From Fontisphaera persica (GTDB taxonomy: Bacteria; Verrucomicrobiota; Verrucomicrobiia; Limisphaerales; Fontisphaeraceae): a stretch of 64,000 nucleotides of DNA. Below the pieces are notes generated by a model. That model was not told the origin of the DNA and ran no database searches. It saw only the letters and a program-made list of their open reading frames with translations. Both the position numbers and the translations under genes were made by a program. The DNA lies in assembly GCF_024832785.1 (NCBI RefSeq), contig NZ_CP116615.1:1302001-1366000 (forward strand), written 5' to 3'. Positions 1-64,000 of this stretch are shown piece by piece (the stretch's first letter is position 1; every line of letters begins with the position of its first letter).

Positions 1-801
1 ATTCAGCAGGTTTTACCCCGGAAAACCTGTTTAACCCGAAAGGTGGCCGGAAAAGAGGTCAGCGAACAAATCCTCGTGACAAATGTGGCAACGGCCTTCG
101 TGGTGCAGGCCTTGGACTGCACCTTCAATCCGCGGTTGCTGGAACGCTTTTTGCTCATGGTGGTGGAAGGCGGTATTCAACCCGTGGTGCTGCTTAATAA
201 ATGTGACCTGAGCGAGACGGTGGCGGAGCAGGTCGCTGCGGCCAAAGCTTGTGCGGGAGGCGCGCCGGTGCTGACGGTCAGCGCCAAAACAGGGAAAGGT
301 ATCAAACAACTTTGGGAATACATTGTCCCGCAAAAAACCGTGGTATTTTTGGGTATTTCCGGGGTGGGAAAATCCAGTCTCATTAACCGCCTTTATGGTG
401 AGGAGGTGGCAGCCACGGCGGAAGTGCGTGAATCAGACCATAAGGGGCGGCACACGACAACCTGGCGCGAACTCATCGTGCTCCCCAATGGGGGGCTGGT
501 CATTGACACGCCTGGCATGCGCGAATTTCATCTCTGGATGGCCGGCGAAAGCCTGCCGGAAGCGTTTCCGGACATTTTTGCGCTGGCCGCTGGATGCAAA
601 TTCAATGATTGCACCCATTCAGTGGAAAAAGGATGTGCGGTGCAGGCCGCGGTGGCAGCAGGGCAACTTTCCCGGGAACGCCTGGCCAGTTTCCATAAAT
701 TGCGGCAGGAATTGGAATTTTTAGAGAAAGCCGGCCGCCTGCGACATCGGCGGGGCGGGGGCCGGCCAAGGGACTTTCTAGCGGCGCACGAGGAGGAGTA
801 G
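1..801 (+). CDS. rsgA: Ribosome small subunit-dependent GTPase A, 5' end missing
   Basis: The frame is open from base 1, so the N-terminal part of the gene lies before the window; about 266 residues remain of a family usually around 300-350. RsgA is a circularly permuted GTPase that helps mature the 30S subunit. The permuted motif order is visible: the G4 motif NKCD comes first, then the P-loop GISGVGKSS, then the DTPGM G3 motif. The C-terminal zinc-binding knuckle is recognisable in GCKFNDCTHSVEKGCAV. The N-terminal OB fold is mostly cut off, although the start of the visible frame (RKVAGKEVSEQILVTNV) matches the usual OB-to-GTPase junction. Identification is firm; only the start is unknown. 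Confidence 0.95.
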   Translation: MQQVLPRKTCLTRKVAGKEVSEQILVTNVATAFVVQALDCTFNPRLLERFLLMVVEGGIQPVVLLNKCDLSETVAEQVAAAKACAGGAPVLTVSAKTGKGIKQLWEYIVPQKTVVFLGISGVGKSSLINRLYGEEVAATAEVRESDHKGRHTTTWRELIVLPNGGLVIDTPGMREFHLWMAGESLPEAFPDIFALAAGCKFNDCTHSVEKGCAVQAAVAAGQLSRERLASFHKLRQELEFLEKAGRLRHRRGGGRPRDFLAAHEEE

Positions 802-927
802 CATGATTTATTATTTATCGGTCCACTCCTCTTGGTATTTGCCCGTTTCGTGATTTTGCCCCCCTCTAAAGGATTGACTGCTTTCACGTGCTTGACCGTC
901 TTCTACTGGACGGGCAAAATTAAACTC

Positions 928-1446
928 ATGAAGCGAGCCGCCAAATTACCCTCCCCGGATGAGGTGCAGCAAAAAGCCGTCAAGAAGATTGACGAGGAAC
1001 GGGAATTGTTGCGAAGGCGCATGATGATGTGGGATGGCGGGAAGCGCAGCCGCATCACGCTGTTTGATCTAAGTAACAAGCAGGAGCTTTTATTGGAGCT
1101 GGAAGGTTTGGGATGGAAACGGTATCAGGATGTTGCCGTTGAACCCTACGACTGGCTGGTGCGTCATGGGGCATCCCTGCCCACCCCTGCCGAGCTGTTT
1201 GAAGCCTTGGAAAACGAACATGGCGCCACCATTCAGCAGGAGCTGATTCGCCTGCGGGATGAAGTCCTGCCCCGCATCCACCGCGCTCCCAACCAAAGGG
1301 GCATTTACACTTGTGCCGGTCTGCATCCGTTTGTTGTGCAATACCTCATGGATACCTTGCGCGAAAGCGGGTGGTGGGTAGAGTTCGCCCCGGCCACTAT
1401 GGGCGTAGAGAAACAATTACTTATTTGCCCCAAGGCGGTAACTTGA
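928..1446 (+). CDS. Conserved hypothetical protein, 172 residues
   Basis: I do not recognise a named family. The ATG at 928 is chosen because the upstream in-frame extension (from 832) encodes an unlikely hydrophobic/Cys leader, whereas MKRAAKLPSPDEVQQKAVKKIDEERELLRRR is a plausible charged helical N-terminus. No signal peptide or membrane segment is seen. The middle is acidic and mixed helical; the end (RGIYTCAGLHPFVVQYLMDTLRESGWWVEF) looks like a compact alpha/beta domain. It follows rsgA on the same strand with a gap of 126 bases and is convergent with the next gene. Coding status is supported by length and by the lack of a better frame. Confidence 0.7.
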   Translation: MKRAAKLPSPDEVQQKAVKKIDEERELLRRRMMMWDGGKRSRITLFDLSNKQELLLELEGLGWKRYQDVAVEPYDWLVRHGASLPTPAELFEALENEHGATIQQELIRLRDEVLPRIHRAPNQRGIYTCAGLHPFVVQYLMDTLRESGWWVEFAPATMGVEKQLLICPKAVT

Positions 1447-1458
1447 GGCGCAGCCGGC

Positions 1459-2946
1459 TTAAATGAACTGCGGTTCCCACCCTTTGCGGTATTCCCGCGT
1501 CAAATAACGATTGGCTTCGGGGCGATTGGTGATGGCACCGCGGGCGGCATCCCAGAGCAATCTTTTTCCTCCCAGCCGCAAGGAAACTGCGGCCAGATTG
1601 AACGCTTCCGTAATGGGGCCGGCCAGCAGGAAGTCGCCGTCCGTTTTTTGCCCTAGCCGTAACGCGTGGGTCCAATTGGGCGCTTCACGCGGCGGCGGGC
1701 GCAAAGCGTCCAGGTCTTGTTTGGGCGCGGGCAACACCCGTGGATTTTGTCCCAAGAAACCCGCTATAATGATTCGTTCATCCCCCACCCACATCATGCC
1801 TTCGGGCGGCAACTCTCCCCCTTCCTTTTCCAATTCCGGCGGGGTGGGAGGCCGCATCCCGCCATCGTACCAGTACAGGTTGATTTCCGGCCGGTCTCCC
1901 CTGGCCGGGAATTTGAACCGCACGGTGCTGGCCACGGGAAAGGAATAATCGTTGGCAATCACCACGCTCACCTGGTCGCGGACTTCGCAGACATGACTGG
2001 GAGTGGACTCGACGAGAATTGGTGCGTCCAGATTCAGTTCCTGAAACACCCGCCACAAGCTGTAATGTCCCATGTCCGCAATCGGACCGCCGCCGAACTC
2101 GTACCAGCCTCTAAAAACGGCGTGGGTGTAATGGGGGTGGTATGGGCGGGGAAGGGAAGGCCCAAGCCACAAATCCCAATCAAAACCTTTGGGCACCGGC
2201 GGGCGGTCTGTGGGCAGGGTGGCGTATTGCGGCCAGACAGGACGGTTGGACCAGTTATGGATTTCCTTCAGCCGGCCAATGACACCCTGGCGCGTCCAGT
2301 GTGCCAGCCGGCGCACGGCATCGCCGGCATTCGCCGGCAAAAAGTGGGTTGCGGCCCCGGTTTGCCGGGCCGTTTCAATGACCCAGCGGCCTTCCGAAAC
2401 CCGGTTGGCGAGAGGTTTATGTGTGACCACCTTTCTGCCTTTTTTCATGGCCATCACCGCAATCACGGCATGCAAATGGTCCGGGGTCATGATTTTGACC
2501 AGGTCCACATCGCTGGCTTTAGCCAGCAACTCGCGAAAATCGGCATAGGTCTTGACCCCGCGGAATTGGCTGCGCTGGCGTTGCTGCGCGTAGGCGCCTT
2601 CGATCATGACTTTAGCCACTTCACGGCCCCCGGGAATGCCAGGTCGTTCTTTGCGCCAGTTGGGCTGGCCAATGGCCTCCGCCACCATGCTGCGGATGCC
2701 ATCTTTGGACCAGTCCACGTAATCCTGCGAGTCCTGATTTGGGTCGCAGGCCGCCACGTATTGCAGTTCTGGCTGCTTCAACTCATGGGCCATTTCCCGC
2801 AAGCCCTGGGTGCCACAGCCAATCAGGGCAACAGTCATCTTTTCATTGGGGGACACCTGGCCGGCCCCACCCAAAACGTGGCGCGGAATTATGGTCAATG
2901 CAGCGGCGGCCATGGCGCTGTTTCGGAGGAAATGACGGCGTTTCAT
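1459..2946 (-). CDS. Gfo/Idh/MocA family oxidoreductase with twin-arginine signal
   Basis: A 495-residue NAD(P)-dependent oxidoreductase of the Gfo/Idh/MocA family, probably acting on a sugar or sugar-like substrate after export. The N-terminus MKRRHFLRNSAMAAAAL is a twin-arginine signal. It is followed by the Rossmann fold (VALIGCGTQG, residues about 38-48). The catalytic EKP motif of the family appears as HKP (VVTHKPLANRV), a variant frequent in exported members. The C-terminal half holds the usual beta-sheet substrate domain. Family members with Tat signals are abundant in Planctomycetota and Verrucomicrobiota. The substrate cannot be read from the sequence. The gene stands alone on this strand. 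Confidence 0.9.
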   Translation of the reverse strand: MKRRHFLRNSAMAAAALTIIPRHVLGGAGQVSPNEKMTVALIGCGTQGLREMAHELKQPELQYVAACDPNQDSQDYVDWSKDGIRSMVAEAIGQPNWRKERPGIPGGREVAKVMIEGAYAQQRQRSQFRGVKTYADFRELLAKASDVDLVKIMTPDHLHAVIAVMAMKKGRKVVTHKPLANRVSEGRWVIETARQTGAATHFLPANAGDAVRRLAHWTRQGVIGRLKEIHNWSNRPVWPQYATLPTDRPPVPKGFDWDLWLGPSLPRPYHPHYTHAVFRGWYEFGGGPIADMGHYSLWRVFQELNLDAPILVESTPSHVCEVRDQVSVVIANDYSFPVASTVRFKFPARGDRPEINLYWYDGGMRPPTPPELEKEGGELPPEGMMWVGDERIIIAGFLGQNPRVLPAPKQDLDALRPPPREAPNWTHALRLGQKTDGDFLLAGPITEAFNLAAVSLRLGGKRLLWDAARGAITNRPEANRYLTREYRKGWEPQFI

Positions 2947-3063
2947 AAAAATTCAGTTGTTTGATGATGTTGCTTGCACAGCCACCCTAAAACAGGTGCG
3001 TAGCCCTGACAAGCCCATCTGTGGTCCGGTTCCCAGTGATATGACAGATGCCGGTCTGTGTCA

Positions 3064-3648
3064 TTACCAACGTTGTTGCCAGCGTTGCCAATCTTCGGGA
3101 GTATCCCAATCATCCAAAACGGAGGCGCTGGGGGCCTCCCATTCAAAGACCTCATGCGGATGGGCTTGCAATAATCCACGCAAGCCCACGCTGTCATATT
3201 GGCTCAGAATTTCCGTAAGGTAGTCGGCGGAGAAAACCAGGGGATGACCGCGCCGTCGCTGAAACACGGGTACGAGTATGGATTTGCCGCAATTGCGCCA
3301 AGCCTCAAGCATCGCACACGTCAAGGAAGCGGTCAGCCCCGGAAGGTCTGCCGGAGTCACGATTACCGTTTCAGTGCCCTTCGGCAAGGCGCGCAGGCCG
3401 CAGCGCACGGAGCTGAGCATGTCGCCCTCGGCGGCGGGATTTTCCACCCACTGCACATGAGGAAGAGCAACAAGGTGCCGAAGGCCCTTGGAGTCCGGCC
3501 TGATGACAATCAGCAAATGCTTCACCAACTCTGGTGGAAAGGCGGCGGCGACTTTGGTCAACAACGGAACACCATCCACAGGCAATAGCTGCTTGGGGAG
3601 GCCCATGCGCCGGGACTGGCCGGCCGCCAGGATGATGGCGCTGGTCAT
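3064..3648 (-). CDS. mocA: MocA-like molybdenum cofactor cytidylyltransferase / NTP transferase
   Basis: A 194-residue nucleotidyltransferase, last gene of the molybdenum-hydroxylase operon. The start at 3648 gives MTSAIILAAGQSRRMGLPKQ, the nucleotide-binding signature of MobA/MocA proteins (LAAGxSxRMGxxK). The TPADLPGL stretch is the metal-binding Asp motif. The family transfers CMP to molybdopterin to make the MCD form of the cofactor used by CO-dehydrogenase-like and xanthine-oxidase-like enzymes. ATG overlaps the stop of xdhC in an ATGA junction, supporting both the start and translational coupling. The context makes MocA more likely than a sugar-nucleotide enzyme. Confidence 0.87.
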   Translation of the reverse strand: MTSAIILAAGQSRRMGLPKQLLPVDGVPLLTKVAAAFPPELVKHLLIVIRPDSKGLRHLVALPHVQWVENPAAEGDMLSSVRCGLRALPKGTETVIVTPADLPGLTASLTCAMLEAWRNCGKSILVPVFQRRRGHPLVFSADYLTEILSQYDSVGLRGLLQAHPHEVFEWEAPSASVLDDWDTPEDWQRWQQRW

Positions 3649-4745
3649 GAATCTGAAGCCAGTGGAATACGTGGCGCGTTGCCTTTGCGGCGTACCGCAA
3701 TAATTTGGGCCAGGATGGCGGTGGCAATTTCCTGCACCGTAACCGCCCCAATATCCAGCCCAATGGGCGCATAAACTTTTTCCCATTGTTCGGCAGTAGC
3801 CCAGCCGCGTTCCAGAAACATCTGGCGCATTAAAGGCACTTTGCGCCGGCTGCCAATCATGCCCAGGTAGCCGGTACAACGCTGAATGCAAATCCGCAAA
3901 GCTTCTGCGTCTTTTTGATGGCCGCGGGTGGCCAGCACAACGCTGGTATCCCTGTCCCAAGATAGGGACGCCAGCGTTTTCTCAATGTCCCCGCACAGCG
4001 TGTGCGTGCCTGGGGGGAAAAGCGCCGGCCGCGCAAATTCCGGGCGGTCTTCGACAACAATGATTTCAAATCCCAAAAGGGCAGCCTGCGCGGCCACTGC
4101 CTGGCCCACATGGCCGCCTCCCACCATGACTAATCGCGGAACGGGTACAACGGGTTCCATGAGTATTTCACCGCGCTGGCCGGGGATTGGCGGCAGATAA
4201 ACGGCGGCTTCGGTTGAAAGACCGGCTGAAATGCACAGGGCCTCCTGCAATCCACCCCGGGGAAAGGGCTGGCCTGCCTCAGTGAAATAACATCGAAGAT
4301 TCCACGGCATTTTTTCGCCAAGCCCAAAAATCCACCAGCCCCGCTTGCGTTCCGCCAAAGCATTGAGGAGCTTTGACAATGCCTCTGCGAATTCGGCGGG
4401 GCGCGGGTCCACGAGCAGGCGCATGCGGCCGCCACAGATGGGACTGGGATCGTGCGGCCCCGGGCCGTGCAAATCAAAGTCAAATACCCTTCGCTCTTGC
4501 GTGGTGAGCGCGGCCATTGCCTGGCGAATGGCTTCCGCCTCCACCGCTCCTCCCCCCACAGTCCCATGAATGGCGCCATCTGCCTCAATTAATGCATGAG
4601 CGCCCGCCGGCAACGGGGTTGAACCTTGTGCGCTCAAGACGGTGACCACGGCGAAAGGCCGTTTTTCATTAAGCAAGGCGTCCGCTCTTCGCCAAAGTGC
4701 GTGAGTGGACGCAGGATGGTTGGGCAACGGGGCAGGGGAGTTCAC
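3645..4745 (-). CDS. xdhC: XdhC/CoxI family molybdenum cofactor insertion protein
   Basis: A 366-residue XdhC/CoxI-type chaperone, expected to bind, sulfurate and insert the molybdenum cofactor into the partner hydroxylase. The N-terminal XdhC_CoxI domain is visible (VTVLSAQGSTPLPAGAHALI then GTVGGGAVEAEA). The C-terminal half is a Rossmann domain (LVMVGGGHVGQAVAAQAALLG) followed by GYLGMIGSRRK, a hallmark of the family. Translation starts at GTG; the GTG overlaps the TGA of the upstream Mo-subunit gene (GTGA), and its own stop overlaps the next ATG. The enzyme probably matures the two-subunit oxidoreductase encoded just upstream. Confidence 0.93.
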   Translation of the reverse strand: MNSPAPLPNHPASTHALWRRADALLNEKRPFAVVTVLSAQGSTPLPAGAHALIEADGAIHGTVGGGAVEAEAIRQAMAALTTQERRVFDFDLHGPGPHDPSPICGGRMRLLVDPRPAEFAEALSKLLNALAERKRGWWIFGLGEKMPWNLRCYFTEAGQPFPRGGLQEALCISAGLSTEAAVYLPPIPGQRGEILMEPVVPVPRLVMVGGGHVGQAVAAQAALLGFEIIVVEDRPEFARPALFPPGTHTLCGDIEKTLASLSWDRDTSVVLATRGHQKDAEALRICIQRCTGYLGMIGSRRKVPLMRQMFLERGWATAEQWEKVYAPIGLDIGAVTVQEIATAILAQIIAVRRKGNAPRIPLASDS

Positions 4746-6889
4746 ATGGCTTGTGCTTCAGCCAGGCGTATCGGCATGGCGCGGACTCGCCGGCCGGTGG
4801 CATGGTAAACCGCGTTGGCAATGGCGGGCGCGATGGCGATGATGGGAGTCTCGCCGCCCCCGGCGCTGGGTAAATCCGGCCGGTTGAGGAGGTGGATGTC
4901 CATTTCGGGCACATCCGCAAAGCGTGGCACGGGGTATTTGCTGAAAGCGGCATTGCGCATTTTACCATTTAGAAATTGCATTTCCTCGCGCAAAGCCGGC
5001 CCCAGCCCCATGAGGATGCAGCTTTGCACCTGCGCCATCAGGTTGTCGGGATTGATAATGGCGCCGCACTCAAACACCTCGCACAAGCGTTTGACCACGA
5101 TGGTCTGGCGCACGGTATCAATTTCGATTTCAACACAGGCGGCCACCACAGAGTTCTTTTCAGTGCCGCAAGCCAATCCCACGCCACAGTTGGGGATTTT
5201 TTGCCGGTATCGCTCCTGCCAGTTGAAACGGCGCGCGGCTTCCTGGAGCACATTCCGAATACGCTCATTTTCCAGATGAGCCAGCCTGAATTCCAACGGA
5301 TCACGCCCGGCCAGGGCTGCCAGCTCGTCCATGAAGGCTTCGCGGGCAAAGTTGTTTGCGGTGGCGGCCAGGGTGCGATAAGAGCCCTGGCGCAGCGGCG
5401 AATTGGAGTTGAGGAAACGGCTGCGAGCGTTACCAGCACGGTAAGGGGTGTCCACAGCGGCGGCGCCAGAGTTGATGTTGAGGAAATACCACGAGGTCAA
5501 TCGCCCTTCCTCATTCAAACTGGCTTCGATATCAATGACGGCGGCCGGTCGAAAGTAGGCCCAAGTGAACTCTTCTTCGCGGGTCCAGTGAACCAAAACA
5601 GGTTTGCCAGCGGCCTGCGCCAGGCGGGCCGCCTCAATGGCCGCCTCGGCCGTATGTTTGCCCCCAAAGCCGCCGCCAAAGTCCGGCACAATCACGCGCA
5701 CATTTTCTGTCGGCAGCCGGAAAGTGCGGGCCAGGTCGCCGTGATACCCGAAAGGCGCCTGGGTGCCTGTCCAGACCGTAAGTTTGCCGTCCTGCCATTC
5801 TGCGAGGGCGGTGCGGGTTTCCATGGGAGCATGCTGAACATACGCCACATGATAGGTGGCCTTGTGCCGCCGGGCGGCTTGCGCCAACTCGTTGGCAAAC
5901 GGATTCGGCGGCACTCCGCCTTGGGCGCGCTGCCGTAAATAATCATATACTTCGCGGGAGGATGGATGGGGCGCGGTATCCCAGCGGGCCGTATTCTCAA
6001 TGGCCTTGAGGGCTTGCTCCGCCTGCCAGCTTGTGGGAGCGGCCACACCCACAAAAGAACCATCGTGCACCGCCACCACTCCCTCCATGGCGCGAGCCGG
6101 CGCAATATCCACCGAGACCAGACGTGCCCCATAGGACGGTGGGCGCAGCACTTTGCCATACAACATTCCCGGCCGGCGCATGTCCGAGGGATATTGGTGT
6201 GCCCCGGTCACCAGGGCCTGCCGATTGACACGCGGGAGAGATTGCCCCATCACCCGCCATTGGGATACCGGCGTGACCTGAACCTCGGCGGGGAGGCGTT
6301 GTTGAAGTATCTTGTCGGCTTCGCCACTTTGCGCCAAGTCCGCATAACTCATGGAGCGGCCAGTGGGCGGATGGGTGATACGCCCGTTTTGGATATTCAG
6401 TGCGGCCGCCTCCACCCCCCATTTTTGTGCGGCAGTGCGAACGAGAAGTTCACGCGCGGCTGCGGCGGCCTGCCGCACGGCTGGCACGGTGGAAGGTGTG
6501 GTGCGGCTGCCGGCGGTAATGCCGTCGTCTGGGGTCAGGGTGGTATCCCCCATTACCATTTGAATCTGCTCCGGCGATACCCGCAATTCTTCGGCAGCAG
6601 CCTGCGTCAATTGGGTCCGCGCCCCCTGGCCCATTTCAATTTTTCCAGTCATCACCGTGATTTTCCCATCACGTGCGATATGCAAACGGCTGGCCAGCGT
6701 TCGTCCCTGGCCGCCGCGCCCGCCACGGTCCTGGCCTTGCACGGAGTTAACGGCAGTCACAATAAGCAAGCCGGCCCCGAGAACTTGAACGAAGCGGCGG
6801 CGATTCAGGCCAAAGTCAAACTCGACGGCGTCGGCGTGTTCGCCATCGTCTTGTAAGGGAGGCGAAGGGAATATTTGGGCGAAGTTCAT
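4742..6889 (-). CDS. Molybdopterin-binding subunit of xanthine-oxidase-family aldehyde/heteroaromatic oxidoreductase
   Basis: A 715-residue molybdenum-binding subunit of the xanthine oxidase family, closest in layout to IorB / CoxL-like two-subunit enzymes. The N-terminal segment LNRRRFVQVLGAGLLIVTAV is a twin-arginine-type signal after a short leader, so the enzyme may be periplasmic. FGGGFGGKHTAEA is the cofactor-binding glycine motif. The catalytic Glu is placed in GGGETPIIAIAPAIANA near the C-terminus. The ATG overlaps the stop of the Fe-S subunit and the stop overlaps the GTG of xdhC. No FAD-binding medium subunit lies nearby, which suggests electrons leave through the Fe-S subunit to another carrier. 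The substrate is not predictable. Confidence 0.9.
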   Translation of the reverse strand: MNFAQIFPSPPLQDDGEHADAVEFDFGLNRRRFVQVLGAGLLIVTAVNSVQGQDRGGRGGQGRTLASRLHIARDGKITVMTGKIEMGQGARTQLTQAAAEELRVSPEQIQMVMGDTTLTPDDGITAGSRTTPSTVPAVRQAAAAARELLVRTAAQKWGVEAAALNIQNGRITHPPTGRSMSYADLAQSGEADKILQQRLPAEVQVTPVSQWRVMGQSLPRVNRQALVTGAHQYPSDMRRPGMLYGKVLRPPSYGARLVSVDIAPARAMEGVVAVHDGSFVGVAAPTSWQAEQALKAIENTARWDTAPHPSSREVYDYLRQRAQGGVPPNPFANELAQAARRHKATYHVAYVQHAPMETRTALAEWQDGKLTVWTGTQAPFGYHGDLARTFRLPTENVRVIVPDFGGGFGGKHTAEAAIEAARLAQAAGKPVLVHWTREEEFTWAYFRPAAVIDIEASLNEEGRLTSWYFLNINSGAAAVDTPYRAGNARSRFLNSNSPLRQGSYRTLAATANNFAREAFMDELAALAGRDPLEFRLAHLENERIRNVLQEAARRFNWQERYRQKIPNCGVGLACGTEKNSVVAACVEIEIDTVRQTIVVKRLCEVFECGAIINPDNLMAQVQSCILMGLGPALREEMQFLNGKMRNAAFSKYPVPRFADVPEMDIHLLNRPDLPSAGGGETPIIAIAPAIANAVYHATGRRVRAMPIRLAEAQAM

Positions 6890-7362
6890 GAGGCTTTGGG
6901 ATGTTCAGCAACGGCGCGCCGGACTGCTTTCAAAATACGCGGATAACCGCAGCACCGGCAGATATGGGGATTCATCCAGGCAAGGATTTCCTGTGGGGAC
7001 GGGCTGGGGTTTTCACGCAACAAAGCTACGGTGGCCATTATCATGCCGGAGGTGCAATAGCCACACTGCATGGCAACTTCTTCCAGGAAAATGCGCTGCA
7101 CAGGGTGAAGTTGGCCATTGGGAGACAGGCCCTCAATGGTGGTGATAAGCCGGCCAACAGCATCCTTGACGGGAACCAGACAGGCGTGCTCGCGGCGTCC
7201 GTCCATAAGCACGGTGCAGGCGCCGCACTGGCCTTCGCCACATCCATATTTGGTGCCGGTCAGCCCCAAATCTTCGCGCAGCACTTGCAACAGCGGTCGC
7301 GCAGGATCGGTGGTCACGGTGTGCCGCCGGCCGTTGACGGTCAAAGTAAAAGCGGTAGGCAT
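6886..7362 (-). CDS. (2Fe-2S)-binding small subunit of molybdenum hydroxylase
   Basis: A 158-residue small subunit carrying two [2Fe-2S] clusters, first gene of a four-gene operon. The N-terminal plant-ferredoxin domain has the motif CGEGQCGACTVLMDG. The C-terminal helical domain has CGYCTSGM and ICRCCGYPRI, which bind the second cluster. Length and order match CoxS / IorA / XdhA-small subunits. Its stop overlaps the ATG of the molybdenum subunit (ATGA). It has no signal peptide of its own; in this family the small subunit can be exported by hitchhiking with a Tat-tagged large subunit, which fits the signal on its partner. Confidence 0.95.
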   Translation of the reverse strand: MPTAFTLTVNGRRHTVTTDPARPLLQVLREDLGLTGTKYGCGEGQCGACTVLMDGRREHACLVPVKDAVGRLITTIEGLSPNGQLHPVQRIFLEEVAMQCGYCTSGMIMATVALLRENPSPSPQEILAWMNPHICRCCGYPRILKAVRRAVAEHPKAS

Positions 7363-7462
7363 GGCTGTGCCTGACTATTAACGCGGCGAGCAGGCGGTGA
7401 CAAGGCAGAATGAGCCTGGCGCAAGCTAAAGCACCGTCCCTTAGGGCAATTGGCAATCCCTT

Positions 7463-7476
7463 TTGAACCGTATCAA
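7463..7476 (-). promoter_or_regulatory. FNR/DNR-like box upstream of the molybdenum-hydroxylase operon
   Basis: TTGAACCGTATCAA matches the FNR/DNR consensus TTGAT-N4-ATCAA at 9 of 10 defined positions. It sits about 100 bases upstream of the start of the (2Fe-2S) subunit. No strong -10 hexamer is seen at the class II distance, so the site could act as class I or simply be a weak match. A second box of the same type lies upstream of the next gene. Confidence 0.45.
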
Positions 7477-7592
7477 AGGCAAAGCCATTAAGCGCTGACG
7501 TAAGCTTCTTGAAAAGCCGTCATCGCTATGGCCCCCTGATTTATAATGCAACAACTGGAGGTGTGGCCTGGGATGGGGAGGCTTCCATGCCC

Positions 7593-8108
7593 CTAACTTT
7601 TTTCATGGAAGAACTCCACTTTCCAGGTGCCATCAGGTTGCATGGTTGACCGATGGGTGAAACCTTCGCGAGCCAGTTTGGCATAGAGTGGCAGCGGCTC
7701 GAAGGGCACCAGCAGCACGAAGCTGCTGCCTGGCGGGGTCTGGGCCGCCGCTTCATCAATCAAGGCACAGGGCGGTTCGCCGCGTTGAAAAAGTGGACGG
7801 GTGTCCACGGTCAACGGGCAGTCAGAAGGGGAGGTAGCGGCAGATTTTTTGCGAGGCGGCTTGAAGCCGGGGTCGGGATAATATCCCTTGGCGATGCGGA
7901 CGCGCCAGGTTTGCGGCCCTTTTTCCAGGTATTCCCAATGAAAGGCACCGGTATGTTCGCAAGCAAATTGATAATAAAGCGGCAAGGGATCATGGTCATT
8001 GACGAGCTCCATCACGGCCCCTTCGGGCAACTCACCCCACACCGCGAAGACCTGCTTGTGCCGTTGCCCGGCGGGCAACGTGCGGACATCGAGTTCAATA
8101 TTAGGCAT
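7593..8108 (-). CDS. Tandem DUF2249 domain protein
   Basis: A 171-residue cytosolic protein with two DUF2249 copies. The first (about residues 4-75) has LDVRTLPAGQRH, LVNDHDPLPLYYQF and WEYLEKGPQTWRVRI. The second (about 95-170) has VDTRPLFQRGEPP, LLVPFEPLPLYAKL and a final WKVEFF strand. DUF2249 proteins often occur near nitrogen-oxide and anaerobic respiration genes; their biochemical role is not established. The first domain begins almost at the ATG, so the start cannot be far downstream. There is no convincing ribosome binding site before the ATG. The upstream FNR-like box and -10 element place a transcription start at or next to the ATG, so the message may be leaderless. Confidence 0.85.
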   Translation of the reverse strand: MPNIELDVRTLPAGQRHKQVFAVWGELPEGAVMELVNDHDPLPLYYQFACEHTGAFHWEYLEKGPQTWRVRIAKGYYPDPGFKPPRKKSAATSPSDCPLTVDTRPLFQRGEPPCALIDEAAAQTPPGSSFVLLVPFEPLPLYAKLAREGFTHRSTMQPDGTWKVEFFHEKS

Positions 8109-8114
8109 GACTCA

Positions 8115-8120
8115 AAGATA
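8115..8120 (-). promoter_or_regulatory. Candidate extended -10 element for the DUF2249 gene
   Basis: On the minus strand the hexamer TATCTT is preceded by TGC, giving an extended -10. Its centre is 31 bases from the centre of the FNR-like box, exactly the spacing of a class II (box at -41.5) promoter. Transcription would start within a base or two of the ATG at 8108. Confidence 0.45.
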
Positions 8121-8141
8121 GCATGTACTGGCCATTTGTCT

Positions 8142-8155
8142 TTGACGCATATCAA
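8142..8155 (-). promoter_or_regulatory. FNR/DNR-like box upstream of the DUF2249 gene
   Basis: TTGACGCATATCAA matches TTGAT-N4-ATCAA at 9 of 10 defined positions. It is placed 34-47 bases upstream of the DUF2249 start codon, at the class II distance from a TATCTT -10 element. A CRP/FNR-family activator responding to oxygen or nitric oxide is the natural candidate regulator; none is encoded in this window. Confidence 0.55.
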
Positions 8156-8181
8156 AATGGCAGGGAATGGCCGCCGGTGAA

Positions 8182-8910
8182 TCAGCGGCGGCCTTCATAC
8201 CAGATGCCACAATGCTGGCGAGTACGGCAAAGGCGCGTGCCCATGTAGAGGGAGCGGCCAATGAAGCGCAAATGGTCGCCCAGCGTATAGAGGTGGGTTT
8301 TTCGTCCGGAGGTCAGCAAGGGATGCCGGCTGAGGATGGTGACTTGAAGATGATGCTGGCGCGCCCAGCGTTTGAGCCGGCGGCTGAAGTCAATTTCCTC
8401 TGAAACAAAGAGTGTTTCATCAAAACCGCCCAGCTCATGAAAGGCCTCCGCGCGGCAAAATAAAAAAGAGCCAGGCGCCCAGCGCAAGGCGCGGCTCCAT
8501 AGATTCCAAAACTTTACGGCCCAATGCCCCCATGGAGCCGAGGCATCAAATTGCAACAAGGCGCCCCCGCCGGCCGCAGCGCCCTTTTCCATGACCTCCG
8601 CGACTTCGGCCAGCAAACCAGGGGAGGGACGGGAGTCGGCATCCATGAAAACCAACCATGCGCCACGCGCAGCGCGAGCGCCCGTATTGCGCGCTCGGGC
8701 AATTTGATTCACGGGTTCAAATACCACGCGGGCGCCTGCCTCCGCTGCAATTTGGGCCGTAAGATCTGAGGAATTGTTATCGCAAACAATGATTTCCCAT
8801 GGCCAACCTCGCTGACCCCATGAAGTTTCCGCCGCTGACTTAAGGGCCAGCAAAGTACCGGGCAACAGCTTCTCTTCGTTGAATGCCGGTATGACAACAG
8901 AGACCTTCAC
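8182..8910 (-). CDS. Family 2 glycosyltransferase
   Basis: A 242-residue GT-A fold glycosyltransferase starting at GTG. VSVVIPAFNEEKLLPGTL is the nucleotide-sugar binding start of family 2. The DXD-type metal site is FMDADSRP, and FVSEEIDFSRRLKRW is the usual acceptor/catalytic region (ED-type motif). There are no clear transmembrane helices. Donor and acceptor cannot be deduced. The gene lies between the DUF2249 gene and a small membrane protein on the same strand, with gaps of 73 and 39 bases. It could act on an extracellular glycan or a lipid-linked sugar. Confidence 0.88.
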   Translation of the reverse strand: MKVSVVIPAFNEEKLLPGTLLALKSAAETSWGQRGWPWEIIVCDNNSSDLTAQIAAEAGARVVFEPVNQIARARNTGARAARGAWLVFMDADSRPSPGLLAEVAEVMEKGAAAGGGALLQFDASAPWGHWAVKFWNLWSRALRWAPGSFLFCRAEAFHELGGFDETLFVSEEIDFSRRLKRWARQHHLQVTILSRHPLLTSGRKTHLYTLGDHLRFIGRSLYMGTRLCRTRQHCGIWYEGRR

Positions 8911-8949
8911 AGTCTGAGAGGCGCGGGAATACCAAAGGCCGCGCGCGGA

Positions 8950-9213
8950 CTACTTCAATTCCTTGCGCAGCATTTTGAGGGTGGGATAGTTGTCCAAACG
9001 GATGGAAAACGGCAGGTAAATCAGTATCCCCACCAAGGGGAGGGCGGTGATAATAATAATCCAGAAGAGACGCTGGCGGCGGGTGAACCCCTGAGCATTC
9101 AAGCTGGACAGGGTGCAAATCGTCAAGGCCAGCCAGATGATGAACATGCAGGCAGCGATTTGCAGATTCCACTTGGGATCGCTGAAACTAAAACGGTTCA
9201 GGATGTCACCCAT
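8950..9213 (-). CDS. Small two-helix membrane protein, PLDc_N-like
   Basis: About 87 residues with two predicted transmembrane helices (MFIIWLALTICTLSSL and LFWIIIITALPLVGILIYLPF). The second helix with the LPLVGILIY pattern resembles the PLDc_N phospholipase-D N-terminal membrane module, but there is no catalytic domain. The ATG at 9213 is preferred over the GTG two codons upstream. Function is unknown. It precedes the glycosyltransferase on the same strand and may be co-transcribed with it. Confidence 0.65.
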   Translation of the reverse strand: MGDILNRFSFSDPKWNLQIAACMFIIWLALTICTLSSLNAQGFTRRQRLFWIIIITALPLVGILIYLPFSIRLDNYPTLKMLRKELK

Positions 9214-9349
9214 ACCCACTCAAGATAACCGGGCATAGACCGGCTGGCAAGCGTGCATCTCGCCATAATGCGCCGCCCTCAGCCATTATGTGGATGCATC
9301 CGCCATGCTTGCGTCAGTCCGTACCGCAAGAAGTGGACGGAAAGTCCAA

Positions 9350-12322
9350 TCATGTCGGCGATAAGCTGGCATTCGCAGGGGCGGGGGCCAGTGGCTTTTC
9401 CAAAACTTCGCGAATGATGTTGGTTAACTTGGAAATGGTATAGGGCTTGGGCAGGATGGCGAAAACCCCGCCAATCATTTTTTCCCATTCGGCCAGCTCG
9501 ACGCTGTAGCCCGTGGAAAAAATGACGCGCAAGTCCGGCTTCTCTGCACGGAGCGTTTGCACCAGCTCCAAGCCGCTCATTTGGCCGGGCAAAACCATGT
9601 CGCTGAACACCAGGGCAATCTGGTCTTTGCTCAGATTCCAAATCTGCAGGGCTTCATGGGCATGCTCAGCTTCAAGGATTTGATAACCGGCCCGGCGCAG
9701 GCAGTTGGCCAGACCTCTCCGGACGGCGGGTTCATCTTCGACAACCAGAATCGTTTCCGACCCCCTGACAATGGCAGGGGAAGCTGGTGGGCTCGCGGTG
9801 ACCGCATTTTCTGGAGCCGCCAAAGGCAAATACACAGCAAAAGTAGTCCCCTTGCCCACTTCACTACGGACTTCGACCCAGCCTCCATGCTGTTTGACGA
9901 TGCCTTCCACCGTTGCCAATCCCAATCCAGTGCCTTTACCCGGCTCTTTGGTGGTGAAGAAGGGATCAAAAATCCGGGCCATGATTTCCGGCGGCATGCC
10001 ACAGCCAGTGTCCGTGACGGTCACCACCGCAAAACATCCCGGCCTGCCTTGGGGATGTTCACCGAGGTCAGGCTCCGCCATTTGCTGCTTGCTTACGGCA
10101 ATGTGCAGATGCCCTCCTTTGGGCATGGCATCCCGGGAATTGACGGCCAAGTTTAATAATACTTGTCCCAACAGGCTGACATCGGCATGCAGCCACAGCG
10201 GTTCAGGCGCAGGAGTAAAGGTAATTTCAATATTTTCCCCCACTGTCCGGCGCAAAAGCTTCTGCATATCCATGACGCAGCCATTCAAATCCACGGATTT
10301 TTTCTCCATGGGGGAACGTCGGCTATACAGCAGCAATTGCCGGGTGAGATTGGCTGCACGTTCCGCCAACTGATTCAATTCGGTAATGGCATTCCGCACG
10401 GGTGGCGACAGACTCTCTTCTTCGAGCAATTCCTGGTAGTGCAGCATCATCGCGGAAAGGATATTATTGAAGTCGTGGGCAACGCCGCCGGCAAGCTGGC
10501 CAATGGCCTCAATTGTCTGCGCCTGAAACAATTGTTGTTGTAAATGATCCCGCTCGATTTCCACCCGGATGCGCTGGGTTACATCACTCAGACAGACCAG
10601 CAGACGCTGCTGGCCGTCAACCTCCACCCGGCAGACATTGCCTTGCAGATGAAGGGGTTCTTGGGGTGATTTACCGGCCAGTTGCAATTGACATTCCACC
10701 TCCGTACAGCATTGGCGGGATGCCAGGAGTTCCTGGAGACTGATGCGCAAGTGGCATTGCAGGCAGACTTCCGCCGAGCCGCAGCCGTTAGGCGCTGTAA
10801 CAGCATGCACACACTTGATCAAATCCCCCACACTTCCTTTGAAACAGGCGTTCCAGTGAGTATCGGTAGCCCCGCCCAGTCGGCGCGCCGCACGATTAGC
10901 TCGCAGTGTTTGCAATTTCTCATCCAGCAACAGCATGATCATGGGTGCCTGCTCGTAAACGGCTTCCAACTCCCGCTGGGTGGCTTGCAGGCGGCGTTCT
11001 ATATGGCGCTGCGCGGTGATGTCCAATACGATGCCTTCCAGAAATATGGGCTTGCCTTTCTCATCATAATGCGCGCGCCCTTTCTCAAAAACATGGCGGA
11101 TTCCTCCGTCGGGACGAACTATGCGGTAAGTGGCCTCATAAGGCTGGTGAGCGCCGACCGCCTCTTCCACTATGCGGTCCAGTTCCGCCAGGTCCTCCGG
11201 ATGCACCATGTCGGCGTAGGTTAGTTTGCCATCGGTGAATTCGGTTGGCGGGCGACCAGTAATGGCTTCGGAGCCTTCGCTGAAAAAATGCACCCGCCAA
11301 GGCGCGTGAACATCGCACTGATAAACCCCACCGGGGATATTGGCCAAAAGGGTTTGGAGCTGCCGTTCGCGCTCTTCCAACAGCTTGGCCATTTGAAGCT
11401 GGCGCCGTTCGGCCTGCAGTCGCTTCAGGGCAAAACTCATGTCTGCCGCCACTTCCTCGAGCAAGGCAATTTCACGCTCCGTAAAGGCATCGGGAGCGAA
11501 GCTGCAGACCGTCAAAGCCCCCCAAATCCCGGAGGTATCGTACAGGGGAAAAGAAGCGCAACTGGTGATTTGATGGTGCTCAATAATATGTTTCCAGGGC
11601 GCCAGGCGAGGGTCAGCGACATCCAGGCGCGACACCACGGGTTGCTGAGTGCGAATGGCGGTGCCAGTAGGCCCCAGTCCCTCGGGCCGTTCGTCGGCAT
11701 AGACAATGATTTCTTCTTTATCAACAGGATGCAGTCCATAGGCCGCTACCGGTCTCACTTGCTGGGTCTGTGCGTCCAATTTTCCCACCCAAGCCAGGCA
11801 AAACCCACCCTTTTCGATGGCTGCCCGGCAGCAGGTTTCCAACATCTCCTCCTCGGTTTGGGAGCGCACCACGGTCTGATTCACCATGCTCAGCGTGGCA
11901 TAAAGATGACTGAGCCGGTGGGCTTCGATTTCCTTTTCTTTGCGCAGCGTAATGTCCGTGGCCACCGTGGCAAACTGCCCGGGACTGGGACAGAAAACGG
12001 AAATCAGGAAGTACTTGCGCATGGGCGCGTAGTACGTCTCAAATTGTTCAGCAATGCCGGACTGGGCCACGCGCGCATAAATGTCGAGATAAGGAGGGGG
12101 GGATTGCTGATAAACCGCGGAAGCTAATTTGCCGTTGGCCTTTTCCCAGGTTATCCCCGTCACATGGGTGAAGGCGGGGTTGGTGTCCAGAATGCGGTAA
12201 TCCACAGGGGCGCCCGCCTCGTCGCACACCAATTCGTGCAGCGCCACGATTTCGGTCATGTGCTCGTGCAATAACTCGATTCCTTTGGACAAGGAGCGCT
12301 TGTACGAATGGTCTGGTTTCAT
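9350..12322 (-). CDS. PAS-GAF-PAS-PAS hybrid histidine kinase with C-terminal receiver
   Basis: A 990-residue soluble sensory kinase. Order: PAS (about 20-130), GAF (about 145-310), PAS/PAC (about 325-450; ends EGIVLDITAQRHIERRL), a third PAS (about 460-590) with a four-cysteine insertion (CFKGSVGDLIKC...CGSAEVCLQCHLR), HisKA with the phospho-acceptor His about 616 in VAHDFNN, an HATPase with TDTGCGMP and GKGTGLGL motifs, and a receiver with the acceptor Asp about 908 (FSDMVLPG). There are no transmembrane helices, so the signal is cytosolic. No DNA-binding response regulator is adjacent; phosphotransfer probably goes to an internal receiver first. The cysteine cluster may bind metal or sense redox. 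Confidence 0.92.
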   Translation of the reverse strand: MKPDHSYKRSLSKGIELLHEHMTEIVALHELVCDEAGAPVDYRILDTNPAFTHVTGITWEKANGKLASAVYQQSPPPYLDIYARVAQSGIAEQFETYYAPMRKYFLISVFCPSPGQFATVATDITLRKEKEIEAHRLSHLYATLSMVNQTVVRSQTEEEMLETCCRAAIEKGGFCLAWVGKLDAQTQQVRPVAAYGLHPVDKEEIIVYADERPEGLGPTGTAIRTQQPVVSRLDVADPRLAPWKHIIEHHQITSCASFPLYDTSGIWGALTVCSFAPDAFTEREIALLEEVAADMSFALKRLQAERRQLQMAKLLEERERQLQTLLANIPGGVYQCDVHAPWRVHFFSEGSEAITGRPPTEFTDGKLTYADMVHPEDLAELDRIVEEAVGAHQPYEATYRIVRPDGGIRHVFEKGRAHYDEKGKPIFLEGIVLDITAQRHIERRLQATQRELEAVYEQAPMIMLLLDEKLQTLRANRAARRLGGATDTHWNACFKGSVGDLIKCVHAVTAPNGCGSAEVCLQCHLRISLQELLASRQCCTEVECQLQLAGKSPQEPLHLQGNVCRVEVDGQQRLLVCLSDVTQRIRVEIERDHLQQQLFQAQTIEAIGQLAGGVAHDFNNILSAMMLHYQELLEEESLSPPVRNAITELNQLAERAANLTRQLLLYSRRSPMEKKSVDLNGCVMDMQKLLRRTVGENIEITFTPAPEPLWLHADVSLLGQVLLNLAVNSRDAMPKGGHLHIAVSKQQMAEPDLGEHPQGRPGCFAVVTVTDTGCGMPPEIMARIFDPFFTTKEPGKGTGLGLATVEGIVKQHGGWVEVRSEVGKGTTFAVYLPLAAPENAVTASPPASPAIVRGSETILVVEDEPAVRRGLANCLRRAGYQILEAEHAHEALQIWNLSKDQIALVFSDMVLPGQMSGLELVQTLRAEKPDLRVIFSTGYSVELAEWEKMIGGVFAILPKPYTISKLTNIIREVLEKPLAPAPANASLSPT

Positions 12323-12491
12323 GGCGGCGGTGCAATGCTTAAGACTGCAACCAGCGCCCCCTTACTCCGCTGTTGCAGGTACTTTAACACTGCTTGAAAT
12401 ATATCGGATTTTTGCCAAAAAAATCAAATGTTTTTTAGGTCAAAACGGTTGCAGCCCGGTCAGGATTTAGCTAGGTTGCGCGCGTGCCCGT

Positions 12492-14771
12492 ATGAGCAAT
12501 TCAGGCAGCCAAGATTCAACGTCCGGTGAATCTCCCGCTTTCACACCTTATCTTCCACCGCAAGCACGGCTGCCGGAATTGACGCTGCGTGCGGTAATTA
12601 CCGGCGCCGTGCTGGGCCTGTTATTTGGCGCCTCTTCGCTATACCTCGTTTTGAAAGTGGGCTTGACGGTCAGCGCCTCCATTCCTGTGGCGGTAGTCTC
12701 TATTGCCTTATTCCGCATGTACGCAAAGGCGGGGGGACGCGACGCCACGATTTTGGAGCACAACCTCATTCAAACAGGCGGATCGGCCGGAGAGTCCATC
12801 GCGTTTGGACTGGGCGTCACCATGCCGGCGATCATGATTCTGGGTTTTGACCTGGAAATTGGCCGGGTGATGTTGGTGGCAGTCTTGGGCGGGTTGTTGG
12901 GAATACTGATGATGATCCCGCTGCGCCGGGCGTTGATCGTGCAGCAACATGGGCGGTTAAAATACCCCGAGGGCACAGCGTGCGCCGAGGTGCTCAAGGC
13001 CGGAGCCTCGGAAGAGTCGCGACGGGCGGCCGCCGCCGCGGGACATGAAAGCCATGCCCAGGCCGCGCTTAGCGCGCACACCATCTTCACCGGCTTTGGC
13101 ATTGGTCTATTATACAAAACGGTCATGCTGGCTTTGAAAGGGTGGAAGGACATCCCAGGGGTGGTGTTTGGCGGGCCTTTCAAGGGAGGGTCTGTGGGCG
13201 TGGAGGTTTCCCCAGAATTGCTGGGCGTGGGATATGTCATCGGGCCGCGGATAGCGGCCGTGCTATGTGCGGGGGGCATGTTGTCCTACCTCCTGCTGAT
13301 TCCTTTAATTAAATTTTTCGGGGAAGGGTTGAGCGCGCCATTGGCGCCGGGGAAAATTCCCATCAGCCAGATGACGCCCACCCAGGTGCGGCAGGATTAT
13401 ATTCTTTACATCGGTGCCGGAGCGGTAGCGGCCGGCGGCATCATCAGCCTCTTGCGCTCGCTGCCCATGCTATGGCACGGACTGAAGAGCGGACTGGCGG
13501 ATTTGCAGGCCGCGGGTGGCCCCACCGGCACCGTGCCGCGCACGGAGCAGGATTTGTCCATGCACTTCGTGTTGGGCGGAATTGTGCTGTTGGTGCTGGC
13601 GATTTTGTTCTCGCCTTCGCTGCACATGAATCTTCTGGGGGCGTTATTGATTGTAGTTTTCGGTTTCCTATTTGTCACCGTATCCTCCCGGTTAACCGGT
13701 GAAATCGGCTCGTCCTCCAATCCCATTTCCGGGATGACCGTGGCCACGCTGTTGCTGACGTGCCTGATATTCCTGCTGATGGGATGGACGGGCGGCACGT
13801 ATTTCGTTACGGCGCTTTCAGTGGGGGCCATTGTTTGCATTGCGGCCTCCAATGGCGGCACCACCTCCCAGGATTTGAAGACCGGCTTTCTGGTGGGAGC
13901 CACCCCCAAATATCAACAAATCGCGATTCTGGTGGGAGCCCTGGTCTCGGCTCTGGCATTGGGGCCCATATTGCTGAAACTTAATGAGGCCGCCACGGTG
14001 TATGTGCCCGCCGCAGAGGTGGCGCCAGGCTTGCGGACGGATGTCAGCCTCTTGCTGGATCGGGAAACATTGCGCGGGCCGCAAGCGCGTGAGGACCAGC
14101 GCGCATATTTCGTATGGCACAAGACTGACGCCACCAACGGCCCACCGGGGAAGTACCTGGTGGACGAGCAGGGACGGGCAGTTTATCTGGTGGATCCGGG
14201 GGTGAATGGCCATTACTCCAAGCGGCCTGATGGCACCGAAGTGCGTAAGTTTGACGCTCCCAAGGCCGTCCTCATGTCTTACATCATTAAAGGCATACTG
14301 GACCGCCAGTTGCCCTGGGCCCTGGTTTTGTTTGGAGTCATGATTGCCTTGATTCTAGAAATGGCTGGCGTGCCCTCGCTGGCATTTGCGGTGGGGGTAT
14401 ATCTGCCCATTTCTTCTTCCGCGCCGATTTTGGCGGGTGGCGTGGTACGCTGGCTGGTGGACCGGCAAATGCGCAGCCGGCTGCGCCCGGCCAATTTATC
14501 CGAGGCAGAACTGGCGGCGGAAAGTGACAAGAGTCCCGGGGTGCTTATGGCTTCGGGTTACATTGCAGGGGGTGCCATTGCGGGGACCTTGATTGCCTTT
14601 TATGCCGGTTTCTTTGACCGGGTGGAGCAGGCCATCACCCGCTGGGCCGAGACTCACAATCCCATGTATGCCGGGCCGCTGGCGGATTTGCTTTCGCTGA
14701 TTCCTTTTTTGGTCTTGGCCCTGGTGCTTTGGCAGGCAGGACGCCGCCCGCCGATGCCTGTCAAAGCTTGA
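12492..14771 (+). CDS. OPT family oligopeptide/metal-chelate transporter
   Basis: A 759-residue polytopic membrane protein of the OPT superfamily, which moves small peptides or metal-siderophore-type complexes. The N-terminal half holds LTLRAVITGAVLGLLFGASSLYLVLKVGLTVSASIPVAV, typical of the first helices. Conserved stretches include EHNLIQTGGSAGESIAFGLG and PEGTACAEVLKAG. A hydrophilic loop of about 100 residues (about 510-600) precedes the last helices (KAVLMSYIIKGILDRQLPWALVLFGVM). Divergent from the histidine kinase with a 169-base gap that must hold both promoters. The last 11 bases overlap the end of the convergent phosphohexomutase gene. Confidence 0.9.
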   Translation: MSNSGSQDSTSGESPAFTPYLPPQARLPELTLRAVITGAVLGLLFGASSLYLVLKVGLTVSASIPVAVVSIALFRMYAKAGGRDATILEHNLIQTGGSAGESIAFGLGVTMPAIMILGFDLEIGRVMLVAVLGGLLGILMMIPLRRALIVQQHGRLKYPEGTACAEVLKAGASEESRRAAAAAGHESHAQAALSAHTIFTGFGIGLLYKTVMLALKGWKDIPGVVFGGPFKGGSVGVEVSPELLGVGYVIGPRIAAVLCAGGMLSYLLLIPLIKFFGEGLSAPLAPGKIPISQMTPTQVRQDYILYIGAGAVAAGGIISLLRSLPMLWHGLKSGLADLQAAGGPTGTVPRTEQDLSMHFVLGGIVLLVLAILFSPSLHMNLLGALLIVVFGFLFVTVSSRLTGEIGSSSNPISGMTVATLLLTCLIFLLMGWTGGTYFVTALSVGAIVCIAASNGGTTSQDLKTGFLVGATPKYQQIAILVGALVSALALGPILLKLNEAATVYVPAAEVAPGLRTDVSLLLDRETLRGPQAREDQRAYFVWHKTDATNGPPGKYLVDEQGRAVYLVDPGVNGHYSKRPDGTEVRKFDAPKAVLMSYIIKGILDRQLPWALVLFGVMIALILEMAGVPSLAFAVGVYLPISSSAPILAGGVVRWLVDRQMRSRLRPANLSEAELAAESDKSPGVLMASGYIAGGAIAGTLIAFYAGFFDRVEQAITRWAETHNPMYAGPLADLLSLIPFLVLALVLWQAGRRPPMPVKA

Positions 14772-16197
14772 GCAAAGCACGGCAGGCGGATTCAAGCCGC
14801 TTTTGACGCGCCGCGCTGCGGGCTTCAATATAGCAACGGAATAAAGGCTCGGTGCCGCTGGGGCGGAATGCCACCCATTCACCGTCCGGGAGCAGGAATT
14901 TGTAACCGTCCAGTGTGATAACCTTTTGCACCCGGCTGGCGCCGATTTTTTCCAAACCTGAACCCAGTTTCTGGAGCAGGGCCTCGCGGGCTTCAGGTTG
15001 CACGCGAATGTTGATGCGGGTGGTGTGAAATTCGCCGAATTGGCGGTCAAACATTTTCAGGATTTGTCCAAGCGACCGGCCTTCTACCGCCACCAGCTCG
15101 GCCATGAGCAGGCAGGCCAGTATGCCGTCCTTTTCCGGCACATGCCCCTGGACGCTCAGGCCGCCGGATTCCTCGCCGCCGACAATGATAGGTTCGCTTT
15201 CCATCAAAGCGCCGATGTATTTGAAGCCCACCGGGGTCTCATGGAGCTTGACCCCGAGCCACTGGGCCACGGCATCCACCTGGTGGCTGGTGGGCACCGT
15301 CCGCACCACCGCGCCCTCCCAACCGCGGTTTTTCTTGAGGTGATAAAGAGCCAGGGCCAGCACCTGATTTGGGGTGAGCCATTGCCCGCTTTTGTCCACA
15401 ATGCCGAAGCGGTCAGCGTCTCCGTCCAAGCCCAGACCCAATTGAGCTTTTCCACGGCGAATAAAAGCACTGACTTCGGCCATGCCGGCGGCGTCCGCCT
15501 CGGGGTGATGGCCGCCAAACAGCGGGTTTAATTCATCATGAAAAACCGTGACTTCCGCCCCCGCCTCCTGCAACAGCGTGTCCAGATAACCGTGGCCGGT
15601 GCCGTAGCGCAGCTCCACGGCCACTTTGAGCTTGGCCTTGCGGAGTGCTTTGAAATCAATGAGCCGGTGGATTTGCTCAAAATAATCGGGCTTTGGGTCC
15701 AGCGTCTTGCATTGAAAGGTGCCCAGGGGAGCGGGCTTGAAGGACCAGCCGTCCTTTTGCCGGCGCGCGATGGCTTCTTCGATTTGACGGGTGGTTTCCG
15801 GCGGGGCAGGAGCCCCTTTGTAATTGGAGAATTTCAAGCCCTGGTATTCGGCCGGGTTGTGGCTGGCCGTCAGGTTGATGCCGCCCAAAAGTTTGCGGCG
15901 CCGGATGGTATGAGCAATCACCGGCGTAGGGGTATCCCGGTTGCAAAGCAGAGGAGTGAATCCGTTGGCCGCCAAGACTTCGGCGACCGCGAGGGAAAAA
16001 TCGCGCCCGAGAAAACGGGTGTCATGGCCCACCACCAACTGGGGTTTGCGGGAGGCCAGCGGTGATGCCGGCTGTTGGCGTTCTGCGGCCAGGTAATCCG
16101 CAATGCCTTGCGTGGCCAGATAGACATTATCAAAAGTGAAATCGCGCGCAATGAGACCGCGCCAGCCGGAGGTGCCAAACTTGATGGTCGTGCTCAT
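14761..16197 (-). CDS. Phosphoglucomutase / phosphomannomutase family (alpha-D-phosphohexomutase)
   Basis: A 478-residue alpha-D-phosphohexomutase that interconverts the 1- and 6-phosphates of hexoses. The four family signatures are present: the phosphoserine loop LTASHNP, the magnesium loop GLDGDADRFG, the sugar-specificity loop GGEESGG, and the phosphate-binding loop FRPSGTEP. The N-terminus MSTTIKFGTSGWRGLIARDF is typical. Substrate preference (glucose or mannose) cannot be read. It follows nuoA on the same strand after 81 bases and ends 11 bases inside the OPT transporter gene. Confidence 0.93.
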   Translation of the reverse strand: MSTTIKFGTSGWRGLIARDFTFDNVYLATQGIADYLAAERQQPASPLASRKPQLVVGHDTRFLGRDFSLAVAEVLAANGFTPLLCNRDTPTPVIAHTIRRRKLLGGINLTASHNPAEYQGLKFSNYKGAPAPPETTRQIEEAIARRQKDGWSFKPAPLGTFQCKTLDPKPDYFEQIHRLIDFKALRKAKLKVAVELRYGTGHGYLDTLLQEAGAEVTVFHDELNPLFGGHHPEADAAGMAEVSAFIRRGKAQLGLGLDGDADRFGIVDKSGQWLTPNQVLALALYHLKKNRGWEGAVVRTVPTSHQVDAVAQWLGVKLHETPVGFKYIGALMESEPIIVGGEESGGLSVQGHVPEKDGILACLLMAELVAVEGRSLGQILKMFDRQFGEFHTTRINIRVQPEAREALLQKLGSGLEKIGASRVQKVITLDGYKFLLPDGEWVAFRPSGTEPLFRCYIEARSAARQKRLESACRALLKL

Positions 16198-16278
16198 AAA
16201 ATGACGAAGGACTGCCTTGCAGCGAACAATCTCGAATCGTGAGTAAAGCCGTTATGTCGCCGAACAGGCATGCTTCCG

Positions 16279-16677
16279 CTATTCCCGCCAGTTAAAACCG
16301 CCTTTCTTTAACTCGTAGAAAAAGCCGAAAAACAAAAGCCCCAGAAAGGGCAGCATGGCAAATAAAATGAGATTCCGGGTGGCGGGGTCCTGAAGCATTT
16401 CCCGATACACCACCGCCCAGGGGTAGAGAAACACGACTTCAATGTCGAAGAGAATGAACAGCAGCGCCACGAGGTAAAATTTGACGGTGAGGCGGGTGCT
16501 ATGGCCGGTGGAGGGAATCATGCCGCACTCGTAGGGGATGTCTTTGCTGGGAGCGCGGTGCAGGCGAAAGCGGTTGGCCAGCCGGCCGGCCACCACGGAG
16601 CCAATCAACATGAAGGCCGTAAAAGCCACGGCCAGCAAGAGCAACATGAGCACCGGCAAATATTGTTCCAATTGCAT
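16279..16677 (-). CDS. nuoA: NADH-quinone oxidoreductase subunit A
   Basis: A 132-residue subunit of respiratory complex I with three transmembrane helices. The loop RAPSKDIPYECGMIPSTGHSTRLTVKFYLVALLFILFDIEVVFLYPWAV is diagnostic, including the ECG motif and the FDIEVVFLYPWA helix. NuoA is normally the first gene of a long nuo operon. Here the next downstream gene on the same strand is a phosphohexomutase and the preceding one is dgt, so the gene is separated from nuoB-nuoN. Whether the other subunits are elsewhere on the chromosome cannot be told from this window. Confidence 0.96.
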   Translation of the reverse strand: MQLEQYLPVLMLLLLAVAFTAFMLIGSVVAGRLANRFRLHRAPSKDIPYECGMIPSTGHSTRLTVKFYLVALLFILFDIEVVFLYPWAVVYREMLQDPATRNLILFAMLPFLGLLFFGFFYELKKGGFNWRE

Positions 16678-16713
16678 ACCGCCAATGTAAAAGCGTCTGG
16701 AGTGGGCGCAAGC

Positions 16714-17892
16714 CTAATCCTGCGGCCTGGCCGAGGTTGGCCGGCCTTGCAGGCGATGCTCATAATCGAGGAGCGCATAACGGTCCGTCATGCCGCTCAA
16801 GTAATCACAAATCGCCCGGGGCCAGCCGTCCACGGCGGCCCGTTTGCGGCTTTGCTCGCCGATTTCCTGCGGATGCTGCAGGTAGTACCGAAATAACTCC
16901 GCCAGCATTTTCACCGCCCGGCGGTTGGGCTGGTGTACGACGGGATTGTAGTAAAGGTTGCGGTACAAATAGCGCCGCAGCTCGCGGTTCTGGCGATGCC
17001 GCGCCGGACTGTAACGAATGAGGGGGTGCCGGCAGGCGCGGGCGTCATCCGCCGTTTGCAGACGGGCCGCAGCGATGCAGGCGGCGGAGGTGGTGACAAC
17101 ATCCCGCACCTGCAAATCAATGACACAGCGAATGATAAAAAAACGGCGGCACTCGTCGGGCAATTGGCCATGGGCACGCTTTACTTGCCGGGCGGCCAGC
17201 GCAAATAATTCCACCTCGCGCATGAGGGCCTTTTCCTGCAACAAGCCGCTTTCCAGCCCATCGTCCAAATCATGGCTGTAATAGGCTATTTCATCGGCCA
17301 GATTGGCCACTTGGGCCTCCAGACTGCCCCAGCCCCGGGAAAATTCAGCCGCGTTTTTATCGTCGGCTTTTTCCGGCGAATGGCAAACCAGCCCTTCGCG
17401 CACTTCCCAGGTCAGATTCAGGCCGGGAAATTGCGGGTACTTTTGTTCCAATTCCTCGACGATGCGCAGACTTTGGCGGTTGTGTTCAAAACCACCATGT
17501 TCGCGCATCAGCCGATTGAGGACGGTTTCGCCCTTGTGGCCAAAGGGGGGATGCCCCAGGTCATGGGCCAGCGCAATGGTTTCCGCCAAATCCTCATTCA
17601 GGCGCAAGGCGCGGGCAATGTTGCGGGCGATGGCGGCAACTTCCATGGTATGCGTAAGCCGCGTGCGCAGGTGGTCGCCGGTGCCATTGAGAAAAACCTG
17701 GGTTTTACCTTCCAGGCGGCGGAAGGCACGGCTATGGACCACGCGGTCACGGTCACGCTGAAAATGGGTGCGCCATTCAGGCGGAGGCTCCGGATGCCGG
17801 CGCCCGCGGGTTTGGCAACTAAACTGGGCGTACGGGGCCAGGGTAAGCCGTTCCATGGCCTCCAGTTGATCCCGCGTGCGCAACGCGCTCAT
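16714..17892 (-). CDS. dgt: Deoxyguanosinetriphosphate triphosphohydrolase-like HD protein
   Basis: A 392-residue HD-domain dNTPase of the Dgt family, which removes triphosphate from dGTP and other dNTPs. FSCQTRGRRHPEPPPEWRTHFQRDRDRVVHSRAFRRLEGKTQVF is the family N-terminus. The HD metal site is in TRLTHTMEVAAIARNIAR and IALAHDLGHPPFGHKGE. The C-terminal helical domain (RAICDYLSGMTDRYAL) is complete. It lies 18 bases after ispH and 36 bases before nuoA on the same strand, suggesting one transcript. Confidence 0.94.
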   Translation of the reverse strand: MSALRTRDQLEAMERLTLAPYAQFSCQTRGRRHPEPPPEWRTHFQRDRDRVVHSRAFRRLEGKTQVFLNGTGDHLRTRLTHTMEVAAIARNIARALRLNEDLAETIALAHDLGHPPFGHKGETVLNRLMREHGGFEHNRQSLRIVEELEQKYPQFPGLNLTWEVREGLVCHSPEKADDKNAAEFSRGWGSLEAQVANLADEIAYYSHDLDDGLESGLLQEKALMREVELFALAARQVKRAHGQLPDECRRFFIIRCVIDLQVRDVVTTSAACIAAARLQTADDARACRHPLIRYSPARHRQNRELRRYLYRNLYYNPVVHQPNRRAVKMLAELFRYYLQHPQEIGEQSRKRAAVDGWPRAICDYLSGMTDRYALLDYEHRLQGRPTSARPQD

Positions 17893-17910
17893 AGGGGCGC
17901 TTTTCCTTCA

Positions 17911-19161
17911 TCAGGCAGGCGTCCCTGGTCGTGGGGGGGCGCCTAAAACATCCTTGGCGGACAAACCGCGAAACTCCAGCAACCGGGCAATAACATCCTC
18001 AATTAGATTGTTGGGGCAGGATGCCCCGGCGGTGATGCCGATGGTGGCAGGACCGTCCGGCAGCCAGTTTTCGGTCTCCACTTCGCGGTGCACGTGCTGA
18101 TTCCAATGGGTGATGAGACGGGGAGACACCATTTTGGCGGCGTTTTTTATGAAGTAAGTGGGCAGTACCGCCTCGCCCATCTCAGCCAGATGGGAGGTGT
18201 TGGAAGAATTGTAACCGCCAATGACGAGCAGCAAATCGAGGGGTTCCTTCAGCAACTTTTGCAGGGCATCCTGACGGTCCTGGGTGGCGCCGCAAATGGT
18301 GTCAAAATAACGGAAGTGCCGTTCCAGATTCTCCGGACCATATTTTTGCTCCATCGCGGCCTTGAAGCGGCGCTGCACCTCCTCCGTTTCGTTGCGCAAC
18401 ATGGTCGTTTGATTGGCTACGCCCACAGCCTGAAGATGAACATCAGGGTCAAAGCCCGGAGAATAGGCCCCTTTGAATTTCTCCAAAAATTCCTGTTTAT
18501 TGCCGCCTTGCACGATGTAACGGCAGACGTAATCGGTCTCCTCGAGATTGTACACCACCAGGTAATGCCCCTGACCGCTGGCGGTGGCCTGGGAAGTGGT
18601 GGCCTTGGTTTCTTCATGGCGGGCCTTGCCATGAATGATGCTGGTGACCTGGTCCCGCGCGTATTGGCGCACGCGCTTCCATACGCTCATGACGTCGCCG
18701 CAGGTGGTGTCCACAAAGACACAGCCTTTTTCCTGCAATATCTGCCGGGTGCGCACCTCGGTGCCGAAGGCGGGAATAATGACGACATCACCCGCTTTCA
18801 GCAGCGCCAGTTCCTCGGGCGTGGGGCGGCTCGAGATGGTGCGTATGCCCAGGTTGCGGATTTGGTCATTCACCTCGGGGTTGTGAATGATTTCGCCGAG
18901 AAGGAAAATGGGGGTCTCCGGGGGGAAACTTTTACGAGCGGCGTACGCCAGGTCAATGGCTCGCTCCACGCCATAACAAAAGCCAAATTCCTTGGCCAGT
19001 TTGATGCACAGGTTGCCGGCCCGCAGCTCGTGACCATGGGCGCGCAAATATTCCACCAGCTCGCTCCGGTAATGCGAGACGACTTGCGCCTGCACCTCGG
19101 CCATGATGTCGGGACGGCGCAGGTTGATTTTGGGGGTCGTGACTGTGGGTTCCGCCGCCAT
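17911..19161 (-). CDS. ispH: 4-hydroxy-3-methylbut-2-enyl diphosphate reductase (long form)
   Basis: A 416-residue IspH, the last enzyme of the MEP isoprenoid pathway, which uses a [4Fe-4S] cluster. The three cluster cysteines are in EFGFCYGVERAI, DTTCGDVMSVWKRV and DTICGATQDRQDA. The start at 19161 (MAAEPTVTTPK) is preferred over an upstream in-frame start whose leader has no homology-like features. At about 416 residues it belongs to the long type seen in cyanobacteria, plastids and some other phyla, not the 310-residue enterobacterial type. It is first in an apparent ispH-dgt-nuoA-phosphohexomutase cluster. Confidence 0.93.
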   Translation of the reverse strand: MAAEPTVTTPKINLRRPDIMAEVQAQVVSHYRSELVEYLRAHGHELRAGNLCIKLAKEFGFCYGVERAIDLAYAARKSFPPETPIFLLGEIIHNPEVNDQIRNLGIRTISSRPTPEELALLKAGDVVIIPAFGTEVRTRQILQEKGCVFVDTTCGDVMSVWKRVRQYARDQVTSIIHGKARHEETKATTSQATASGQGHYLVVYNLEETDYVCRYIVQGGNKQEFLEKFKGAYSPGFDPDVHLQAVGVANQTTMLRNETEEVQRRFKAAMEQKYGPENLERHFRYFDTICGATQDRQDALQKLLKEPLDLLLVIGGYNSSNTSHLAEMGEAVLPTYFIKNAAKMVSPRLITHWNQHVHREVETENWLPDGPATIGITAGASCPNNLIEDVIARLLEFRGLSAKDVLGAPPRPGTPA

Positions 19162-19292
19162 ACAAGGGAAGTTTAGCACGAATCGCCGCGGCGTAAAGCC
19201 GGTTTGCGGGGCAGGGCAGGGGAGGCGTGCGCTGTACAATTCATGATTGCATTGGCGGCGCGCTCACGCAACTATTGCCCGCGAGCGAGCGT

Positions 19293-19369
19293 CGGAGCGT
19301 AGCTTAGCTTGGTAGAGCGCTTGGTTTGGGACCAAGAGGTCGCCGGTTCAAATCCGGCCGCTCCGACCA
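19293..19369 (+). tRNA. tRNA-Pro (anticodon UGG) with encoded CCA
   Basis: The acceptor stem pairs CGGAGCG (19293-19299) with CGCTCCG (19359-19365), followed by A and a genomic CCA. The anticodon stem is CTTGG/CCAAG around the loop TTTGGGA, giving anticodon TGG at 19327-19329. The T-arm contains GGTTCAAATCC. It is a complete 77-base tRNA, close to the end of the converging chlorite-dismutase-family gene. Confidence 0.97.
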
Positions 19370-19380
19370 TTCTATTTTTC

Positions 19381-20205
19381 TTACACCTGCGGCAATCGCA
19401 GGTGGTCCCATAATGCCTCCGGGCTGAGGCGGAGGTTGATATAAAAAGGCCCAAAATCCGCATAACGGGCGCTTACTTCGTCAAAGCGCATTTCGTAGAC
19501 AATTTCTTTTATGGTATCCGCCTGCCGGGCCACGAGCGTGACACCCCACTCCCAATCATCCAGACCGGTGGAGCCGGTGATCATTTGCACCACCCGTCCC
19601 GCGTATTTGCGGCCGGTGCGCGCATGGCCGCCCATGAGCAGTTTGCGCTGCTCAAAGTTCAAGAGGTACCAGTTGTCGCCGGCCTGGCGGCGCTTGTTCA
19701 TGGGATAAAAGCCCATCACCTCCCAATCTGGCAGCTCCGGATAAAGCCGATAATGCATGTAATCTTCAACGCGTTTGGCTTCCTCGGCCAGGCGCTTTTC
19801 ATACTCGGGGGTGCCGGGCGCCAGGTTTTCCTGCCGTTGCAGGCGCAGTTTGGCGTCCTCCAAGGTGGGCATGTACTCGGTCAACTCAGTAACACTCAAA
19901 TAGCTAAATACAGGTTGCAGTACCCCTGCCGGGAAACAAGCCTCCAAGTCCCGATGCAGGCGGGCGATGCCGTCCAGGGTGGCATGTTGCAACATGAACA
20001 CCAAATCCGCCTTGCCCCCCACGTTGGCATAACAGGTGAGCCGGGGCTGGCAGGCCGCTTGATTGGCCTGGCAGAGGGCCGTCAGGCGCTCGCGGCGGCC
20101 GGTGGATTCACCGGAGGGCAGTTGCAGCCATCTCCAGCGGTCCACACGGTAAAAGAGATGCATGACGTGAATTCCTTGCTTCAATGAAATGCTGGGCAAG
20201 TTCAT
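19381..20205 (-). CDS. Chlorite dismutase family protein (HemQ/ChdC-like haem synthase)
   Basis: A 274-residue member of the chlorite dismutase family. Non-respiratory members (HemQ/ChdC) oxidatively decarboxylate coproheme to haem b. MHLFYRVDRWRWLQL starts the first ferredoxin-like fold, PELPDWEVMGFYPMNKRR is the family midpoint, and the proximal haem His is expected in LLMGGHARTGRKYAG. The Met at residue 15 is an equally plausible start. Presence in a lineage of this kind favours haem biosynthesis over chlorite detoxification. The gene ends 11 bases from the tRNA-Pro. Confidence 0.88.
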   Translation of the reverse strand: MNLPSISLKQGIHVMHLFYRVDRWRWLQLPSGESTGRRERLTALCQANQAACQPRLTCYANVGGKADLVFMLQHATLDGIARLHRDLEACFPAGVLQPVFSYLSVTELTEYMPTLEDAKLRLQRQENLAPGTPEYEKRLAEEAKRVEDYMHYRLYPELPDWEVMGFYPMNKRRQAGDNWYLLNFEQRKLLMGGHARTGRKYAGRVVQMITGSTGLDDWEWGVTLVARQADTIKEIVYEMRFDEVSARYADFGPFYINLRLSPEALWDHLRLPQV

Positions 20206-20237
20206 ACAGGAAGCGGCGATGGGCGCTACGTTGAGGG

Positions 20238-20612
20238 TCAGTCCAATTGCAAGGCTTGCTGCAAAAAACGGTCCAGGTGATTCAGGATGGCGGTGTCATG
20301 GGCTACCAGGGTTGCCTGGCTGGCAATGGCAGTTTGCTCCAATTCCTTGTCGCCGGCGGGCACAATGGCGATTACGGGCACATGCTGTGTATCGGGTGAG
20401 GACCGCAACTCGGCCACAGCCCGACCGGCGTTGGCCTGGGCAAAAGGCATGTCCACCACGGCCAGCAGGGGGCCTTCCCGGCGGGCGGTTTCGACCAGCA
20501 GCCGCGGGTCATTCAGCGCCAGAACGCGATATCCCATGTCCTGAAACCGGTTCAAAAGCTGACTGCCGGGCAGGATGCGCTCATAAACCAGAATGACCAG
20601 CGGTTGCGTCAC
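20238..20612 (-). CDS. Small CheY-like receiver-fold protein
   Basis: A 124-residue protein starting at GTG with the alternating beta-alpha pattern of a response-regulator receiver (LVILVYERILPGSQLLNRFQDMGYRVLAL... LLAVVDMPFAQANAGRAVAELR... VPVIAIVP). The Asp in VVDMPF occupies the phospho-acceptor position. The acidic pair near the N-terminus is absent (VYER), so it may not be phosphorylated normally. There is no output domain. It lies 33 bases upstream of the HemQ-like gene on the same strand. Function is unknown. Confidence 0.65.
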   Translation of the reverse strand: MTQPLVILVYERILPGSQLLNRFQDMGYRVLALNDPRLLVETARREGPLLAVVDMPFAQANAGRAVAELRSSPDTQHVPVIAIVPAGDKELEQTAIASQATLVAHDTAILNHLDRFLQQALQLD

Positions 20613-20840
20613 GCGCTCAAGAGTGGGTCAGGAAAAACCAAAAATCAAATGATTTGATAAGGCCGCGCAAATAGGGAATGTCGGCGCGTGATTGCGGCAT
20701 GGCGGTCATCTCGCGCCCATGAATCCGAGTTTGTCCAGGTCGGAGGCAGGATGCGGCAGGCAGGATACTCCTGCGGGGTTGCATTCCCGGCTTGTGTTCT
20801 ACGGTGCTCATGGTAAGTCATCGGGCCAGCGATTGCATTT

Positions 20841-21581
20841 ATGGCGGCCGAGGTTTTGGTGGTGGTGCCAACGTACAATGAGCGGGATAATTTGCCCCCT
20901 CTCATTGGACGGCTGTTGGCTTTGCCCCTGCCGGTGGACGTGCTGGTGGTGGATGACAACTCTCCTGACGGCACCGGCGAATTGGCCGATGAACTGGCCC
21001 AGAAGCATCCCCAAGTGCATGTGCTGCACCGGCGGGAGAAAGATGGTTTGGGCAGGGCCTATTGCGCCGGCTTTGAGTGGGCGCTGGCCCGCAATTACGC
21101 TTTCGTCATCCAGATGGACGGCGATTTTTCGCATGATCCGGCAGCCATACCGGACTTTGTCCGTACCGCACAGGAAGCGGATTTGGTGATTGGTTCGCGG
21201 TACAGCAAGGGAATCCGCGTGATCAATTGGCCGCTCAAACGCCTCATTCTAAGCTTGGGCGCAGCCCAGTATGTGCGTTGGATAACCGGCATGCCGGTCA
21301 CTGATCCCACGGGGGGCTACAAGTGCTTCCGCCGAACCGCACTTCAGGCGGTGGATTGGAAGACCATCCATTCCAACGGTTACAGCTTTCAGGTCGAAGT
21401 GACGCATAAAATCTGGCGGCAGGGGCTGAGGGTGGCGGAAATCCCCATCATTTTCACCGACCGCTTTCAAGGCACTTCCAAGATGTCCGGCAAAATTGTG
21501 TGGGAGGCCGTCTGGATGGTTTGGCGCCTGTGGATTCAAAATGGATTGCGGCGCTCGCCGCGTCCTCGGCCTTCGGCTTGA
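20841..21581 (+). CDS. Polyprenol-phosphate mannosyltransferase-like GT2 (Dpm1 type)
   Basis: A 246-residue family 2 glycosyltransferase of the dolichol-phosphate mannose synthase type, which loads a sugar onto a polyprenyl phosphate carrier at the inner membrane. VLVVVPTYNERDNLPPLI, LVVDDNSPDGTGELA and IQMDGDFSHDPAAIP are the family signatures. GSRYSKGIRVINWPLKR and the C-terminal RFQGTSKMSGKIVWEAV are also conserved in this subgroup. There is no C-terminal GtrA-like membrane domain. It is 8 bases upstream of the ankyrin gene on the same strand, so the two are probably co-transcribed. Confidence 0.92.
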   Translation: MAAEVLVVVPTYNERDNLPPLIGRLLALPLPVDVLVVDDNSPDGTGELADELAQKHPQVHVLHRREKDGLGRAYCAGFEWALARNYAFVIQMDGDFSHDPAAIPDFVRTAQEADLVIGSRYSKGIRVINWPLKRLILSLGAAQYVRWITGMPVTDPTGGYKCFRRTALQAVDWKTIHSNGYSFQVEVTHKIWRQGLRVAEIPIIFTDRFQGTSKMSGKIVWEAVWMVWRLWIQNGLRRSPRPRPSA

Positions 21582-21589
21582 GTTTTAGC

Positions 21590-23230
21590 ATGGCAGGATT
21601 GCGTTTCATGGTTTGGGTTCTGGTGTCCGGTTTCTTCTGGCTTGCCGCCGCCGGCAGTGTCCTGGCAGGGGAAATTCACCAGGCTGCAGAGCGCGGCGAT
21701 ACCGCCAAAGTGCGCGCCTTGCTGGCGACCAATCCGGCCGTCGTGCATGAGCGGGATCGCGAGCAACGGACGCCGTTGCACCTGGCGGCAGCGGCGGGGC
21801 ATTTGGAGGTGGTAGTGTTGCTGTTAAACTCGGGAGCCGAAGTCAACGCCCGGTCCAGCAGCGGCATAACGCCCCTTTACCTTGCGCAAGGTTTGGGACG
21901 CAAAGAAGTCGCCGAATTGCTGAGGAAACATGGGGGCGTGATGGATGTACAGAAGCCAGCGGCGCCCCCTCTTGTCCGCAAACCGGCGCCCGTTGCCACC
22001 AATGCCGGGCCGCGCGAAACAGTTCTAATCCCTCCTACGCCCCGCTGGCCGACCGTGATTGCGGCGGTGCGCAGTAATAATCTGGCCGCTTTGGAGGCCA
22101 TTTTATCCACCAATGCAGCCGCGGTTGAGGCAACCGACACTAATTTGTGGACAGCACTCCATCATGCGGCCGAAAGCAGCAATCTGGCGGCAGCGCAAGC
22201 TTTAATCAACGCTGGCGCGAAAATCAATGCCACCGACAATGGGGGAGTGGCTCCCCTTCACATTGCCGTGCAACGCAATGATTTGCCCATGGCCAGCCTG
22301 CTGGTTTCCAACAAAGCGGACGTTAATTTGCGTACCTCCATTGGGGCCACGCCGCTGCTCCTGGCTGCCGCTGCCGGCAAGATGCCGGACATGGTCAAAT
22401 TTTTATTATCAGCGGGGGCGGACCCGCGCGTGCGCGATCGGTTTGGCAACACGGCGCTGATTCTGGCCGCCGCGGTGCCGGAGCCGGATGGCGTGGCCGA
22501 AGGGTTGATTGCCACCGGCGTGGACCTGAATGCCCAGGAAACCGGCGGGGGCTTTACCGCGCTCCATCACGCCGTTTTGCGCGGCAATCGTCCGCTGGTG
22601 CAGGCTTTGTTGGCGGCCAAGGCCAACCCCAATCTGGTCACACGTGAGGGTGACACGCCGCTGGCGCTGGCGTTGTTTGAGGGGAACCAGGAACTCGCGT
22701 CCATGTTGCGAGCGGCAGGGGGCGTGTTGCCGCCCGAACCGCCGGCCACCCCGTTGGAAAAATCCCTCATGGAACATTACCGTTCCTATCAGGATAAGCT
22801 GGCCACGGCTTCGTTTGGCGACTTGAAAAAAATCTTGTTGGAACGATTGCCCACACAGGCGGAAATCAACCGTATCTTTGTGCGTGGCGCCGCCCAGGTG
22901 TGGGAAAAGGTGGATCGCATTCACCGTGATGAAGTCATGGCATGGGGGGCGGCCAATCGCAACGAGGAAGACCGTCAGAATTTTCTGAACATGATTCGCG
23001 GGGGGAGCAGGGCAGGGGAGTATCTCAGACTGGAACCCCGGCCGCCCTCCGCTGCCGCTGCTGCCGCCAAGGCGCGCCGCATCATTGCGCCCGACATTGC
23101 CGTATATCAGATTGAAGTACGCCGCCGCGGAGGTGACCGTTTTTTGGAGGGTGATTTTTATCATGTCGGCGGACGATGGGTATTGATACCCTCGCTCAGC
23201 CAGGTGTTTCCGGAGCTGGGGGGACAATAA
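21590..23230 (+). CDS. Secreted ankyrin-repeat protein
   Basis: A 546-residue protein with an N-terminal signal peptide (MVWVLVSGFFWLAAAGSVLAGE) followed by two blocks of ankyrin repeats. The first block (about residues 30-120) has three repeats; the second (about 180-405) has about six, after a Pro-rich linker. The C-terminal 130 residues are not ankyrin and show a charged helical stretch and a final beta region; I do not recognise this part. The start at 21590 avoids an unlikely leader that would overlap the upstream gene. A scaffold or peptidoglycan/envelope role is only a guess. The IS element is inserted 57 bases after the stop. Confidence 0.85.
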   Translation: MAGLRFMVWVLVSGFFWLAAAGSVLAGEIHQAAERGDTAKVRALLATNPAVVHERDREQRTPLHLAAAAGHLEVVVLLLNSGAEVNARSSSGITPLYLAQGLGRKEVAELLRKHGGVMDVQKPAAPPLVRKPAPVATNAGPRETVLIPPTPRWPTVIAAVRSNNLAALEAILSTNAAAVEATDTNLWTALHHAAESSNLAAAQALINAGAKINATDNGGVAPLHIAVQRNDLPMASLLVSNKADVNLRTSIGATPLLLAAAAGKMPDMVKFLLSAGADPRVRDRFGNTALILAAAVPEPDGVAEGLIATGVDLNAQETGGGFTALHHAVLRGNRPLVQALLAAKANPNLVTREGDTPLALALFEGNQELASMLRAAGGVLPPEPPATPLEKSLMEHYRSYQDKLATASFGDLKKILLERLPTQAEINRIFVRGAAQVWEKVDRIHRDEVMAWGAANRNEEDRQNFLNMIRGGSRAGEYLRLEPRPPSAAAAAAKARRIIAPDIAVYQIEVRRRGGDRFLEGDFYHVGGRWVLIPSLSQVFPELGGQ

Positions 23231-23272
23231 TTTTCCAAGTGCCGAGGTTGGACATGACTCGGCAGCACCCCG

Positions 23273-23287
23273 TAAAGATTGGTTTTC
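23273..23287. repeat. Target site duplication, left copy
   Basis: TAAAGATTGGTTTTC, identical to the copy at 24480-24494 on the other side of the insertion sequence. Confidence 0.85.
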
Positions 23288-24316
23288 AGGGAAAGCTGGG
23301 TAGATCATGACCCCGGTGGAGGGGTGGAGGCAAGTCGGGATGGTGGGGTTGGGAGAGGTTGAGGGGGAGCCAGTGGATTAGGGCCCCGGCGAGGGCTGGG
23401 GCCTTGGCGTTGAGGATTTGGAGTGGGCTTTGCCATTCTTTGCCGCGGTTGGGGCGGACGAGGTTGAAGTACAGCCAGTAGGTGGTGATTTTGGCCCAAA
23501 AGTCTTGGGGGCTGGAGAAGGTTTCGCGGTCGAAGAATTCGTCTTCGACCAGGCGGTGGACGGTTTCGACGTCGCTTTGCCAGGTGTAGCGTTTGGGAGG
23601 GATGAAGCGGTGGTCGGAGCCGAGGGCGCGGACGGTGGCGGGGAGGCCTTGGTGGTGTTGGTTGACTTGGAATTCACTGCCGTTGTCGGTTTGCCAGACC
23701 AGGGTGGTGAGGTTGACGCCGTGGGCGGCGAGGTGGGCGGAGAGTTGTGTGGCCAGGAGGGTGGCGTAGGATTTGGAGAGTTCGTCGGCGTAGCCGGTGA
23801 AGCAGGCGCCGGAGACTGGTTCGCGGACGGTGTATTGGAAGCGGGGAGGTGGAGGCGGTTCATTTGGGGCCAGTAATGGGGAATGTCCTGTAAATACTTG
23901 GTATCGGCGGAGAGTTGGGAGAAGAGTGGCCAGTTCCGTTTGAGGGCGCGGAGGAGTTTTTTGGTGGCGGGTTTCTTTTTGCGTGGGCGGAGGAGATGGT
24001 GTTGGCGGAGGACGCGGGCGATGGCGTTGTGGCTGCAGGGGAGGGCGAACTCGCGCTGGAGGCGTTCGGCGCCGAAGCCGGTTTGGTGGCGGAGTTTGAC
24101 GATTTGGCCTTCGAGGCCGGAGGGGATACGGCGGGGGGAGCGTCGTGGGCGGCGGCTGTGTTCTTGGAGGGAGGAGGGCTTGCCGGGCACGTGGCGTCGG
24201 AGCCATTTACGGACGGTGTTGCGGGAACAGCCGAACTCGCGGACGGCGGCTTTGATGCCGTGGGTTTTGGCGAAGGCGACGAGTTTTTGTCGCAACCAAT
24301 GGCGGTGGGTGCGCAT
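23286..24316 (-). pseudogene. Transposase (HTH + rve integrase core), interrupted by a frameshift
   Basis: The start at 24316 gives [17 protein letters not shown] followed by an HTH region (AAVREFGCSRNTVRKWLRR). The catalytic core begins in this frame (SADTKYLQDIPHYWPQM, first Asp) and stops making sense near 23852. The rest of the core continues in the -1 frame: RFQYTVREPVSGACF, the second Asp in WQTDNGSEF, and the Glu in the VETVHRLVEDE region. The switch lies in a run of four C; adding one C restores a continuous reading of LHLPRFQYTV. So the gene has either lost one base, uses a -1 slip, or carries a sequencing error. The final stop codon straddles the end of the IS and the target duplication. 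Confidence 0.8.
23288..23319. repeat. Left terminal inverted repeat of the IS
   Basis: Starts AGGGAAAGCTGGGT and runs through GATCATGACCCC to GGTGG. It aligns with the reverse complement of 24446-24479 with two single-base gaps and two mismatches. Confidence 0.8.
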
Positions 24317-24374
24317 ACGGTACAATTCAAAGTAGGTGGTGTGCACGCCGGGAGGATAGCAGATGGGGCGCGCC

Positions 24375-24408
24375 GCTGCTGCACCTCCTCCGGAGGAGGT
24401 GCAGCAGC
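24375..24408. repeat. Perfect 34-bp palindrome inside the IS
   Basis: Two 17-base arms with no loop, centred between 24391 and 24392; each arm reads GCTGCTGCACCTCCTCC. In RNA either strand would fold into a very stable hairpin. It lies between the right inverted repeat and the transposase start, in the leader of the transposase message, and contains a GGAGGAGG Shine-Dalgarno-like string in the second arm. Confidence 0.9.
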
Positions 24409-24445
24409 TCATCCTTGCGGCGTGCACTCAACACGTTGATCTTAA

Positions 24446-24479
24446 CCACGGGGGTCATGATCTCACCCAGTCTTTCCCA
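24446..24479. repeat. Right terminal inverted repeat of the IS
   Basis: Reverse complement begins TGGGAAAGACTGGGT and continues through GAGATCATGACCCC to CGTGG, matching the left end at 23288-23319. Confidence 0.8.
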
Positions 24480-24494
24480 TAAAGATTGGTTTTC
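24480..24494. repeat. Target site duplication, right copy
   Basis: TAAAGATTGGTTTTC, identical to 23273-23287. It ends 61 bases before the lepA start codon. Confidence 0.85.
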
Positions 24495-24555
24495 CCGTTG
24501 CCGGATGCGGCTTCACGGTTTAACCTTTGGCCCGTTTTGGGAAGTTTGTTTGGCG

Positions 24556-26346
24556 ATGGACGCAGCACATATCAGAAACTTTTGTATTATTGCCCATATT
24601 GACCATGGGAAGACGACGCTTTCCGACCGTCTGCTGGCGCGCACGGGAACGGTCTCGGAGCGGGAAATGCGTGATCAATTGCTTGACGCCATGGATTTGG
24701 AGCAGGAACGAGGCATCACCATCAAGGCGCATCCCGTCACCATGTACTATCAGGCGCATAATAACGAAACCTACGAGCTGAATCTGATTGATACGCCCGG
24801 CCATGTGGATTTTTCCTATGAAGTTTCACGCAGTCTGAGCGCCTGCGAAGGGGCTTTGTTGATTGTGGACGCCGCCCAGGGAGTGGAGGCGCAGACGGTG
24901 GCCAATGTCCACATGGCCATGAAACAAAATCTGACCATCATCCCGGTCATCAACAAGATTGACCTGCCCCATGCCAATGTCGAGGAGGTCAAAAAACAAC
25001 TGGAAGATATTCTCGCCATTCCGGCGGACCAGGCCATATTGGCCAGCGCCAAAGCCGGAATTGGCATTGATGACATCCTCGAGGCCGTGGTGGCGCGCAT
25101 CCCACCACCTCAGCCCACGCCCGCCCCGTCTTTGCAGGCGCTTATGTTCGACTCCAAGTTTGACACTTACAAGGGCGTCATCACCTACGTCCGGGTCTTT
25201 AACGGCGAGTTGCGCCCCGGCATGCTGGTCAAGCTGCTGCATTCAGGCAAGACGGTGGAAGTCAAGGAAGTCGGTAGTTTCAATCCCAAACCTTACGTGC
25301 GGGAGGCGCTGACCATGGGGGAGGTGGGCTACATCACCGCCAACATCAAGAGCCCTTCCGAGGTCAAGATGGGTGACACCCTCACCGACGCCAGGCACCC
25401 CTCACCGGCCCTGCCCGGATTCAAAGAAGTCCATCCGATGGTTTTCAGCGGCATTTATCCCATTAACACTGCTGATTACGAACACCTGAAAGTCAATCTG
25501 GGCAAATTGCAGCTTAACGATCCGGCGTTTGTTTATCAGTCGGAAAGCTCGGTGGCGTTGGGATTTGGCTTTCGCTGCGGCTTCCTGGGCTTGCTGCACA
25601 TGGAGATTGTCCAGGAGCGGCTCCGCCGGGAATATGACATGGACATCATTGCGACGTATCCGTCGGTGGTGTACCGCGTCACGTTGACCGATGGCACAGT
25701 CAAAGAAATAGACAATCCCGTGTTTCTGCCGGAACCCAACCATATCCAGACCATTGAAGAGCCGATGGTGCGGGCCTTTATCATTTGCCCCAATGAATAC
25801 ATCGGCGATTTAATGCTGCTCATCAGTGACCGGCGCGGCGAAGTCAAACATACAGAAACCATTGACCCGCGCCGCGTGATGCTCACGGCCGAGCTGCCGC
25901 TGAATGAAATTCTTATTGATTTTCATGACCGCATTAAAAGCATCACGCGCGGATACGGCTCCATGGACTATGAATTCATCGAGCCGCGGGCGGCGGACAT
26001 GATTAAACTGGACATCCTGGTAAACGGCGAGCCAGTGGACGCTTTTTCCTGCATCGTCCATCGCTCCAAGGCTGAAAGCCGGGGTCGCGCTTTGGCGGCC
26101 AAACTCAAGGAAGTCATTCCGCGCCAGCAATTCCAGGTGGCCATTCAAGCAGCCATTGGCGGCAAAATTATTGCGCGGGAAACCGTCAAGGCATTTCGCA
26201 AAGATGTCACCGCCAAGTGTTACGGCGGCGACATCACCCGCAAACGCAAGCTGCTGGAAAAACAAAAAGAAGGCAAGAAACGCATGAAGTCCATTGGTTC
26301 AGTGGACATTCCGCAGGAGGCGTTCATTGCCGTGTTGAAGGCCTGA
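24556..26346 (+). CDS. lepA: Elongation factor 4 (LepA), back-translocase GTPase
   Basis: A 596-residue ribosomal GTPase, full length for LepA. The start at 24556 gives [27 protein letters not shown], the canonical N-terminus with the P-loop. [16 protein letters not shown] and NKIDLPHAN are the G3 and G4 motifs. The LepA-specific C-terminal domain is complete ([28 protein letters not shown]). It is followed after 13 bases by lepB, the usual partner. The IS element now lies 76 bases upstream, so the original promoter may be disrupted or replaced. Confidence 0.98.
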
Positions 26347-26359
26347 CGTCTCACTTGCT

Positions 26360-27613
26360 ATGTCTTTGCTGCTGAACTGGTTCTTAAGCCACACCGTCCG
26401 CAATGCCATCGCTGCCGAGCGCCACGTGCGCCGCACTTTGCGTGCCCAGGCGGACCTAATCACACCCGCAGGTCAGGAAGCGGTGCGGGAAGCATGTTCC
26501 GCCCTCCGGCAAACCGCCCGGGAAACCACCGACAAGAAAAAATTAGCGGCTGCCCTCGGGCATTTGGAGGCCACCGCCGGCAAATGGATTAAGCCGTATC
26601 CTCATGCCAGTTTGCGCGACAATATCGAGGTGTTTCTAGTGGCCATTGCCGTCGCCATGGCCATCCGCACCTTTTTTCTGCAACCGTTCAAAATTCCCAC
26701 CGGCTCCATGCAGCCGACCTTGTATGGCATTACCCATGAGAACTTGATGGGGCAACATGAGGTCACCATTCCCACCGGCTGGCGGGCCTTTGTGGACTCC
26801 TGGTTCAAAGGCATCAGTTATTTTCAGGTGGTGGCGGAATCCGGCGGCCAGATTCAGGATGTGCGCCCACCCAAACGATTCATTTTCTTCAATCTCTGGC
26901 AGCGGTTTCGCATTGGCACTCAAAACGTCACGCTTTATTTCCCGCCGGACGATATTTTGGAGCGCGCAGGCCTGGTGGAACTTCACCGGCTGCCGGACGG
27001 AGCCATGTATTTCACGCCCACCAGCCGGGAATTTCAACCCGGAGAAATGGTCCTGCGACTTAAGGTTATCAGCGGCGACCATTTGTTTGTGGATCGCTTG
27101 ACATACAATTTCCGTCGGCCCAGGCGGGGTGAAATCATTGTCTTTGCCACCAAGGGCATTCAAGGGCTGGCACCCAATCAGTATTACATCAAGCGCATGG
27201 TGGCGCTGGGAGGCGAAAAGGTGCGAATTGGGGATGACAACCACCTGGTCGTCAACGGCACACGTCTGGATGCCAGCACACCCAACTTCGAGCGGGTCTA
27301 TACTTTCGACATAAAAAATCCCCAAAGGGGGCGTTATTATGGGCACATGAACCGCACGGTGGGGACAAAAGCCGCACAAATTCTCCGCGATCCCAATTTG
27401 ACAAGGCTGTCGTTTTATTTTCCTGATGCGCAAACGGAATTCGTTGTGCGCCCCAAGCATTACCTTGCCATGGGAGACAACACCCTCAACAGTTCCGATT
27501 CCCGCAACTGGGGCGATTTGCCGCAGGAAAATGTTATTGGCAAATCGTTTTTCGTTTACTGGCCTTTTGGCGAACGCTTTGGCTGGGAACACCTGGCCAA
27601 CAGCGGCAAATGA
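26360..27613 (+). CDS. lepB: Signal peptidase I
   Basis: A 417-residue type I signal peptidase, which cleaves signal peptides at the outer face of the inner membrane. A transmembrane helix (VFLVAIAVAMAIRTFFLQPF) precedes the catalytic Ser about 116 in IPTGSMQPTL. The general-base Lys is about 278 in YYIKRMVALGGEKV. Box E appears as MGDNTLNSSDSRNWG. The Ser-Lys distance of about 160 residues is far larger than the roughly 55 in E. coli, so an extra domain is inserted. A charged N-terminal extension of about 90 residues precedes the membrane helix. It forms an operon with lepA. Confidence 0.95.
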   Translation: MSLLLNWFLSHTVRNAIAAERHVRRTLRAQADLITPAGQEAVREACSALRQTARETTDKKKLAAALGHLEATAGKWIKPYPHASLRDNIEVFLVAIAVAMAIRTFFLQPFKIPTGSMQPTLYGITHENLMGQHEVTIPTGWRAFVDSWFKGISYFQVVAESGGQIQDVRPPKRFIFFNLWQRFRIGTQNVTLYFPPDDILERAGLVELHRLPDGAMYFTPTSREFQPGEMVLRLKVISGDHLFVDRLTYNFRRPRRGEIIVFATKGIQGLAPNQYYIKRMVALGGEKVRIGDDNHLVVNGTRLDASTPNFERVYTFDIKNPQRGRYYGHMNRTVGTKAAQILRDPNLTRLSFYFPDAQTEFVVRPKHYLAMGDNTLNSSDSRNWGDLPQENVIGKSFFVYWPFGERFGWEHLANSGK

Positions 27614-27895
27614 TAATTTGACAGCCGACCTCCAGCCAGCCGCAACAATCGTTAAGAGGTTTTATTTAAAAATGCGATTTCCAAACTGCTTGCGCCGCAA
27701 TAAACTGCATGATTATTATTTTCGCACAATTTATGTTATGTTTAATATAAATAGCTGCCTTAAACCCTTCTAAAACAACTGGTTTCCAGCGGTGGTTTGC
27801 AGTTCATCCGCATTTGTCCCACCGCTCAAGGCCCATCTTTCACCGCGATTCTCAGTTGTTTCGTGGTCCATCTTCGGCTAAATCCAAAGCCATTC

Positions 27896-29323
27896 ATGCA
27901 AAAGACTGATGCACCAAAGCCGCAATCCGTAGGAGAGGCATTAAGGGATTTTTTTCGTTCGTTCACTGACTTGGGCGTCCTGCCCAAGGCCCTATGGATT
28001 ATCATTGGCGTTTATGTCGTTGAAAGCATGGCTTATTTCGGCGTGTTGACGCTCATGACGCATTATCTTTCCACGGATTTGCGTTGGGGCGACCGACCAG
28101 CAGGAGTGGCGGTGTCAGTCTTCACCATGCTGGTCACTTTATTCATGTTGGGAGTTGGAAGCTGGGCGGAAAAGCAGGGGTTGCGGCGCGCCATTCTCAT
28201 GGCCCTTGTTTTTAGTACCATTGGCCGGCTGGCTTATTGTCTGGCACCGCAGGCTGGGGGCTTTGCGTCCGGCATCATCATCTTCAGCATTCTCCTCGTG
28301 GCGATGGGGTCGGGGATTTTAACGCCTTCCTGTTATTCGGGGGTCAAGCAATTTACCGATGAAAAAACGCATTCAATGGGGTATGCCATGATTTATGCCT
28401 GGATGAACCTGGGCATTGTGGGGATAGGCGCTTTATCTGCATGGATACGTCCGGCCGTGCAGGAAATCATGGACGGAAAGGGGCAGGGCACTCCCCTGCC
28501 CTTTTTGGCCTTTTTACGCAATTACTCAGTCAGCGGCGCTCATGCGGTGAACTGGGTTTGCCTGGGTATTACTTTGATTGCCCTGGCCGGTTTTCTTGTT
28601 TTGATGACGCGTCGCCAGGAAGCCACGCGCTTGCGTCCGGAAACTGATACCGCCCCCCAAGTGCGCCGCAATCTGCGAGGATTTTTCAAACACTATTTCA
28701 CCGAGGGTCCTTTCGCAAATCCTCGTTTCCTGTTTTTCATCTTCATGTTGCTGCCGGTGCGCACGCTCTTTGCCCATCAATGGCTTACCATGCCGGAATA
28801 TATCTTGCGGGCTTATCCCCAGAACGTAGCGGATCGCATGGAATGGCTGGTGAACTGGATCAACCCGCTCATTATTTTCTTCGGGGTCCCGATTTTGACC
28901 GCCCTCACGCGCCGCGTCCATGTCTATACCATGATGGTGGTGGGGACTTTGGTTTCGGCCGCTCCCACCTTTTTACTTTGTGCCGGCCCCCACCTTGGGC
29001 TGTTGATTACCTACTTTGTGGTGTTTTCCATTGGTGAAGCCCTGTGGTCGGCCCGCTTTTTGGAATACGCGGCGGAGCTGGCGCCGCCAGGACGCGTGGC
29101 ACAATTCATGGGGCTGGCGAACATCCCATGGTTATTGGCCAAAGGAACCACCGGATTTTATTCCGGTTACATGTTGGAGACTTTTTGCGCCAAGGGTCTG
29201 CCCCCCGAACAACTGCAAACCGAATGGATATGGTTGGTTTACGGCATTTTTGCCATGACCACGCCTGTTGGGCTGTGGCTGGCCCGCAAATGGGTGGCGG
29301 CCGGACTCCAAACCAAACATTGA
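27896..29323 (+). CDS. Proton-dependent oligopeptide transporter-like MFS protein
   Basis: A 475-residue permease with about 12 transmembrane helices. The start at 27896 (MQKTDAPKPQSVGEAL) is preferred because the upstream extension is not protein-like. LGVLPKALWIIIGVYVVESMAYFGVLTLMTHYLS resembles the first helix and EXXER-region of POT/PTR peptide transporters, here degenerated. MGSGILTPSCYSGVKQFTDEKTHSMGYAMIYAWMNLGIVG matches the next conserved POT block. The substrate is probably a small peptide, but the proton-coupling ExxER motif is not intact. An AT-rich stretch (27700-27760) upstream may hold the promoter. Confidence 0.8.
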   Translation: MQKTDAPKPQSVGEALRDFFRSFTDLGVLPKALWIIIGVYVVESMAYFGVLTLMTHYLSTDLRWGDRPAGVAVSVFTMLVTLFMLGVGSWAEKQGLRRAILMALVFSTIGRLAYCLAPQAGGFASGIIIFSILLVAMGSGILTPSCYSGVKQFTDEKTHSMGYAMIYAWMNLGIVGIGALSAWIRPAVQEIMDGKGQGTPLPFLAFLRNYSVSGAHAVNWVCLGITLIALAGFLVLMTRRQEATRLRPETDTAPQVRRNLRGFFKHYFTEGPFANPRFLFFIFMLLPVRTLFAHQWLTMPEYILRAYPQNVADRMEWLVNWINPLIIFFGVPILTALTRRVHVYTMMVVGTLVSAAPTFLLCAGPHLGLLITYFVVFSIGEALWSARFLEYAAELAPPGRVAQFMGLANIPWLLAKGTTGFYSGYMLETFCAKGLPPEQLQTEWIWLVYGIFAMTTPVGLWLARKWVAAGLQTKH

Positions 29324-29358
29324 AGCGCTTCCCCCCTTCGCGTTAGGCTGAATGGTGC

Positions 29359-30615
29359 ATGTGGTTGCGTGCGCGATGGATATTGCCCATATCCCAACCT
29401 CCTCTGGAGGATGGGGTGCTGGAGATTCATCGCGGCCGAATCACCACCGTGGGGCGATGGCGCGATTTGCGTCGGCGGAGCTCAGGTGAGCTTTTGGATT
29501 TAGGGGATGTTCTCTTGATGCCGGGCTTAATCAACGCCCATTGCCATTTGGATTACACGCACATGGCAGGCGGCCTGCCACCACCGCGCTATTTTCCCGA
29601 CTGGCTTAAGGGGATGTTGTCTTTCAAGTCGCATTGGGGGTTTAGTGAATTTGCCCAATCATGGCTGGCGGGAGCCCGGATGTTGCTGGAATCCGGGGTT
29701 ACCACCGTGGTGGACATCGAGGCGGTGCCTGAACTTTTGCCCGAGGTTTGGAGCGCCACTCCGTTGCGCGTCTTCAGCCTCCTGGAACTAACCAATGTGC
29801 GCAGCCGCCGAGCTGCCAATGATTTGCTTGTCGAGGCCCAGCGATGGCTTGATCCCTTGCCCCGCGGCCGCTGCAGGCCTGGATTATCCCCGCACGCCTT
29901 GTATTCCACCACGCCCGAACTGGTCCAGGCCGCCGCCGCGTTGTGCCGAAAGCGCCGCTGGCCTATGGCCATGCACGTGGCTGAATCGGTGGATGAATTC
30001 GAGATGTTCACGCGTCGGGCCGGGCGGATGTATGACTGGCTTGCGCCTCAGCGAGATATGGATGATTGCAAGGGACGCACACCGGTGGAACAGTTGGCCG
30101 CGCTTCGGGTTTTAGGCCCGCGGCTGTTGGCCATCCATGTCAACAACGCCACCCCACATGATGCTGAATTGCTGGCTCAACATAACGTCAGTGTGGTTCA
30201 TTGCCCCCAAAGCCATAGTTACTTTCGCCATCGCCCTTTTCCGCTGCAGACGGTGATGAACGCTGGAGTGAATGTTTGCTTGGGCACTGATAGTTTGGCC
30301 TCAACTATGAAGAAAGGAAAAGGGCCACTGGTATTGAGCATGTTCAGCGAAATGCGGGAAATGGCAGCCAAGTTTCCGGGATTAGCCCCTCAGGCAATCC
30401 TCAACATGGCCACTGTGAATGGGGCGAAAGCTGTGGGCTTACAAGGGCGCCTGGGTCAAATCCAGCCAGGGGCTTGGGCGGACCTTGTGGCGCTGCCAGT
30501 TCCCTCCTCGCTCACCTGCCCTTTTGAGTATGTGGTTCATGCGGCAGGTAAACCCATTGGAGTCATGATTCAGGGCCGTTGGGAGGTTCAAAATTGGCAG
30601 ATACCCAAAACGTGA
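29359..30615 (+). CDS. Amidohydrolase (TRZ/ATZ / cytosine-deaminase-like)
   Basis: A 418-residue metal-dependent hydrolase. The N-terminal strand and the metal site LINAHCHLDYTH are typical. Further ligands are His in AMHVAESVDEF and in LLAIHVNNATP, and the Asp in CLGTDSLAS. The C-terminal HGxxGxI-type turn appears as GLQGRLGQIQPGAWADLV. Members deaminate or dechlorinate nucleobases, triazines and related rings (for example SAH or MTA deaminase); the exact substrate cannot be assigned. It starts 35 bases after the POT transporter and probably shares its transcript. Confidence 0.88.
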   Translation: MWLRARWILPISQPPLEDGVLEIHRGRITTVGRWRDLRRRSSGELLDLGDVLLMPGLINAHCHLDYTHMAGGLPPPRYFPDWLKGMLSFKSHWGFSEFAQSWLAGARMLLESGVTTVVDIEAVPELLPEVWSATPLRVFSLLELTNVRSRRAANDLLVEAQRWLDPLPRGRCRPGLSPHALYSTTPELVQAAAALCRKRRWPMAMHVAESVDEFEMFTRRAGRMYDWLAPQRDMDDCKGRTPVEQLAALRVLGPRLLAIHVNNATPHDAELLAQHNVSVVHCPQSHSYFRHRPFPLQTVMNAGVNVCLGTDSLASTMKKGKGPLVLSMFSEMREMAAKFPGLAPQAILNMATVNGAKAVGLQGRLGQIQPGAWADLVALPVPSSLTCPFEYVVHAAGKPIGVMIQGRWEVQNWQIPKT

Positions 30616-30773
30616 TTCTCAAACCCAGTCAAGCCGATGACTTTATCGTTATAGATTTTTGGATTACCCCATATTCTTGTAATTTTTTGTTGCTTTTGCC
30701 GTTCCCCCATGGTGTAATTAAGGCGTTGTCGTACCTACCGAACCCTCACTTTGGTTGTGCGACAGATGTAAGC

Positions 30774-30795
30774 AACCACAATTAGTTGTGGTTTT
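30774..30795 (+). other. Hairpin upstream of smc
   Basis: AACCACAA, loop TTAG, TTGTGGTT followed by TT. A stem of 8 base pairs, 45 bases upstream of the smc start. It could be a weak terminator of the amidohydrolase transcript or an operator half-site pair; no function is shown. Confidence 0.4.
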
Positions 30796-30840
30796 GGCTT
30801 GCATTGTCCACAACCTCTGGTAACCTTGTTCAAAACTGGC

Positions 30841-33800
30841 ATGTATCTAAAAAGTCTTACGGTTTTAGGGTTCAAGTCCTTTGCGGACAAGACAACGCTA
30901 AACTTCCTGCCGGGAGTGACTTGCATTGTTGGCCCCAATGGGTGCGGCAAATCCAACGTGTCAGACGCAATACGTTGGGTATTGGGTGAGCAATCCGCCA
31001 AAGCCCTGCGCGGGGGCGAGATGGCAGACGTTATTTTTAACGGCACAGATACCCGAAAACCGCTGGGCATGGCCGAAGTGTCTCTCACCATCGGGGATGT
31101 GGATGCGGAGCAACTGCGTGCCGCCGGAGTGGAGCTGAGCTACAACGAGGTGACCATTACGCGGCGGGTCTTTCGGGATGGAGGCAGCGAATACTTCATC
31201 AACCGCACGCCGTGCCGCCTCAAAGACATCCAACAATTATTCATGGGCACCGGGGTGGGCCGTGCCAGCTACAGTATCATGGCCCAAGGCAGCATTACGC
31301 AGATTCTTTCGAGCCGTCCAGAAGACCGCCGAATGGTATTCGAGGAAGCAGCGGGCATCACCAAATTCAAGGCCCAGAAAAAAGAGGCTTTGCGCAAACT
31401 GGAATATACCGAACAAAACCTGTTGCGGGTGGCGGACTTAATCAAGGAAGTCAAGCGCCAGATTGGCTCGCTGCAACGGCAGGCGGGCAAGGCCCGGCGG
31501 TACCGGCAGCTCATGCAGGAGTTGCAGCATCTGGATACGCAATTGGCCCGCCATCAATTCGACGTGTTGCAGGGCGAGATTCGTGAGCGCCAGGCGCGGT
31601 TGGCGGAAGTGCAGCGCGAGTTGGAGGCTGGCGCGGAGGCGCTGTTGCGTCAGGAGGACGAACTGGCGCAGTTGCGGCAGCAGGTTTCTGAATTGGAACA
31701 ACAAATCAGCCTGGCTCAGCAGCAGGGGCTGGAAGTTAAAGGTCAAATCGAGCGTCACGAAAACCGCATCCAGTTTAATCAGGAACGCATCCGTGAACTC
31801 GAACAGCAAAATGCGCGCGCGTTGCGGGACATTGCCGAAGCCAAAGAGCGGCGACAGATTTCGGAAAGCGAACTGGAGCAGGTCATGGAACGGTTGCGGG
31901 AGGCTGAAGAAAACCTCTCCCGCCAGCGCGAAAATCTCGCGGCGCGCCAGCAGGCGGTCCGGGAGGTGGAAGATGCCCTGAGGCAGCGACAGGAAGTCCT
32001 GCGCCAGGTCCAAAGCGAGACGTTTGCGGTGGCGCAGAAACTGGCGCGCGCGCGCAATGCCATGACCGCGTTGGAATTGCAAAAGCAAGGCAACCTGGCC
32101 CGGCTGGAAAAACTGTCCGCCGAGAAAATCCAACTGGAGGAAGAACGCGGCCGGCTGGAACGGCGGTTGCAGGAGTTTGCCGCCAGCGTGGAGGAGGAAA
32201 AGAAGAATGTGCTGATCCAGCGCGGCACGGTGGAAGAACGCCAGCGGCGGTTGCGGGAGACGCAGCAGGAACTGGCCCAAGTGGTGAGTGAAGTTGAGGA
32301 TTTATTGCGACAACAGGCCGGCCTGCGGGCGCGCTTAAATACACTGGAGCAGTTGGCGGAGTCCCATGAAGGCTTTGGGGCCGGCGCTTTGGCGGCGTTG
32401 AAGAAAACAGAGGCGGTGCTGGGTTCGCTGGCCGATCGCATTCAGACCGCCGACGACCATGTAACCGCCGTGGAGGCCGCTCTGGGCCACCACCTGCAAC
32501 TGGTGCTTACCGACCAGCCTGAAACGGCCAGGCAGATTGTTGAGGAACTCCGCCAGCAGAGGAAGGGCAAAGCCAGTGTGGCGGCGCTCGCGCTGCGGAA
32601 TGGACATCACGCGGATCCCACGGAAGGCGATCCAGCGGCTCCGGGGCAACCGTTGACGCAAGTAATCCAAGCCGATGATCTGGCGCGACCCTGGGTGAAT
32701 GCCCTGCTGGGACGCACGCGTCTGGTGCCCGACCTCGCGGCGGCCACGGCCGCCTGGCAGCAACATCCGGGACAATGGGACTATGTGACGCCCCACGGCG
32801 ATTTATTAAGCCGGCATGGCATTTTCTCCGGTGGCAGCTCCTCCAATGGCAGCCAAGCTGCTTCCATTCTGAGCCGTAAAAACCAGATTCAAAGCCTGCG
32901 AGCGACCTTGAGCGGTTTGCAGGAAAAACTTAACGAATGCAACCGCCGCAAGGGCGCATTGCAGGCGGAGCAAACATCTCTGCAATCCAGCCTGCAACAG
33001 GCGCAAACGGAGTTGCGCGCCCAGGAGGTATCGGTGGCCACCCATCAAGGGGAATTCAATGCCCTGCAAAATTCGTTGCGTGTGCTGCATCAAAAAATTG
33101 ACACGGTGGTGTACGAGATTCAAAGCCTGGCCGGCCAGGCGCAGGAGGGACAGCAGCAACACGCCGTGCTGGCGGCACAGGCCGCGGAATATGAGAAACA
33201 GGAGCAGGAGCTGCAATGCCGCCTGGCGGAAGAAAGCGCGGGATTGGAGGAGTTGCGGCAGCAGCGCGAACTGGCCAGCGCCGCTTTGACGGAAGCCAAA
33301 GTAGCCGTGGCCACACAAGAGCAATTGCGGTCAGCCTGCTGGCAGCAAAAGGGCCCCCTGGAACAGCGCATCCGTGAGCTGGGACAACTGGTGAGCCAGC
33401 GCGAGGCGGAGCTGGGGACATGCGCCCAACGTCACGCACAGGCAGAGGCGGAAATTGAAGATTCACGCCGGCAGATGGAGCGCCTGGCGCATGAGCGGGA
33501 ACAGGTCAACGCGCGGACCGCCCTGTTACAGCAGGAGAAAGGGTCGCTGGCCGCGGTCATGCATGAACGCGAAGAACATCTGCGCAGCGAACGCAAGCGC
33601 CATTCCGAAATGCAGCAACAAAAAGCGGCTCTGGAGGTCGAACTGGCGCAAAAGGAGATGTCGGTGCAGAATTTACGCGAGCGCATCCAACAAAAATATC
33701 AGGTCAATCTGGACGATGTCCGCAGCGAGTGCATCACCATCACCTACGCTGACGAGGGGCCGGCACGCGTCGAGACACTGACCCCCGAACAGATGGCAGC

Positions 33801-34596
33801 CGCCGGCGTGGCCACCGACTGGAAGGCGGTAGCTGAGCAGGTGGCGGCCTTGCAACAGCGCATTGAAGAAATGGGGCCGGTGAATCTGGTGGCCATCGAA
33901 GAATATGAGGAAACCGAGCAACGCTACAAATTCCTCAGCGCGCAGCATGAGGACTTGGTGGCCGCCAAGGCCCAGTTGGTGGAAGTCATTCAGCGCATCA
34001 ACAGCCAGACGCGGGAAATGTTCACCGAGACCTTCAACAAAATCCGGGATAATTTCCAGAACATGTTTGTGGAAATCTTTGGGGGTGGAAAAGCGGACTT
34101 GCGGCTGGTGGATGAAGGCGATGTCCTGGAAAGCGGCATAGAAATTGTGGCGCGTCCCCCAGGCAAACAATTGCAAAGCATTTCCCTGCTTTCCGGCGGT
34201 GAGCAGACCATGACCGCCGTGGCCCTGTTGTTTTCCATCTATCAAGTCAAACCCAGTCCCTTCTGTGTGCTGGATGAATTGGACGCACCGCTGGATGAAT
34301 CCAACATCAACCGCTTCATCAAGGTGTTGCAGCGATTTCTTTTGCATTCCCAGTTTATCATCATCACCCACAACAAACGCACCATCGGCATGGCCGATGT
34401 CCTTTATGGTATCACCATGCAGGAGAACGGCGTCAGCAAGGTGGTCAGCGTGAAGTTTCACAAGGCCGATCCCCTCCCCTCCCCTGCCCTGACACAGGAT
34501 ACCGAGGCCGCATCCCCAACGGCAGGGCCGGTGGATGAAGCTCAGGCACCCCAGGCACCAGCCAACACCTCAGGAGAGGTAGTTTTGGTAAAATAA
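30841..34596 (+). CDS. smc: Chromosome segregation ATPase SMC
   Basis: A 1251-residue SMC protein that forms the condensin core. The start at 30841 gives MYLKSLTVLGFKSFADKTTLNF. Walker A is VGPNGCGKSNV, the C-terminal signature is LSGGEQTMTAVALLFSIYQ, and Walker B is PFCVLDELDAPLDE. Two long coiled coils (about residues 170-510 and 690-1030) flank a hinge (about 520-680, GFGAGALAALKKTEAVLGSLADR...). A proline-rich tail of about 45 residues is appended after the ATPase head. The following gene converges from the other strand. Confidence 0.97.
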   Translation: MYLKSLTVLGFKSFADKTTLNFLPGVTCIVGPNGCGKSNVSDAIRWVLGEQSAKALRGGEMADVIFNGTDTRKPLGMAEVSLTIGDVDAEQLRAAGVELSYNEVTITRRVFRDGGSEYFINRTPCRLKDIQQLFMGTGVGRASYSIMAQGSITQILSSRPEDRRMVFEEAAGITKFKAQKKEALRKLEYTEQNLLRVADLIKEVKRQIGSLQRQAGKARRYRQLMQELQHLDTQLARHQFDVLQGEIRERQARLAEVQRELEAGAEALLRQEDELAQLRQQVSELEQQISLAQQQGLEVKGQIERHENRIQFNQERIRELEQQNARALRDIAEAKERRQISESELEQVMERLREAEENLSRQRENLAARQQAVREVEDALRQRQEVLRQVQSETFAVAQKLARARNAMTALELQKQGNLARLEKLSAEKIQLEEERGRLERRLQEFAASVEEEKKNVLIQRGTVEERQRRLRETQQELAQVVSEVEDLLRQQAGLRARLNTLEQLAESHEGFGAGALAALKKTEAVLGSLADRIQTADDHVTAVEAALGHHLQLVLTDQPETARQIVEELRQQRKGKASVAALALRNGHHADPTEGDPAAPGQPLTQVIQADDLARPWVNALLGRTRLVPDLAAATAAWQQHPGQWDYVTPHGDLLSRHGIFSGGSSSNGSQAASILSRKNQIQSLRATLSGLQEKLNECNRRKGALQAEQTSLQSSLQQAQTELRAQEVSVATHQGEFNALQNSLRVLHQKIDTVVYEIQSLAGQAQEGQQQHAVLAAQAAEYEKQEQELQCRLAEESAGLEELRQQRELASAALTEAKVAVATQEQLRSACWQQKGPLEQRIRELGQLVSQREAELGTCAQRHAQAEAEIEDSRRQMERLAHEREQVNARTALLQQEKGSLAAVMHEREEHLRSERKRHSEMQQQKAALEVELAQKEMSVQNLRERIQQKYQVNLDDVRSECITITYADEGPARVETLTPEQMAAAGVATDWKAVAEQVAALQQRIEEMGPVNLVAIEEYEETEQRYKFLSAQHEDLVAAKAQLVEVIQRINSQTREMFTETFNKIRDNFQNMFVEIFGGGKADLRLVDEGDVLESGIEIVARPPGKQLQSISLLSGGEQTMTAVALLFSIYQVKPSPFCVLDELDAPLDESNINRFIKVLQRFLLHSQFIIITHNKRTIGMADVLYGITMQENGVSKVVSVKFHKADPLPSPALTQDTEAASPTAGPVDEAQAPQAPANTSGEVVLVK

Positions 34597-34642
34597 AGCG
34601 CCCCCAAACGAATAGGTGCTGGTTTGACCCGCTTTAGCGGTG

Positions 34643-37600
34643 TTAAGGCCGGAGCTCGATGGTCAGCGTCAGAGGCTCACTGGTGTTTTGTCCACCGTAA
34701 GAAACGCCTCCTGAATCCATCGCATAAACCTGGACTTCCACAGTCCCAACGGCCCCTGCGGGTTGACAACTCAAGATGCCTTCAGGACTAATGACCGGCT
34801 GGATACGAAATAAATCTTTGCGCGGGTTCGCCACTACGAAGCGCAGGGTTTGCGTGTTTTCATTGGAGGGGCCTTTGGTGCAGCCATTCAAATCCACCAC
34901 GAGAGCGGTTTGAGTCATCATGGCCGCACTGAAAACCAGCCGATTAGTGGTGAGCGCAAGAACGGGCGGGTCATTAACCCCATAGACCAGCAGGGAGAAA
35001 CTGCGGCTGGCGGAGTTGGTGCCATCGCTGGCGGTGAGGGTGATCAGTGTACGCCCAAATTCATTGGGGGTGGGGCGCGCCACCAGGACTCGTTCGCTGC
35101 CCCTGCCTTCCACCGCCATAGCATCGGGCGGCAGCAAGCTCTCATTCGTTGAGGCAAAATTGAAGACCAGGTTGTCAGGGGGCGATTCCAAATCGCTCAC
35201 AGTAAAGGTCCAACGGACCTCTTGGTCCTCGTAGATGGTTTTGCCCGGGATAAGGCTCAAAGCGGGCGGATCATTGACATTTTCCACTCGAATGAGGAAT
35301 TGCAATGGAGCCGATGCATTCACGCCTCCATAGCTGACCGGGCCATTATCGCGTCCGATTAAAGTGACGGCAGTTTCGCCAAACTGATTCTTGGCGGGCA
35401 TAAAACGCAAAGCGCCCCCAGTGATGATGGCAGGTTGGATTGAGAACAGTCCCGGCTGAGCTGCATTAAGCTGGAATCGCACAGTCTGGCGTTGCTCATC
35501 CAAGGCCGAGGGCGGACCGCCCAGGGCGCGAGCGATGAAACCGGGAACTGTGACATAACCAGCATCTTCCTGAGCCACAACCATGTTGGTGGCCAGGGTG
35601 ACCTCCGGCGGATCATTCACCGGCAGGATGGTGATGGCAATCTTGGCCGAGGAGGAGTAACGTTGGCCGTCAAAGGCATAATATTCAATCACATCCCGCC
35701 CATTGGCGTTGGTATGAGGACGGTAGCTATAGATATCCGGAGGCCGTTTCAAAACCAAGCTGCCGTTGGTTGGCCCAGCCCCGAAGCGGAATTGCAAAGG
35801 CCCCGTGCTGCCACGCAACCGGATTTCCAGTGGCCAGTCCTCCAGCGTCGTTAATTTCATGGGCACCACGCGCGGCTGGTAGTTGTTAAGCAACAGGGCA
35901 ACTTCATCGGACCCCCACTGTGCCGCCACAACATCGGTCAAGCTGTCCTTGTTGAAATCACCCGTGGCAAGGCCGCCGGGAAGGCCCGGCAGCCAGTAGA
36001 AAGCACCCTGATCCTGATAGTAGTTTTGGAAAGTCCCGCCTCCCAGTCCCAACAACACCTTGATGCTGCTTTCCACTTCATCGCTAATGACCAGGTCGGT
36101 CAAGCCATCCCGGTTAATATCGGCGGCCACCACGGCAGCGGGGCTGCCGCCCAGCCAGGTGGGAGGTAGGGCGGCAAACATGCCCAGCCCGACATTTAAC
36201 AGCACGGTCAAGGTGGTGTCACCGGCATGAATTACGGCCAAATCCCTCCTTCCATCTCCATTGAAATCGCCGGCTGCCATGGCACGCGGCCCTTCGCCGG
36301 TGGCATAGGTTTGCTGTGACAAGAACGCCCCATTTCCCGCGCCCAAAAGAATCCGAACGGTTCCCTGGCCATATTCGGCCACCGCCAAATCGGGGCGCGT
36401 GTCCGCATTAAAATCGTCGGCCAGCACGGCCCAAGGTTGCAGACCCACCGCCACAGTGACCGAGTTGCGAATCCACCCGACCCCATTGCCGAAATGAATG
36501 CCGAGCGTATTTTCATCCCAATGGGTACAGATCACATCCGGCTTGCTGTCTTTGTCCAAATCCGTGACAGCCACCGCTACCACGTTGCTGCCGGACGAAA
36601 CATTAAACGGCGTGGCAAACGTGCCATCCCCACCGCCAATGAGCAGGCTGATGCGGTTCTGGCGCCCTCCGGCTATGGCCAAATCCAGTCGGCTGTCACG
36701 GTTGAAATCCCCGGTGGCCAGATGAGTAATAATACCGCCAACGGGCATTTCCACCGGCGGCGCAAGTTGCCCTTGCCCATCCCCAAACAACAAGGAAATG
36801 GAGTTGCCTGCCACGTTGGCACAGACCACGTCCAATTTGCTATCGCGGTTGAAATCCCCCGTTGCCACCGCCACCGGCTGCGGCCCGGCCCGGAAACTCA
36901 CGGGAAACTCAAATAAATAGGGTGCGATGTCATTAATCGCGGCCACCGTGACCACCACCGGCACGGAACGCACCAGGTGCCCATTCACCATGTAACCTAC
37001 TTCAAAGGAATCCACACCATTGAAATAGCCGGCAGAAGTGTAACGCACGCGATTGTCCGGCAGAACGGCAGCCACGCCATTCCGTGGGGCACGCACGATG
37101 ACGTAGGTCAGTGTTTGGCCTAGTCCGTTGGTGAGCGGGCCAGCATAAAATTCCAGCGATTCGCGCTCCGGCACACTCCTGGCCACAGGGGACAAGGCAG
37201 GAGCGGCCTGGGCGGGAAAGACCACCACATTGAAAGCCTGCGTGGCACTCAAGGGGGGCAGGCCGTTGTCGCTGACCACCAATTCCACTGCCTGGGTCCG
37301 GCCCGCATCTTGGGCCAATGGTTGCCATCGCCACACACCGGTCAGGGTCTCTATCGTGGCGTTGGATGGGCCGCTGGTCATGCGCCAAGTTAATACTTGG
37401 GGCGGCGCTTCGGCATCCTCCACCCTGCTGGTCACCACCAATTCCTCTCCAACGATGGCCACCTGATGGGATGATAGTGCGACGACGGGGGCGGTGTTTT
37501 GCCCTTGCACGGTAATGGTGAAGGAGGTGGTGGCACTGGCTGGCGGTGTGCCATTGTCGGCGGCCCTTACCATGATGGTGAAAACCTGTCCGGTTTGCGC

Positions 37601-40600
37601 TGGGGAGGGGGTCCATTCCAAGCGGCCTTCGGGAGACAAAACGGCTCCCGGTGGCGGTGTTTGAGCAAAACTATAGGTCAGGCTTTGGGCTGGCCAGTCG
37701 TCATCCGTAGCGACAATATTGATGCTTAAACTTTGATTGGCTGCGGCAGCAAACGGCCCAAGGGGGGCAAAACGTGGAGGGGAATTGGATTCCAGGACGG
37801 TCACGCGAATCGTCTGCGCATCCATCAAAGGCGGCTGCCCGTCATCGGTCACTTGGAGGGTCAGGAAATACATGCCCGGGCCTTGAACTTCCGAGGGAGT
37901 CCAGCTTAAAAGCCCGTTGGTCGAGTTAAAATGCACCCCTGTCGGTGAGCCGGGCCCCAGGGAAAATCTCAAGGTCTGCGGAGGCAAATCACCATCTGTG
38001 GCTGCCGCCAAGAGGGCGAAAATTTGCCCCTCATAAATAACATAATCTCCCCCGCCCAGGACGAGTTGCGGCGCACTGTTTACTTTCTCAACAGTCACCA
38101 GGAAAGTTTGGGTTGCAGAAAGAGAGGGAAGGCCATTGTCGCGCACCCGCACAGTGATGGAGTAAGATTGCCCCCCTTGCTGCTCGGTGGGCAGCCAGGA
38201 GAATAAACCTTCCGGGGTTAGAGTGGCCCCCGTCGGCGCGCCGGATTCCAAGGTGAAGTAAAGGGTTTGGCCGGGATCAGGGTCCTGAGCTTGCAAATTA
38301 AAGGTCAACAGGGCTCCCTCGGCCACAACAAGGTTGGCTAAGGGCGCCAGGGAGGGTGGGGCGTTGGTTACGTTAAGCCGATTCACCTGCCGTGGCGTCG
38401 GCATCTCAAAGGAAACCAGTGTGGCGGCACCATCAGGAAATCTGCCCTCACTGCGGTCAGGCGCCTGCGGTCCGAAAACCACCAGGTCCACCAGCGTGCC
38501 GTCGGGGGCGTACAACCCCAAATTTTCACCACTGGCGCTCAGGCGGAAGTTGGTGTGCAAGTCACCGCCGCTGTTTTGTTCTGGCTCGCCATCAGCCCAC
38601 ACCAATAGAAAACTTCGGGGAGGAATGATTGTCCCCTGCGGAATCCGCCACTTGAGGGGATTGGCCAAATCGTCCGTGAGATAATACCCCGACAAATCCG
38701 CCGCCGAAGTGCTTGCATTAAATAATTCAAACCAATCCTCGTAGCCGCCGTCAGCCGGGTCCACCAGGGCGCCAACATTGTCTGCCATCCATTCATTAAC
38801 AAAGACCGCCACCTCAGGATAGGCTGGATTATTGGTTGCGCCGGGGGTGGGAATGGCAAAAACCTGTCGTCTGGCAGGACGCCCATCTGGGAAAAGCCCA
38901 AAACTGCGGTCCGGCCCGGGCACACGATAATTCAGGTGGTGCACCAGATTAGTTTGCCCGCCGCTGATGCGAGCCAGGGCAACGCTGCCGGTGGGGGAAT
39001 TGAGGCGGAAGGAGGCATGCAGTTCGGTGGAGGTGCTTTCCTGTGGCTCCCCATCCATCCACACCAGCAAGAATTGTCGAGGCCCGAGGAAGGCATTGGT
39101 GGGGAATGCCCATTGCGTCAGGTTGGTAAATTGGGAAGCCAGGTAATAGCCTGATAAATTGATGGTATTGGTGCCACTATTGAAGAGTTCCAGCCACGGT
39201 TCATTCTCACCAAAACGGTCCACCATGCCAGCGGCGTTCCAAGGTTCCACCTCGTTGACCCACATGGGAGGAAACTCCGGCAGGGTGGCCAATACGGAAT
39301 TGGGAGCACCTGGAGTTGCGCGCTGCACCTGGGCGGAAGACAAGTCGGCATCGAGCCGAATCCAACTGCCGGAAAAACGAATCGTTAATGGCCCGCCGCT
39401 GGCCCCTGGCAGATACCAAAAACTCAGGGTGTAAGTTTGTCCCTGGGTGAGGCGGCTGGAGGCATCCTGCCAGATGGAGGAGTCGCGGGTGGTCCCGCCG
39501 CTGGAAGCCACCAGACGCAGGCTGGAATTGCCGGAGCGTTTTACGGCAGTACTCAGCGAGGAGGCAGCATGGTTGGCAGAGATATTCCAAGTGCCACTGA
39601 GAGAGCTTTCGAAGTCCCCATTCACCAGCAGATTCGCGCCTGCTTCCGGCGTGCTGCCGGCTACCAGTTTCAAATCGTCAATGTAACAATCTCCGGCGGT
39701 TTGCAGATACACATAGATTACGCCACTGCCGGCCACGCCACTGGCGGAAATGAAACGCCAGGCAGGAGGAGCCATCAGGTTGGTGGTCAAGGCCGTCCAA
39801 TTGGCCGCGCGCCGGTTGTCTTGCGCCGAATCGCGCAACTGCAGGGAAACTCCTTCCCGAGCTCCAATCCGCGGCCAGGGAGCCATCGCTTCGTAATACA
39901 CTTCATTTACGATGTCCCACGCATTGCTGTCTGCTCCGGGTTTTTCCAAACGAATCACCTCGCCGTCGAGGTCCAAGGTGCCGGCAAATTCACCCACCAC
40001 GGCCGGGGAGGCACCGTAGGCCGAGTTATAGGCCGCGAGGTTTTTGGTCACGACCAGGTAACTGTTGGGCTGGAGAATGGTGCCACGGGGAAAATCATAG
40101 TCCACCCCATGCAGACGCCAGCCTGAAAGATCGAAAGCATTAAGTTGGGAGCGGTTGAATATTTCCACAAATTCCGCCCCAGGCCAGGCTGGCTGGTACA
40201 TAATTTCGTTAATGAGCAGCATGGCGGCGGGGGATTCCGGCGTGCCGGTATACGTTACGGTGCGCGTAGTGGTGGCCAGCGCCTGCCCGCGACCGTCCAG
40301 CGCGGCAATCGTCAAAGTTTGTTGCCCAGGCTGCAAAGCCCAGTTGGCGGTCCAGTTGGTCACGCCTGTCCAAGTTACGGTAATGGGTGTGCCATTGACA
40401 GTGATGCTTTCGACTTCAATCGGGGCGGTTCCGGAGAGGGTCAACAAATTACGGTTGGTGACCCAATTGGTGGCCGGCAGCGAGGTGACCTGGAAACTGG
40501 CGGCGATTTGGGGGAGCACGGTGTTTTGCAGGTATTGGAGCCGTCCGCTGATGTAACTTTTTATGGCGTCCGGCGTGGAGGCGTTAATGCCATTGGCCCG

Positions 40601-43600
40601 CAAGGCATTGTACCGATGGTCGAGTATGGTATTGGAGCGGGTGGGTTGCAACGGGCCTTGCGCGGCATCCTTTATGGCCCGCCAGTAAGCCCGCGCGAAG
40701 GGGGGATGACTGAATATACGGGACAGCGGGCCGTCCGAGAAATTAAACAAGCTGTCGGTGGGGCTGCCGGAATAAAAGGCAAAATCAATGTCCCAGATGA
40801 ACATCTTCCACCTGTCCCCCTCCGGTAGATAGGTGTACATGTTTTGGCCGCCGCCGTTGCCGTAGCTGTCCCAATTGCCGACGAGTTTTTCGACAAGAAA
40901 ATGCCTCGCCCATTGGTTCACGTCTATCACGGATTCGATGGCTCGGGTATAATTCTCCCCGGTGGCGGTGGTGTTGGCCGCATCCACCAGTCGGAAGAGA
41001 TTGGTGTAATTGTTGCCCTGGTTGCCAAAGGCGCGTTTGCTCCAGGTCCACCGATAAACCGCCAATTTTTTCTGGCCACCGGTCGTGGTATAGTTGCCGA
41101 GATTGGCTCCGGCAGCCGTGAAGGCGCTCGCCTGATCATCAAACTCAAACCAAATCTGGATTTTGTGCAAATCTCCCCGGGATAAATCTGGATACCAGGT
41201 TTGCACAAATTCGCGGTTGGGCTGTTGAACATCCTCAATAGTGGGATCACCCCGGCGGTTGCCATTGACATAGAAGTGAACTGGACGCCGGTAGCAGTAA
41301 GGCAACCCCAGTTGGTAAGCAAGCCAATAGGCATGTTGTTCCCCCTGCGCGGTGCTGTCCCCTCCCCCGTTGCCAGGCCATTGCAACGTCAATTCGGCGC
41401 TGCCCAGGAGCAAATCGTCTGGTGGAAAGTTCAGGGCAAAATCGCAAAAACCTGAGATGGGCGAATTAAAACTGGGGGCGTGCCAGGGACTGCCGCTGTA
41501 TTGATTACCGGCGTTGTAGATGACTCGCGAGCCGCCATAGACAAAGGTTCCGTCCAATGGATCGTTGCTGAGCTTTTCCCTGGCCGTCCAGGTATTTATC
41601 GTTTTTTGGGTCAGCCACATCCGATAAACCCCCAACTGTCCGCTGGGCGTTGTTTCTCCCCAGCGCACCAGGCATTCCCTTTCTGGAGCACCCTCAGGGA
41701 ATTGGCGGACAGCTCCGTGCCAATCTGCCGCCACCAAGTAAAAAGCCGCCACAGCGCCCGCCGATTGCCCGGGAAGATTGGCCGAATAATAACCACTTCC
41801 ATGGTAGGTCATGGCCAGGCTGTTCCAGTTGGTGGCTGGATCCACCCGGTAACGCACAAACAACGCAGACAAGCCATCCGGGTCGAACACCCGGGCAATG
41901 ACTCGCACAGTCTGACCTCCGCTCGGGAGAACCGGACTGTGTGTTACATCCATGATGACCGGCGCTGCGTTGGTTAAAGGACGGTTGGCCCGGCCAGGGC
42001 TGCCCAAATTATTTTTGGATAAAATGTTGCCGGTGGCTTCGAGATAATTGCCTTTCAAACGCAACAGGATTTCCGGATGCCCTTTCAACCATTTCACCCG
42101 GGCGCGAAGGGTGGCGGTTTCGCCTGAATTCAGCGTGCGGGCCAGTCGGGTGCGGATGCGGTTGGCGCCGGTGTCGCCCCTGGCGCTGGCGCGCACATAG
42201 AGGCAGCCGGGGCTGGCAAAACCTTGCCCGGACTCCCAACTGGAGCGCGAATGCGTACCTTGGAAGAACCATTCGGCAGTGCCCTGGTCAAACGTGGAAT
42301 TAAGCACGATGTTGGTGCCGCCGGCGGGAATAACTTCCACATTGTCCACCAGACACTCACCCGGGCCCAGCATGAGAATATGCAGGGAGTCAGCGCTGTC
42401 CCGTCCATTATCCAACACTCCAGTATGTTCAATGGTCACCCAACCGGATTGTTGTGACTCATCAGAACTTCTCCAAGCCCCTGCCCACCAGCCATTGAGG
42501 CGCGCGTCCACCAGCTCCAAACTGCTGCCTCCGCCATCGGCCCAGGCGGGCCAGCGCCCACCGGATTGATAGCGTACTTCATGAACCGAGACATCGTATT
42601 TGGCTTCCACCACCTGCGCATTTTCGTTGGTGTACCAGAGTCGAACGGGTTTTTCTAAGCGCAGCCTGCCACCGCGATTGGAGAGGCGACCGTCATAATC
42701 GCCCACGGAATTATTAGCATTGAGGTGGGGATATCGTGCGCGCAAATAAGCGGTATTGGCCCCCACCACTAGAAGCCCCCCGGGTTGGAGCACAGTCGGC
42801 GTAGGAAAATTGAAACTCACTCCGCCGCGGATTTTCCACTTGCTGAGGTCCACAGGCGCTGATGCTGGGTTAAATAATTCAATGAATTCATCATCGCTGT
42901 TCTCTGAAATGGGATCAAACATCACCTCATGAATCACTACTTCAGGAAGGGGCGGCGCCGCGTTGGGCTGTCCAGGCGTGGGTGCGGCCAGCGTCTGATA
43001 CTCAAGCCCACCGTCCGGGCTGCGCCCCCATGAGCGGCCGCTCTCCACCCCCGGATATTTCACCGCGTCAATGACCCGGGTGCTGGCGGGGTCGCGCAAA
43101 AATATCTTGCCGCCTTCTGGATTGAGCCGCCAACCCAACTGGCTTTGCTGAACCACCAAAAATCCCATGGCCGGAATGACCACGTTGGCCGGAATGACCA
43201 GCCGGTTGGTGCCGGTTTCGTCCGTCAAAATGCAACCGGTTAGGTTCAGGGTGGTGGATGAGTAATTATATAATTCAACAAAAGGCTCAAAGCCCTCTCC
43301 TGGCCGGGCCATGACTTCGTTAATCATAATGGCCCGATAAGGGTTGCTCAAAGTAGGCTCATCAGTTCCTGGCGAACCACCGACGCGTTCGCTGGCCGCC
43401 CACGCACGGTAATCTTTGCTCCCATACGAAGGGCGCGCCAGCACCAACGAATGGCCACCGCCATCGGCTGCCACCGGCCACGGCCAATCATCGGAGTACT
43501 CCACTTCCACCAATACAGCCCCCAAATGATTCCGCAACCGCAACGTGCCCCCCTCATTTTGCAGGCGGCCACTAAAGGGGCCGTAAACACCACTAATGCC

Positions 43601-45028
43601 ATATACGGCTTGTACATCGGCTGGCACAGCGGCCACCACGATGCGGCTGTTGGCTTGAATGACCGCACCGGTGGGAAAGGTGTACTCCACGGCGCCGGTG
43701 ATACGAAACCCACCGATTTCCTCCGGCCAGGGCTGGGAATTGAGAATCTCGATGAATTCCAGGATTCTGCCGTCAGCCCGGTTGGTAGGCGCATACATGA
43801 TTTCACTAATCGCCAAAGGGCCATTGCGGGTGGTGGGGCCGGCCGGTTCACGAGCCGGCCAGCGCAAGGATGATTCCAGTGGCACAACTCCCAGACTTAC
43901 TGACCGGCTGCTGTTGGGAGCAATGGTATTGGGGGAGGTAGCCCGATCCCGCACATTATTCACGGTCACGGTCACCGTCGAAACCCCATACAACGGCGTG
44001 GTATGCAGAGCAATGGTTCGCGTATCCGGGCCGAATTGCGCCGCCAACACCTGAAAGCCGCCGCTGATGGTGTAATTGGCCGGGTTGGTCGCCGAGGCGG
44101 CCTCCAAGGGTTCGGAAAAAAGCAACGAAAGCACCTGCGGATGTCCCAGCCAGGCAACGGATTGAAAGACAGGCGGCGTGGTATCGGCCGTTACCGTGAG
44201 TGTTGCGGTAATGCTGCTGGTGCTGCCGTAGGCATTGGTAATGAAACATCGGAAAATGGAACCCGAGTCGCTCATGGCCAGCGGCCCAACGATGAGTATG
44301 GCATTGGTGGCGCCGGGGATGGCTTGACCATTTTTCTGCCATTGGAAAACCGCCCCTATGTAACGGGCCAGATTGACTGAAAAAGTGGCTGTTCCCCCTT
44401 CCACCACGGTGGCGTTTTGCGGCTGCCCCGTAATCACGGGTGGCCCTAATCCATACGGCACAGTGTAGGTTGCTGGAATGGGGTCAGCATTGTTCTGCAA
44501 AGGCTGTTGGCCGGGGATTTGCCAGGCGACAGCCAAATTGTCCCCCCCTGCCCCTTCGGCCTGCAGGGCCTCCAGGTAATAACGGCGCCCGTTGGTCAAC
44601 ACAATGCCTGCCGAGCGTTGGTTGGGCTCCTTGTTCCATTCGCGGGCGGAAGTCCACGAATTCACAGTGGCAATCAACTGCTTGTTGGCGGGGTTTTCGT
44701 CGGTACTCAGAAACAATTGCCCTTGGTCATCGCTGGAAATGTAGAAATAATAGGTGCCCGTAACTGGCGGAATGAGCAGCGCCCGCAACCGCGTGCCGTA
44801 ATAGTCGGCATACTCGCGGGGGCACTCGATAAACTGAGTCAGGATTTCCTCAAGGTCTGGACTGTTGGGATAGGTCGGCAGGCTGGTCAGGGCGGAAATG
44901 GTGCCACTGCTGACTCCGCGATAGACCTCTCGCAACACCCCATTGGTGCTTTGGCCGTAAGCGGTGTCTGTGCCCCAACATAAACCGACCACCACCGCCG
45001 CGGTCGCGAGAGCACAAAAATACTTCAT
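34643..45028 (-). CDS. Giant secreted multidomain protein: PA14, Ig, lamin-tail, CotH kinase, FG-GAP
   Basis: About 3461 residues; the ATG at 45028 is preferred over the GTG three codons upstream. Order: signal peptide (1-25), PA14-like sugar-binding domain (about 30-190), Ig-like (about 197-280), SbsA-like Ig (about 285-380), three lamin-tail domains (about 404-540, 566-690, 696-830), a CotH kinase-like region (about 1130-1500, with NWDSYGNGGGQNMYTYLP and FIWDIDFAF), a fourth lamin-tail domain (about 1606), a CBM-like module (about 1790-1890), two more lamin-tail domains (about 1919 and 2076), four or more cadherin/He_PIG-type repeats (about 2225-2700), seven FG-GAP/VCBS repeats with calcium loops such as DFNRDSKLD and DFNGDGRRD (about 2705-3055), and further cadherin-like repeats to the end. 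No C-terminal sorting signal is recognised. Such proteins are common in Verrucomicrobiota; role may be adhesion or glycan binding. Confidence 0.85.
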   Translation of the reverse strand: MKYFCALATAAVVVGLCWGTDTAYGQSTNGVLREVYRGVSSGTISALTSLPTYPNSPDLEEILTQFIECPREYADYYGTRLRALLIPPVTGTYYFYISSDDQGQLFLSTDENPANKQLIATVNSWTSAREWNKEPNQRSAGIVLTNGRRYYLEALQAEGAGGDNLAVAWQIPGQQPLQNNADPIPATYTVPYGLGPPVITGQPQNATVVEGGTATFSVNLARYIGAVFQWQKNGQAIPGATNAILIVGPLAMSDSGSIFRCFITNAYGSTSSITATLTVTADTTPPVFQSVAWLGHPQVLSLLFSEPLEAASATNPANYTISGGFQVLAAQFGPDTRTIALHTTPLYGVSTVTVTVNNVRDRATSPNTIAPNSSRSVSLGVVPLESSLRWPAREPAGPTTRNGPLAISEIMYAPTNRADGRILEFIEILNSQPWPEEIGGFRITGAVEYTFPTGAVIQANSRIVVAAVPADVQAVYGISGVYGPFSGRLQNEGGTLRLRNHLGAVLVEVEYSDDWPWPVAADGGGHSLVLARPSYGSKDYRAWAASERVGGSPGTDEPTLSNPYRAIMINEVMARPGEGFEPFVELYNYSSTTLNLTGCILTDETGTNRLVIPANVVIPAMGFLVVQQSQLGWRLNPEGGKIFLRDPASTRVIDAVKYPGVESGRSWGRSPDGGLEYQTLAAPTPGQPNAAPPLPEVVIHEVMFDPISENSDDEFIELFNPASAPVDLSKWKIRGGVSFNFPTPTVLQPGGLLVVGANTAYLRARYPHLNANNSVGDYDGRLSNRGGRLRLEKPVRLWYTNENAQVVEAKYDVSVHEVRYQSGGRWPAWADGGGSSLELVDARLNGWWAGAWRSSDESQQSGWVTIEHTGVLDNGRDSADSLHILMLGPGECLVDNVEVIPAGGTNIVLNSTFDQGTAEWFFQGTHSRSSWESGQGFASPGCLYVRASARGDTGANRIRTRLARTLNSGETATLRARVKWLKGHPEILLRLKGNYLEATGNILSKNNLGSPGRANRPLTNAAPVIMDVTHSPVLPSGGQTVRVIARVFDPDGLSALFVRYRVDPATNWNSLAMTYHGSGYYSANLPGQSAGAVAAFYLVAADWHGAVRQFPEGAPERECLVRWGETTPSGQLGVYRMWLTQKTINTWTAREKLSNDPLDGTFVYGGSRVIYNAGNQYSGSPWHAPSFNSPISGFCDFALNFPPDDLLLGSAELTLQWPGNGGGDSTAQGEQHAYWLAYQLGLPYCYRRPVHFYVNGNRRGDPTIEDVQQPNREFVQTWYPDLSRGDLHKIQIWFEFDDQASAFTAAGANLGNYTTTGGQKKLAVYRWTWSKRAFGNQGNNYTNLFRLVDAANTTATGENYTRAIESVIDVNQWARHFLVEKLVGNWDSYGNGGGQNMYTYLPEGDRWKMFIWDIDFAFYSGSPTDSLFNFSDGPLSRIFSHPPFARAYWRAIKDAAQGPLQPTRSNTILDHRYNALRANGINASTPDAIKSYISGRLQYLQNTVLPQIAASFQVTSLPATNWVTNRNLLTLSGTAPIEVESITVNGTPITVTWTGVTNWTANWALQPGQQTLTIAALDGRGQALATTTRTVTYTGTPESPAAMLLINEIMYQPAWPGAEFVEIFNRSQLNAFDLSGWRLHGVDYDFPRGTILQPNSYLVVTKNLAAYNSAYGASPAVVGEFAGTLDLDGEVIRLEKPGADSNAWDIVNEVYYEAMAPWPRIGAREGVSLQLRDSAQDNRRAANWTALTTNLMAPPAWRFISASGVAGSGVIYVYLQTAGDCYIDDLKLVAGSTPEAGANLLVNGDFESSLSGTWNISANHAASSLSTAVKRSGNSSLRLVASSGGTTRDSSIWQDASSRLTQGQTYTLSFWYLPGASGGPLTIRFSGSWIRLDADLSSAQVQRATPGAPNSVLATLPEFPPMWVNEVEPWNAAGMVDRFGENEPWLELFNSGTNTINLSGYYLASQFTNLTQWAFPTNAFLGPRQFLLVWMDGEPQESTSTELHASFRLNSPTGSVALARISGGQTNLVHHLNYRVPGPDRSFGLFPDGRPARRQVFAIPTPGATNNPAYPEVAVFVNEWMADNVGALVDPADGGYEDWFELFNASTSAADLSGYYLTDDLANPLKWRIPQGTIIPPRSFLLVWADGEPEQNSGGDLHTNFRLSASGENLGLYAPDGTLVDLVVFGPQAPDRSEGRFPDGAATLVSFEMPTPRQVNRLNVTNAPPSLAPLANLVVAEGALLTFNLQAQDPDPGQTLYFTLESGAPTGATLTPEGLFSWLPTEQQGGQSYSITVRVRDNGLPSLSATQTFLVTVEKVNSAPQLVLGGGDYVIYEGQIFALLAAATDGDLPPQTLRFSLGPGSPTGVHFNSTNGLLSWTPSEVQGPGMYFLTLQVTDDGQPPLMDAQTIRVTVLESNSPPRFAPLGPFAAAANQSLSINIVATDDDWPAQSLTYSFAQTPPPGAVLSPEGRLEWTPSPAQTGQVFTIMVRAADNGTPPASATTSFTITVQGQNTAPVVALSSHQVAIVGEELVVTSRVEDAEAPPQVLTWRMTSGPSNATIETLTGVWRWQPLAQDAGRTQAVELVVSDNGLPPLSATQAFNVVVFPAQAAPALSPVARSVPERESLEFYAGPLTNGLGQTLTYVIVRAPRNGVAAVLPDNRVRYTSAGYFNGVDSFEVGYMVNGHLVRSVPVVVTVAAINDIAPYLFEFPVSFRAGPQPVAVATGDFNRDSKLDVVCANVAGNSISLLFGDGQGQLAPPVEMPVGGIITHLATGDFNRDSRLDLAIAGGRQNRISLLIGGGDGTFATPFNVSSGSNVVAVAVTDLDKDSKPDVICTHWDENTLGIHFGNGVGWIRNSVTVAVGLQPWAVLADDFNADTRPDLAVAEYGQGTVRILLGAGNGAFLSQQTYATGEGPRAMAAGDFNGDGRRDLAVIHAGDTTLTVLLNVGLGMFAALPPTWLGGSPAAVVAADINRDGLTDLVISDEVESSIKVLLGLGGGTFQNYYQDQGAFYWLPGLPGGLATGDFNKDSLTDVVAAQWGSDEVALLLNNYQPRVVPMKLTTLEDWPLEIRLRGSTGPLQFRFGAGPTNGSLVLKRPPDIYSYRPHTNANGRDVIEYYAFDGQRYSSSAKIAITILPVNDPPEVTLATNMVVAQEDAGYVTVPGFIARALGGPPSALDEQRQTVRFQLNAAQPGLFSIQPAIITGGALRFMPAKNQFGETAVTLIGRDNGPVSYGGVNASAPLQFLIRVENVNDPPALSLIPGKTIYEDQEVRWTFTVSDLESPPDNLVFNFASTNESLLPPDAMAVEGRGSERVLVARPTPNEFGRTLITLTASDGTNSASRSFSLLVYGVNDPPVLALTTNRLVFSAAMMTQTALVVDLNGCTKGPSNENTQTLRFVVANPRKDLFRIQPVISPEGILSCQPAGAVGTVEVQVYAMDSGGVSYGGQNTSEPLTLTIELRP

Positions 45029-45041
45029 GACTGTCACCCAA

Positions 45042-45051
45042 ATTTAGCACA
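45042..45051 (-). repeat. Upstream repeat, copy 1
   Basis: TGTGCTAAAT on the minus strand, just upstream of the giant-protein start codon. Second copy at 45073-45082, 31 bases away. Confidence 0.5.
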
Positions 45052-45072
45052 GGTGCTTGTTCAGTAACAGCT

Positions 45073-45082
45073 ATTTAGCACA
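45073..45082 (-). repeat. Upstream repeat, copy 2
   Basis: TGTGCTAAAT on the minus strand, 31 bases (about three helical turns) from copy 1. The spacing would place a dimeric regulator on one face of the DNA, but this may be chance. Confidence 0.45.
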
Positions 45083-45328
45083 ATTAGGACAGGCAAAAGC
45101 AATCATTTTGCGTGTCAGACAGGAAGCGACAAATGCCATGCTACGCGATGGATGCACGGGAAACCGCCCTCATCTTCACCTCAGGGGGTCATTTCTAAAT
45201 GATTTAAATAAAGAGGAATAGAGCCTTGAAGTATGAAGGTTGCCCCCCCCAATTCCTGTTATTGCCGTTGCTTCGGGATGGAGAGGGCGGACGGCAAGCG
45301 TGTTGCCGTGCGGCAACTTTTGGCCGGA

Positions 45329-45874
45329 TTATTCCAACCCTAAAATCCGGCGGCCTTCCGCGCTGATCATGGATTGATGCCAGGGGGGATCCCAAACCAC
45401 TTCAACATCAGCCTCTTCAACCCCGGGAAGGCTGAGGATTTTTTCCTGGGCATCGCGCGCAATGACCGGCCCCATGCCGCAACCAGGGGCGGTCAAGGTC
45501 ATTTTGACGGAAACCTTGCTCTGGCCGGAAGGGGTTGGTTCTATGTGTAAATCATAGACCAAGCCCAAGTCCACTATGTTCACCGGTATTTCCGGGTCAT
45601 AACAGGTTTTCAGGACCTGCCATACTGCCTCCTCCGTAAGCGGCCCGGAAGCCTCCATCGCGGGGGCGGCACTTGCCCCTCCCTCAACGCCCAAGGCATC
45701 GGCGTCCTTGGCGGCAATGCGAAACAAACCGTGGGGTGTGTACACGGTATAGGTGCCACCGAGGGTCTGGGTGATTTGCACCTGGGTGCCCTTGGCCAGC
45801 ACCGCCCGTTCGCCGGAAGGTATCTGCACGGCCTCGCAGTCGCGCCTTAATTCCATGGTCGTTCCGTATTCCAT
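45329..45874 (-). CDS. sufT: SufT-type iron-sulfur cluster assembly protein (DUF59/MIP18 family)
   Basis: A 181-residue protein with a C-terminal MIP18/DUF59 domain (about residues 78-181: VWQVLKTCYDPEIPVNIVDLGLVYDLHIE, TLTAPGCGMGPVIARDAQEKI). The N-terminal 75 residues form the extra SufT domain (IPSGERAVLAKGTQVQITQTLGGTYTVYT). SufT helps Fe-S cluster maturation under high demand. The conserved Cys in APGCGM is present. No suf operon is adjacent. It is followed on the same strand by the giant-protein gene and preceded by an AI-2E family gene; gaps of 300 and 64 bases make a shared transcript with the latter possible. Confidence 0.88.
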   Translation of the reverse strand: MEYGTTMELRRDCEAVQIPSGERAVLAKGTQVQITQTLGGTYTVYTPHGLFRIAAKDADALGVEGGASAAPAMEASGPLTEEAVWQVLKTCYDPEIPVNIVDLGLVYDLHIEPTPSGQSKVSVKMTLTAPGCGMGPVIARDAQEKILSLPGVEEADVEVVWDPPWHQSMISAEGRRILGLE

Positions 45875-45938
45875 AAGCCATTTCCTAACTCAACAAACTA
45901 GCTCAACCCGGTCTGGGGCGCCATTGATTTTGTGTGTC

Positions 45939-47006
45939 TTAAGGCGTTGCGCCCGAGGTGGGCAACGGGGTGTCGTTTATGGACTCGCCTCCCTGGGCTG
46001 GCTCCCTCTGGGTGGGCGTATGGGGGGAAATGGAGCCATCCAAATCCGAGATTTTGGAGCGGCTGGCCTCGACTTTGATGTAATGCAAGACTACGGGGGC
46101 CAGGATCATACCGGGAATGCCCATCAATTGCTCGCCCAACACCAACCCCAAGAGGGTCAGCCACATGGGGTTTTTAATGCGTTCGCCAATGATTTTGCTG
46201 TTCAGGAAATACTCCAATTTATGGATGACCACCAGGAAGGCGAGCGCAAACAAGGCCATTTGCGGCGAAATGGTGAATCCCACGCCGATAATCAAGGTGT
46301 TGCTCATCAGATTGCCGATGATGGGCAGCAACCCGCAGAGGAAGGTGAAAATCACCAGCACCGGGAGATGGGGAAAGTGGTTATAAGCCAGAAACATGGC
46401 GGTCAGCGCGGTGTTAATGGCTGAAATGACGATTTGCGCGCCAATCACCGTGGCAAAGCTGCGGTAAAAAGTTTTGAAACGCTGACCCAATTCACGACTG
46501 ACCAGGGCATAGAGGCTGTCCGAAACGGCATGGGGATCACCTTCCACCTGCCACCGGGCATTGACAAACAAACTCGCTGCCACCACCAGCCCGATGATCA
46601 GGGATGCAATTTCAAACAAGACACGGCGCACATAAACCCCGACATTGGCAAAGCGTTCCTTAATCGCTTCCACCGCCAAAGATTTAAGACTGTCATAGTC
46701 GGTAAAGGGCAGTTCGATTTCCTGTTTTTGCGCATAATCCACAATCGCCGGAATGGTTTTTTCCGCAATGGCGGGAAACGCCACAACCGCCTGGCGGGCA
46801 AAATAAAAAAGGCCGAATCCGATGATAGCCACCACCACCACGTACAAAGCCAGCGCCAGGACTTTGCTGCGGCCAAAGCTGAAGACCCGCAGGGCGAAGT
46901 AACCAAACAATGCCGTCAATACCAAGGTGGCAAGATGCAATATGCCGATAAGCAGCAGCAAGGCGGCCATTAACACATAGGAAATGCGCGCCTGTTTGGT
47001 CAGCAT
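45939..47006 (-). CDS. AI-2E family transporter (PerM/YdiK type)
   Basis: A 355-residue membrane protein with about seven transmembrane helices. LLIGILHLATLVLTALFGYFALRVF, ASLIIGLVVAASLFVNAR and the late block GLLPIIGNLMSNTLIIGVGFTISPQMAL then GIPGMILAPVVLHYIKVEA match the family. Members export autoinducer-2 or other small molecules, or act as Na+/H+ antiporters; the substrate here is unknown. The C-terminus carries a disordered tail of about 35 residues. It lies between sufT and the ETF-QO-like gene on the same strand. Confidence 0.88.
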   Translation of the reverse strand: MLTKQARISYVLMAALLLLIGILHLATLVLTALFGYFALRVFSFGRSKVLALALYVVVVAIIGFGLFYFARQAVVAFPAIAEKTIPAIVDYAQKQEIELPFTDYDSLKSLAVEAIKERFANVGVYVRRVLFEIASLIIGLVVAASLFVNARWQVEGDPHAVSDSLYALVSRELGQRFKTFYRSFATVIGAQIVISAINTALTAMFLAYNHFPHLPVLVIFTFLCGLLPIIGNLMSNTLIIGVGFTISPQMALFALAFLVVIHKLEYFLNSKIIGERIKNPMWLTLLGLVLGEQLMGIPGMILAPVVLHYIKVEASRSKISDLDGSISPHTPTQREPAQGGESINDTPLPTSGATP

Positions 47007-47076
47007 AAGTCACTCCCAAGGAAATCCCGGCCATTTTCCGAATTCATGATTCAAGCAGATCCCATAGGGAGTTTCT

Positions 47077-48948
47077 TCAATTTTCCGCCGAATGCAAGCC
47101 CCCGGCGCCTGCTCGAAAGGCAATGTTCCCCCGTTCCGGCTGTTCTGGGTTGGCCTGGCTGCAATTCCAAAGGCAAGCACCGCAATGGACGCATTTTTCA
47201 CGGTCAAACAGGGGTACACCATGCGGGCCCGGAGTAATGGCCTGGCCACTGCAAAGTTCAATGCAAATTTGGGTGCCACAAGTCTCGCATAGCTTTGGAT
47301 ATATGAATAGCACATGGTCCGCATAGCCGGGCGGGGCTTGTACCTTACCGCCCATGAGCAAGGCATCCTGATGGGATACCAGTAGTTTTCCATCGTACTC
47401 AATAGACGGCCAGCCCACCTTTTCCATCAGGGCGCCATGGACCGACATACCGCGGCTGTGGCACTCCTGCCGAATTCGTGCAATCTCTTCCTGGCTCAGC
47501 CGTCCTGCATAATACTCCTCCAAGGAAGGCACCCGCGCATGAGGAGGCATTGGCCTGCCCTGCAAAGCCCATTTGCCGCCTGTAAGGCCAGCCAGGGCCA
47601 TGCCAATCATCCCCGTAAGCACCCCCCGCTGGAAACCATCCCGGCTGCGCTCGGCGGTCTGGGACTCTTTGTCCAGCCAGCTTTCGCGGCGGCGTTTGAC
47701 GTATGTCTTCTCCAAGTTCTCGCGCGTGTAGGGCTGGCCTGTTTTGGCCAGTTCCACTACGCTTTCGGCCAACAAAACACCGGTGTACCAAGCCTCATCC
47801 ACACCGGAACCCGTCAGCACATTGGTGGCCCCTGAGCCTTCGCCAATGCGGGCATACCCATTGCCTGCAAGGTAAGGCTCGCCCCGGCGGCCGGATTCCT
47901 GCAAGGTCTTGGCGCCCCAGGAACGCAAGGTGCCCCCTTTCAAGTAACGCCACAAATAGGGATGTTGCATCCAATACTGCAGGTAGCGATAGGCATTGCG
48001 CACTGGGCTGTCAAACCAACTAGGCACGAAAATTCCCAGAGAAACCACGCGCTGGGGATGAACGTAGAAAAATCCGAAGATTTCAGGCTCCGGGTAGCCG
48101 AAGGTGTGCAAGACTGTGCCTGGCTTCAAATCCACGTTTTCGGCCAAATCCACCACCATTTTCATGCCCACTGCCCAATCGTGCTGATGATGGCCGGCTG
48201 GCAATCCGAAATGTTGGTCCAGTTGCTGCCCGATGGGGCCAACGGGACCATCGCCAACAACTGTTAGCGCCGCGTGAACTTCCATGCCGGGCATGTAACC
48301 CGCCTCCGGCCGCCCTAATTTATCCGTCCCTTGGTCCACCAGACGGACACCTTTAACCGTATCTCCCTCTATTAAAGGTTGGGCCACGGGCGTGCCAGGC
48401 CAGATTTGCACGAGGCCCGTGCTCAGGAGCTGCGAGGAAACCCATTGATTGAACTGGCCCAGCGACATGACCCAGCCATGAGACTTATGTAAAAATTCCG
48501 GCGTCCAAGGCAATTCCACGGCATAGTGCTCGTAGGGCAAAGCCCATCTTAGACCGCGGACGATGGCATCCATGCCCCGTAATGCAGTCGAGCGCCGGCT
48601 GGCACCCAGCGGGTCCAGAAGATAAACGACTTTTTCTTCTGTAACTGGTGCCGCCATGGGGATTTGCGAAACGTCCAGGTCGGGAAAGCTTTGCCGGATG
48701 GCCCGGGCGCGGGTAACCACACCGGAAACCCCAAAACCGACATCATCCGCCCGCTCGTAGCACACCACTTGCAAGGGCATCCCGGGGCAAACATTGCTGG
48801 GTAGCGCCGGTGTGCCATCAGGGTTGAGCATGTTCCGGCTCAAGGTGGTGAGGAATCCGGCCGTCGCAGGGCCAAACCCCACGCAAACAATGTCCACATC
48901 CAGGCGTTGCCGTTCAACGGCGGCGTCGCTGGTACTCAAATCCGTCAT
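47077..48948 (-). CDS. ETF-quinone-oxidoreductase-like flavoprotein with ferredoxin tail
   Basis: A 623-residue FAD protein related to electron-transfer-flavoprotein:ubiquinone oxidoreductase, which passes electrons from ETF to membrane quinones. The FAD fold starts at VDIVCVGFGPATAGFL (a GxGxxxxG variant), followed by the GVVTRARAIRQSFP substrate region and SGATNVLTGSGVDEAWYTGVLLAESVVEL. The C-terminal ferredoxin region has CETCGTQICIELC and CVHCGACLWNC, more cysteines than the single cluster of mitochondrial ETF-QO. The start at 48948 (MTDLSTSDAAV) is preferred over an in-frame GTG. No etfAB genes are nearby. Confidence 0.85.
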   Translation of the reverse strand: MTDLSTSDAAVERQRLDVDIVCVGFGPATAGFLTTLSRNMLNPDGTPALPSNVCPGMPLQVVCYERADDVGFGVSGVVTRARAIRQSFPDLDVSQIPMAAPVTEEKVVYLLDPLGASRRSTALRGMDAIVRGLRWALPYEHYAVELPWTPEFLHKSHGWVMSLGQFNQWVSSQLLSTGLVQIWPGTPVAQPLIEGDTVKGVRLVDQGTDKLGRPEAGYMPGMEVHAALTVVGDGPVGPIGQQLDQHFGLPAGHHQHDWAVGMKMVVDLAENVDLKPGTVLHTFGYPEPEIFGFFYVHPQRVVSLGIFVPSWFDSPVRNAYRYLQYWMQHPYLWRYLKGGTLRSWGAKTLQESGRRGEPYLAGNGYARIGEGSGATNVLTGSGVDEAWYTGVLLAESVVELAKTGQPYTRENLEKTYVKRRRESWLDKESQTAERSRDGFQRGVLTGMIGMALAGLTGGKWALQGRPMPPHARVPSLEEYYAGRLSQEEIARIRQECHSRGMSVHGALMEKVGWPSIEYDGKLLVSHQDALLMGGKVQAPPGYADHVLFIYPKLCETCGTQICIELCSGQAITPGPHGVPLFDREKCVHCGACLWNCSQANPEQPERGNIAFRAGAGGLHSAEN

Positions 48949-49049
48949 GGGAGGCAACACTACGGCAACCCTGCGGTGGCTGACAAGCGCAGCGTGAATC
49001 GGCTTTTCTTGCCAACGGGAGCCAGTCTCAGTTAAACTGCGTTTTGTTC

Positions 49050-49823
49050 ATGGGGCCACAAGTGGAAAAATGGGTGTTGGAGCCTTTGCGAGGCCTCGGT
49101 AGCATCGCCTTGCTGGCGGTGGAGTTTTTTCGCTCCCTGCTTCTACATCGTCCACACACGCGGGATGTGGTGTATCAAATCTATCACATCGGCGTAAAAA
49201 GCCTCTCGGTGGTGCTGGTGACGGGGGCCTTCACGGGCATGGTGCTCTGTGCGCAAACCTTCTTCCAATTCCACAAAGTTAAGATGGATACAGCCACCCT
49301 GGCGGTGGTCAGTGTCTCCATGTGCGCCGAGCTGGGGCCGGTGTTGAGCGCGTTAATGGTGGCTGGCCGCGTGGGTGCGGCCATGGCGGCGGAGTTGGGT
49401 ACCATGCGGGTTACAGAGCAAATTGACGCCCTGCGGACGCTTGCAACTCATCCCGTGGATTACCTGGTAGTGCCTCGGGTGCTGGCCACCACCATTGCCC
49501 TGCCGCTGCTTACCATCGGCTCCATCACGGTGGGCATTCTGGCAGCGTTTGTGGTGGGCACCTACCTGCTGGGCATTGACCCGGTTTATGCCTACAACAA
49601 CATGGTTCAGTACACAGACCCTGCGGATCTCTGGCAGGGCCTCATCAAATCCGTAGTTTTCGGTCATACCTTGTCCATGATTGGTTGTTACAAAGGGCTG
49701 ACCTGCAAGGAAGGCGCTGAAGGCGTGGGCCGAGCCACCACCGAAGCGGTGGTTTATGCTTCCATTTCCATTTTGATCAGCAATTTCTTCCTCACCCTCT
49801 TGTTGGTCAAGTTGCTCAATTAA
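49050..49823 (+). CDS. mlaE: MlaE-type ABC transporter permease
   Basis: A 257-residue inner-membrane permease of the MlaE/Tgd1 family. The ATG at 49050 is chosen over a TTG six bases upstream. Conserved blocks are VKSLSVVLVTGAFTGMVLCAQTFFQF, ELGPVLSALMVAGRVGAAMAAELGTMRVTEQIDAL and RVLATTIALPLLTIGSITVGILAAFVVG. Together with the next two genes it would form an ATPase-driven lipid transporter between the membranes. It is divergent from the ETF-QO-like gene (101 bases between them). Confidence 0.95.
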   Translation: MGPQVEKWVLEPLRGLGSIALLAVEFFRSLLLHRPHTRDVVYQIYHIGVKSLSVVLVTGAFTGMVLCAQTFFQFHKVKMDTATLAVVSVSMCAELGPVLSALMVAGRVGAAMAAELGTMRVTEQIDALRTLATHPVDYLVVPRVLATTIALPLLTIGSITVGILAAFVVGTYLLGIDPVYAYNNMVQYTDPADLWQGLIKSVVFGHTLSMIGCYKGLTCKEGAEGVGRATTEAVVYASISILISNFFLTLLLVKLLN

Positions 49824-49830
49824 GCCGCCG

Positions 49831-50577
49831 ATGATTGAAGTTCGCGCAATCGAGAAAAGTTTTGGGCGCCAGCGGGTACTTGACGGCGTGACCTTGAAAA
49901 TTGAAACGGGCGAAGCCGTGGCCATCATTGGGCGCAGCGGATGCGGAAAAAGCATTCTGTTGAAACATTTGATTGGTTTGCTGCAACCTGACCGGGGCGA
50001 AGTCTGGGTGGGAGGGGAAAACCTGGCGCAGATGAATGAGCGTCAGTTGCTCAAGGTGCGCCGCCGTTTTGGCATGTTGTTCCAAAGCGCGGCCTTGTTC
50101 GATTCCTTGACAGTCTTTGAAAACATCGCCTTCCCCCTTCGCCGCTTGGGAAATTATTCTGAGGCGGAAATCAAGGAGCGCGTGGAGGATGCGCTGGAAA
50201 TGGTGGATTTGCCCGGTGCCGGGGTAAAGAAACCCGCGCAATTATCCGGCGGCATGCGCAAGCGCGTGGGACTGGCGCGGGCCATTGTCTATCGGCCGGA
50301 AATTGTGCTGTACGACGAGCCCACGACGGGTTTGGACCCGGTGGTTTCAGACAGCATAGACCATTTAATTGTGCGGGTGTGCGAGCGGTTAAAAGTCACC
50401 ACTGTCGTCGTGACCCATGACATGCGCAGCGTCCGCACCATTGCCCGGCGGGTGATGATGTTGCATCAGGGCAAGATTTATGCCGACGGCCCACAGGAGC
50501 TTTTTTTCCAGTCCAATGACCCCATCATCCATCGTTTTGTGAACGGCATCAGCGACCCCAAAGAAATTGATTTCTGA
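49831..50577 (+). CDS. mlaF: MlaF-type ABC transporter ATPase
   Basis: A 248-residue ATP-binding protein. Walker A is IIGRSGCGKSI, the signature is LSGGMRKRVGLARAI, and Walker B is EIVLYDEPTTGLDP. VVTHDMRSVRTIARRVMMLHQGKIYADG is the switch His region and typical C-terminus of MlaF. It starts 7 bases after mlaE and energises lipid movement through the permease. Confidence 0.95.
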   Translation: MIEVRAIEKSFGRQRVLDGVTLKIETGEAVAIIGRSGCGKSILLKHLIGLLQPDRGEVWVGGENLAQMNERQLLKVRRRFGMLFQSAALFDSLTVFENIAFPLRRLGNYSEAEIKERVEDALEMVDLPGAGVKKPAQLSGGMRKRVGLARAIVYRPEIVLYDEPTTGLDPVVSDSIDHLIVRVCERLKVTTVVVTHDMRSVRTIARRVMMLHQGKIYADGPQELFFQSNDPIIHRFVNGISDPKEIDF

Positions 50578-50580
50578 AAT

Positions 50581-51684
50581 ATGAGCGAGAAAAGCCTGAC
50601 CACACGTGTGGGAATATTCGTCCTGGTGGGTCTGGTGGCCCTGGCGATCCTGTTGCTTAATTTCAGCAAGAGCGGCGACTGGTTCGAAGACACCTACATT
50701 CTTTATTTGCGCACCCCCAACGTCAGCGGCATCAAGCAGCGCGCCGCCGTGCTTATGGCCGGTGTGCCCGTGGGCTACGTGCATAAAATTGAACTTACCG
50801 CCGATGGCCGCTCCGTCATTTTGACCGCCCGCATCTACTCCAAGTACCTCATCCGCCGGGATGCGGTATTTGCCATTGAGCAATCGGGATTCCTCGGGGA
50901 TCAATACGTGGCGATTGCCCCGCGCAGCACCCAGGGGGGATTTCTGCAAAATGGCGACGTGGTCAAATGTCTGCCGCCCTTTGATTTGCAGGACACCGCC
51001 CGCCGCGCCAGTGATTTGCTGGACAGCGTGGGGGCCACGCTTACCGATGTGCGCAGCGCCTTCAGCAATGTCAATGGCACCCTGCTCAGCCAACAAAGCC
51101 TGACCAACTACGCCACCAACCTGGTGCGCATGCTCGAAAACGTGCGTATGGCCTCGGAGAGCGTCCAGCAGAAGGTGCCGGAAATCATGACTAACGCCGC
51201 CGTGCTGGCCGAGCGCGCCCGCCGCGTCGCCGAAGAAGTGGAGTCCCTCGTACAGACCCACACCGCTGCAGTTTCCCACGCCATCTTGGATTTGCGCGCC
51301 GCGTCCAGCAATGTCCAACTTACCACCGCCAGCCTGCGGCGTACGGGGGAATCGCTGGAGGATTGGATGAACACCAACCGCCCCCGGTTGGATAATGTTG
51401 TAAAAAACATTGAAAACGCTTCCCAGTCTGTGACCAATATCATCACTGGCGTGCAGGCCGACCTGGACGCAGGGCGGGGATTGCTGGGCGGATTACTGCG
51501 GGACGAGACCATGAAATCCAACACCGCAGTGACGTTGGAGCATGCCAGTTTGCTAAGCTCCAACCTCAACGTGGCCGCCGGCAATCTTAACCGGTATGGG
51601 CTTTGGTGGATGCTGTGGAAACCGAAATATCCGAAGACCAACACCGCCGCCAGCGTCAAATCTCCGGCGGGACGCGCCAAGTGA
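50581..51684 (+). CDS. mlaD: MlaD-type MCE-domain lipid-binding protein
   Basis: A 367-residue periplasmic protein anchored by one N-terminal helix (VGIFVLVGLVALAILLLNF). The MCE domain follows (about residues 35-130: YLRTPNVSGIKQRAAVLMAGVPVGYVHKIEL... GFLGDQYVAI). The C-terminal 230 residues are an Asn/Ser-rich helical stretch (VRSAFSNVNGTL..., NVVKNIENASQSVTNII), longer than E. coli MlaD (183 residues). It starts 3 bases after mlaF. The extended helix may form a conduit through the periplasm, as proposed for long MCE proteins. Confidence 0.9.
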   Translation: MSEKSLTTRVGIFVLVGLVALAILLLNFSKSGDWFEDTYILYLRTPNVSGIKQRAAVLMAGVPVGYVHKIELTADGRSVILTARIYSKYLIRRDAVFAIEQSGFLGDQYVAIAPRSTQGGFLQNGDVVKCLPPFDLQDTARRASDLLDSVGATLTDVRSAFSNVNGTLLSQQSLTNYATNLVRMLENVRMASESVQQKVPEIMTNAAVLAERARRVAEEVESLVQTHTAAVSHAILDLRAASSNVQLTTASLRRTGESLEDWMNTNRPRLDNVVKNIENASQSVTNIITGVQADLDAGRGLLGGLLRDETMKSNTAVTLEHASLLSSNLNVAAGNLNRYGLWWMLWKPKYPKTNTAASVKSPAGRAK

Positions 51685-51687
51685 ATC

Positions 51688-52686
51688 ATGTCATTTTGGG
51701 TCATTCGGATATTTTTTTTGCTGCTATGCATATTGGGCGGCGTGGCCGTCAGCCAGGTGCGGGAAGAGCTGATTAGCCAATGGTATTGGGGAGCCCTGGC
51801 CGGCTTCGGCTTCGGCGGCTTGTTGATTGCGATTGAGGAAATGCTCAAGGGGTTCTCCCTCCGGGCCTTTTCCGCTGCCACGTTTGGTTTGGCCTTGGGC
51901 AGTTTCATTGCCTGGATGGTGGATCGTTCCGGCCTCTTTCAATATGCCGATGAGCTGCCCGTCCGATGGCTCATTCGACTGGTTACTTTCCTGTTTTTTG
52001 GTTACCTCGGCATGGTGCTGGCCATGCGCAGCAACAAGGAGGATTTTTCCCTGATTATTCCCTTTGTGCGGTTCCAGTCCCAATCCCAGCCCACCGCCTT
52101 GCTTTTGCTGGATACCAGCGCCATCGTGGACGGCCGCATCGTGGAGCTGCTGGAGCACCGGTTTTTGGAAGGGACGGTGGTGGTGCCCCGGTTTGTCTTG
52201 CACGAAATACAGCAAATTGCGGACTCAACCGACCCGGTCAAGCGCGCCCGTGGCCGCCGGGGACTGGAAATCCTCAATCGTATCCGCCGCCTCCACGGGG
52301 TGGATTTGAAAATCCATGACGCAGAATTCCCCCAGGAAAACGGGGTGGATGCGAAGCTGGTGCGGCTGGCTAAAGCCTTGCAGGCGCGGCTGGTGACCAC
52401 CGACTACAATCTCGCCAAAATTGCGGATTTACAATCAGTCCGTTGCCTGAACATCGCTGAACTGGCCACCTTGTTGAAACCGGTGGTGCTTCCGGGTGAC
52501 ACCTTGAATCTTAAAATTGTCCGCGAAGGCAAGGACAAAGGTCAAGGTGTGGGTTACCTTCCTGATGGGACCATGGTGGTGGTCAACCAAGGTCAGCCTT
52601 ATCTTGGCCAGCAGGCGACCGTGCAAGTGCAAAGCCTTTTGCAAACCGGGGCGGGGGTCATCGTTTTTGCCGAAATTAAAAATTAA
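51688..52686 (+). CDS. PIN-TRAM domain membrane protein (YacL type)
   Basis: A 332-residue protein with about four N-terminal transmembrane helices (FWVIRIFFLLLCILGGVAV, WGALAGFGFGGLLIAI and following). A PIN nuclease-fold domain follows (about residues 130-260: ALLLLDTSAIVDGRIVELLEH, LVTTDYNLAKIA), retaining the acidic residues of active PIN domains. The C-terminal TRAM domain (about 270-332) has VGYLPDGTMVVVNQGQPYLGQQATVQVQSLLQTGAG. In the well-known Gram-positive members this is YacL. It begins 3 bases after mlaD, so it belongs to the Mla transcript. The target RNA, if any, is unknown. Confidence 0.9.
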   Translation: MSFWVIRIFFLLLCILGGVAVSQVREELISQWYWGALAGFGFGGLLIAIEEMLKGFSLRAFSAATFGLALGSFIAWMVDRSGLFQYADELPVRWLIRLVTFLFFGYLGMVLAMRSNKEDFSLIIPFVRFQSQSQPTALLLLDTSAIVDGRIVELLEHRFLEGTVVVPRFVLHEIQQIADSTDPVKRARGRRGLEILNRIRRLHGVDLKIHDAEFPQENGVDAKLVRLAKALQARLVTTDYNLAKIADLQSVRCLNIAELATLLKPVVLPGDTLNLKIVREGKDKGQGVGYLPDGTMVVVNQGQPYLGQQATVQVQSLLQTGAGVIVFAEIKN

Positions 52687-52700
52687 ACCTAGCTTTCCTC

Positions 52701-52961
52701 ATGGAATCCAACCCCGTGGTCATTTTCAAAACGTTGAGCCTGCCTCAGGCACAACTGGTTTGCAGCCGTTTGCAGGCAGCGGGCTTTTTTGCCAGCGTAA
52801 GCCATGAACTGGCGGCCCTCAGCATGGAGGGCTATTCTCTGGCCACCGGTGGTGTCCGTGTCGAGGTGCCAGCCGACCAGGCGGAGGAAGCCAGGGCTTT
52901 TCTGGAATCAAGCATCGAAATTCCACCTGCTGCCGGCCCCGCATCGGACAGTCCCCGCTAA
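52701..52961 (+). CDS. DUF2007 family small protein
   Basis: An 86-residue protein of the DUF2007 type (VVIFKTLSLPQAQLVCSRLQAAGFFASV, GGVRVEVPADQAEEARAFL). The fold resembles a small alpha/beta ligand- or signal-binding domain; function is unestablished. It lies 14 bases after the PIN-TRAM gene and its stop is immediately before the next start. Confidence 0.85.
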   Translation: MESNPVVIFKTLSLPQAQLVCSRLQAAGFFASVSHELAALSMEGYSLATGGVRVEVPADQAEEARAFLESSIEIPPAAGPASDSPR

Positions 52962-52962
52962 G

Positions 52963-54342
52963 ATGAGTGCCCCGCACGCCGTTCACTTGCGCCGTCTGCG
53001 CCGACTATTGCCCGAAGGCGAGCTGCTCACCAGCCCGGTGGAATGCCAGCCGTACGCCGGCGATAAATGGTTTGCCTCTCGTGTGCCCGATGCCGTGGCT
53101 CTGCCGCGTTCCACCGAAAGCGTGGCGCGTCTGCTGGCCTATGCTTTCCACCATCGCCTCCCGGTCACTGCGCGAGGCGCAGGCCACGGGTATGTGGGCG
53201 GATGCGTCCCCCAGCAAGGCGGCATCGTCCTCTCGCTGGAGCGGATGAATCGCATCAAGGAAATCCACGTGGGCGATTTTGTGGCCATCGTGGAGCCGGG
53301 AGTCCATACCCAAACCCTGCAAGATGCAGTCGAGAAAAAGGGACTTTATTATCCTCCAGACCCGGCCAGCCGCAAGGACTGCTCCATAGGAGGGAATATC
53401 GCCTCCAATGCAGGCGGCCCCCGCTGCCTCAAATATGGGGTGACGCGTGATTACGTCCTCGGTTTGGAGGTGGTTCGGGCCAACGGCGAAGTGCTGCGCC
53501 TGGGCAGCCGCACGCACAAGAATAAAACGGGTTTTGACCTGGCCCGCCTGTTTGTGGGCAGCGAAGGCCTGTTGGGCGTCATCACTGAGGCCACGCTTAA
53601 ACTATTGCCGCTCCCCCCTTACCGCGCCTTGCTGGTGGTGGGGTTTGATCACATGGGTCAGGCCGCCCGGGCCATCCGGCGTATCTTTGCTGCTGGTTTT
53701 CTTCCGTGCGCTCTAGAAGTGGCAGATCAGTTCACCCTCGAAGCCGCCCGCCGCCGTACGGGCAGCCGCCGATTGAGCGGATGCGGCGCCTTGATATTTG
53801 TGGAATTGGACGGACGCCAAAACGCCGTGAAAGCAGACCTCCGAGATTTGCGGCGGTTGCTTGGCTCTCTGCCGCATCTGTTTATTCAACATGCCTTGGG
53901 GGCCGAAGCCTGCGAACAACTATGGCAGCTCCGCCGTGAGTTCAGCTATGCCCTGCGTGACACAGGGCTGACCAAACTCAATGAGGACATTGTGGTGCCA
54001 CGGGGCCGTCTGGAGGATTTGTTTCGCTTTACCGCCCGTTTGCAAAAGGAGTCAGGCTTCCCCGTCGCCTGTTTTGGCCATGCGGGTGATGGCAACATCC
54101 ACGTCAACATTATGGTGGATTTCAACCAGCCGGACGCAGAAGCCCGCAGCCGCAAAGTGCTGGATCAATTGTTCACCCAAATTCTCGCTTGGGGGGGCGT
54201 CATCACAGGTGAACATGGGGTGGGACTCGCCAAAAAACCATGGTTCCCCCAAGCCGTCACGCCTGCCGTCCGGCGCTTCCACCAGGACGTCAAAGCAGCT
54301 TTAGACCCCCACGGCATCTTGAATCCCGGCAAGTTTATTTAG
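52963..54342 (+). CDS. FAD-linked oxidase of the GlcD / D-lactate dehydrogenase family
   Basis: A 459-residue flavoenzyme of the VAO family. The start at 52963 gives MSAPHAVHLRRLRRLL, one base after the DUF2007 stop. The FAD domain has PVTARGAGHGYVGGCVPQQGG and DCSIGGNIASNAGGPRCLKYGVTRDYVLGLEVVRANG. The C-terminal domain has CFGHAGDGNIHVNIM and GGVITGEHGVGLAKK, signatures of GlcD/Dld. It oxidises a 2-hydroxy acid such as glycolate or D-lactate, passing electrons to quinones or an Fe-S partner. It ends the long plus-strand cluster that begins with mlaE. Confidence 0.92.
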   Translation: MSAPHAVHLRRLRRLLPEGELLTSPVECQPYAGDKWFASRVPDAVALPRSTESVARLLAYAFHHRLPVTARGAGHGYVGGCVPQQGGIVLSLERMNRIKEIHVGDFVAIVEPGVHTQTLQDAVEKKGLYYPPDPASRKDCSIGGNIASNAGGPRCLKYGVTRDYVLGLEVVRANGEVLRLGSRTHKNKTGFDLARLFVGSEGLLGVITEATLKLLPLPPYRALLVVGFDHMGQAARAIRRIFAAGFLPCALEVADQFTLEAARRRTGSRRLSGCGALIFVELDGRQNAVKADLRDLRRLLGSLPHLFIQHALGAEACEQLWQLRREFSYALRDTGLTKLNEDIVVPRGRLEDLFRFTARLQKESGFPVACFGHAGDGNIHVNIMVDFNQPDAEARSRKVLDQLFTQILAWGGVITGEHGVGLAKKPWFPQAVTPAVRRFHQDVKAALDPHGILNPGKFI

Positions 54343-54547
54343 GTTCACGTGGGAGGCATTTCATCCCCTTTCCTGCGGTTGCCTTGAGAGCTGTTATGGC
54401 CGGATGCCACCGCACGCAAGGGATGCCCTGCCAACTGATTTGGCTTGGGCCGAGTTGGGGCTTGTGGTTTTAACCACGGCATGATAGTTAGTCACTCCGT
54501 CAATTATCACCATCCCGGTCAATGCACTTTGGCATGCGGAGAAAATT

Positions 54548-55420
54548 ATGACGGCTACCCCTCCCGCGGGCGGCAAGGAATCCGTGTGGATTGAGGCGCA
54601 GGACGGACGACGCTGGTCCGTGCTGGGCTCTTGTGGCATTGGCCGCTCATTGACCAACCAGGTGGTGTTGGAGGGGGCCAAAGTTTCCCGCCGCCATGCT
54701 TTGGTGCATGTGCAGAGCAAAAACGAGCATTGGCTGGTGGACCTGGCCAGCAGCAATGGCACTTTTCTCAATGGTCAGCGCATCGCGCAACCCATGCTGT
54801 TGCGGGATGGGGATCGCATTGGCGTTGGGGAATACGAATTAATTTTTCACCAACCCACCGGGACTGCAGAGGCTGCTCAGCCACCCGCCAATGCGCCTTT
54901 CCACGCGGTACGCCTCGATGAAGGCTGGCTGTTGCTGGCCGAAGTGCTCGACGCCACTATGATCATGCAGAACCTGCCCCCCGCCCAGCAGGCCCAGGTC
55001 ATGGAGCGTTGGATGGAAGAGGGACGTAACATTGTGCGCCGCCATCATGGCGTGCTCAATCAATACCTGGGAGATGGTTTCCTGGCCTTCTGGAAAGAAG
55101 ACGAACAAACGACCGCCTCCGTCGCCCAATGCATCAAAGAGCTTCTAGAGTTGCAAGCCAAGGCGGAACCGCCCTTCCGGTTTGTTGTCCATCACGGCCA
55201 GGTGGCCTTTGGCATTTCCGCTGTGACAGGCGACGAAACCCTCATGGGCCAGGAAGTCAACCGGCTCTTCCGCATGGAAAAACTGGCAGGAGCCCAGGGT
55301 CAGTCCACTTTGCTCAGCACCCCGGCGCGGGAACGCCTCCAGCCTTTTATTGAAACCTTTGAGATTGGCACTTTTACCTTGCTAGGATTTCGTCAGGCGG
55401 AAACTTTTTACGCATTCTAA
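54548..55420 (+). CDS. FHA domain fused to class III nucleotide cyclase-like domain
   Basis: A 290-residue soluble protein. The N-terminal FHA phosphothreonine-binding domain (about residues 15-100) has GIGRSLTNQVVLEGAKVSRRHA and LASSNGTFLNGQRI. The C-terminal domain (about 120-285) aligns with class III adenylate/guanylate cyclases: first metal segment WLLLAEVLDAT (family FxDxxGFT, here Glu for Asp), second metal site YLGDGFLAFW, and the Asn-Arg region MGQEVNRLFRMEKLA. The base-selecting Lys near the second site is Gln here. FHA-cyclase fusions occur in several phyla and are thought to link Ser/Thr phosphorylation to nucleotide signals. The gene stands alone between two gaps of about 200 bases. 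Confidence 0.8.
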   Translation: MTATPPAGGKESVWIEAQDGRRWSVLGSCGIGRSLTNQVVLEGAKVSRRHALVHVQSKNEHWLVDLASSNGTFLNGQRIAQPMLLRDGDRIGVGEYELIFHQPTGTAEAAQPPANAPFHAVRLDEGWLLLAEVLDATMIMQNLPPAQQAQVMERWMEEGRNIVRRHHGVLNQYLGDGFLAFWKEDEQTTASVAQCIKELLELQAKAEPPFRFVVHHGQVAFGISAVTGDETLMGQEVNRLFRMEKLAGAQGQSTLLSTPARERLQPFIETFEIGTFTLLGFRQAETFYAF

Positions 55421-55598
55421 GCCCCTCTACCTTAACCAGTAGCCACTCAGCCTGCACGCCCTGCCTTTCACCACTCCCCTCGTGACCAGGCGAACCCAAG
55501 ACGAGTCGCGGTGTCCATCAAACCGGGGCAAGCCCACGTGGCGGCAAGTCAAATGGTAAGCGAAAGCAGCCAAGTCCGTTGTAGCTGGTTTTTTATCA

Positions 55599-55799
55599 TC
55601 ATAGGGGGGTCACGCCGGCACTGACAACTTCTCCGGTTTTCTTACTTATCCTGATGCAAAGATTTCCGCCTTTTCGCCCGCCGCCCCAAACCGTATAGCA
55701 AAAGAAGCCCCATTTGACCGAGACAGGCTCGTCCCAAGACCACCCTCTTCGGGCACACTCTTGGCGGGCAATTTCGAGCGCTTGTTTCTTCGTAATCAT
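55599..55799 (-). CDS. Small protein, candidate immunity partner of the RHS protein
   Basis: A 66-residue protein starting MITKKQALEIARQECARRGWSW and ending GGNLCIRISKKTGEVVSAGVTPL. The C-terminal pattern of a strand followed by a Lys-Thr-Gly-Glu-Val turn is like PepSY-type or small alpha/beta proteins. The start at 55799 is one base after the stop of the RHS gene (TGAGATG), which argues for translational coupling. Small genes directly after an RHS or other polymorphic-toxin tip usually encode the immunity protein. No family is recognised firmly. Confidence 0.7.
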   Translation of the reverse strand: MITKKQALEIARQECARRGWSWDEPVSVKWGFFCYTVWGGGRKGGNLCIRISKKTGEVVSAGVTPL

Positions 55800-55800
55800 C

Positions 55801-56997
55801 TCAGTTGCCTCCGCCCCATTCGTATCCAAGGTAACCAGCGACAAACAGCCCGCCTCCGACCAATCCACTTTCCAGAAGTAGTCCTCCGGGAGTGATCCCG
55901 TAAGGATTGACCAGCGGATGCCTTAGACCTTGCAGGAGACTTCCGCTCGCACGCGTTTCTGCGATGGCCTCTTCGGCGAAGCGAAGAAGTTGGGAGTTGT
56001 CGTAGGCGAATTGACCCAAGTTCTGCCGGAATGTTGCAAGTGCTCCACCCCCCTTCGGGGTAAAAAATACCTGAATGCCTTCGTGCCGTAATACATAGGC
56101 TTGTTCAGCGTGAGTCAATCCGGGTCGCAGGAAGACCTTACCCTGCGGTGTAGTGTATCCGAGTTTGGTTGTGCCGATGAGGGATGCGTCCGTCGCCGGA
56201 AGCTTCAGTGCTCTTTCTGCGGTTTCGCTAAGTTTGGCGCCATAGTTGCCAACATACTTGCACAGCTTGGCCCCGTCACCCAGGAAAGGCACCATGCCCA
56301 CCGCGCTGATTCCCGCATTGCCCCATCCCCCTTCCATGGCATAAAGAAGGGCGTTCAAACCGTCGGCCAACGGGGTCGGCTCAATGACCCCTATCGCATC
56401 CAAGCCGGTGTGCCACCGCTCCTTGATTTCCTGCCATACCTCCCGGTCGAACACATACGTGGGCTCGCCCCAACCAAGGTGCACACGGCCAATCTTGATG
56501 CCCCAAAGCCCGTGCGGGTCCACGAAGTGGACCGGTTGGTTGTTCACCAGCCCATACAAGTTCAGTCCACCTCCTTCTCCAATTGGGTCGCGGCTGAGCC
56601 ACCTGCCAGTGTGGGGATGGTAGTAACGGTGGCCGTAGTAATAGAGGCCCGTCTCGTCATCGCAATGTTTCGTCGAAAACCGGAACGGATTCACTAACGC
56701 CACCGGACCAGTGGCCCCATCCCAGGCTTTGAGTGAACTGTTCCCCTCGGCGGGACGCCGAAGGGACATCCCGCTACAACGGGACGTGTGCTCCCCGTGA
56801 CCAACAACGTGCGCCAACCCCGTTTGCAAACCCCTCGAGGCCGACCCCGTCTCCTCCCGCGGCACATGCGCCCAAGTAGCGCCAGCAAATCCCAACAGGA
56901 AAAGCAGCGCTATCCCCAACCAAGGCTTTAGGCTCGCCCGAAGCAGACCATGTGGCTTTGACGATACGCCGCGGTGCATCACTTGATGCCATATCAT
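55801..56997 (-). CDS. Short RHS-core protein with signal anchor and variable C-terminal tail (toxin candidate)
   Basis: A 398-residue protein. An N-terminal hydrophobic segment (WLGIALLFLLGFAGATWA) suggests a signal or anchor. The RHS-associated core is present (about residues 103-165: GLYYYGHRYYHPHTGRWLSRDPIGEGGGLNLYGLVNNQPVHFVDPHGL), ending at the DPxGL cleavage motif. The long RHS repeat barrel that normally precedes this core is absent. The tail (about 165-398) has GWGNAGISAVGMVPFLGDGAKL, a pre-toxin-like stretch, then VLRHEGIQVFF and FAEEAIAET, resembling zincin metallopeptidase toxin domains but with HExxQ in place of HExxH. It is either a displaced toxin cassette or a remnant. The stop is followed after one base by the candidate immunity gene. 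Confidence 0.75.
   Translation of the reverse strand: MIWHQVMHRGVSSKPHGLLRASLKPWLGIALLFLLGFAGATWAHVPREETGSASRGLQTGLAHVVGHGEHTSRCSGMSLRRPAEGNSSLKAWDGATGPVALVNPFRFSTKHCDDETGLYYYGHRYYHPHTGRWLSRDPIGEGGGLNLYGLVNNQPVHFVDPHGLWGIKIGRVHLGWGEPTYVFDREVWQEIKERWHTGLDAIGVIEPTPLADGLNALLYAMEGGWGNAGISAVGMVPFLGDGAKLCKYVGNYGAKLSETAERALKLPATDASLIGTTKLGYTTPQGKVFLRPGLTHAEQAYVLRHEGIQVFFTPKGGGALATFRQNLGQFAYDNSQLLRFAEEAIAETRASGSLLQGLRHPLVNPYGITPGGLLLESGLVGGGLFVAGYLGYEWGGGN
56748..56784. repeat. Two short hairpins inside the RHS gene
   Basis: CGGCG-GGA-CGCCG (56748-56760) and TCCCG-CTACAA-CGGGA (56769-56784) lie between the signal segment and the RHS core. The encoded stretch is low-complexity and unlike RHS sequence, so a small palindromic repeat may have been inserted in frame. 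Confidence 0.5.
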
Positions 56998-57057
56998 GCA
57001 CCGCCTCCGAATGTCCAGCCAGTGGAATCTAACTTTCCGTCCGACTCGGAAGAAGGT

Positions 57058-58356
57058 TTAGGCCTTTTTACGGTAGGCCTCAGGGATGAAGGCGGGGCAC
57101 TTCTTTTCCACAAACAATGGTTTGAGGCGGGCAAAACGCGGCAAGCCATTTTCCAAGGGAACTCTAACCCATTCCTCGCCAATCAAAGGACGGGCATAAG
57201 CAAGGAAGTCGTCGGTGACATCAATTTTATTGGCAGCAATCCAATTTTTCGGAAAGAACCGTTCGCTGTTGGCCATCAGTTCCAAGGGCACTTTGTCGTA
57301 TCGGACTTTGTAAACCGGCCCCGGCTCCCGCAGGATGGTGGCCATGTAACCGTTGCCGTCGCGCATGGCGATTTCAGCGGCTTTGCGGCCGGATTCGTAT
57401 GCCTCTTTGAGGTCCACCGTGGAGGCCAGGACAATGGAATGGCGTTGGTCGGTGCCCGGCACCTGCCCGCGGGCCTTGCCCGTGGCGGCCAGCCCCTTGT
57501 GATTCAAGTAGGAGACAACAACTTGCTGGACAGTTTGGTCGCTGGCGCCGAAGTGGGTGTGGCCAAAGGCATCTTTTTGTGCGCCAATGTCTCCCACATC
57601 CAAACCTTCGCTGACCACGACGATGCAGCGGCCCGTTTTCTTGAGCTGATCGTTTACGTTGTCGGCCAGTTGCTCCAAGGTCAAGCCGGCCTCCGTCATG
57701 TAAATCTGCAGGGGAAGTTCCCGCTGGGGGTCTGCAAGGCGCGCGGCCGCCGGGATGAAGCCAATTTTGCGGCCCATGGCCTGTAGCACAAGCACGGGGT
57801 CGGCCGGGCAGGAGCCTGCGTTTTCTTCATTGGCGGCCAGGATGTTGCAGGCCCAATACCTGGCGGTGGAACCGTAACCCGGGGTGTGGTCCACCAACTT
57901 GAATTCGGCATCGCCTACATCGTTGTCTATGGTTTTGGGCACGCCTGTGGCGATCAAGTCCAAGCCGCGTTCAGCGGCAAGTTTGCTAATTTTATTGGCG
58001 GTATCCATCGAGTCATTCCCGCCGATGTAGAAGAAGTAACCGATGCGGTGCGCCTTGAAGACCTCAATCACGCGCTCGAAATCTTCCCGTTGCTTTTCCT
58101 TAAGTTTGTAGCGGCAGGTGCCGATGGCGCCTGCGGCTGGGGTGGTCTCCAAGAGCGCAATTTCTTTGGGGTCCTGGGCGCTAAGGTCTAAAAGTTCCTC
58201 TTTTAATGCGCCTTCGATGCCGTGCCAGCCACCATAGACACGGCCGAAGGTTTCAGGATGTTCGTGGCAAAAATCAATAACTCCACGCAGGGAATTGTTG
58301 ATGACGGCCGAAGGGCCGCCGGACTGGGCGATAAAAACGTTGGGCTTAGCGCTCAT
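57058..58356 (-). CDS. 6-phosphofructokinase family, PPi-dependent type
   Basis: A 432-residue phosphofructokinase-fold enzyme of glycolysis. IAQSGGPSAVINNSLRG is the N-terminal phosphate loop. The donor-site motif is GGNDSMDTA where ATP enzymes have GGDGS and PPi enzymes GGDD-type; PKTIDND has the Lys typical of PPi-using members. So a pyrophosphate-dependent, reversible enzyme is the best call, although the Asn in GGND is a variation. YGSTARYWACNILAANE and VLQAMGRKIGFIPAAARLA are also family hallmarks. It is transcribed divergently from nothing; the HzsA-like gene follows upstream on the same strand. Confidence 0.88.
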   Translation of the reverse strand: MSAKPNVFIAQSGGPSAVINNSLRGVIDFCHEHPETFGRVYGGWHGIEGALKEELLDLSAQDPKEIALLETTPAAGAIGTCRYKLKEKQREDFERVIEVFKAHRIGYFFYIGGNDSMDTANKISKLAAERGLDLIATGVPKTIDNDVGDAEFKLVDHTPGYGSTARYWACNILAANEENAGSCPADPVLVLQAMGRKIGFIPAAARLADPQRELPLQIYMTEAGLTLEQLADNVNDQLKKTGRCIVVVSEGLDVGDIGAQKDAFGHTHFGASDQTVQQVVVSYLNHKGLAATGKARGQVPGTDQRHSIVLASTVDLKEAYESGRKAAEIAMRDGNGYMATILREPGPVYKVRYDKVPLELMANSERFFPKNWIAANKIDVTDDFLAYARPLIGEEWVRVPLENGLPRFARLKPLFVEKKCPAFIPEAYRKKA

Positions 58357-58495
58357 AGTTCAATTTCTAATCGTTGGTGGGCGACAGCTTAAAGGAGCTA
58401 AGGCCCATGTCAACGCCAGCATGGGCGGCGAAGAAAAGACGGGCCAGACATTTGCACTCTACAGACGCACTTGGACGAGAATCCCCGGCCCTAAC

Positions 58496-60979
58496 CTATG
58501 GGGTTGGGGTATAATGCCAAAGCGAGCGCCAGTACTGCTGCTCCAAGGCGAAGAAATTCACTGGTTGCCCCGGGCTGTAATTCTCGGGAAGCATGCCAAA
58601 GCGTTTCATTTCCCGAATGAATTGACGGTTGGGCTGGAAGCCGGGAGTGCCGTAACGCGGCTCGGCTTCCAAAATGTTTTTGGCGTCCCGGATGGCTAAC
58701 AGCAGTTTGCGATAATCCGGATCCTGGGTGCTTTGGAAAACATCCCCACACCAGCCCCATCCGCCCGCCGATTTGGATAATGGAGCCAACAGCACCTTGG
58801 AAAGCTCGGGGCGCGAAAGGTTCAAGAGAATATCTGGCCCATAGCGGGCATAGGGGTCCCGGTCCGTGAGCAGGCGTTCATATTGTGCTGTGGGCCGATG
58901 GGCCTGTGCCCGGCGCTTATCTATGTCGTAATGGGTGGGATTAATGGGCAAGCCATTGGGCTGACCGTTATGGCAACCTCCGCAGCGGGAATGCTGAATG
59001 GGAGCGAGTGCGCTCAAGGCCACTCCTGCCGCACGACCGGCCAGTTGCTGCTGTTTTTCATTGCGCAAGGCTGCATAAGAGCCGGCATAAGGCGCGGCAC
59101 TTTCAATCCACAGCCAGAGCATGCGCCACTCGCGTTCGGTATAGCGCGCCCCGTAATGCGAACCATCGCCCAGTTTAAGCAGGCGGCTGGCGGAGCTGCC
59201 CAAGGAGCGGGGGGGCTGATTTCCCAGGCCGTTGCGTCCATCAGCCACCAGTTTGTGCATGATTATGGTGAAATAACTGTGCGAGAAGTGGGGTCCCAGA
59301 TCACCCGTTAAAATGATCTTGCCTTCTGGTTTTTGGGGGTTGTGGCAAGGCACGCAGGCACGGTCAAGCACGGGCTGCACGTCCCGGTGCAGATCAATCA
59401 CGTCCGGGTACCCGGCAAATGGCTCAATGGTGCTTGGCGCCCGGCGTAAGGCTTGCAGGGCCGGCCCGGGCCGAGATTCGCGCGGCGTTTGAGCGCGAGG
59501 TTCATGACAACCAGCGCAGCTCATGGTTTCTCCTGGCATCAAGCTGGTGAAACTTTGCATACGTTTCACCGAAAGGTCGTGTTCATCCAGCGCCACAAAG
59601 AATATCTGGCGGTTGGCGGGCATCTCAAAATACGCCGAGCCGTCCGGCTCCACCGGCACGGTGCCAAGCACACGCTCCAGCGTAAAGGTGCCCAGAAATG
59701 AGGTAAGGTCCGGTCCGCCGCTGAAATTGACGGGCTTGGGAAGGGATTCCAACAGCAAAAGCTTTTTGATTTCGCCGCGCTTCACGCCGGTGAGGTTTCG
59801 GCTTTGATAAACATCAGCCAGGATCATGCGGCCGGTGTGGGAGGCAGGCACCGTGCGATGGGGAATCACCGGTTCCCGCGGCCTGGCCAGAATCGGCCTG
59901 GGCTCGTGCAAGGGTTCATTGGCCGAATGCGTGAAAATGGTTTCGACGGCCCCTGAGCCATCAAGGAGCACAATCTTGTTGTCCTGCGCGGCGATGACAC
60001 AGTTTTCGGCAAAGGGGAATGGGTCACGAATATGTTTCCCTTTGTGCAGCGGCACCGCTGCTGCCTTGCTGTCTGGGCCAAGTTGCGGCGAAACCAGTGT
60101 AGCGATGCCGGCGTGCTCATTCACCCCATGACCGGGCGAGAAACAGGCCACCACCTTGTCTGAACCGGGCACGGGCTTGGCGTCAATCATGACGATCCAC
60201 GAGTGCATGTTGCCGTAATACACCATGGCGCCGGTGCCATCGGGATTCATGACCCAGAGGTGGTGGTACTCCACCTGGCTGCGGTCCACGTATTCCCAGC
60301 GGGTATATAAAATGCGTCCATCGGGCATAACCCAGGGGGTGTTGTCATGCTCGGTATTGGCGCTGACCTGGGTGATGCGCTGACCATTGGCATCGCAGCG
60401 GAACATGATGCCCACCTGGGTCATCCAACAATTGACCCAGCGTTTGCCCCGCGTGGAAACAAACAGAATATCTCCGTCCGGCAAATACGTGGCCTCATAA
60501 TCATCGTAGGGGCCATGCGTAATTTGCCGCAGTCCGCTGCCGTCGGTGTTAATCTCGTAAAGGTGATAATAATCCGTGCCGCTGGGCCGATAAGAAAACA
60601 GGATTTTTTTGCCGTCATAATGCACTTGCGGGTCGCGCACCGAACCCCCCTGGGCATCTAACAACACCGTTACCTGACCTGTGCGAAGATTCCATTTGCA
60701 AAGCTTGCCAATATCGGGCGCGCCGTTGCCGGCGTAGGCCTTCTTGTTTTCATCGTCGCAATAATAACCGATGTTGGCATACCAATGGGAATCGTCATAG
60801 CGGGCACGGGTAACGTAGATTATTTCTTCCACTACCCGCATGGGGCCTGCCTGAGCCTTGGTCAAAAGATTGGCCGCTGGCTTGCCGGCAGCGGCCGGCG
60901 TGGCCGCTGGAGCAGACCACAACCCTTGGGCACAAACCACCCCACACGCTGCCGCAACGGCAAGCCATCTGGCTTTCAT
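58496..60979 (-). CDS. PD40 beta-propeller / HzsA-like protein with c-type haem motifs
   Basis: An 827-residue exported protein; the start at 60979 (MKARWLAVAAACGVVCAQGLWSAPA) gives a signal peptide. The first half has TolB/PD40-type propeller repeats (YNHLYEIN-like TDYYHLYEINTDGSGLRQIT, DIL FVST, HHLWVMNPDGTGAMVYYGN). The second half matches the region shared with the hydrazine synthase alpha subunit, with CxxCH haem motifs CAGCH, CVPCH and CGGCH. Such proteins are widespread in Planctomycetota and Verrucomicrobiota and do not imply anammox. Electron-transfer or sensing at the envelope is plausible; the substrate is unknown. Confidence 0.85.
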   Translation of the reverse strand: MKARWLAVAAACGVVCAQGLWSAPAATPAAAGKPAANLLTKAQAGPMRVVEEIIYVTRARYDDSHWYANIGYYCDDENKKAYAGNGAPDIGKLCKWNLRTGQVTVLLDAQGGSVRDPQVHYDGKKILFSYRPSGTDYYHLYEINTDGSGLRQITHGPYDDYEATYLPDGDILFVSTRGKRWVNCWMTQVGIMFRCDANGQRITQVSANTEHDNTPWVMPDGRILYTRWEYVDRSQVEYHHLWVMNPDGTGAMVYYGNMHSWIVMIDAKPVPGSDKVVACFSPGHGVNEHAGIATLVSPQLGPDSKAAAVPLHKGKHIRDPFPFAENCVIAAQDNKIVLLDGSGAVETIFTHSANEPLHEPRPILARPREPVIPHRTVPASHTGRMILADVYQSRNLTGVKRGEIKKLLLLESLPKPVNFSGGPDLTSFLGTFTLERVLGTVPVEPDGSAYFEMPANRQIFFVALDEHDLSVKRMQSFTSLMPGETMSCAGCHEPRAQTPRESRPGPALQALRRAPSTIEPFAGYPDVIDLHRDVQPVLDRACVPCHNPQKPEGKIILTGDLGPHFSHSYFTIIMHKLVADGRNGLGNQPPRSLGSSASRLLKLGDGSHYGARYTEREWRMLWLWIESAAPYAGSYAALRNEKQQQLAGRAAGVALSALAPIQHSRCGGCHNGQPNGLPINPTHYDIDKRRAQAHRPTAQYERLLTDRDPYARYGPDILLNLSRPELSKVLLAPLSKSAGGWGWCGDVFQSTQDPDYRKLLLAIRDAKNILEAEPRYGTPGFQPNRQFIREMKRFGMLPENYSPGQPVNFFALEQQYWRSLWHYTPTP

Positions 60980-61223
60980 ACCATTAAGCGTACTTTTCCA
61001 ATAGACGCTGGGCAAGTTATCAATCTTCACTTGATTCAAGAATTAAGACCGCCTGAAGATTACTGACCACCCACCTGGCGGTGATAAGAGCGTTTGGGCA
61101 CCGCCCGGGCTGGTTGCCGACCTAAGCAAATGCCGGGAGAATATAAATCTAATGGTTGATGATTCGGTGGCACTTTATATCTTGGGCCACGTGATTTTCA
61201 GAAACGAAAACTGGGTATCGGGA

Positions 61224-62429
61224 ATGCTATTGCAGCGCTTCTGCAAGATAATCCTGATTGCAACATGCATGGCGGGGTTTTATTCGCCCCAGGCGTTTGC
61301 CGCCACGTTTGCGAAATCTCCCCCGCAGACGCAGGGACAAGGGGCCAATGGAATACGGAAAGAAACGGTGCGCGCGGTGGACGCAACCAAGTATCGGGAC
61401 CCGCTGAAACAGCCATTTCATGAGCGAAGCATTTGGAATATGCCCATCGGCCGGGAAGCCGTTTATGTGCCTGCCAATATTCAAAAAGCCACCGCCGCCG
61501 GCATGACCATTGATGAGGATTTGATTGTGCTAACTCCTCAGGCGCCTTTGTTGGAAATATATCGCAACAATGCCGGCTGGAATCGGCAGCGGAGCCGCTG
61601 CACCATTGACGGCGAATTGTTATTCAAAGCACCCATCCCGGATACCTTTATCGTTAGTCCAGACACTTGGGACGGCGCTACGCCAAACTCTGGCTTGGCG
61701 GTATTGATGCCGGACGGGCGCACGCTCAAACAAACCCAGCCATTTGCCCGGTGTGAGGTGAAATATGGCACAAGCCGGTACGTTTTTGGAGATGAGGACC
61801 TTTACGGCATGGGCTACTACGGGGCACATGGCGGTTCAGGGCTTTCGTGCATTGGCGGCACCTTGCGCGTGGGCGAGCTGGTGCCGGGGGCCGGTCCGAT
61901 ACGCCACGCACTCAAAGTCAACCTCTATGCGGCCCGTAACTTGTATTACGACGAGGAGACACGCGGTTTTCGCTGGCCGGCCCGAAAAGCGGATGGCTAT
62001 GCCGCCAATAATTATGGCACCAAAGGCACACCGCCCAAGGCCTGCCGCATGGGGGCTTTGCTTGCGCTGCCTCCGCACTTGACGGATGAGGCTCTGGGAC
62101 TGGAAACAGAACCGGCACGGCGACTGGCCCAGGCACTGCGGGACTATGGCGCTTACATCGTGGACGATACGGCCTGGGATGTTTACGCTTTGGTCACGGA
62201 ATGGGGGCCAGCCGGGCGGGTCAAGGATGAATTCAAAAAAGCTTGGGGATTCGAGATAAACCCCGCCCATCGGAATAACCCATGGTCACGGGATATGGAC
62301 CGTCTGTTTACGAATTTGCACGTCGTGGACAACAATGGCCCGGACCGCATCGGCGGCGGCGGCGAGCCGCGAGTGCCCTTGGCGCCGCCCCTGGCCCCAC
62401 CCGGCCAGCGCCAACAAGATTACCGCTGA
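61224..62429 (+). CDS. Secreted protein of unknown function
   Basis: A 401-residue exported protein; the start at 61224 (MLLQRFCKIILIATCMAGFYSPQAFA) gives a signal peptide. The mature part begins PFHERSIWNMPIGREAVYVP. It contains SGLAVLMPDGRTLKQTQPFARCEV, YYGAHGGSGLSCIGGTLRVGEL and FRWPARKADGYA, then LGLETEPARRLAQALRDYGAYIVDD. The same order of motifs occurs, as I recall it, in secreted proteins of Actinomycetota with no assigned function. No catalytic motif is recognised. The C-terminus is a Pro-rich tail. It is divergent from the HzsA-like gene and its last 10 bases overlap the aminotransferase gene. Confidence 0.75.
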   Translation: MLLQRFCKIILIATCMAGFYSPQAFAATFAKSPPQTQGQGANGIRKETVRAVDATKYRDPLKQPFHERSIWNMPIGREAVYVPANIQKATAAGMTIDEDLIVLTPQAPLLEIYRNNAGWNRQRSRCTIDGELLFKAPIPDTFIVSPDTWDGATPNSGLAVLMPDGRTLKQTQPFARCEVKYGTSRYVFGDEDLYGMGYYGAHGGSGLSCIGGTLRVGELVPGAGPIRHALKVNLYAARNLYYDEETRGFRWPARKADGYAANNYGTKGTPPKACRMGALLALPPHLTDEALGLETEPARRLAQALRDYGAYIVDDTAWDVYALVTEWGPAGRVKDEFKKAWGFEINPAHRNNPWSRDMDRLFTNLHVVDNNGPDRIGGGGEPRVPLAPPLAPPGQRQQDYR

Positions 62430-63706
62430 TTTTGGGCTGCTTCGTCGGCGATGATTTCAACGGCCTCCCGCACCACATTTTCATGGCCCGAGTAATTAAT
62501 GCGCAAACATTGATGGCGATGCGTCCAATTCTCTTCGAGGCCATAGAAAAAATATTCACCCGGCACCGTTAAAACCTTGCGCTCCTTGAGGCGCTGGCAG
62601 AACTCACGGCTCGAAATTTTTAATTCAGGCAGCCAAAGCCAATGAAAAAAAGCGCCTTCATCCGCGTGCATCGCCCAAGGGACCCGTGCACGCTCAAAAG
62701 CGGCGTGCAACCATTCGCGGGCTTTCAATCGCCGGGCATTGTAGAACGGCTGCAACCAGCGAGGCCCAATCTCCAAAATGCTGCCATCTTCAATCCAAGG
62801 AAGGACCATTTGCTGTCCCAACGTAGGATTGGCCAGCCCGGCCACGGCCGTCAAGGAAGCCACGGCTGCGGTCACCTCGGCGGGGCCTACCACGATTCCC
62901 GTGCGCGTGCCTGGCAGGCCAATCTTGGAAAGGCTGAAAAGGAGGATGAAATGCGGGGCATATACGGGTTGGATGGAAGTATAAACAATGGCGGGGAATG
63001 GCACACCGTAGGCCTGGTCCAGTATGATGGGGATGCCAAATTGGGAGGCCAAGCCGGATAACGCCCGGATTTCGTCATCAGCCAGGACGTTTCCGGAGGG
63101 ATTGGTGGGCCGAGAAATCAGCATGGCGGCAATGTCGCCCTGGCGCAGGCGCTCCTCCACCACGGCTAAGTCTATGTGATATTTGAAGAGATGACGATTG
63201 GGACCCTCTATCCATTCCAGCTTGGGGCGGCAGGCAACAAAAATATCCGGCTCCAACCCCTGGTCCGCATACCCAAGATACTCAGGACAAAGGGGAAGCA
63301 GGATTTTTCTTTGTTTTCCCGCCCTGTCCTGTCCGGCAAAAAGATTGATAAGGAAAAAGGTGGCACATTGGCTGCCCGGGGTGATGGCCACATGCTCCGG
63401 CTGCACCGGCCAACCATAAGTACGGCGCAGCAGGGCGGCAAAAGCCTCAATGAATCGGGGATGTCCACGAGGGGGATCGTAATTACCCAGCATGGCGGCC
63501 ACCGTTTCCGGTTCTTCAAGCATTTGTTTGAGCCGCTGCCGGGCAGCTTGAGTAAATTCGGGCACCATGGCCGGATTCCCGCCGCCCAACATGCGCATGT
63601 CTGGATCCACGGTTAGCGCGTGCCCCAAGTCTTCCATTAACTCCCAGATGCCGGTGGCTTGAGATAACTTGGCCCCTACGCGGGTAATCACGTCAGGATT
63701 GAGCAT
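62420..63706 (-). CDS. avtA: Valine-pyruvate aminotransferase-like (AvtA) class I/II aminotransferase
   Basis: A 428-residue PLP enzyme. The start at 63706 gives MLNPDVITRVGAKLSQATGIWELMEDLGHAL, close to AvtA, where GIxxLMxDLG is typical. The PLP Lys lies in LLFSLSKIGLPGTRTGIVVG. Conserved Asn/Pro (SRPTNPSGNVL) and Arg (CLRINYSG) motifs are present. AvtA makes valine from 2-ketoisovalerate using alanine. It is 4 bases downstream of the gene that runs off the window edge, suggesting an operon. Confidence 0.88.
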   Translation of the reverse strand: MLNPDVITRVGAKLSQATGIWELMEDLGHALTVDPDMRMLGGGNPAMVPEFTQAARQRLKQMLEEPETVAAMLGNYDPPRGHPRFIEAFAALLRRTYGWPVQPEHVAITPGSQCATFFLINLFAGQDRAGKQRKILLPLCPEYLGYADQGLEPDIFVACRPKLEWIEGPNRHLFKYHIDLAVVEERLRQGDIAAMLISRPTNPSGNVLADDEIRALSGLASQFGIPIILDQAYGVPFPAIVYTSIQPVYAPHFILLFSLSKIGLPGTRTGIVVGPAEVTAAVASLTAVAGLANPTLGQQMVLPWIEDGSILEIGPRWLQPFYNARRLKAREWLHAAFERARVPWAMHADEGAFFHWLWLPELKISSREFCQRLKERKVLTVPGEYFFYGLEENWTHRHQCLRINYSGHENVVREAVEIIADEAAQNQR

Positions 63707-63710
63707 AGAG

Positions 63711-64000
63711 TCACGGGAATTGCACTTCGAGGATAGCGGGACCCTGGACCTGCAATGCCATCCATCCTTGCGCATGGCCCACCTCGTGCGGCGGCTGCAA
63801 CGGCAAATCCCGGCCGTTGAGTTTCAATCGGGGCGTGGCAGACAGGCCGCTCAGCAGCACAAAATAAGGCTGGGAGGGCCAGCCCATGACTTGGAAACGG
63901 GCGGACTGCGCGTTTTCCTGCTGGATGCGAATGTGGCCGGGAGCATGCACGTTGAAACCCGCGCGGCGGAAACGCTTAAAATCCCATAATGGAACTTGTG
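63711..64000 (-). CDS. 3' end of an unidentified protein, 5' end outside the window
   Basis: The frame is open to base 64000, so only the C-terminal 95 residues are seen (WDFKRFRRAGFNVHAPGHIRIQQENAQSARFQVMGWPS...). The tail is beta-rich (YFVLLSGLSATPRLKLNGRDLPL, MALQVQGPAILEVQF) like the C-terminal sandwich of a glycoside hydrolase or similar enzyme. Identity cannot be given from this fragment. It sits just upstream of avtA on the same strand. Confidence 0.65.
   Translation of the reverse strand, partial: QVPLWDFKRFRRAGFNVHAPGHIRIQQENAQSARFQVMGWPSQPYFVLLSGLSATPRLKLNGRDLPLQPPHEVGHAQGWMALQVQGPAILEVQFP

Follow-up and report, generated by a model that had tools for sequence, protein, structure and literature searches.

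The FNR/DNR-type site TTGATATGCGTCAA (box 1; positions 8142 to 8155, minus strand) is very probably the operator through which a DNR-type activator serves the adjoining DUF2249 gene, with the nearby molybdenum-hydroxylase operon an unrelated unit and the similar site in front of that operon (box 2) a chance match. Positions are those of the window, i.e., the whole stretch of 64,000 nucleotides that was analysed. An earlier note on this DNA had proposed that the two boxes govern both neighbouring units; the half of that proposal that concerns box 1 and DUF2249 holds up, whereas the half that concerns box 2 and the molybdenum operon does not. Site, linkage, and co-occurrence together connect DUF2249, a family of unknown function, with one particular regulator; a small cupin emerges as its candidate partner, and the tempting idea that NO controls a molybdenum hydroxylase is set aside as unsupported.

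The DUF2249 promoter and its conservation

Box 1 is a perfect match to TTGAY-N4-RTCAA and carries 9 of the 10 defined bases of TTGAT-N4-ATCAA, as does box 2 (TTGATACGGTTCAA, 7463 to 7476, minus strand), just as the earlier note had it for both 14-mers. Read along the minus strand, TTGATATGCGTCAA is followed after 21 nt by TATCTT (8120 to 8115), a proposed -10 element, and then after 6 nt by the DUF2249 start codon (ATG, 8108). If the A of this ATG is taken as +1, the box is centred at -40.5, 1 nt away from -41.5, and relative to this predicted start the arrangement is that of a class II site, which lies at about -41.5 and about 22 nt ahead of the -10 element. The class II placement claimed for box 1 is therefore sound, but the distance is not "exact," the gap to the hexamer being 21 and not 22. 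A TANNNT hexamer at a gap of 21 or 22 is expected at few places, as 1.0% of window positions offer one. From the 6 nt that separate the hexamer from the ATG, the DUF2249 message is predicted to be almost leaderless, and may indeed begin at the ATG or within a few nucleotides of it.

The gene itself (7593 to 8108, minus strand) encodes a protein of 171 amino acids with two DUF2249 domains, which match PF10006 in two stretches (E = 2.8e-40; 136.4 bits against a cut-off of 29.5). A few genes upstream and on the same strand is a hybrid sensor kinase with GAF and PAS domains (9350 to 12322), ahead of which there is no box with one mismatch or fewer.

Box 1 is retained at all 14 positions in the congener, where the flanks have diverged, the DUF2249 protein is 79% identical, and a different hexamer (TAGTTT) is likewise followed 6 nt on by the ATG. 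An exact box is also kept in the DUF2249 promoters of three relatives (52 to 57% protein identity) and in six of seven further orthologs (49 to 56%), for a total of 11 among 12 full-length orthologs of at least 49% identity, all of them distinct DNA, against a background of 0.009 exact sites per 205 bp; this count includes the present genome and excludes genome G029 (41% identity, no box) and more distant loci. No box lies within 200 nt at locus L193, a close ortholog. The second element is less constant: TANNNT stands at a gap of 21 or 22 in 6 of the 11 boxed orthologs and is missing there from the other 5, and adding six paralogs and distant homologs gives 12 of 17, a figure biased upward because these six were chosen after their box, and for some also their promoter letters, had been seen.

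Farther away the box is mostly lost, namely, from G029 and from eight of the nine distant loci L198 to L206. Across all 30 DUF2249 loci, second genes of operons and distant domains included, an exact box lies no more than 90 nt from the match at 10. Over a set of 80 loci, an exact box occurs within 200 nt at 9 of 22 Verrucomicrobiota loci (three of which, L191, L196, and L219, are labelled only "bacterium") versus 4 of 58 others. A palindromic operator of the TTGAT-N4-ATCAA type is conserved in orthologs in the case of box 1 and fails to be so in that of box 2. The box that the earlier note placed in front of the DUF2249 gene is thus conserved in relatives and class II-placed, and the genome encodes a DNR-like regulator.

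Statistics on the letters alone do not decide whether the boxes function. The window holds four sites with at most one mismatch to TTGAT-N4-ATCAA versus 1.7 expected, a number reached in 13 of 100 shuffles, and five sites for the relaxed word versus 5.7 expected. Scanning the whole genome (a single contig of 4.73 Mb), a check that the earlier note had proposed, returns 149 sites with at most one mismatch and 35 exact boxes, versus 3 per strand for the reversed pattern, a weak control both here and for the two structured patterns described below because its word composition differs from that of the real pattern. When ORFs are called mechanically, 27 of the 34 exact boxes outside the window fall within one (that of the cupin discussed below among them), and of the 7 that do not, 4 (L010, L030, L032, and L038) precede no obvious target. 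The motif by itself therefore predicts little. It is conservation and promoter context that raise box 1 above chance, and box 2 has neither. One of the boxes without a target, the perfect TTGATAGCTATCAA at G000:C1:3549659 (L032), adjoins an apparent CRISPR-type repeat array, the repeats of which translate as LHCLSAFTAFPT.

A DNR-like regulator and its distribution

The genome was searched with HTH_Crp_2 for Crp/Fnr-like regulators, as the earlier note had advised, and yields one match over the cut-off and three weak ones. The former is a Crp/Fnr-type protein of 238 amino acids (G000:C1:2604848-2605573) with a cNMP-binding domain (PF00027) and a helix-turn-helix domain (PF13545), and its best characterised solved relative is DNR of Pseudomonas aeruginosa (3dkw, E = 1.6e-26), although higher scores go to two chains that bear just the title "cyclic nucleotide-binding protein." The protein falls below the NCBIfam cut-offs of all listed regulators, FtrB and Fnr being nearest. 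Its recognition helix reads VSETLSR, in which we take E..SR to be of the FNR type. The iron-sulfur-type cluster of FNR needs four cysteines, and the protein has two, too few for such a cluster; it therefore combines the cNMP-binding fold and an FNR-type helix with the absence of an FNR cysteine cluster. In the approximately 400 nt ahead of its own ATG, there is no box with two mismatches or fewer.

Orthologues of this regulator are present in 30 of 58 genomes, the present one counted, and accompany DUF2249 closely: a DUF2249 match occurs in 21 genomes, and 19 of these also carry the regulator (p = 7e-6, by a Fisher test that, like the others reported here, treats the 58 genomes of 57 genera as independent and ignores kinship). 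Matches were accepted at an E value of ≤1e-3 for DUF2249, ≤1e-40 for the regulator, and ≤1e-20 for the molybdenum-hydroxylase small subunit. On one contig, the two genes are at most 3.4 kb apart in 11 genomes, and no more than 200 bp apart in 8 of these; several of the 11 linked DUF2249 matches are weak single domains, and one, in G008, has an internal stop. In G010, a 66% identical regulator is grouped with DUF2249 matches and four exact boxes, and the cluster also encodes a COX1-like protein and a cupin-like ORF. Two genomes depart from the pairing: G004 has DUF2249 without the regulator, and G005 (82% complete) has a box and DUF2249 but no regulator match at E ≤ 1e-40.

The second box and the molybdenum-hydroxylase operon

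The operon downstream of the DUF2249 gene consists, all on the minus strand, of genes for the 2Fe-2S small subunit of a molybdenum hydroxylase (6886 to 7362; PF01799, E = 6.4e-29, and PF00111), its large subunit (4742 to 6889; PF20256 and PF02738), the N terminus of which resembles what we take to be a twin-arginine signal, an XdhC/CoxI-family maturation factor (3645 to 4745; PF13478, E = 6e-34, and PF02625), and a MobA-like nucleotidyltransferase (3064 to 3651; PF12804, E = 6e-37). The congener has no DNA that matches approximately 2973 to 7598, the block of molybdenum-hydroxylase, XdhC, and MobA genes, and its DUF2249 gene adjoins a Gfo/Idh oxidoreductase gene at that place; nor does its genome contain a small-subunit homologue at E ≤ 1e-20. 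Judging by this pair of genomes, the block was gained or lost within the genus.

The earlier note put this operon under oxygen or NO control by way of box 2. Both boxes would then be functional, and box 2 would have to serve as an upstream site, of class I or another kind. In favour of this are the 9 consensus bases of box 2, its location inside the 230-nt gap ahead of the operon, and a sigma-70-like element downstream of it (TTGTCA-18-AATAGT, 7374 to 7403, minus strand), a possible operon promoter by consensus match only; moreover, the DUF2249 promoter of one relative (L062) has a one-mismatch site whose altered base is likewise that at position 10 and whose spacing suits class II well. Nevertheless, box 2 has no TANNNT at a gap of 20 to 24 on the minus strand, and a box with up to one mismatch precedes none of 29 small-subunit homologues in relatives within up to 350 nt upstream (these being the matches with a locus among 37 found, with only 270 nt available for L095 and 116 nt for L096, and many of them, at 40 to 69% identity, possibly paralogs). 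The operon is missing from the congener, and of the 23 genomes with the small subunit, 14 have the regulator (p = 0.29) and 10 have DUF2249 (p = 0.41), so that it co-occurs with neither; sites with at most one mismatch are as common as the genome-wide count indicates. For want of a -10 element, of conservation in relatives, of the operon in the congener, and of co-occurrence, we regard box 2, which has one mismatch, as a probable chance match, reject it as an operator of the operon, and consider joint control by two working boxes very improbable.

Slightly more probable, but still unlikely, is that the operon is expressed together with DUF2249 solely by read-through from the box 1 promoter, which is the likeliest remaining route to NO control of the operon. 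The two units are on the same strand, separated only by the 230-nt gap, and a scan of the minus strand from 7593 to 7362 for terminator-like hairpins (other types of terminator being outside that scan) found none; against read-through, one of the two congeneric genomes searched has these units side by side and the other does not, and the element at 7374 to 7403 offers the operon a candidate promoter of its own. The remaining alternative leaves the DUF2249 promoter as described and replaces its reader, box 1 being recognised by an oxygen-sensing FNR and not by a DNR-type protein. FNR and DNR share the half-site present in box 1, and an E..SR helix is compatible with either, but the sole HTH_Crp_2 match over the cut-off has just two cysteines and is nearer to DNR than to FNR by solved-structure scores, which makes an FNR quite improbable. 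Control of DUF2249 through box 1 by the DNR-type activator, with the operon as an unrelated neighbouring unit, is the reading that we carry forward.

A candidate regulon and comparison with known systems

Of the genome's 35 exact boxes, five occupy promoter positions of notable genes: DUF2249, a small cupin (2164615; PF07883), hcp (3892993; PF03063), an Alginate_exp porin (3392934), and a cytochrome c-narG-narH operon (812529; narG matching TIGR01580 with 1545 bits). All but the last fit the pattern box-N20-24-TANNNT-N3-60-ATG, for which the weak reversed control gives no match, although the ATG that completes the hcp match is not that of the gene, which starts 111 nt beyond the box. At the nar promoter, the class II place is taken by GATGCT and not by TANNNT. 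The cupin, at G000:C1:2164663 (L119, 1549 to 1893), is a protein of 114 amino acids whose gene has the same class II box and a 6-nt leader. In the congener, the porin and the cupin are boxed as well.

With the narrower pattern box-N20-23-TANNNT-N3-12-ATG, we obtained 55 distinct matches in 27 of the 58 genomes, versus one for the weak reversed control. The regulator is enriched where such promoters occur, being present in 21 of these 27 genomes and in 9 of the other 31 (p = 2.6e-4, with kinship again ignored). ORFs of at least 60 amino acids follow 32 of the matches and do not follow the other 23 (one of which, L173, was judged on 201 bases). The cupin is the commonest target of this promoter type, with 11 of the 32 coding matches, ahead of DUF2249 with 7; the congener's porin accounts for 1, and among the remaining targets are genes for a YgbA_NO protein, a hemerythrin, and a cytochrome c, together with some of no obvious relation. 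Spacing is tighter than the pattern demands: the gap is 21 or 22 in 31 of the 32 coding matches (20 to 23 being allowed), and the leader after the hexamer is 6 to 9 nt in 29 of them (3 to 12 allowed), so that the messages are predicted to be leaderless or nearly so.

Several of these targets belong to nitrogen-oxide metabolism, namely, hcp and narGH in the present genome and YgbA_NO and hemerythrin in relatives, the latter two identified from fragments; the porin and the cupin are not, by name, nitrogen-oxide genes. Searches for NirK, a NosZ model, and COX1 returned no match to NirK, one partial match to the NosZ model, near a COX1 gene, that is taken for a CuA domain, and two COX1 proteins. 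From these a source of NO is not obvious, and the presence of nar and hcp without NirK suggests that the module may serve nitrite or NO stress as opposed to full denitrification. Cupin and DUF2249 genes are accompanied in two relatives by a gene for a COX1-like membrane protein (523 to 536 amino acids; L081, 7648 to 9219; L186, 1540 to 3150). The L081 protein, which lies between DUF2249 genes, was considered as an NO reductase, a candidacy that was dropped for lack of a solved-structure match.

Under the preferred reading, nitrogen oxides, most likely NO, would cause the activator at low oxygen to bind as a dimer to a TTGAY-N4-RTCAA site some 41 bp ahead of the start, where it would touch RNA polymerase in the class II position and thereby replace a -35 element. 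The -10 element would then fire, with transcription starting at the ATG or a few nucleotides from it, and the product would be the tandem DUF2249 protein, which we take as an accessory protein of nitrate or NO metabolism. The same activator would presumably drive hcp, the cytochrome c-narGH operon, the small cupin, and the porin in this genome, and the molybdenum-hydroxylase operon would stand apart. More tentatively, the boxed promoters could belong to an order-wide DNR-type regulon of Verrucomicrobiota in which small cupin and DUF2249 genes behind class II leaderless promoters are the commonest targets, a stand-alone NO/nitrite response module that would work even in a genome where no NirK or full-length NosZ is found.

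A literature search returned, among the matches listed, no description of a DNR regulon in Verrucomicrobiota. Control of a DUF2249 gene by a DNR-type regulator is not itself new, given published cases in Ralstonia, Thermus, and Haloferax, in which we take COG4309 to be DUF2249 and DnrT to be a Crp/Fnr protein. A candidate DNR site is reported to precede COG4309-norB in Ralstonia solanacearum, and COG4309 was suggested to be relevant to NO reductase function (Rodionov et al. 2005, PMC1274295). In Thermus thermophilus, expression of DrpA, a DUF2249 protein, needs DnrT, a master regulator of nitrate respiration, and loss of drpAB abolishes anaerobic growth with nitrate (PMC6282519), and in Haloferax mediterranei, all four DUF2249 genes are induced under denitrifying conditions (PMC11218638).

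Set against these systems, the arrangement reported here resembles the proteobacterial DNR regulons in its FNR-like, putatively NO-responsive activator and in having hcp as a target, as in some of those genomes (PMC1274295), but differs in its verrucomicrobial host, in a DUF2249 gene that is not beside norB in the window, and in promoters predicted to be nearly leaderless. With the DrpA/DnrT system it has in common a DUF2249 protein dependent, here very probably, on a regulator of the nitrate-respiration type, whereas the Thermus drpA gene shares an operon with drpB, next to nar (PMC6282519), and the present gene encodes two DUF2249 domains, with nar elsewhere in the genome. The haloarchaeal DUF2249 genes differ in their archaeal host and have a promoter motif of another kind (CGAAYATDKTYG) (PMC11218638).
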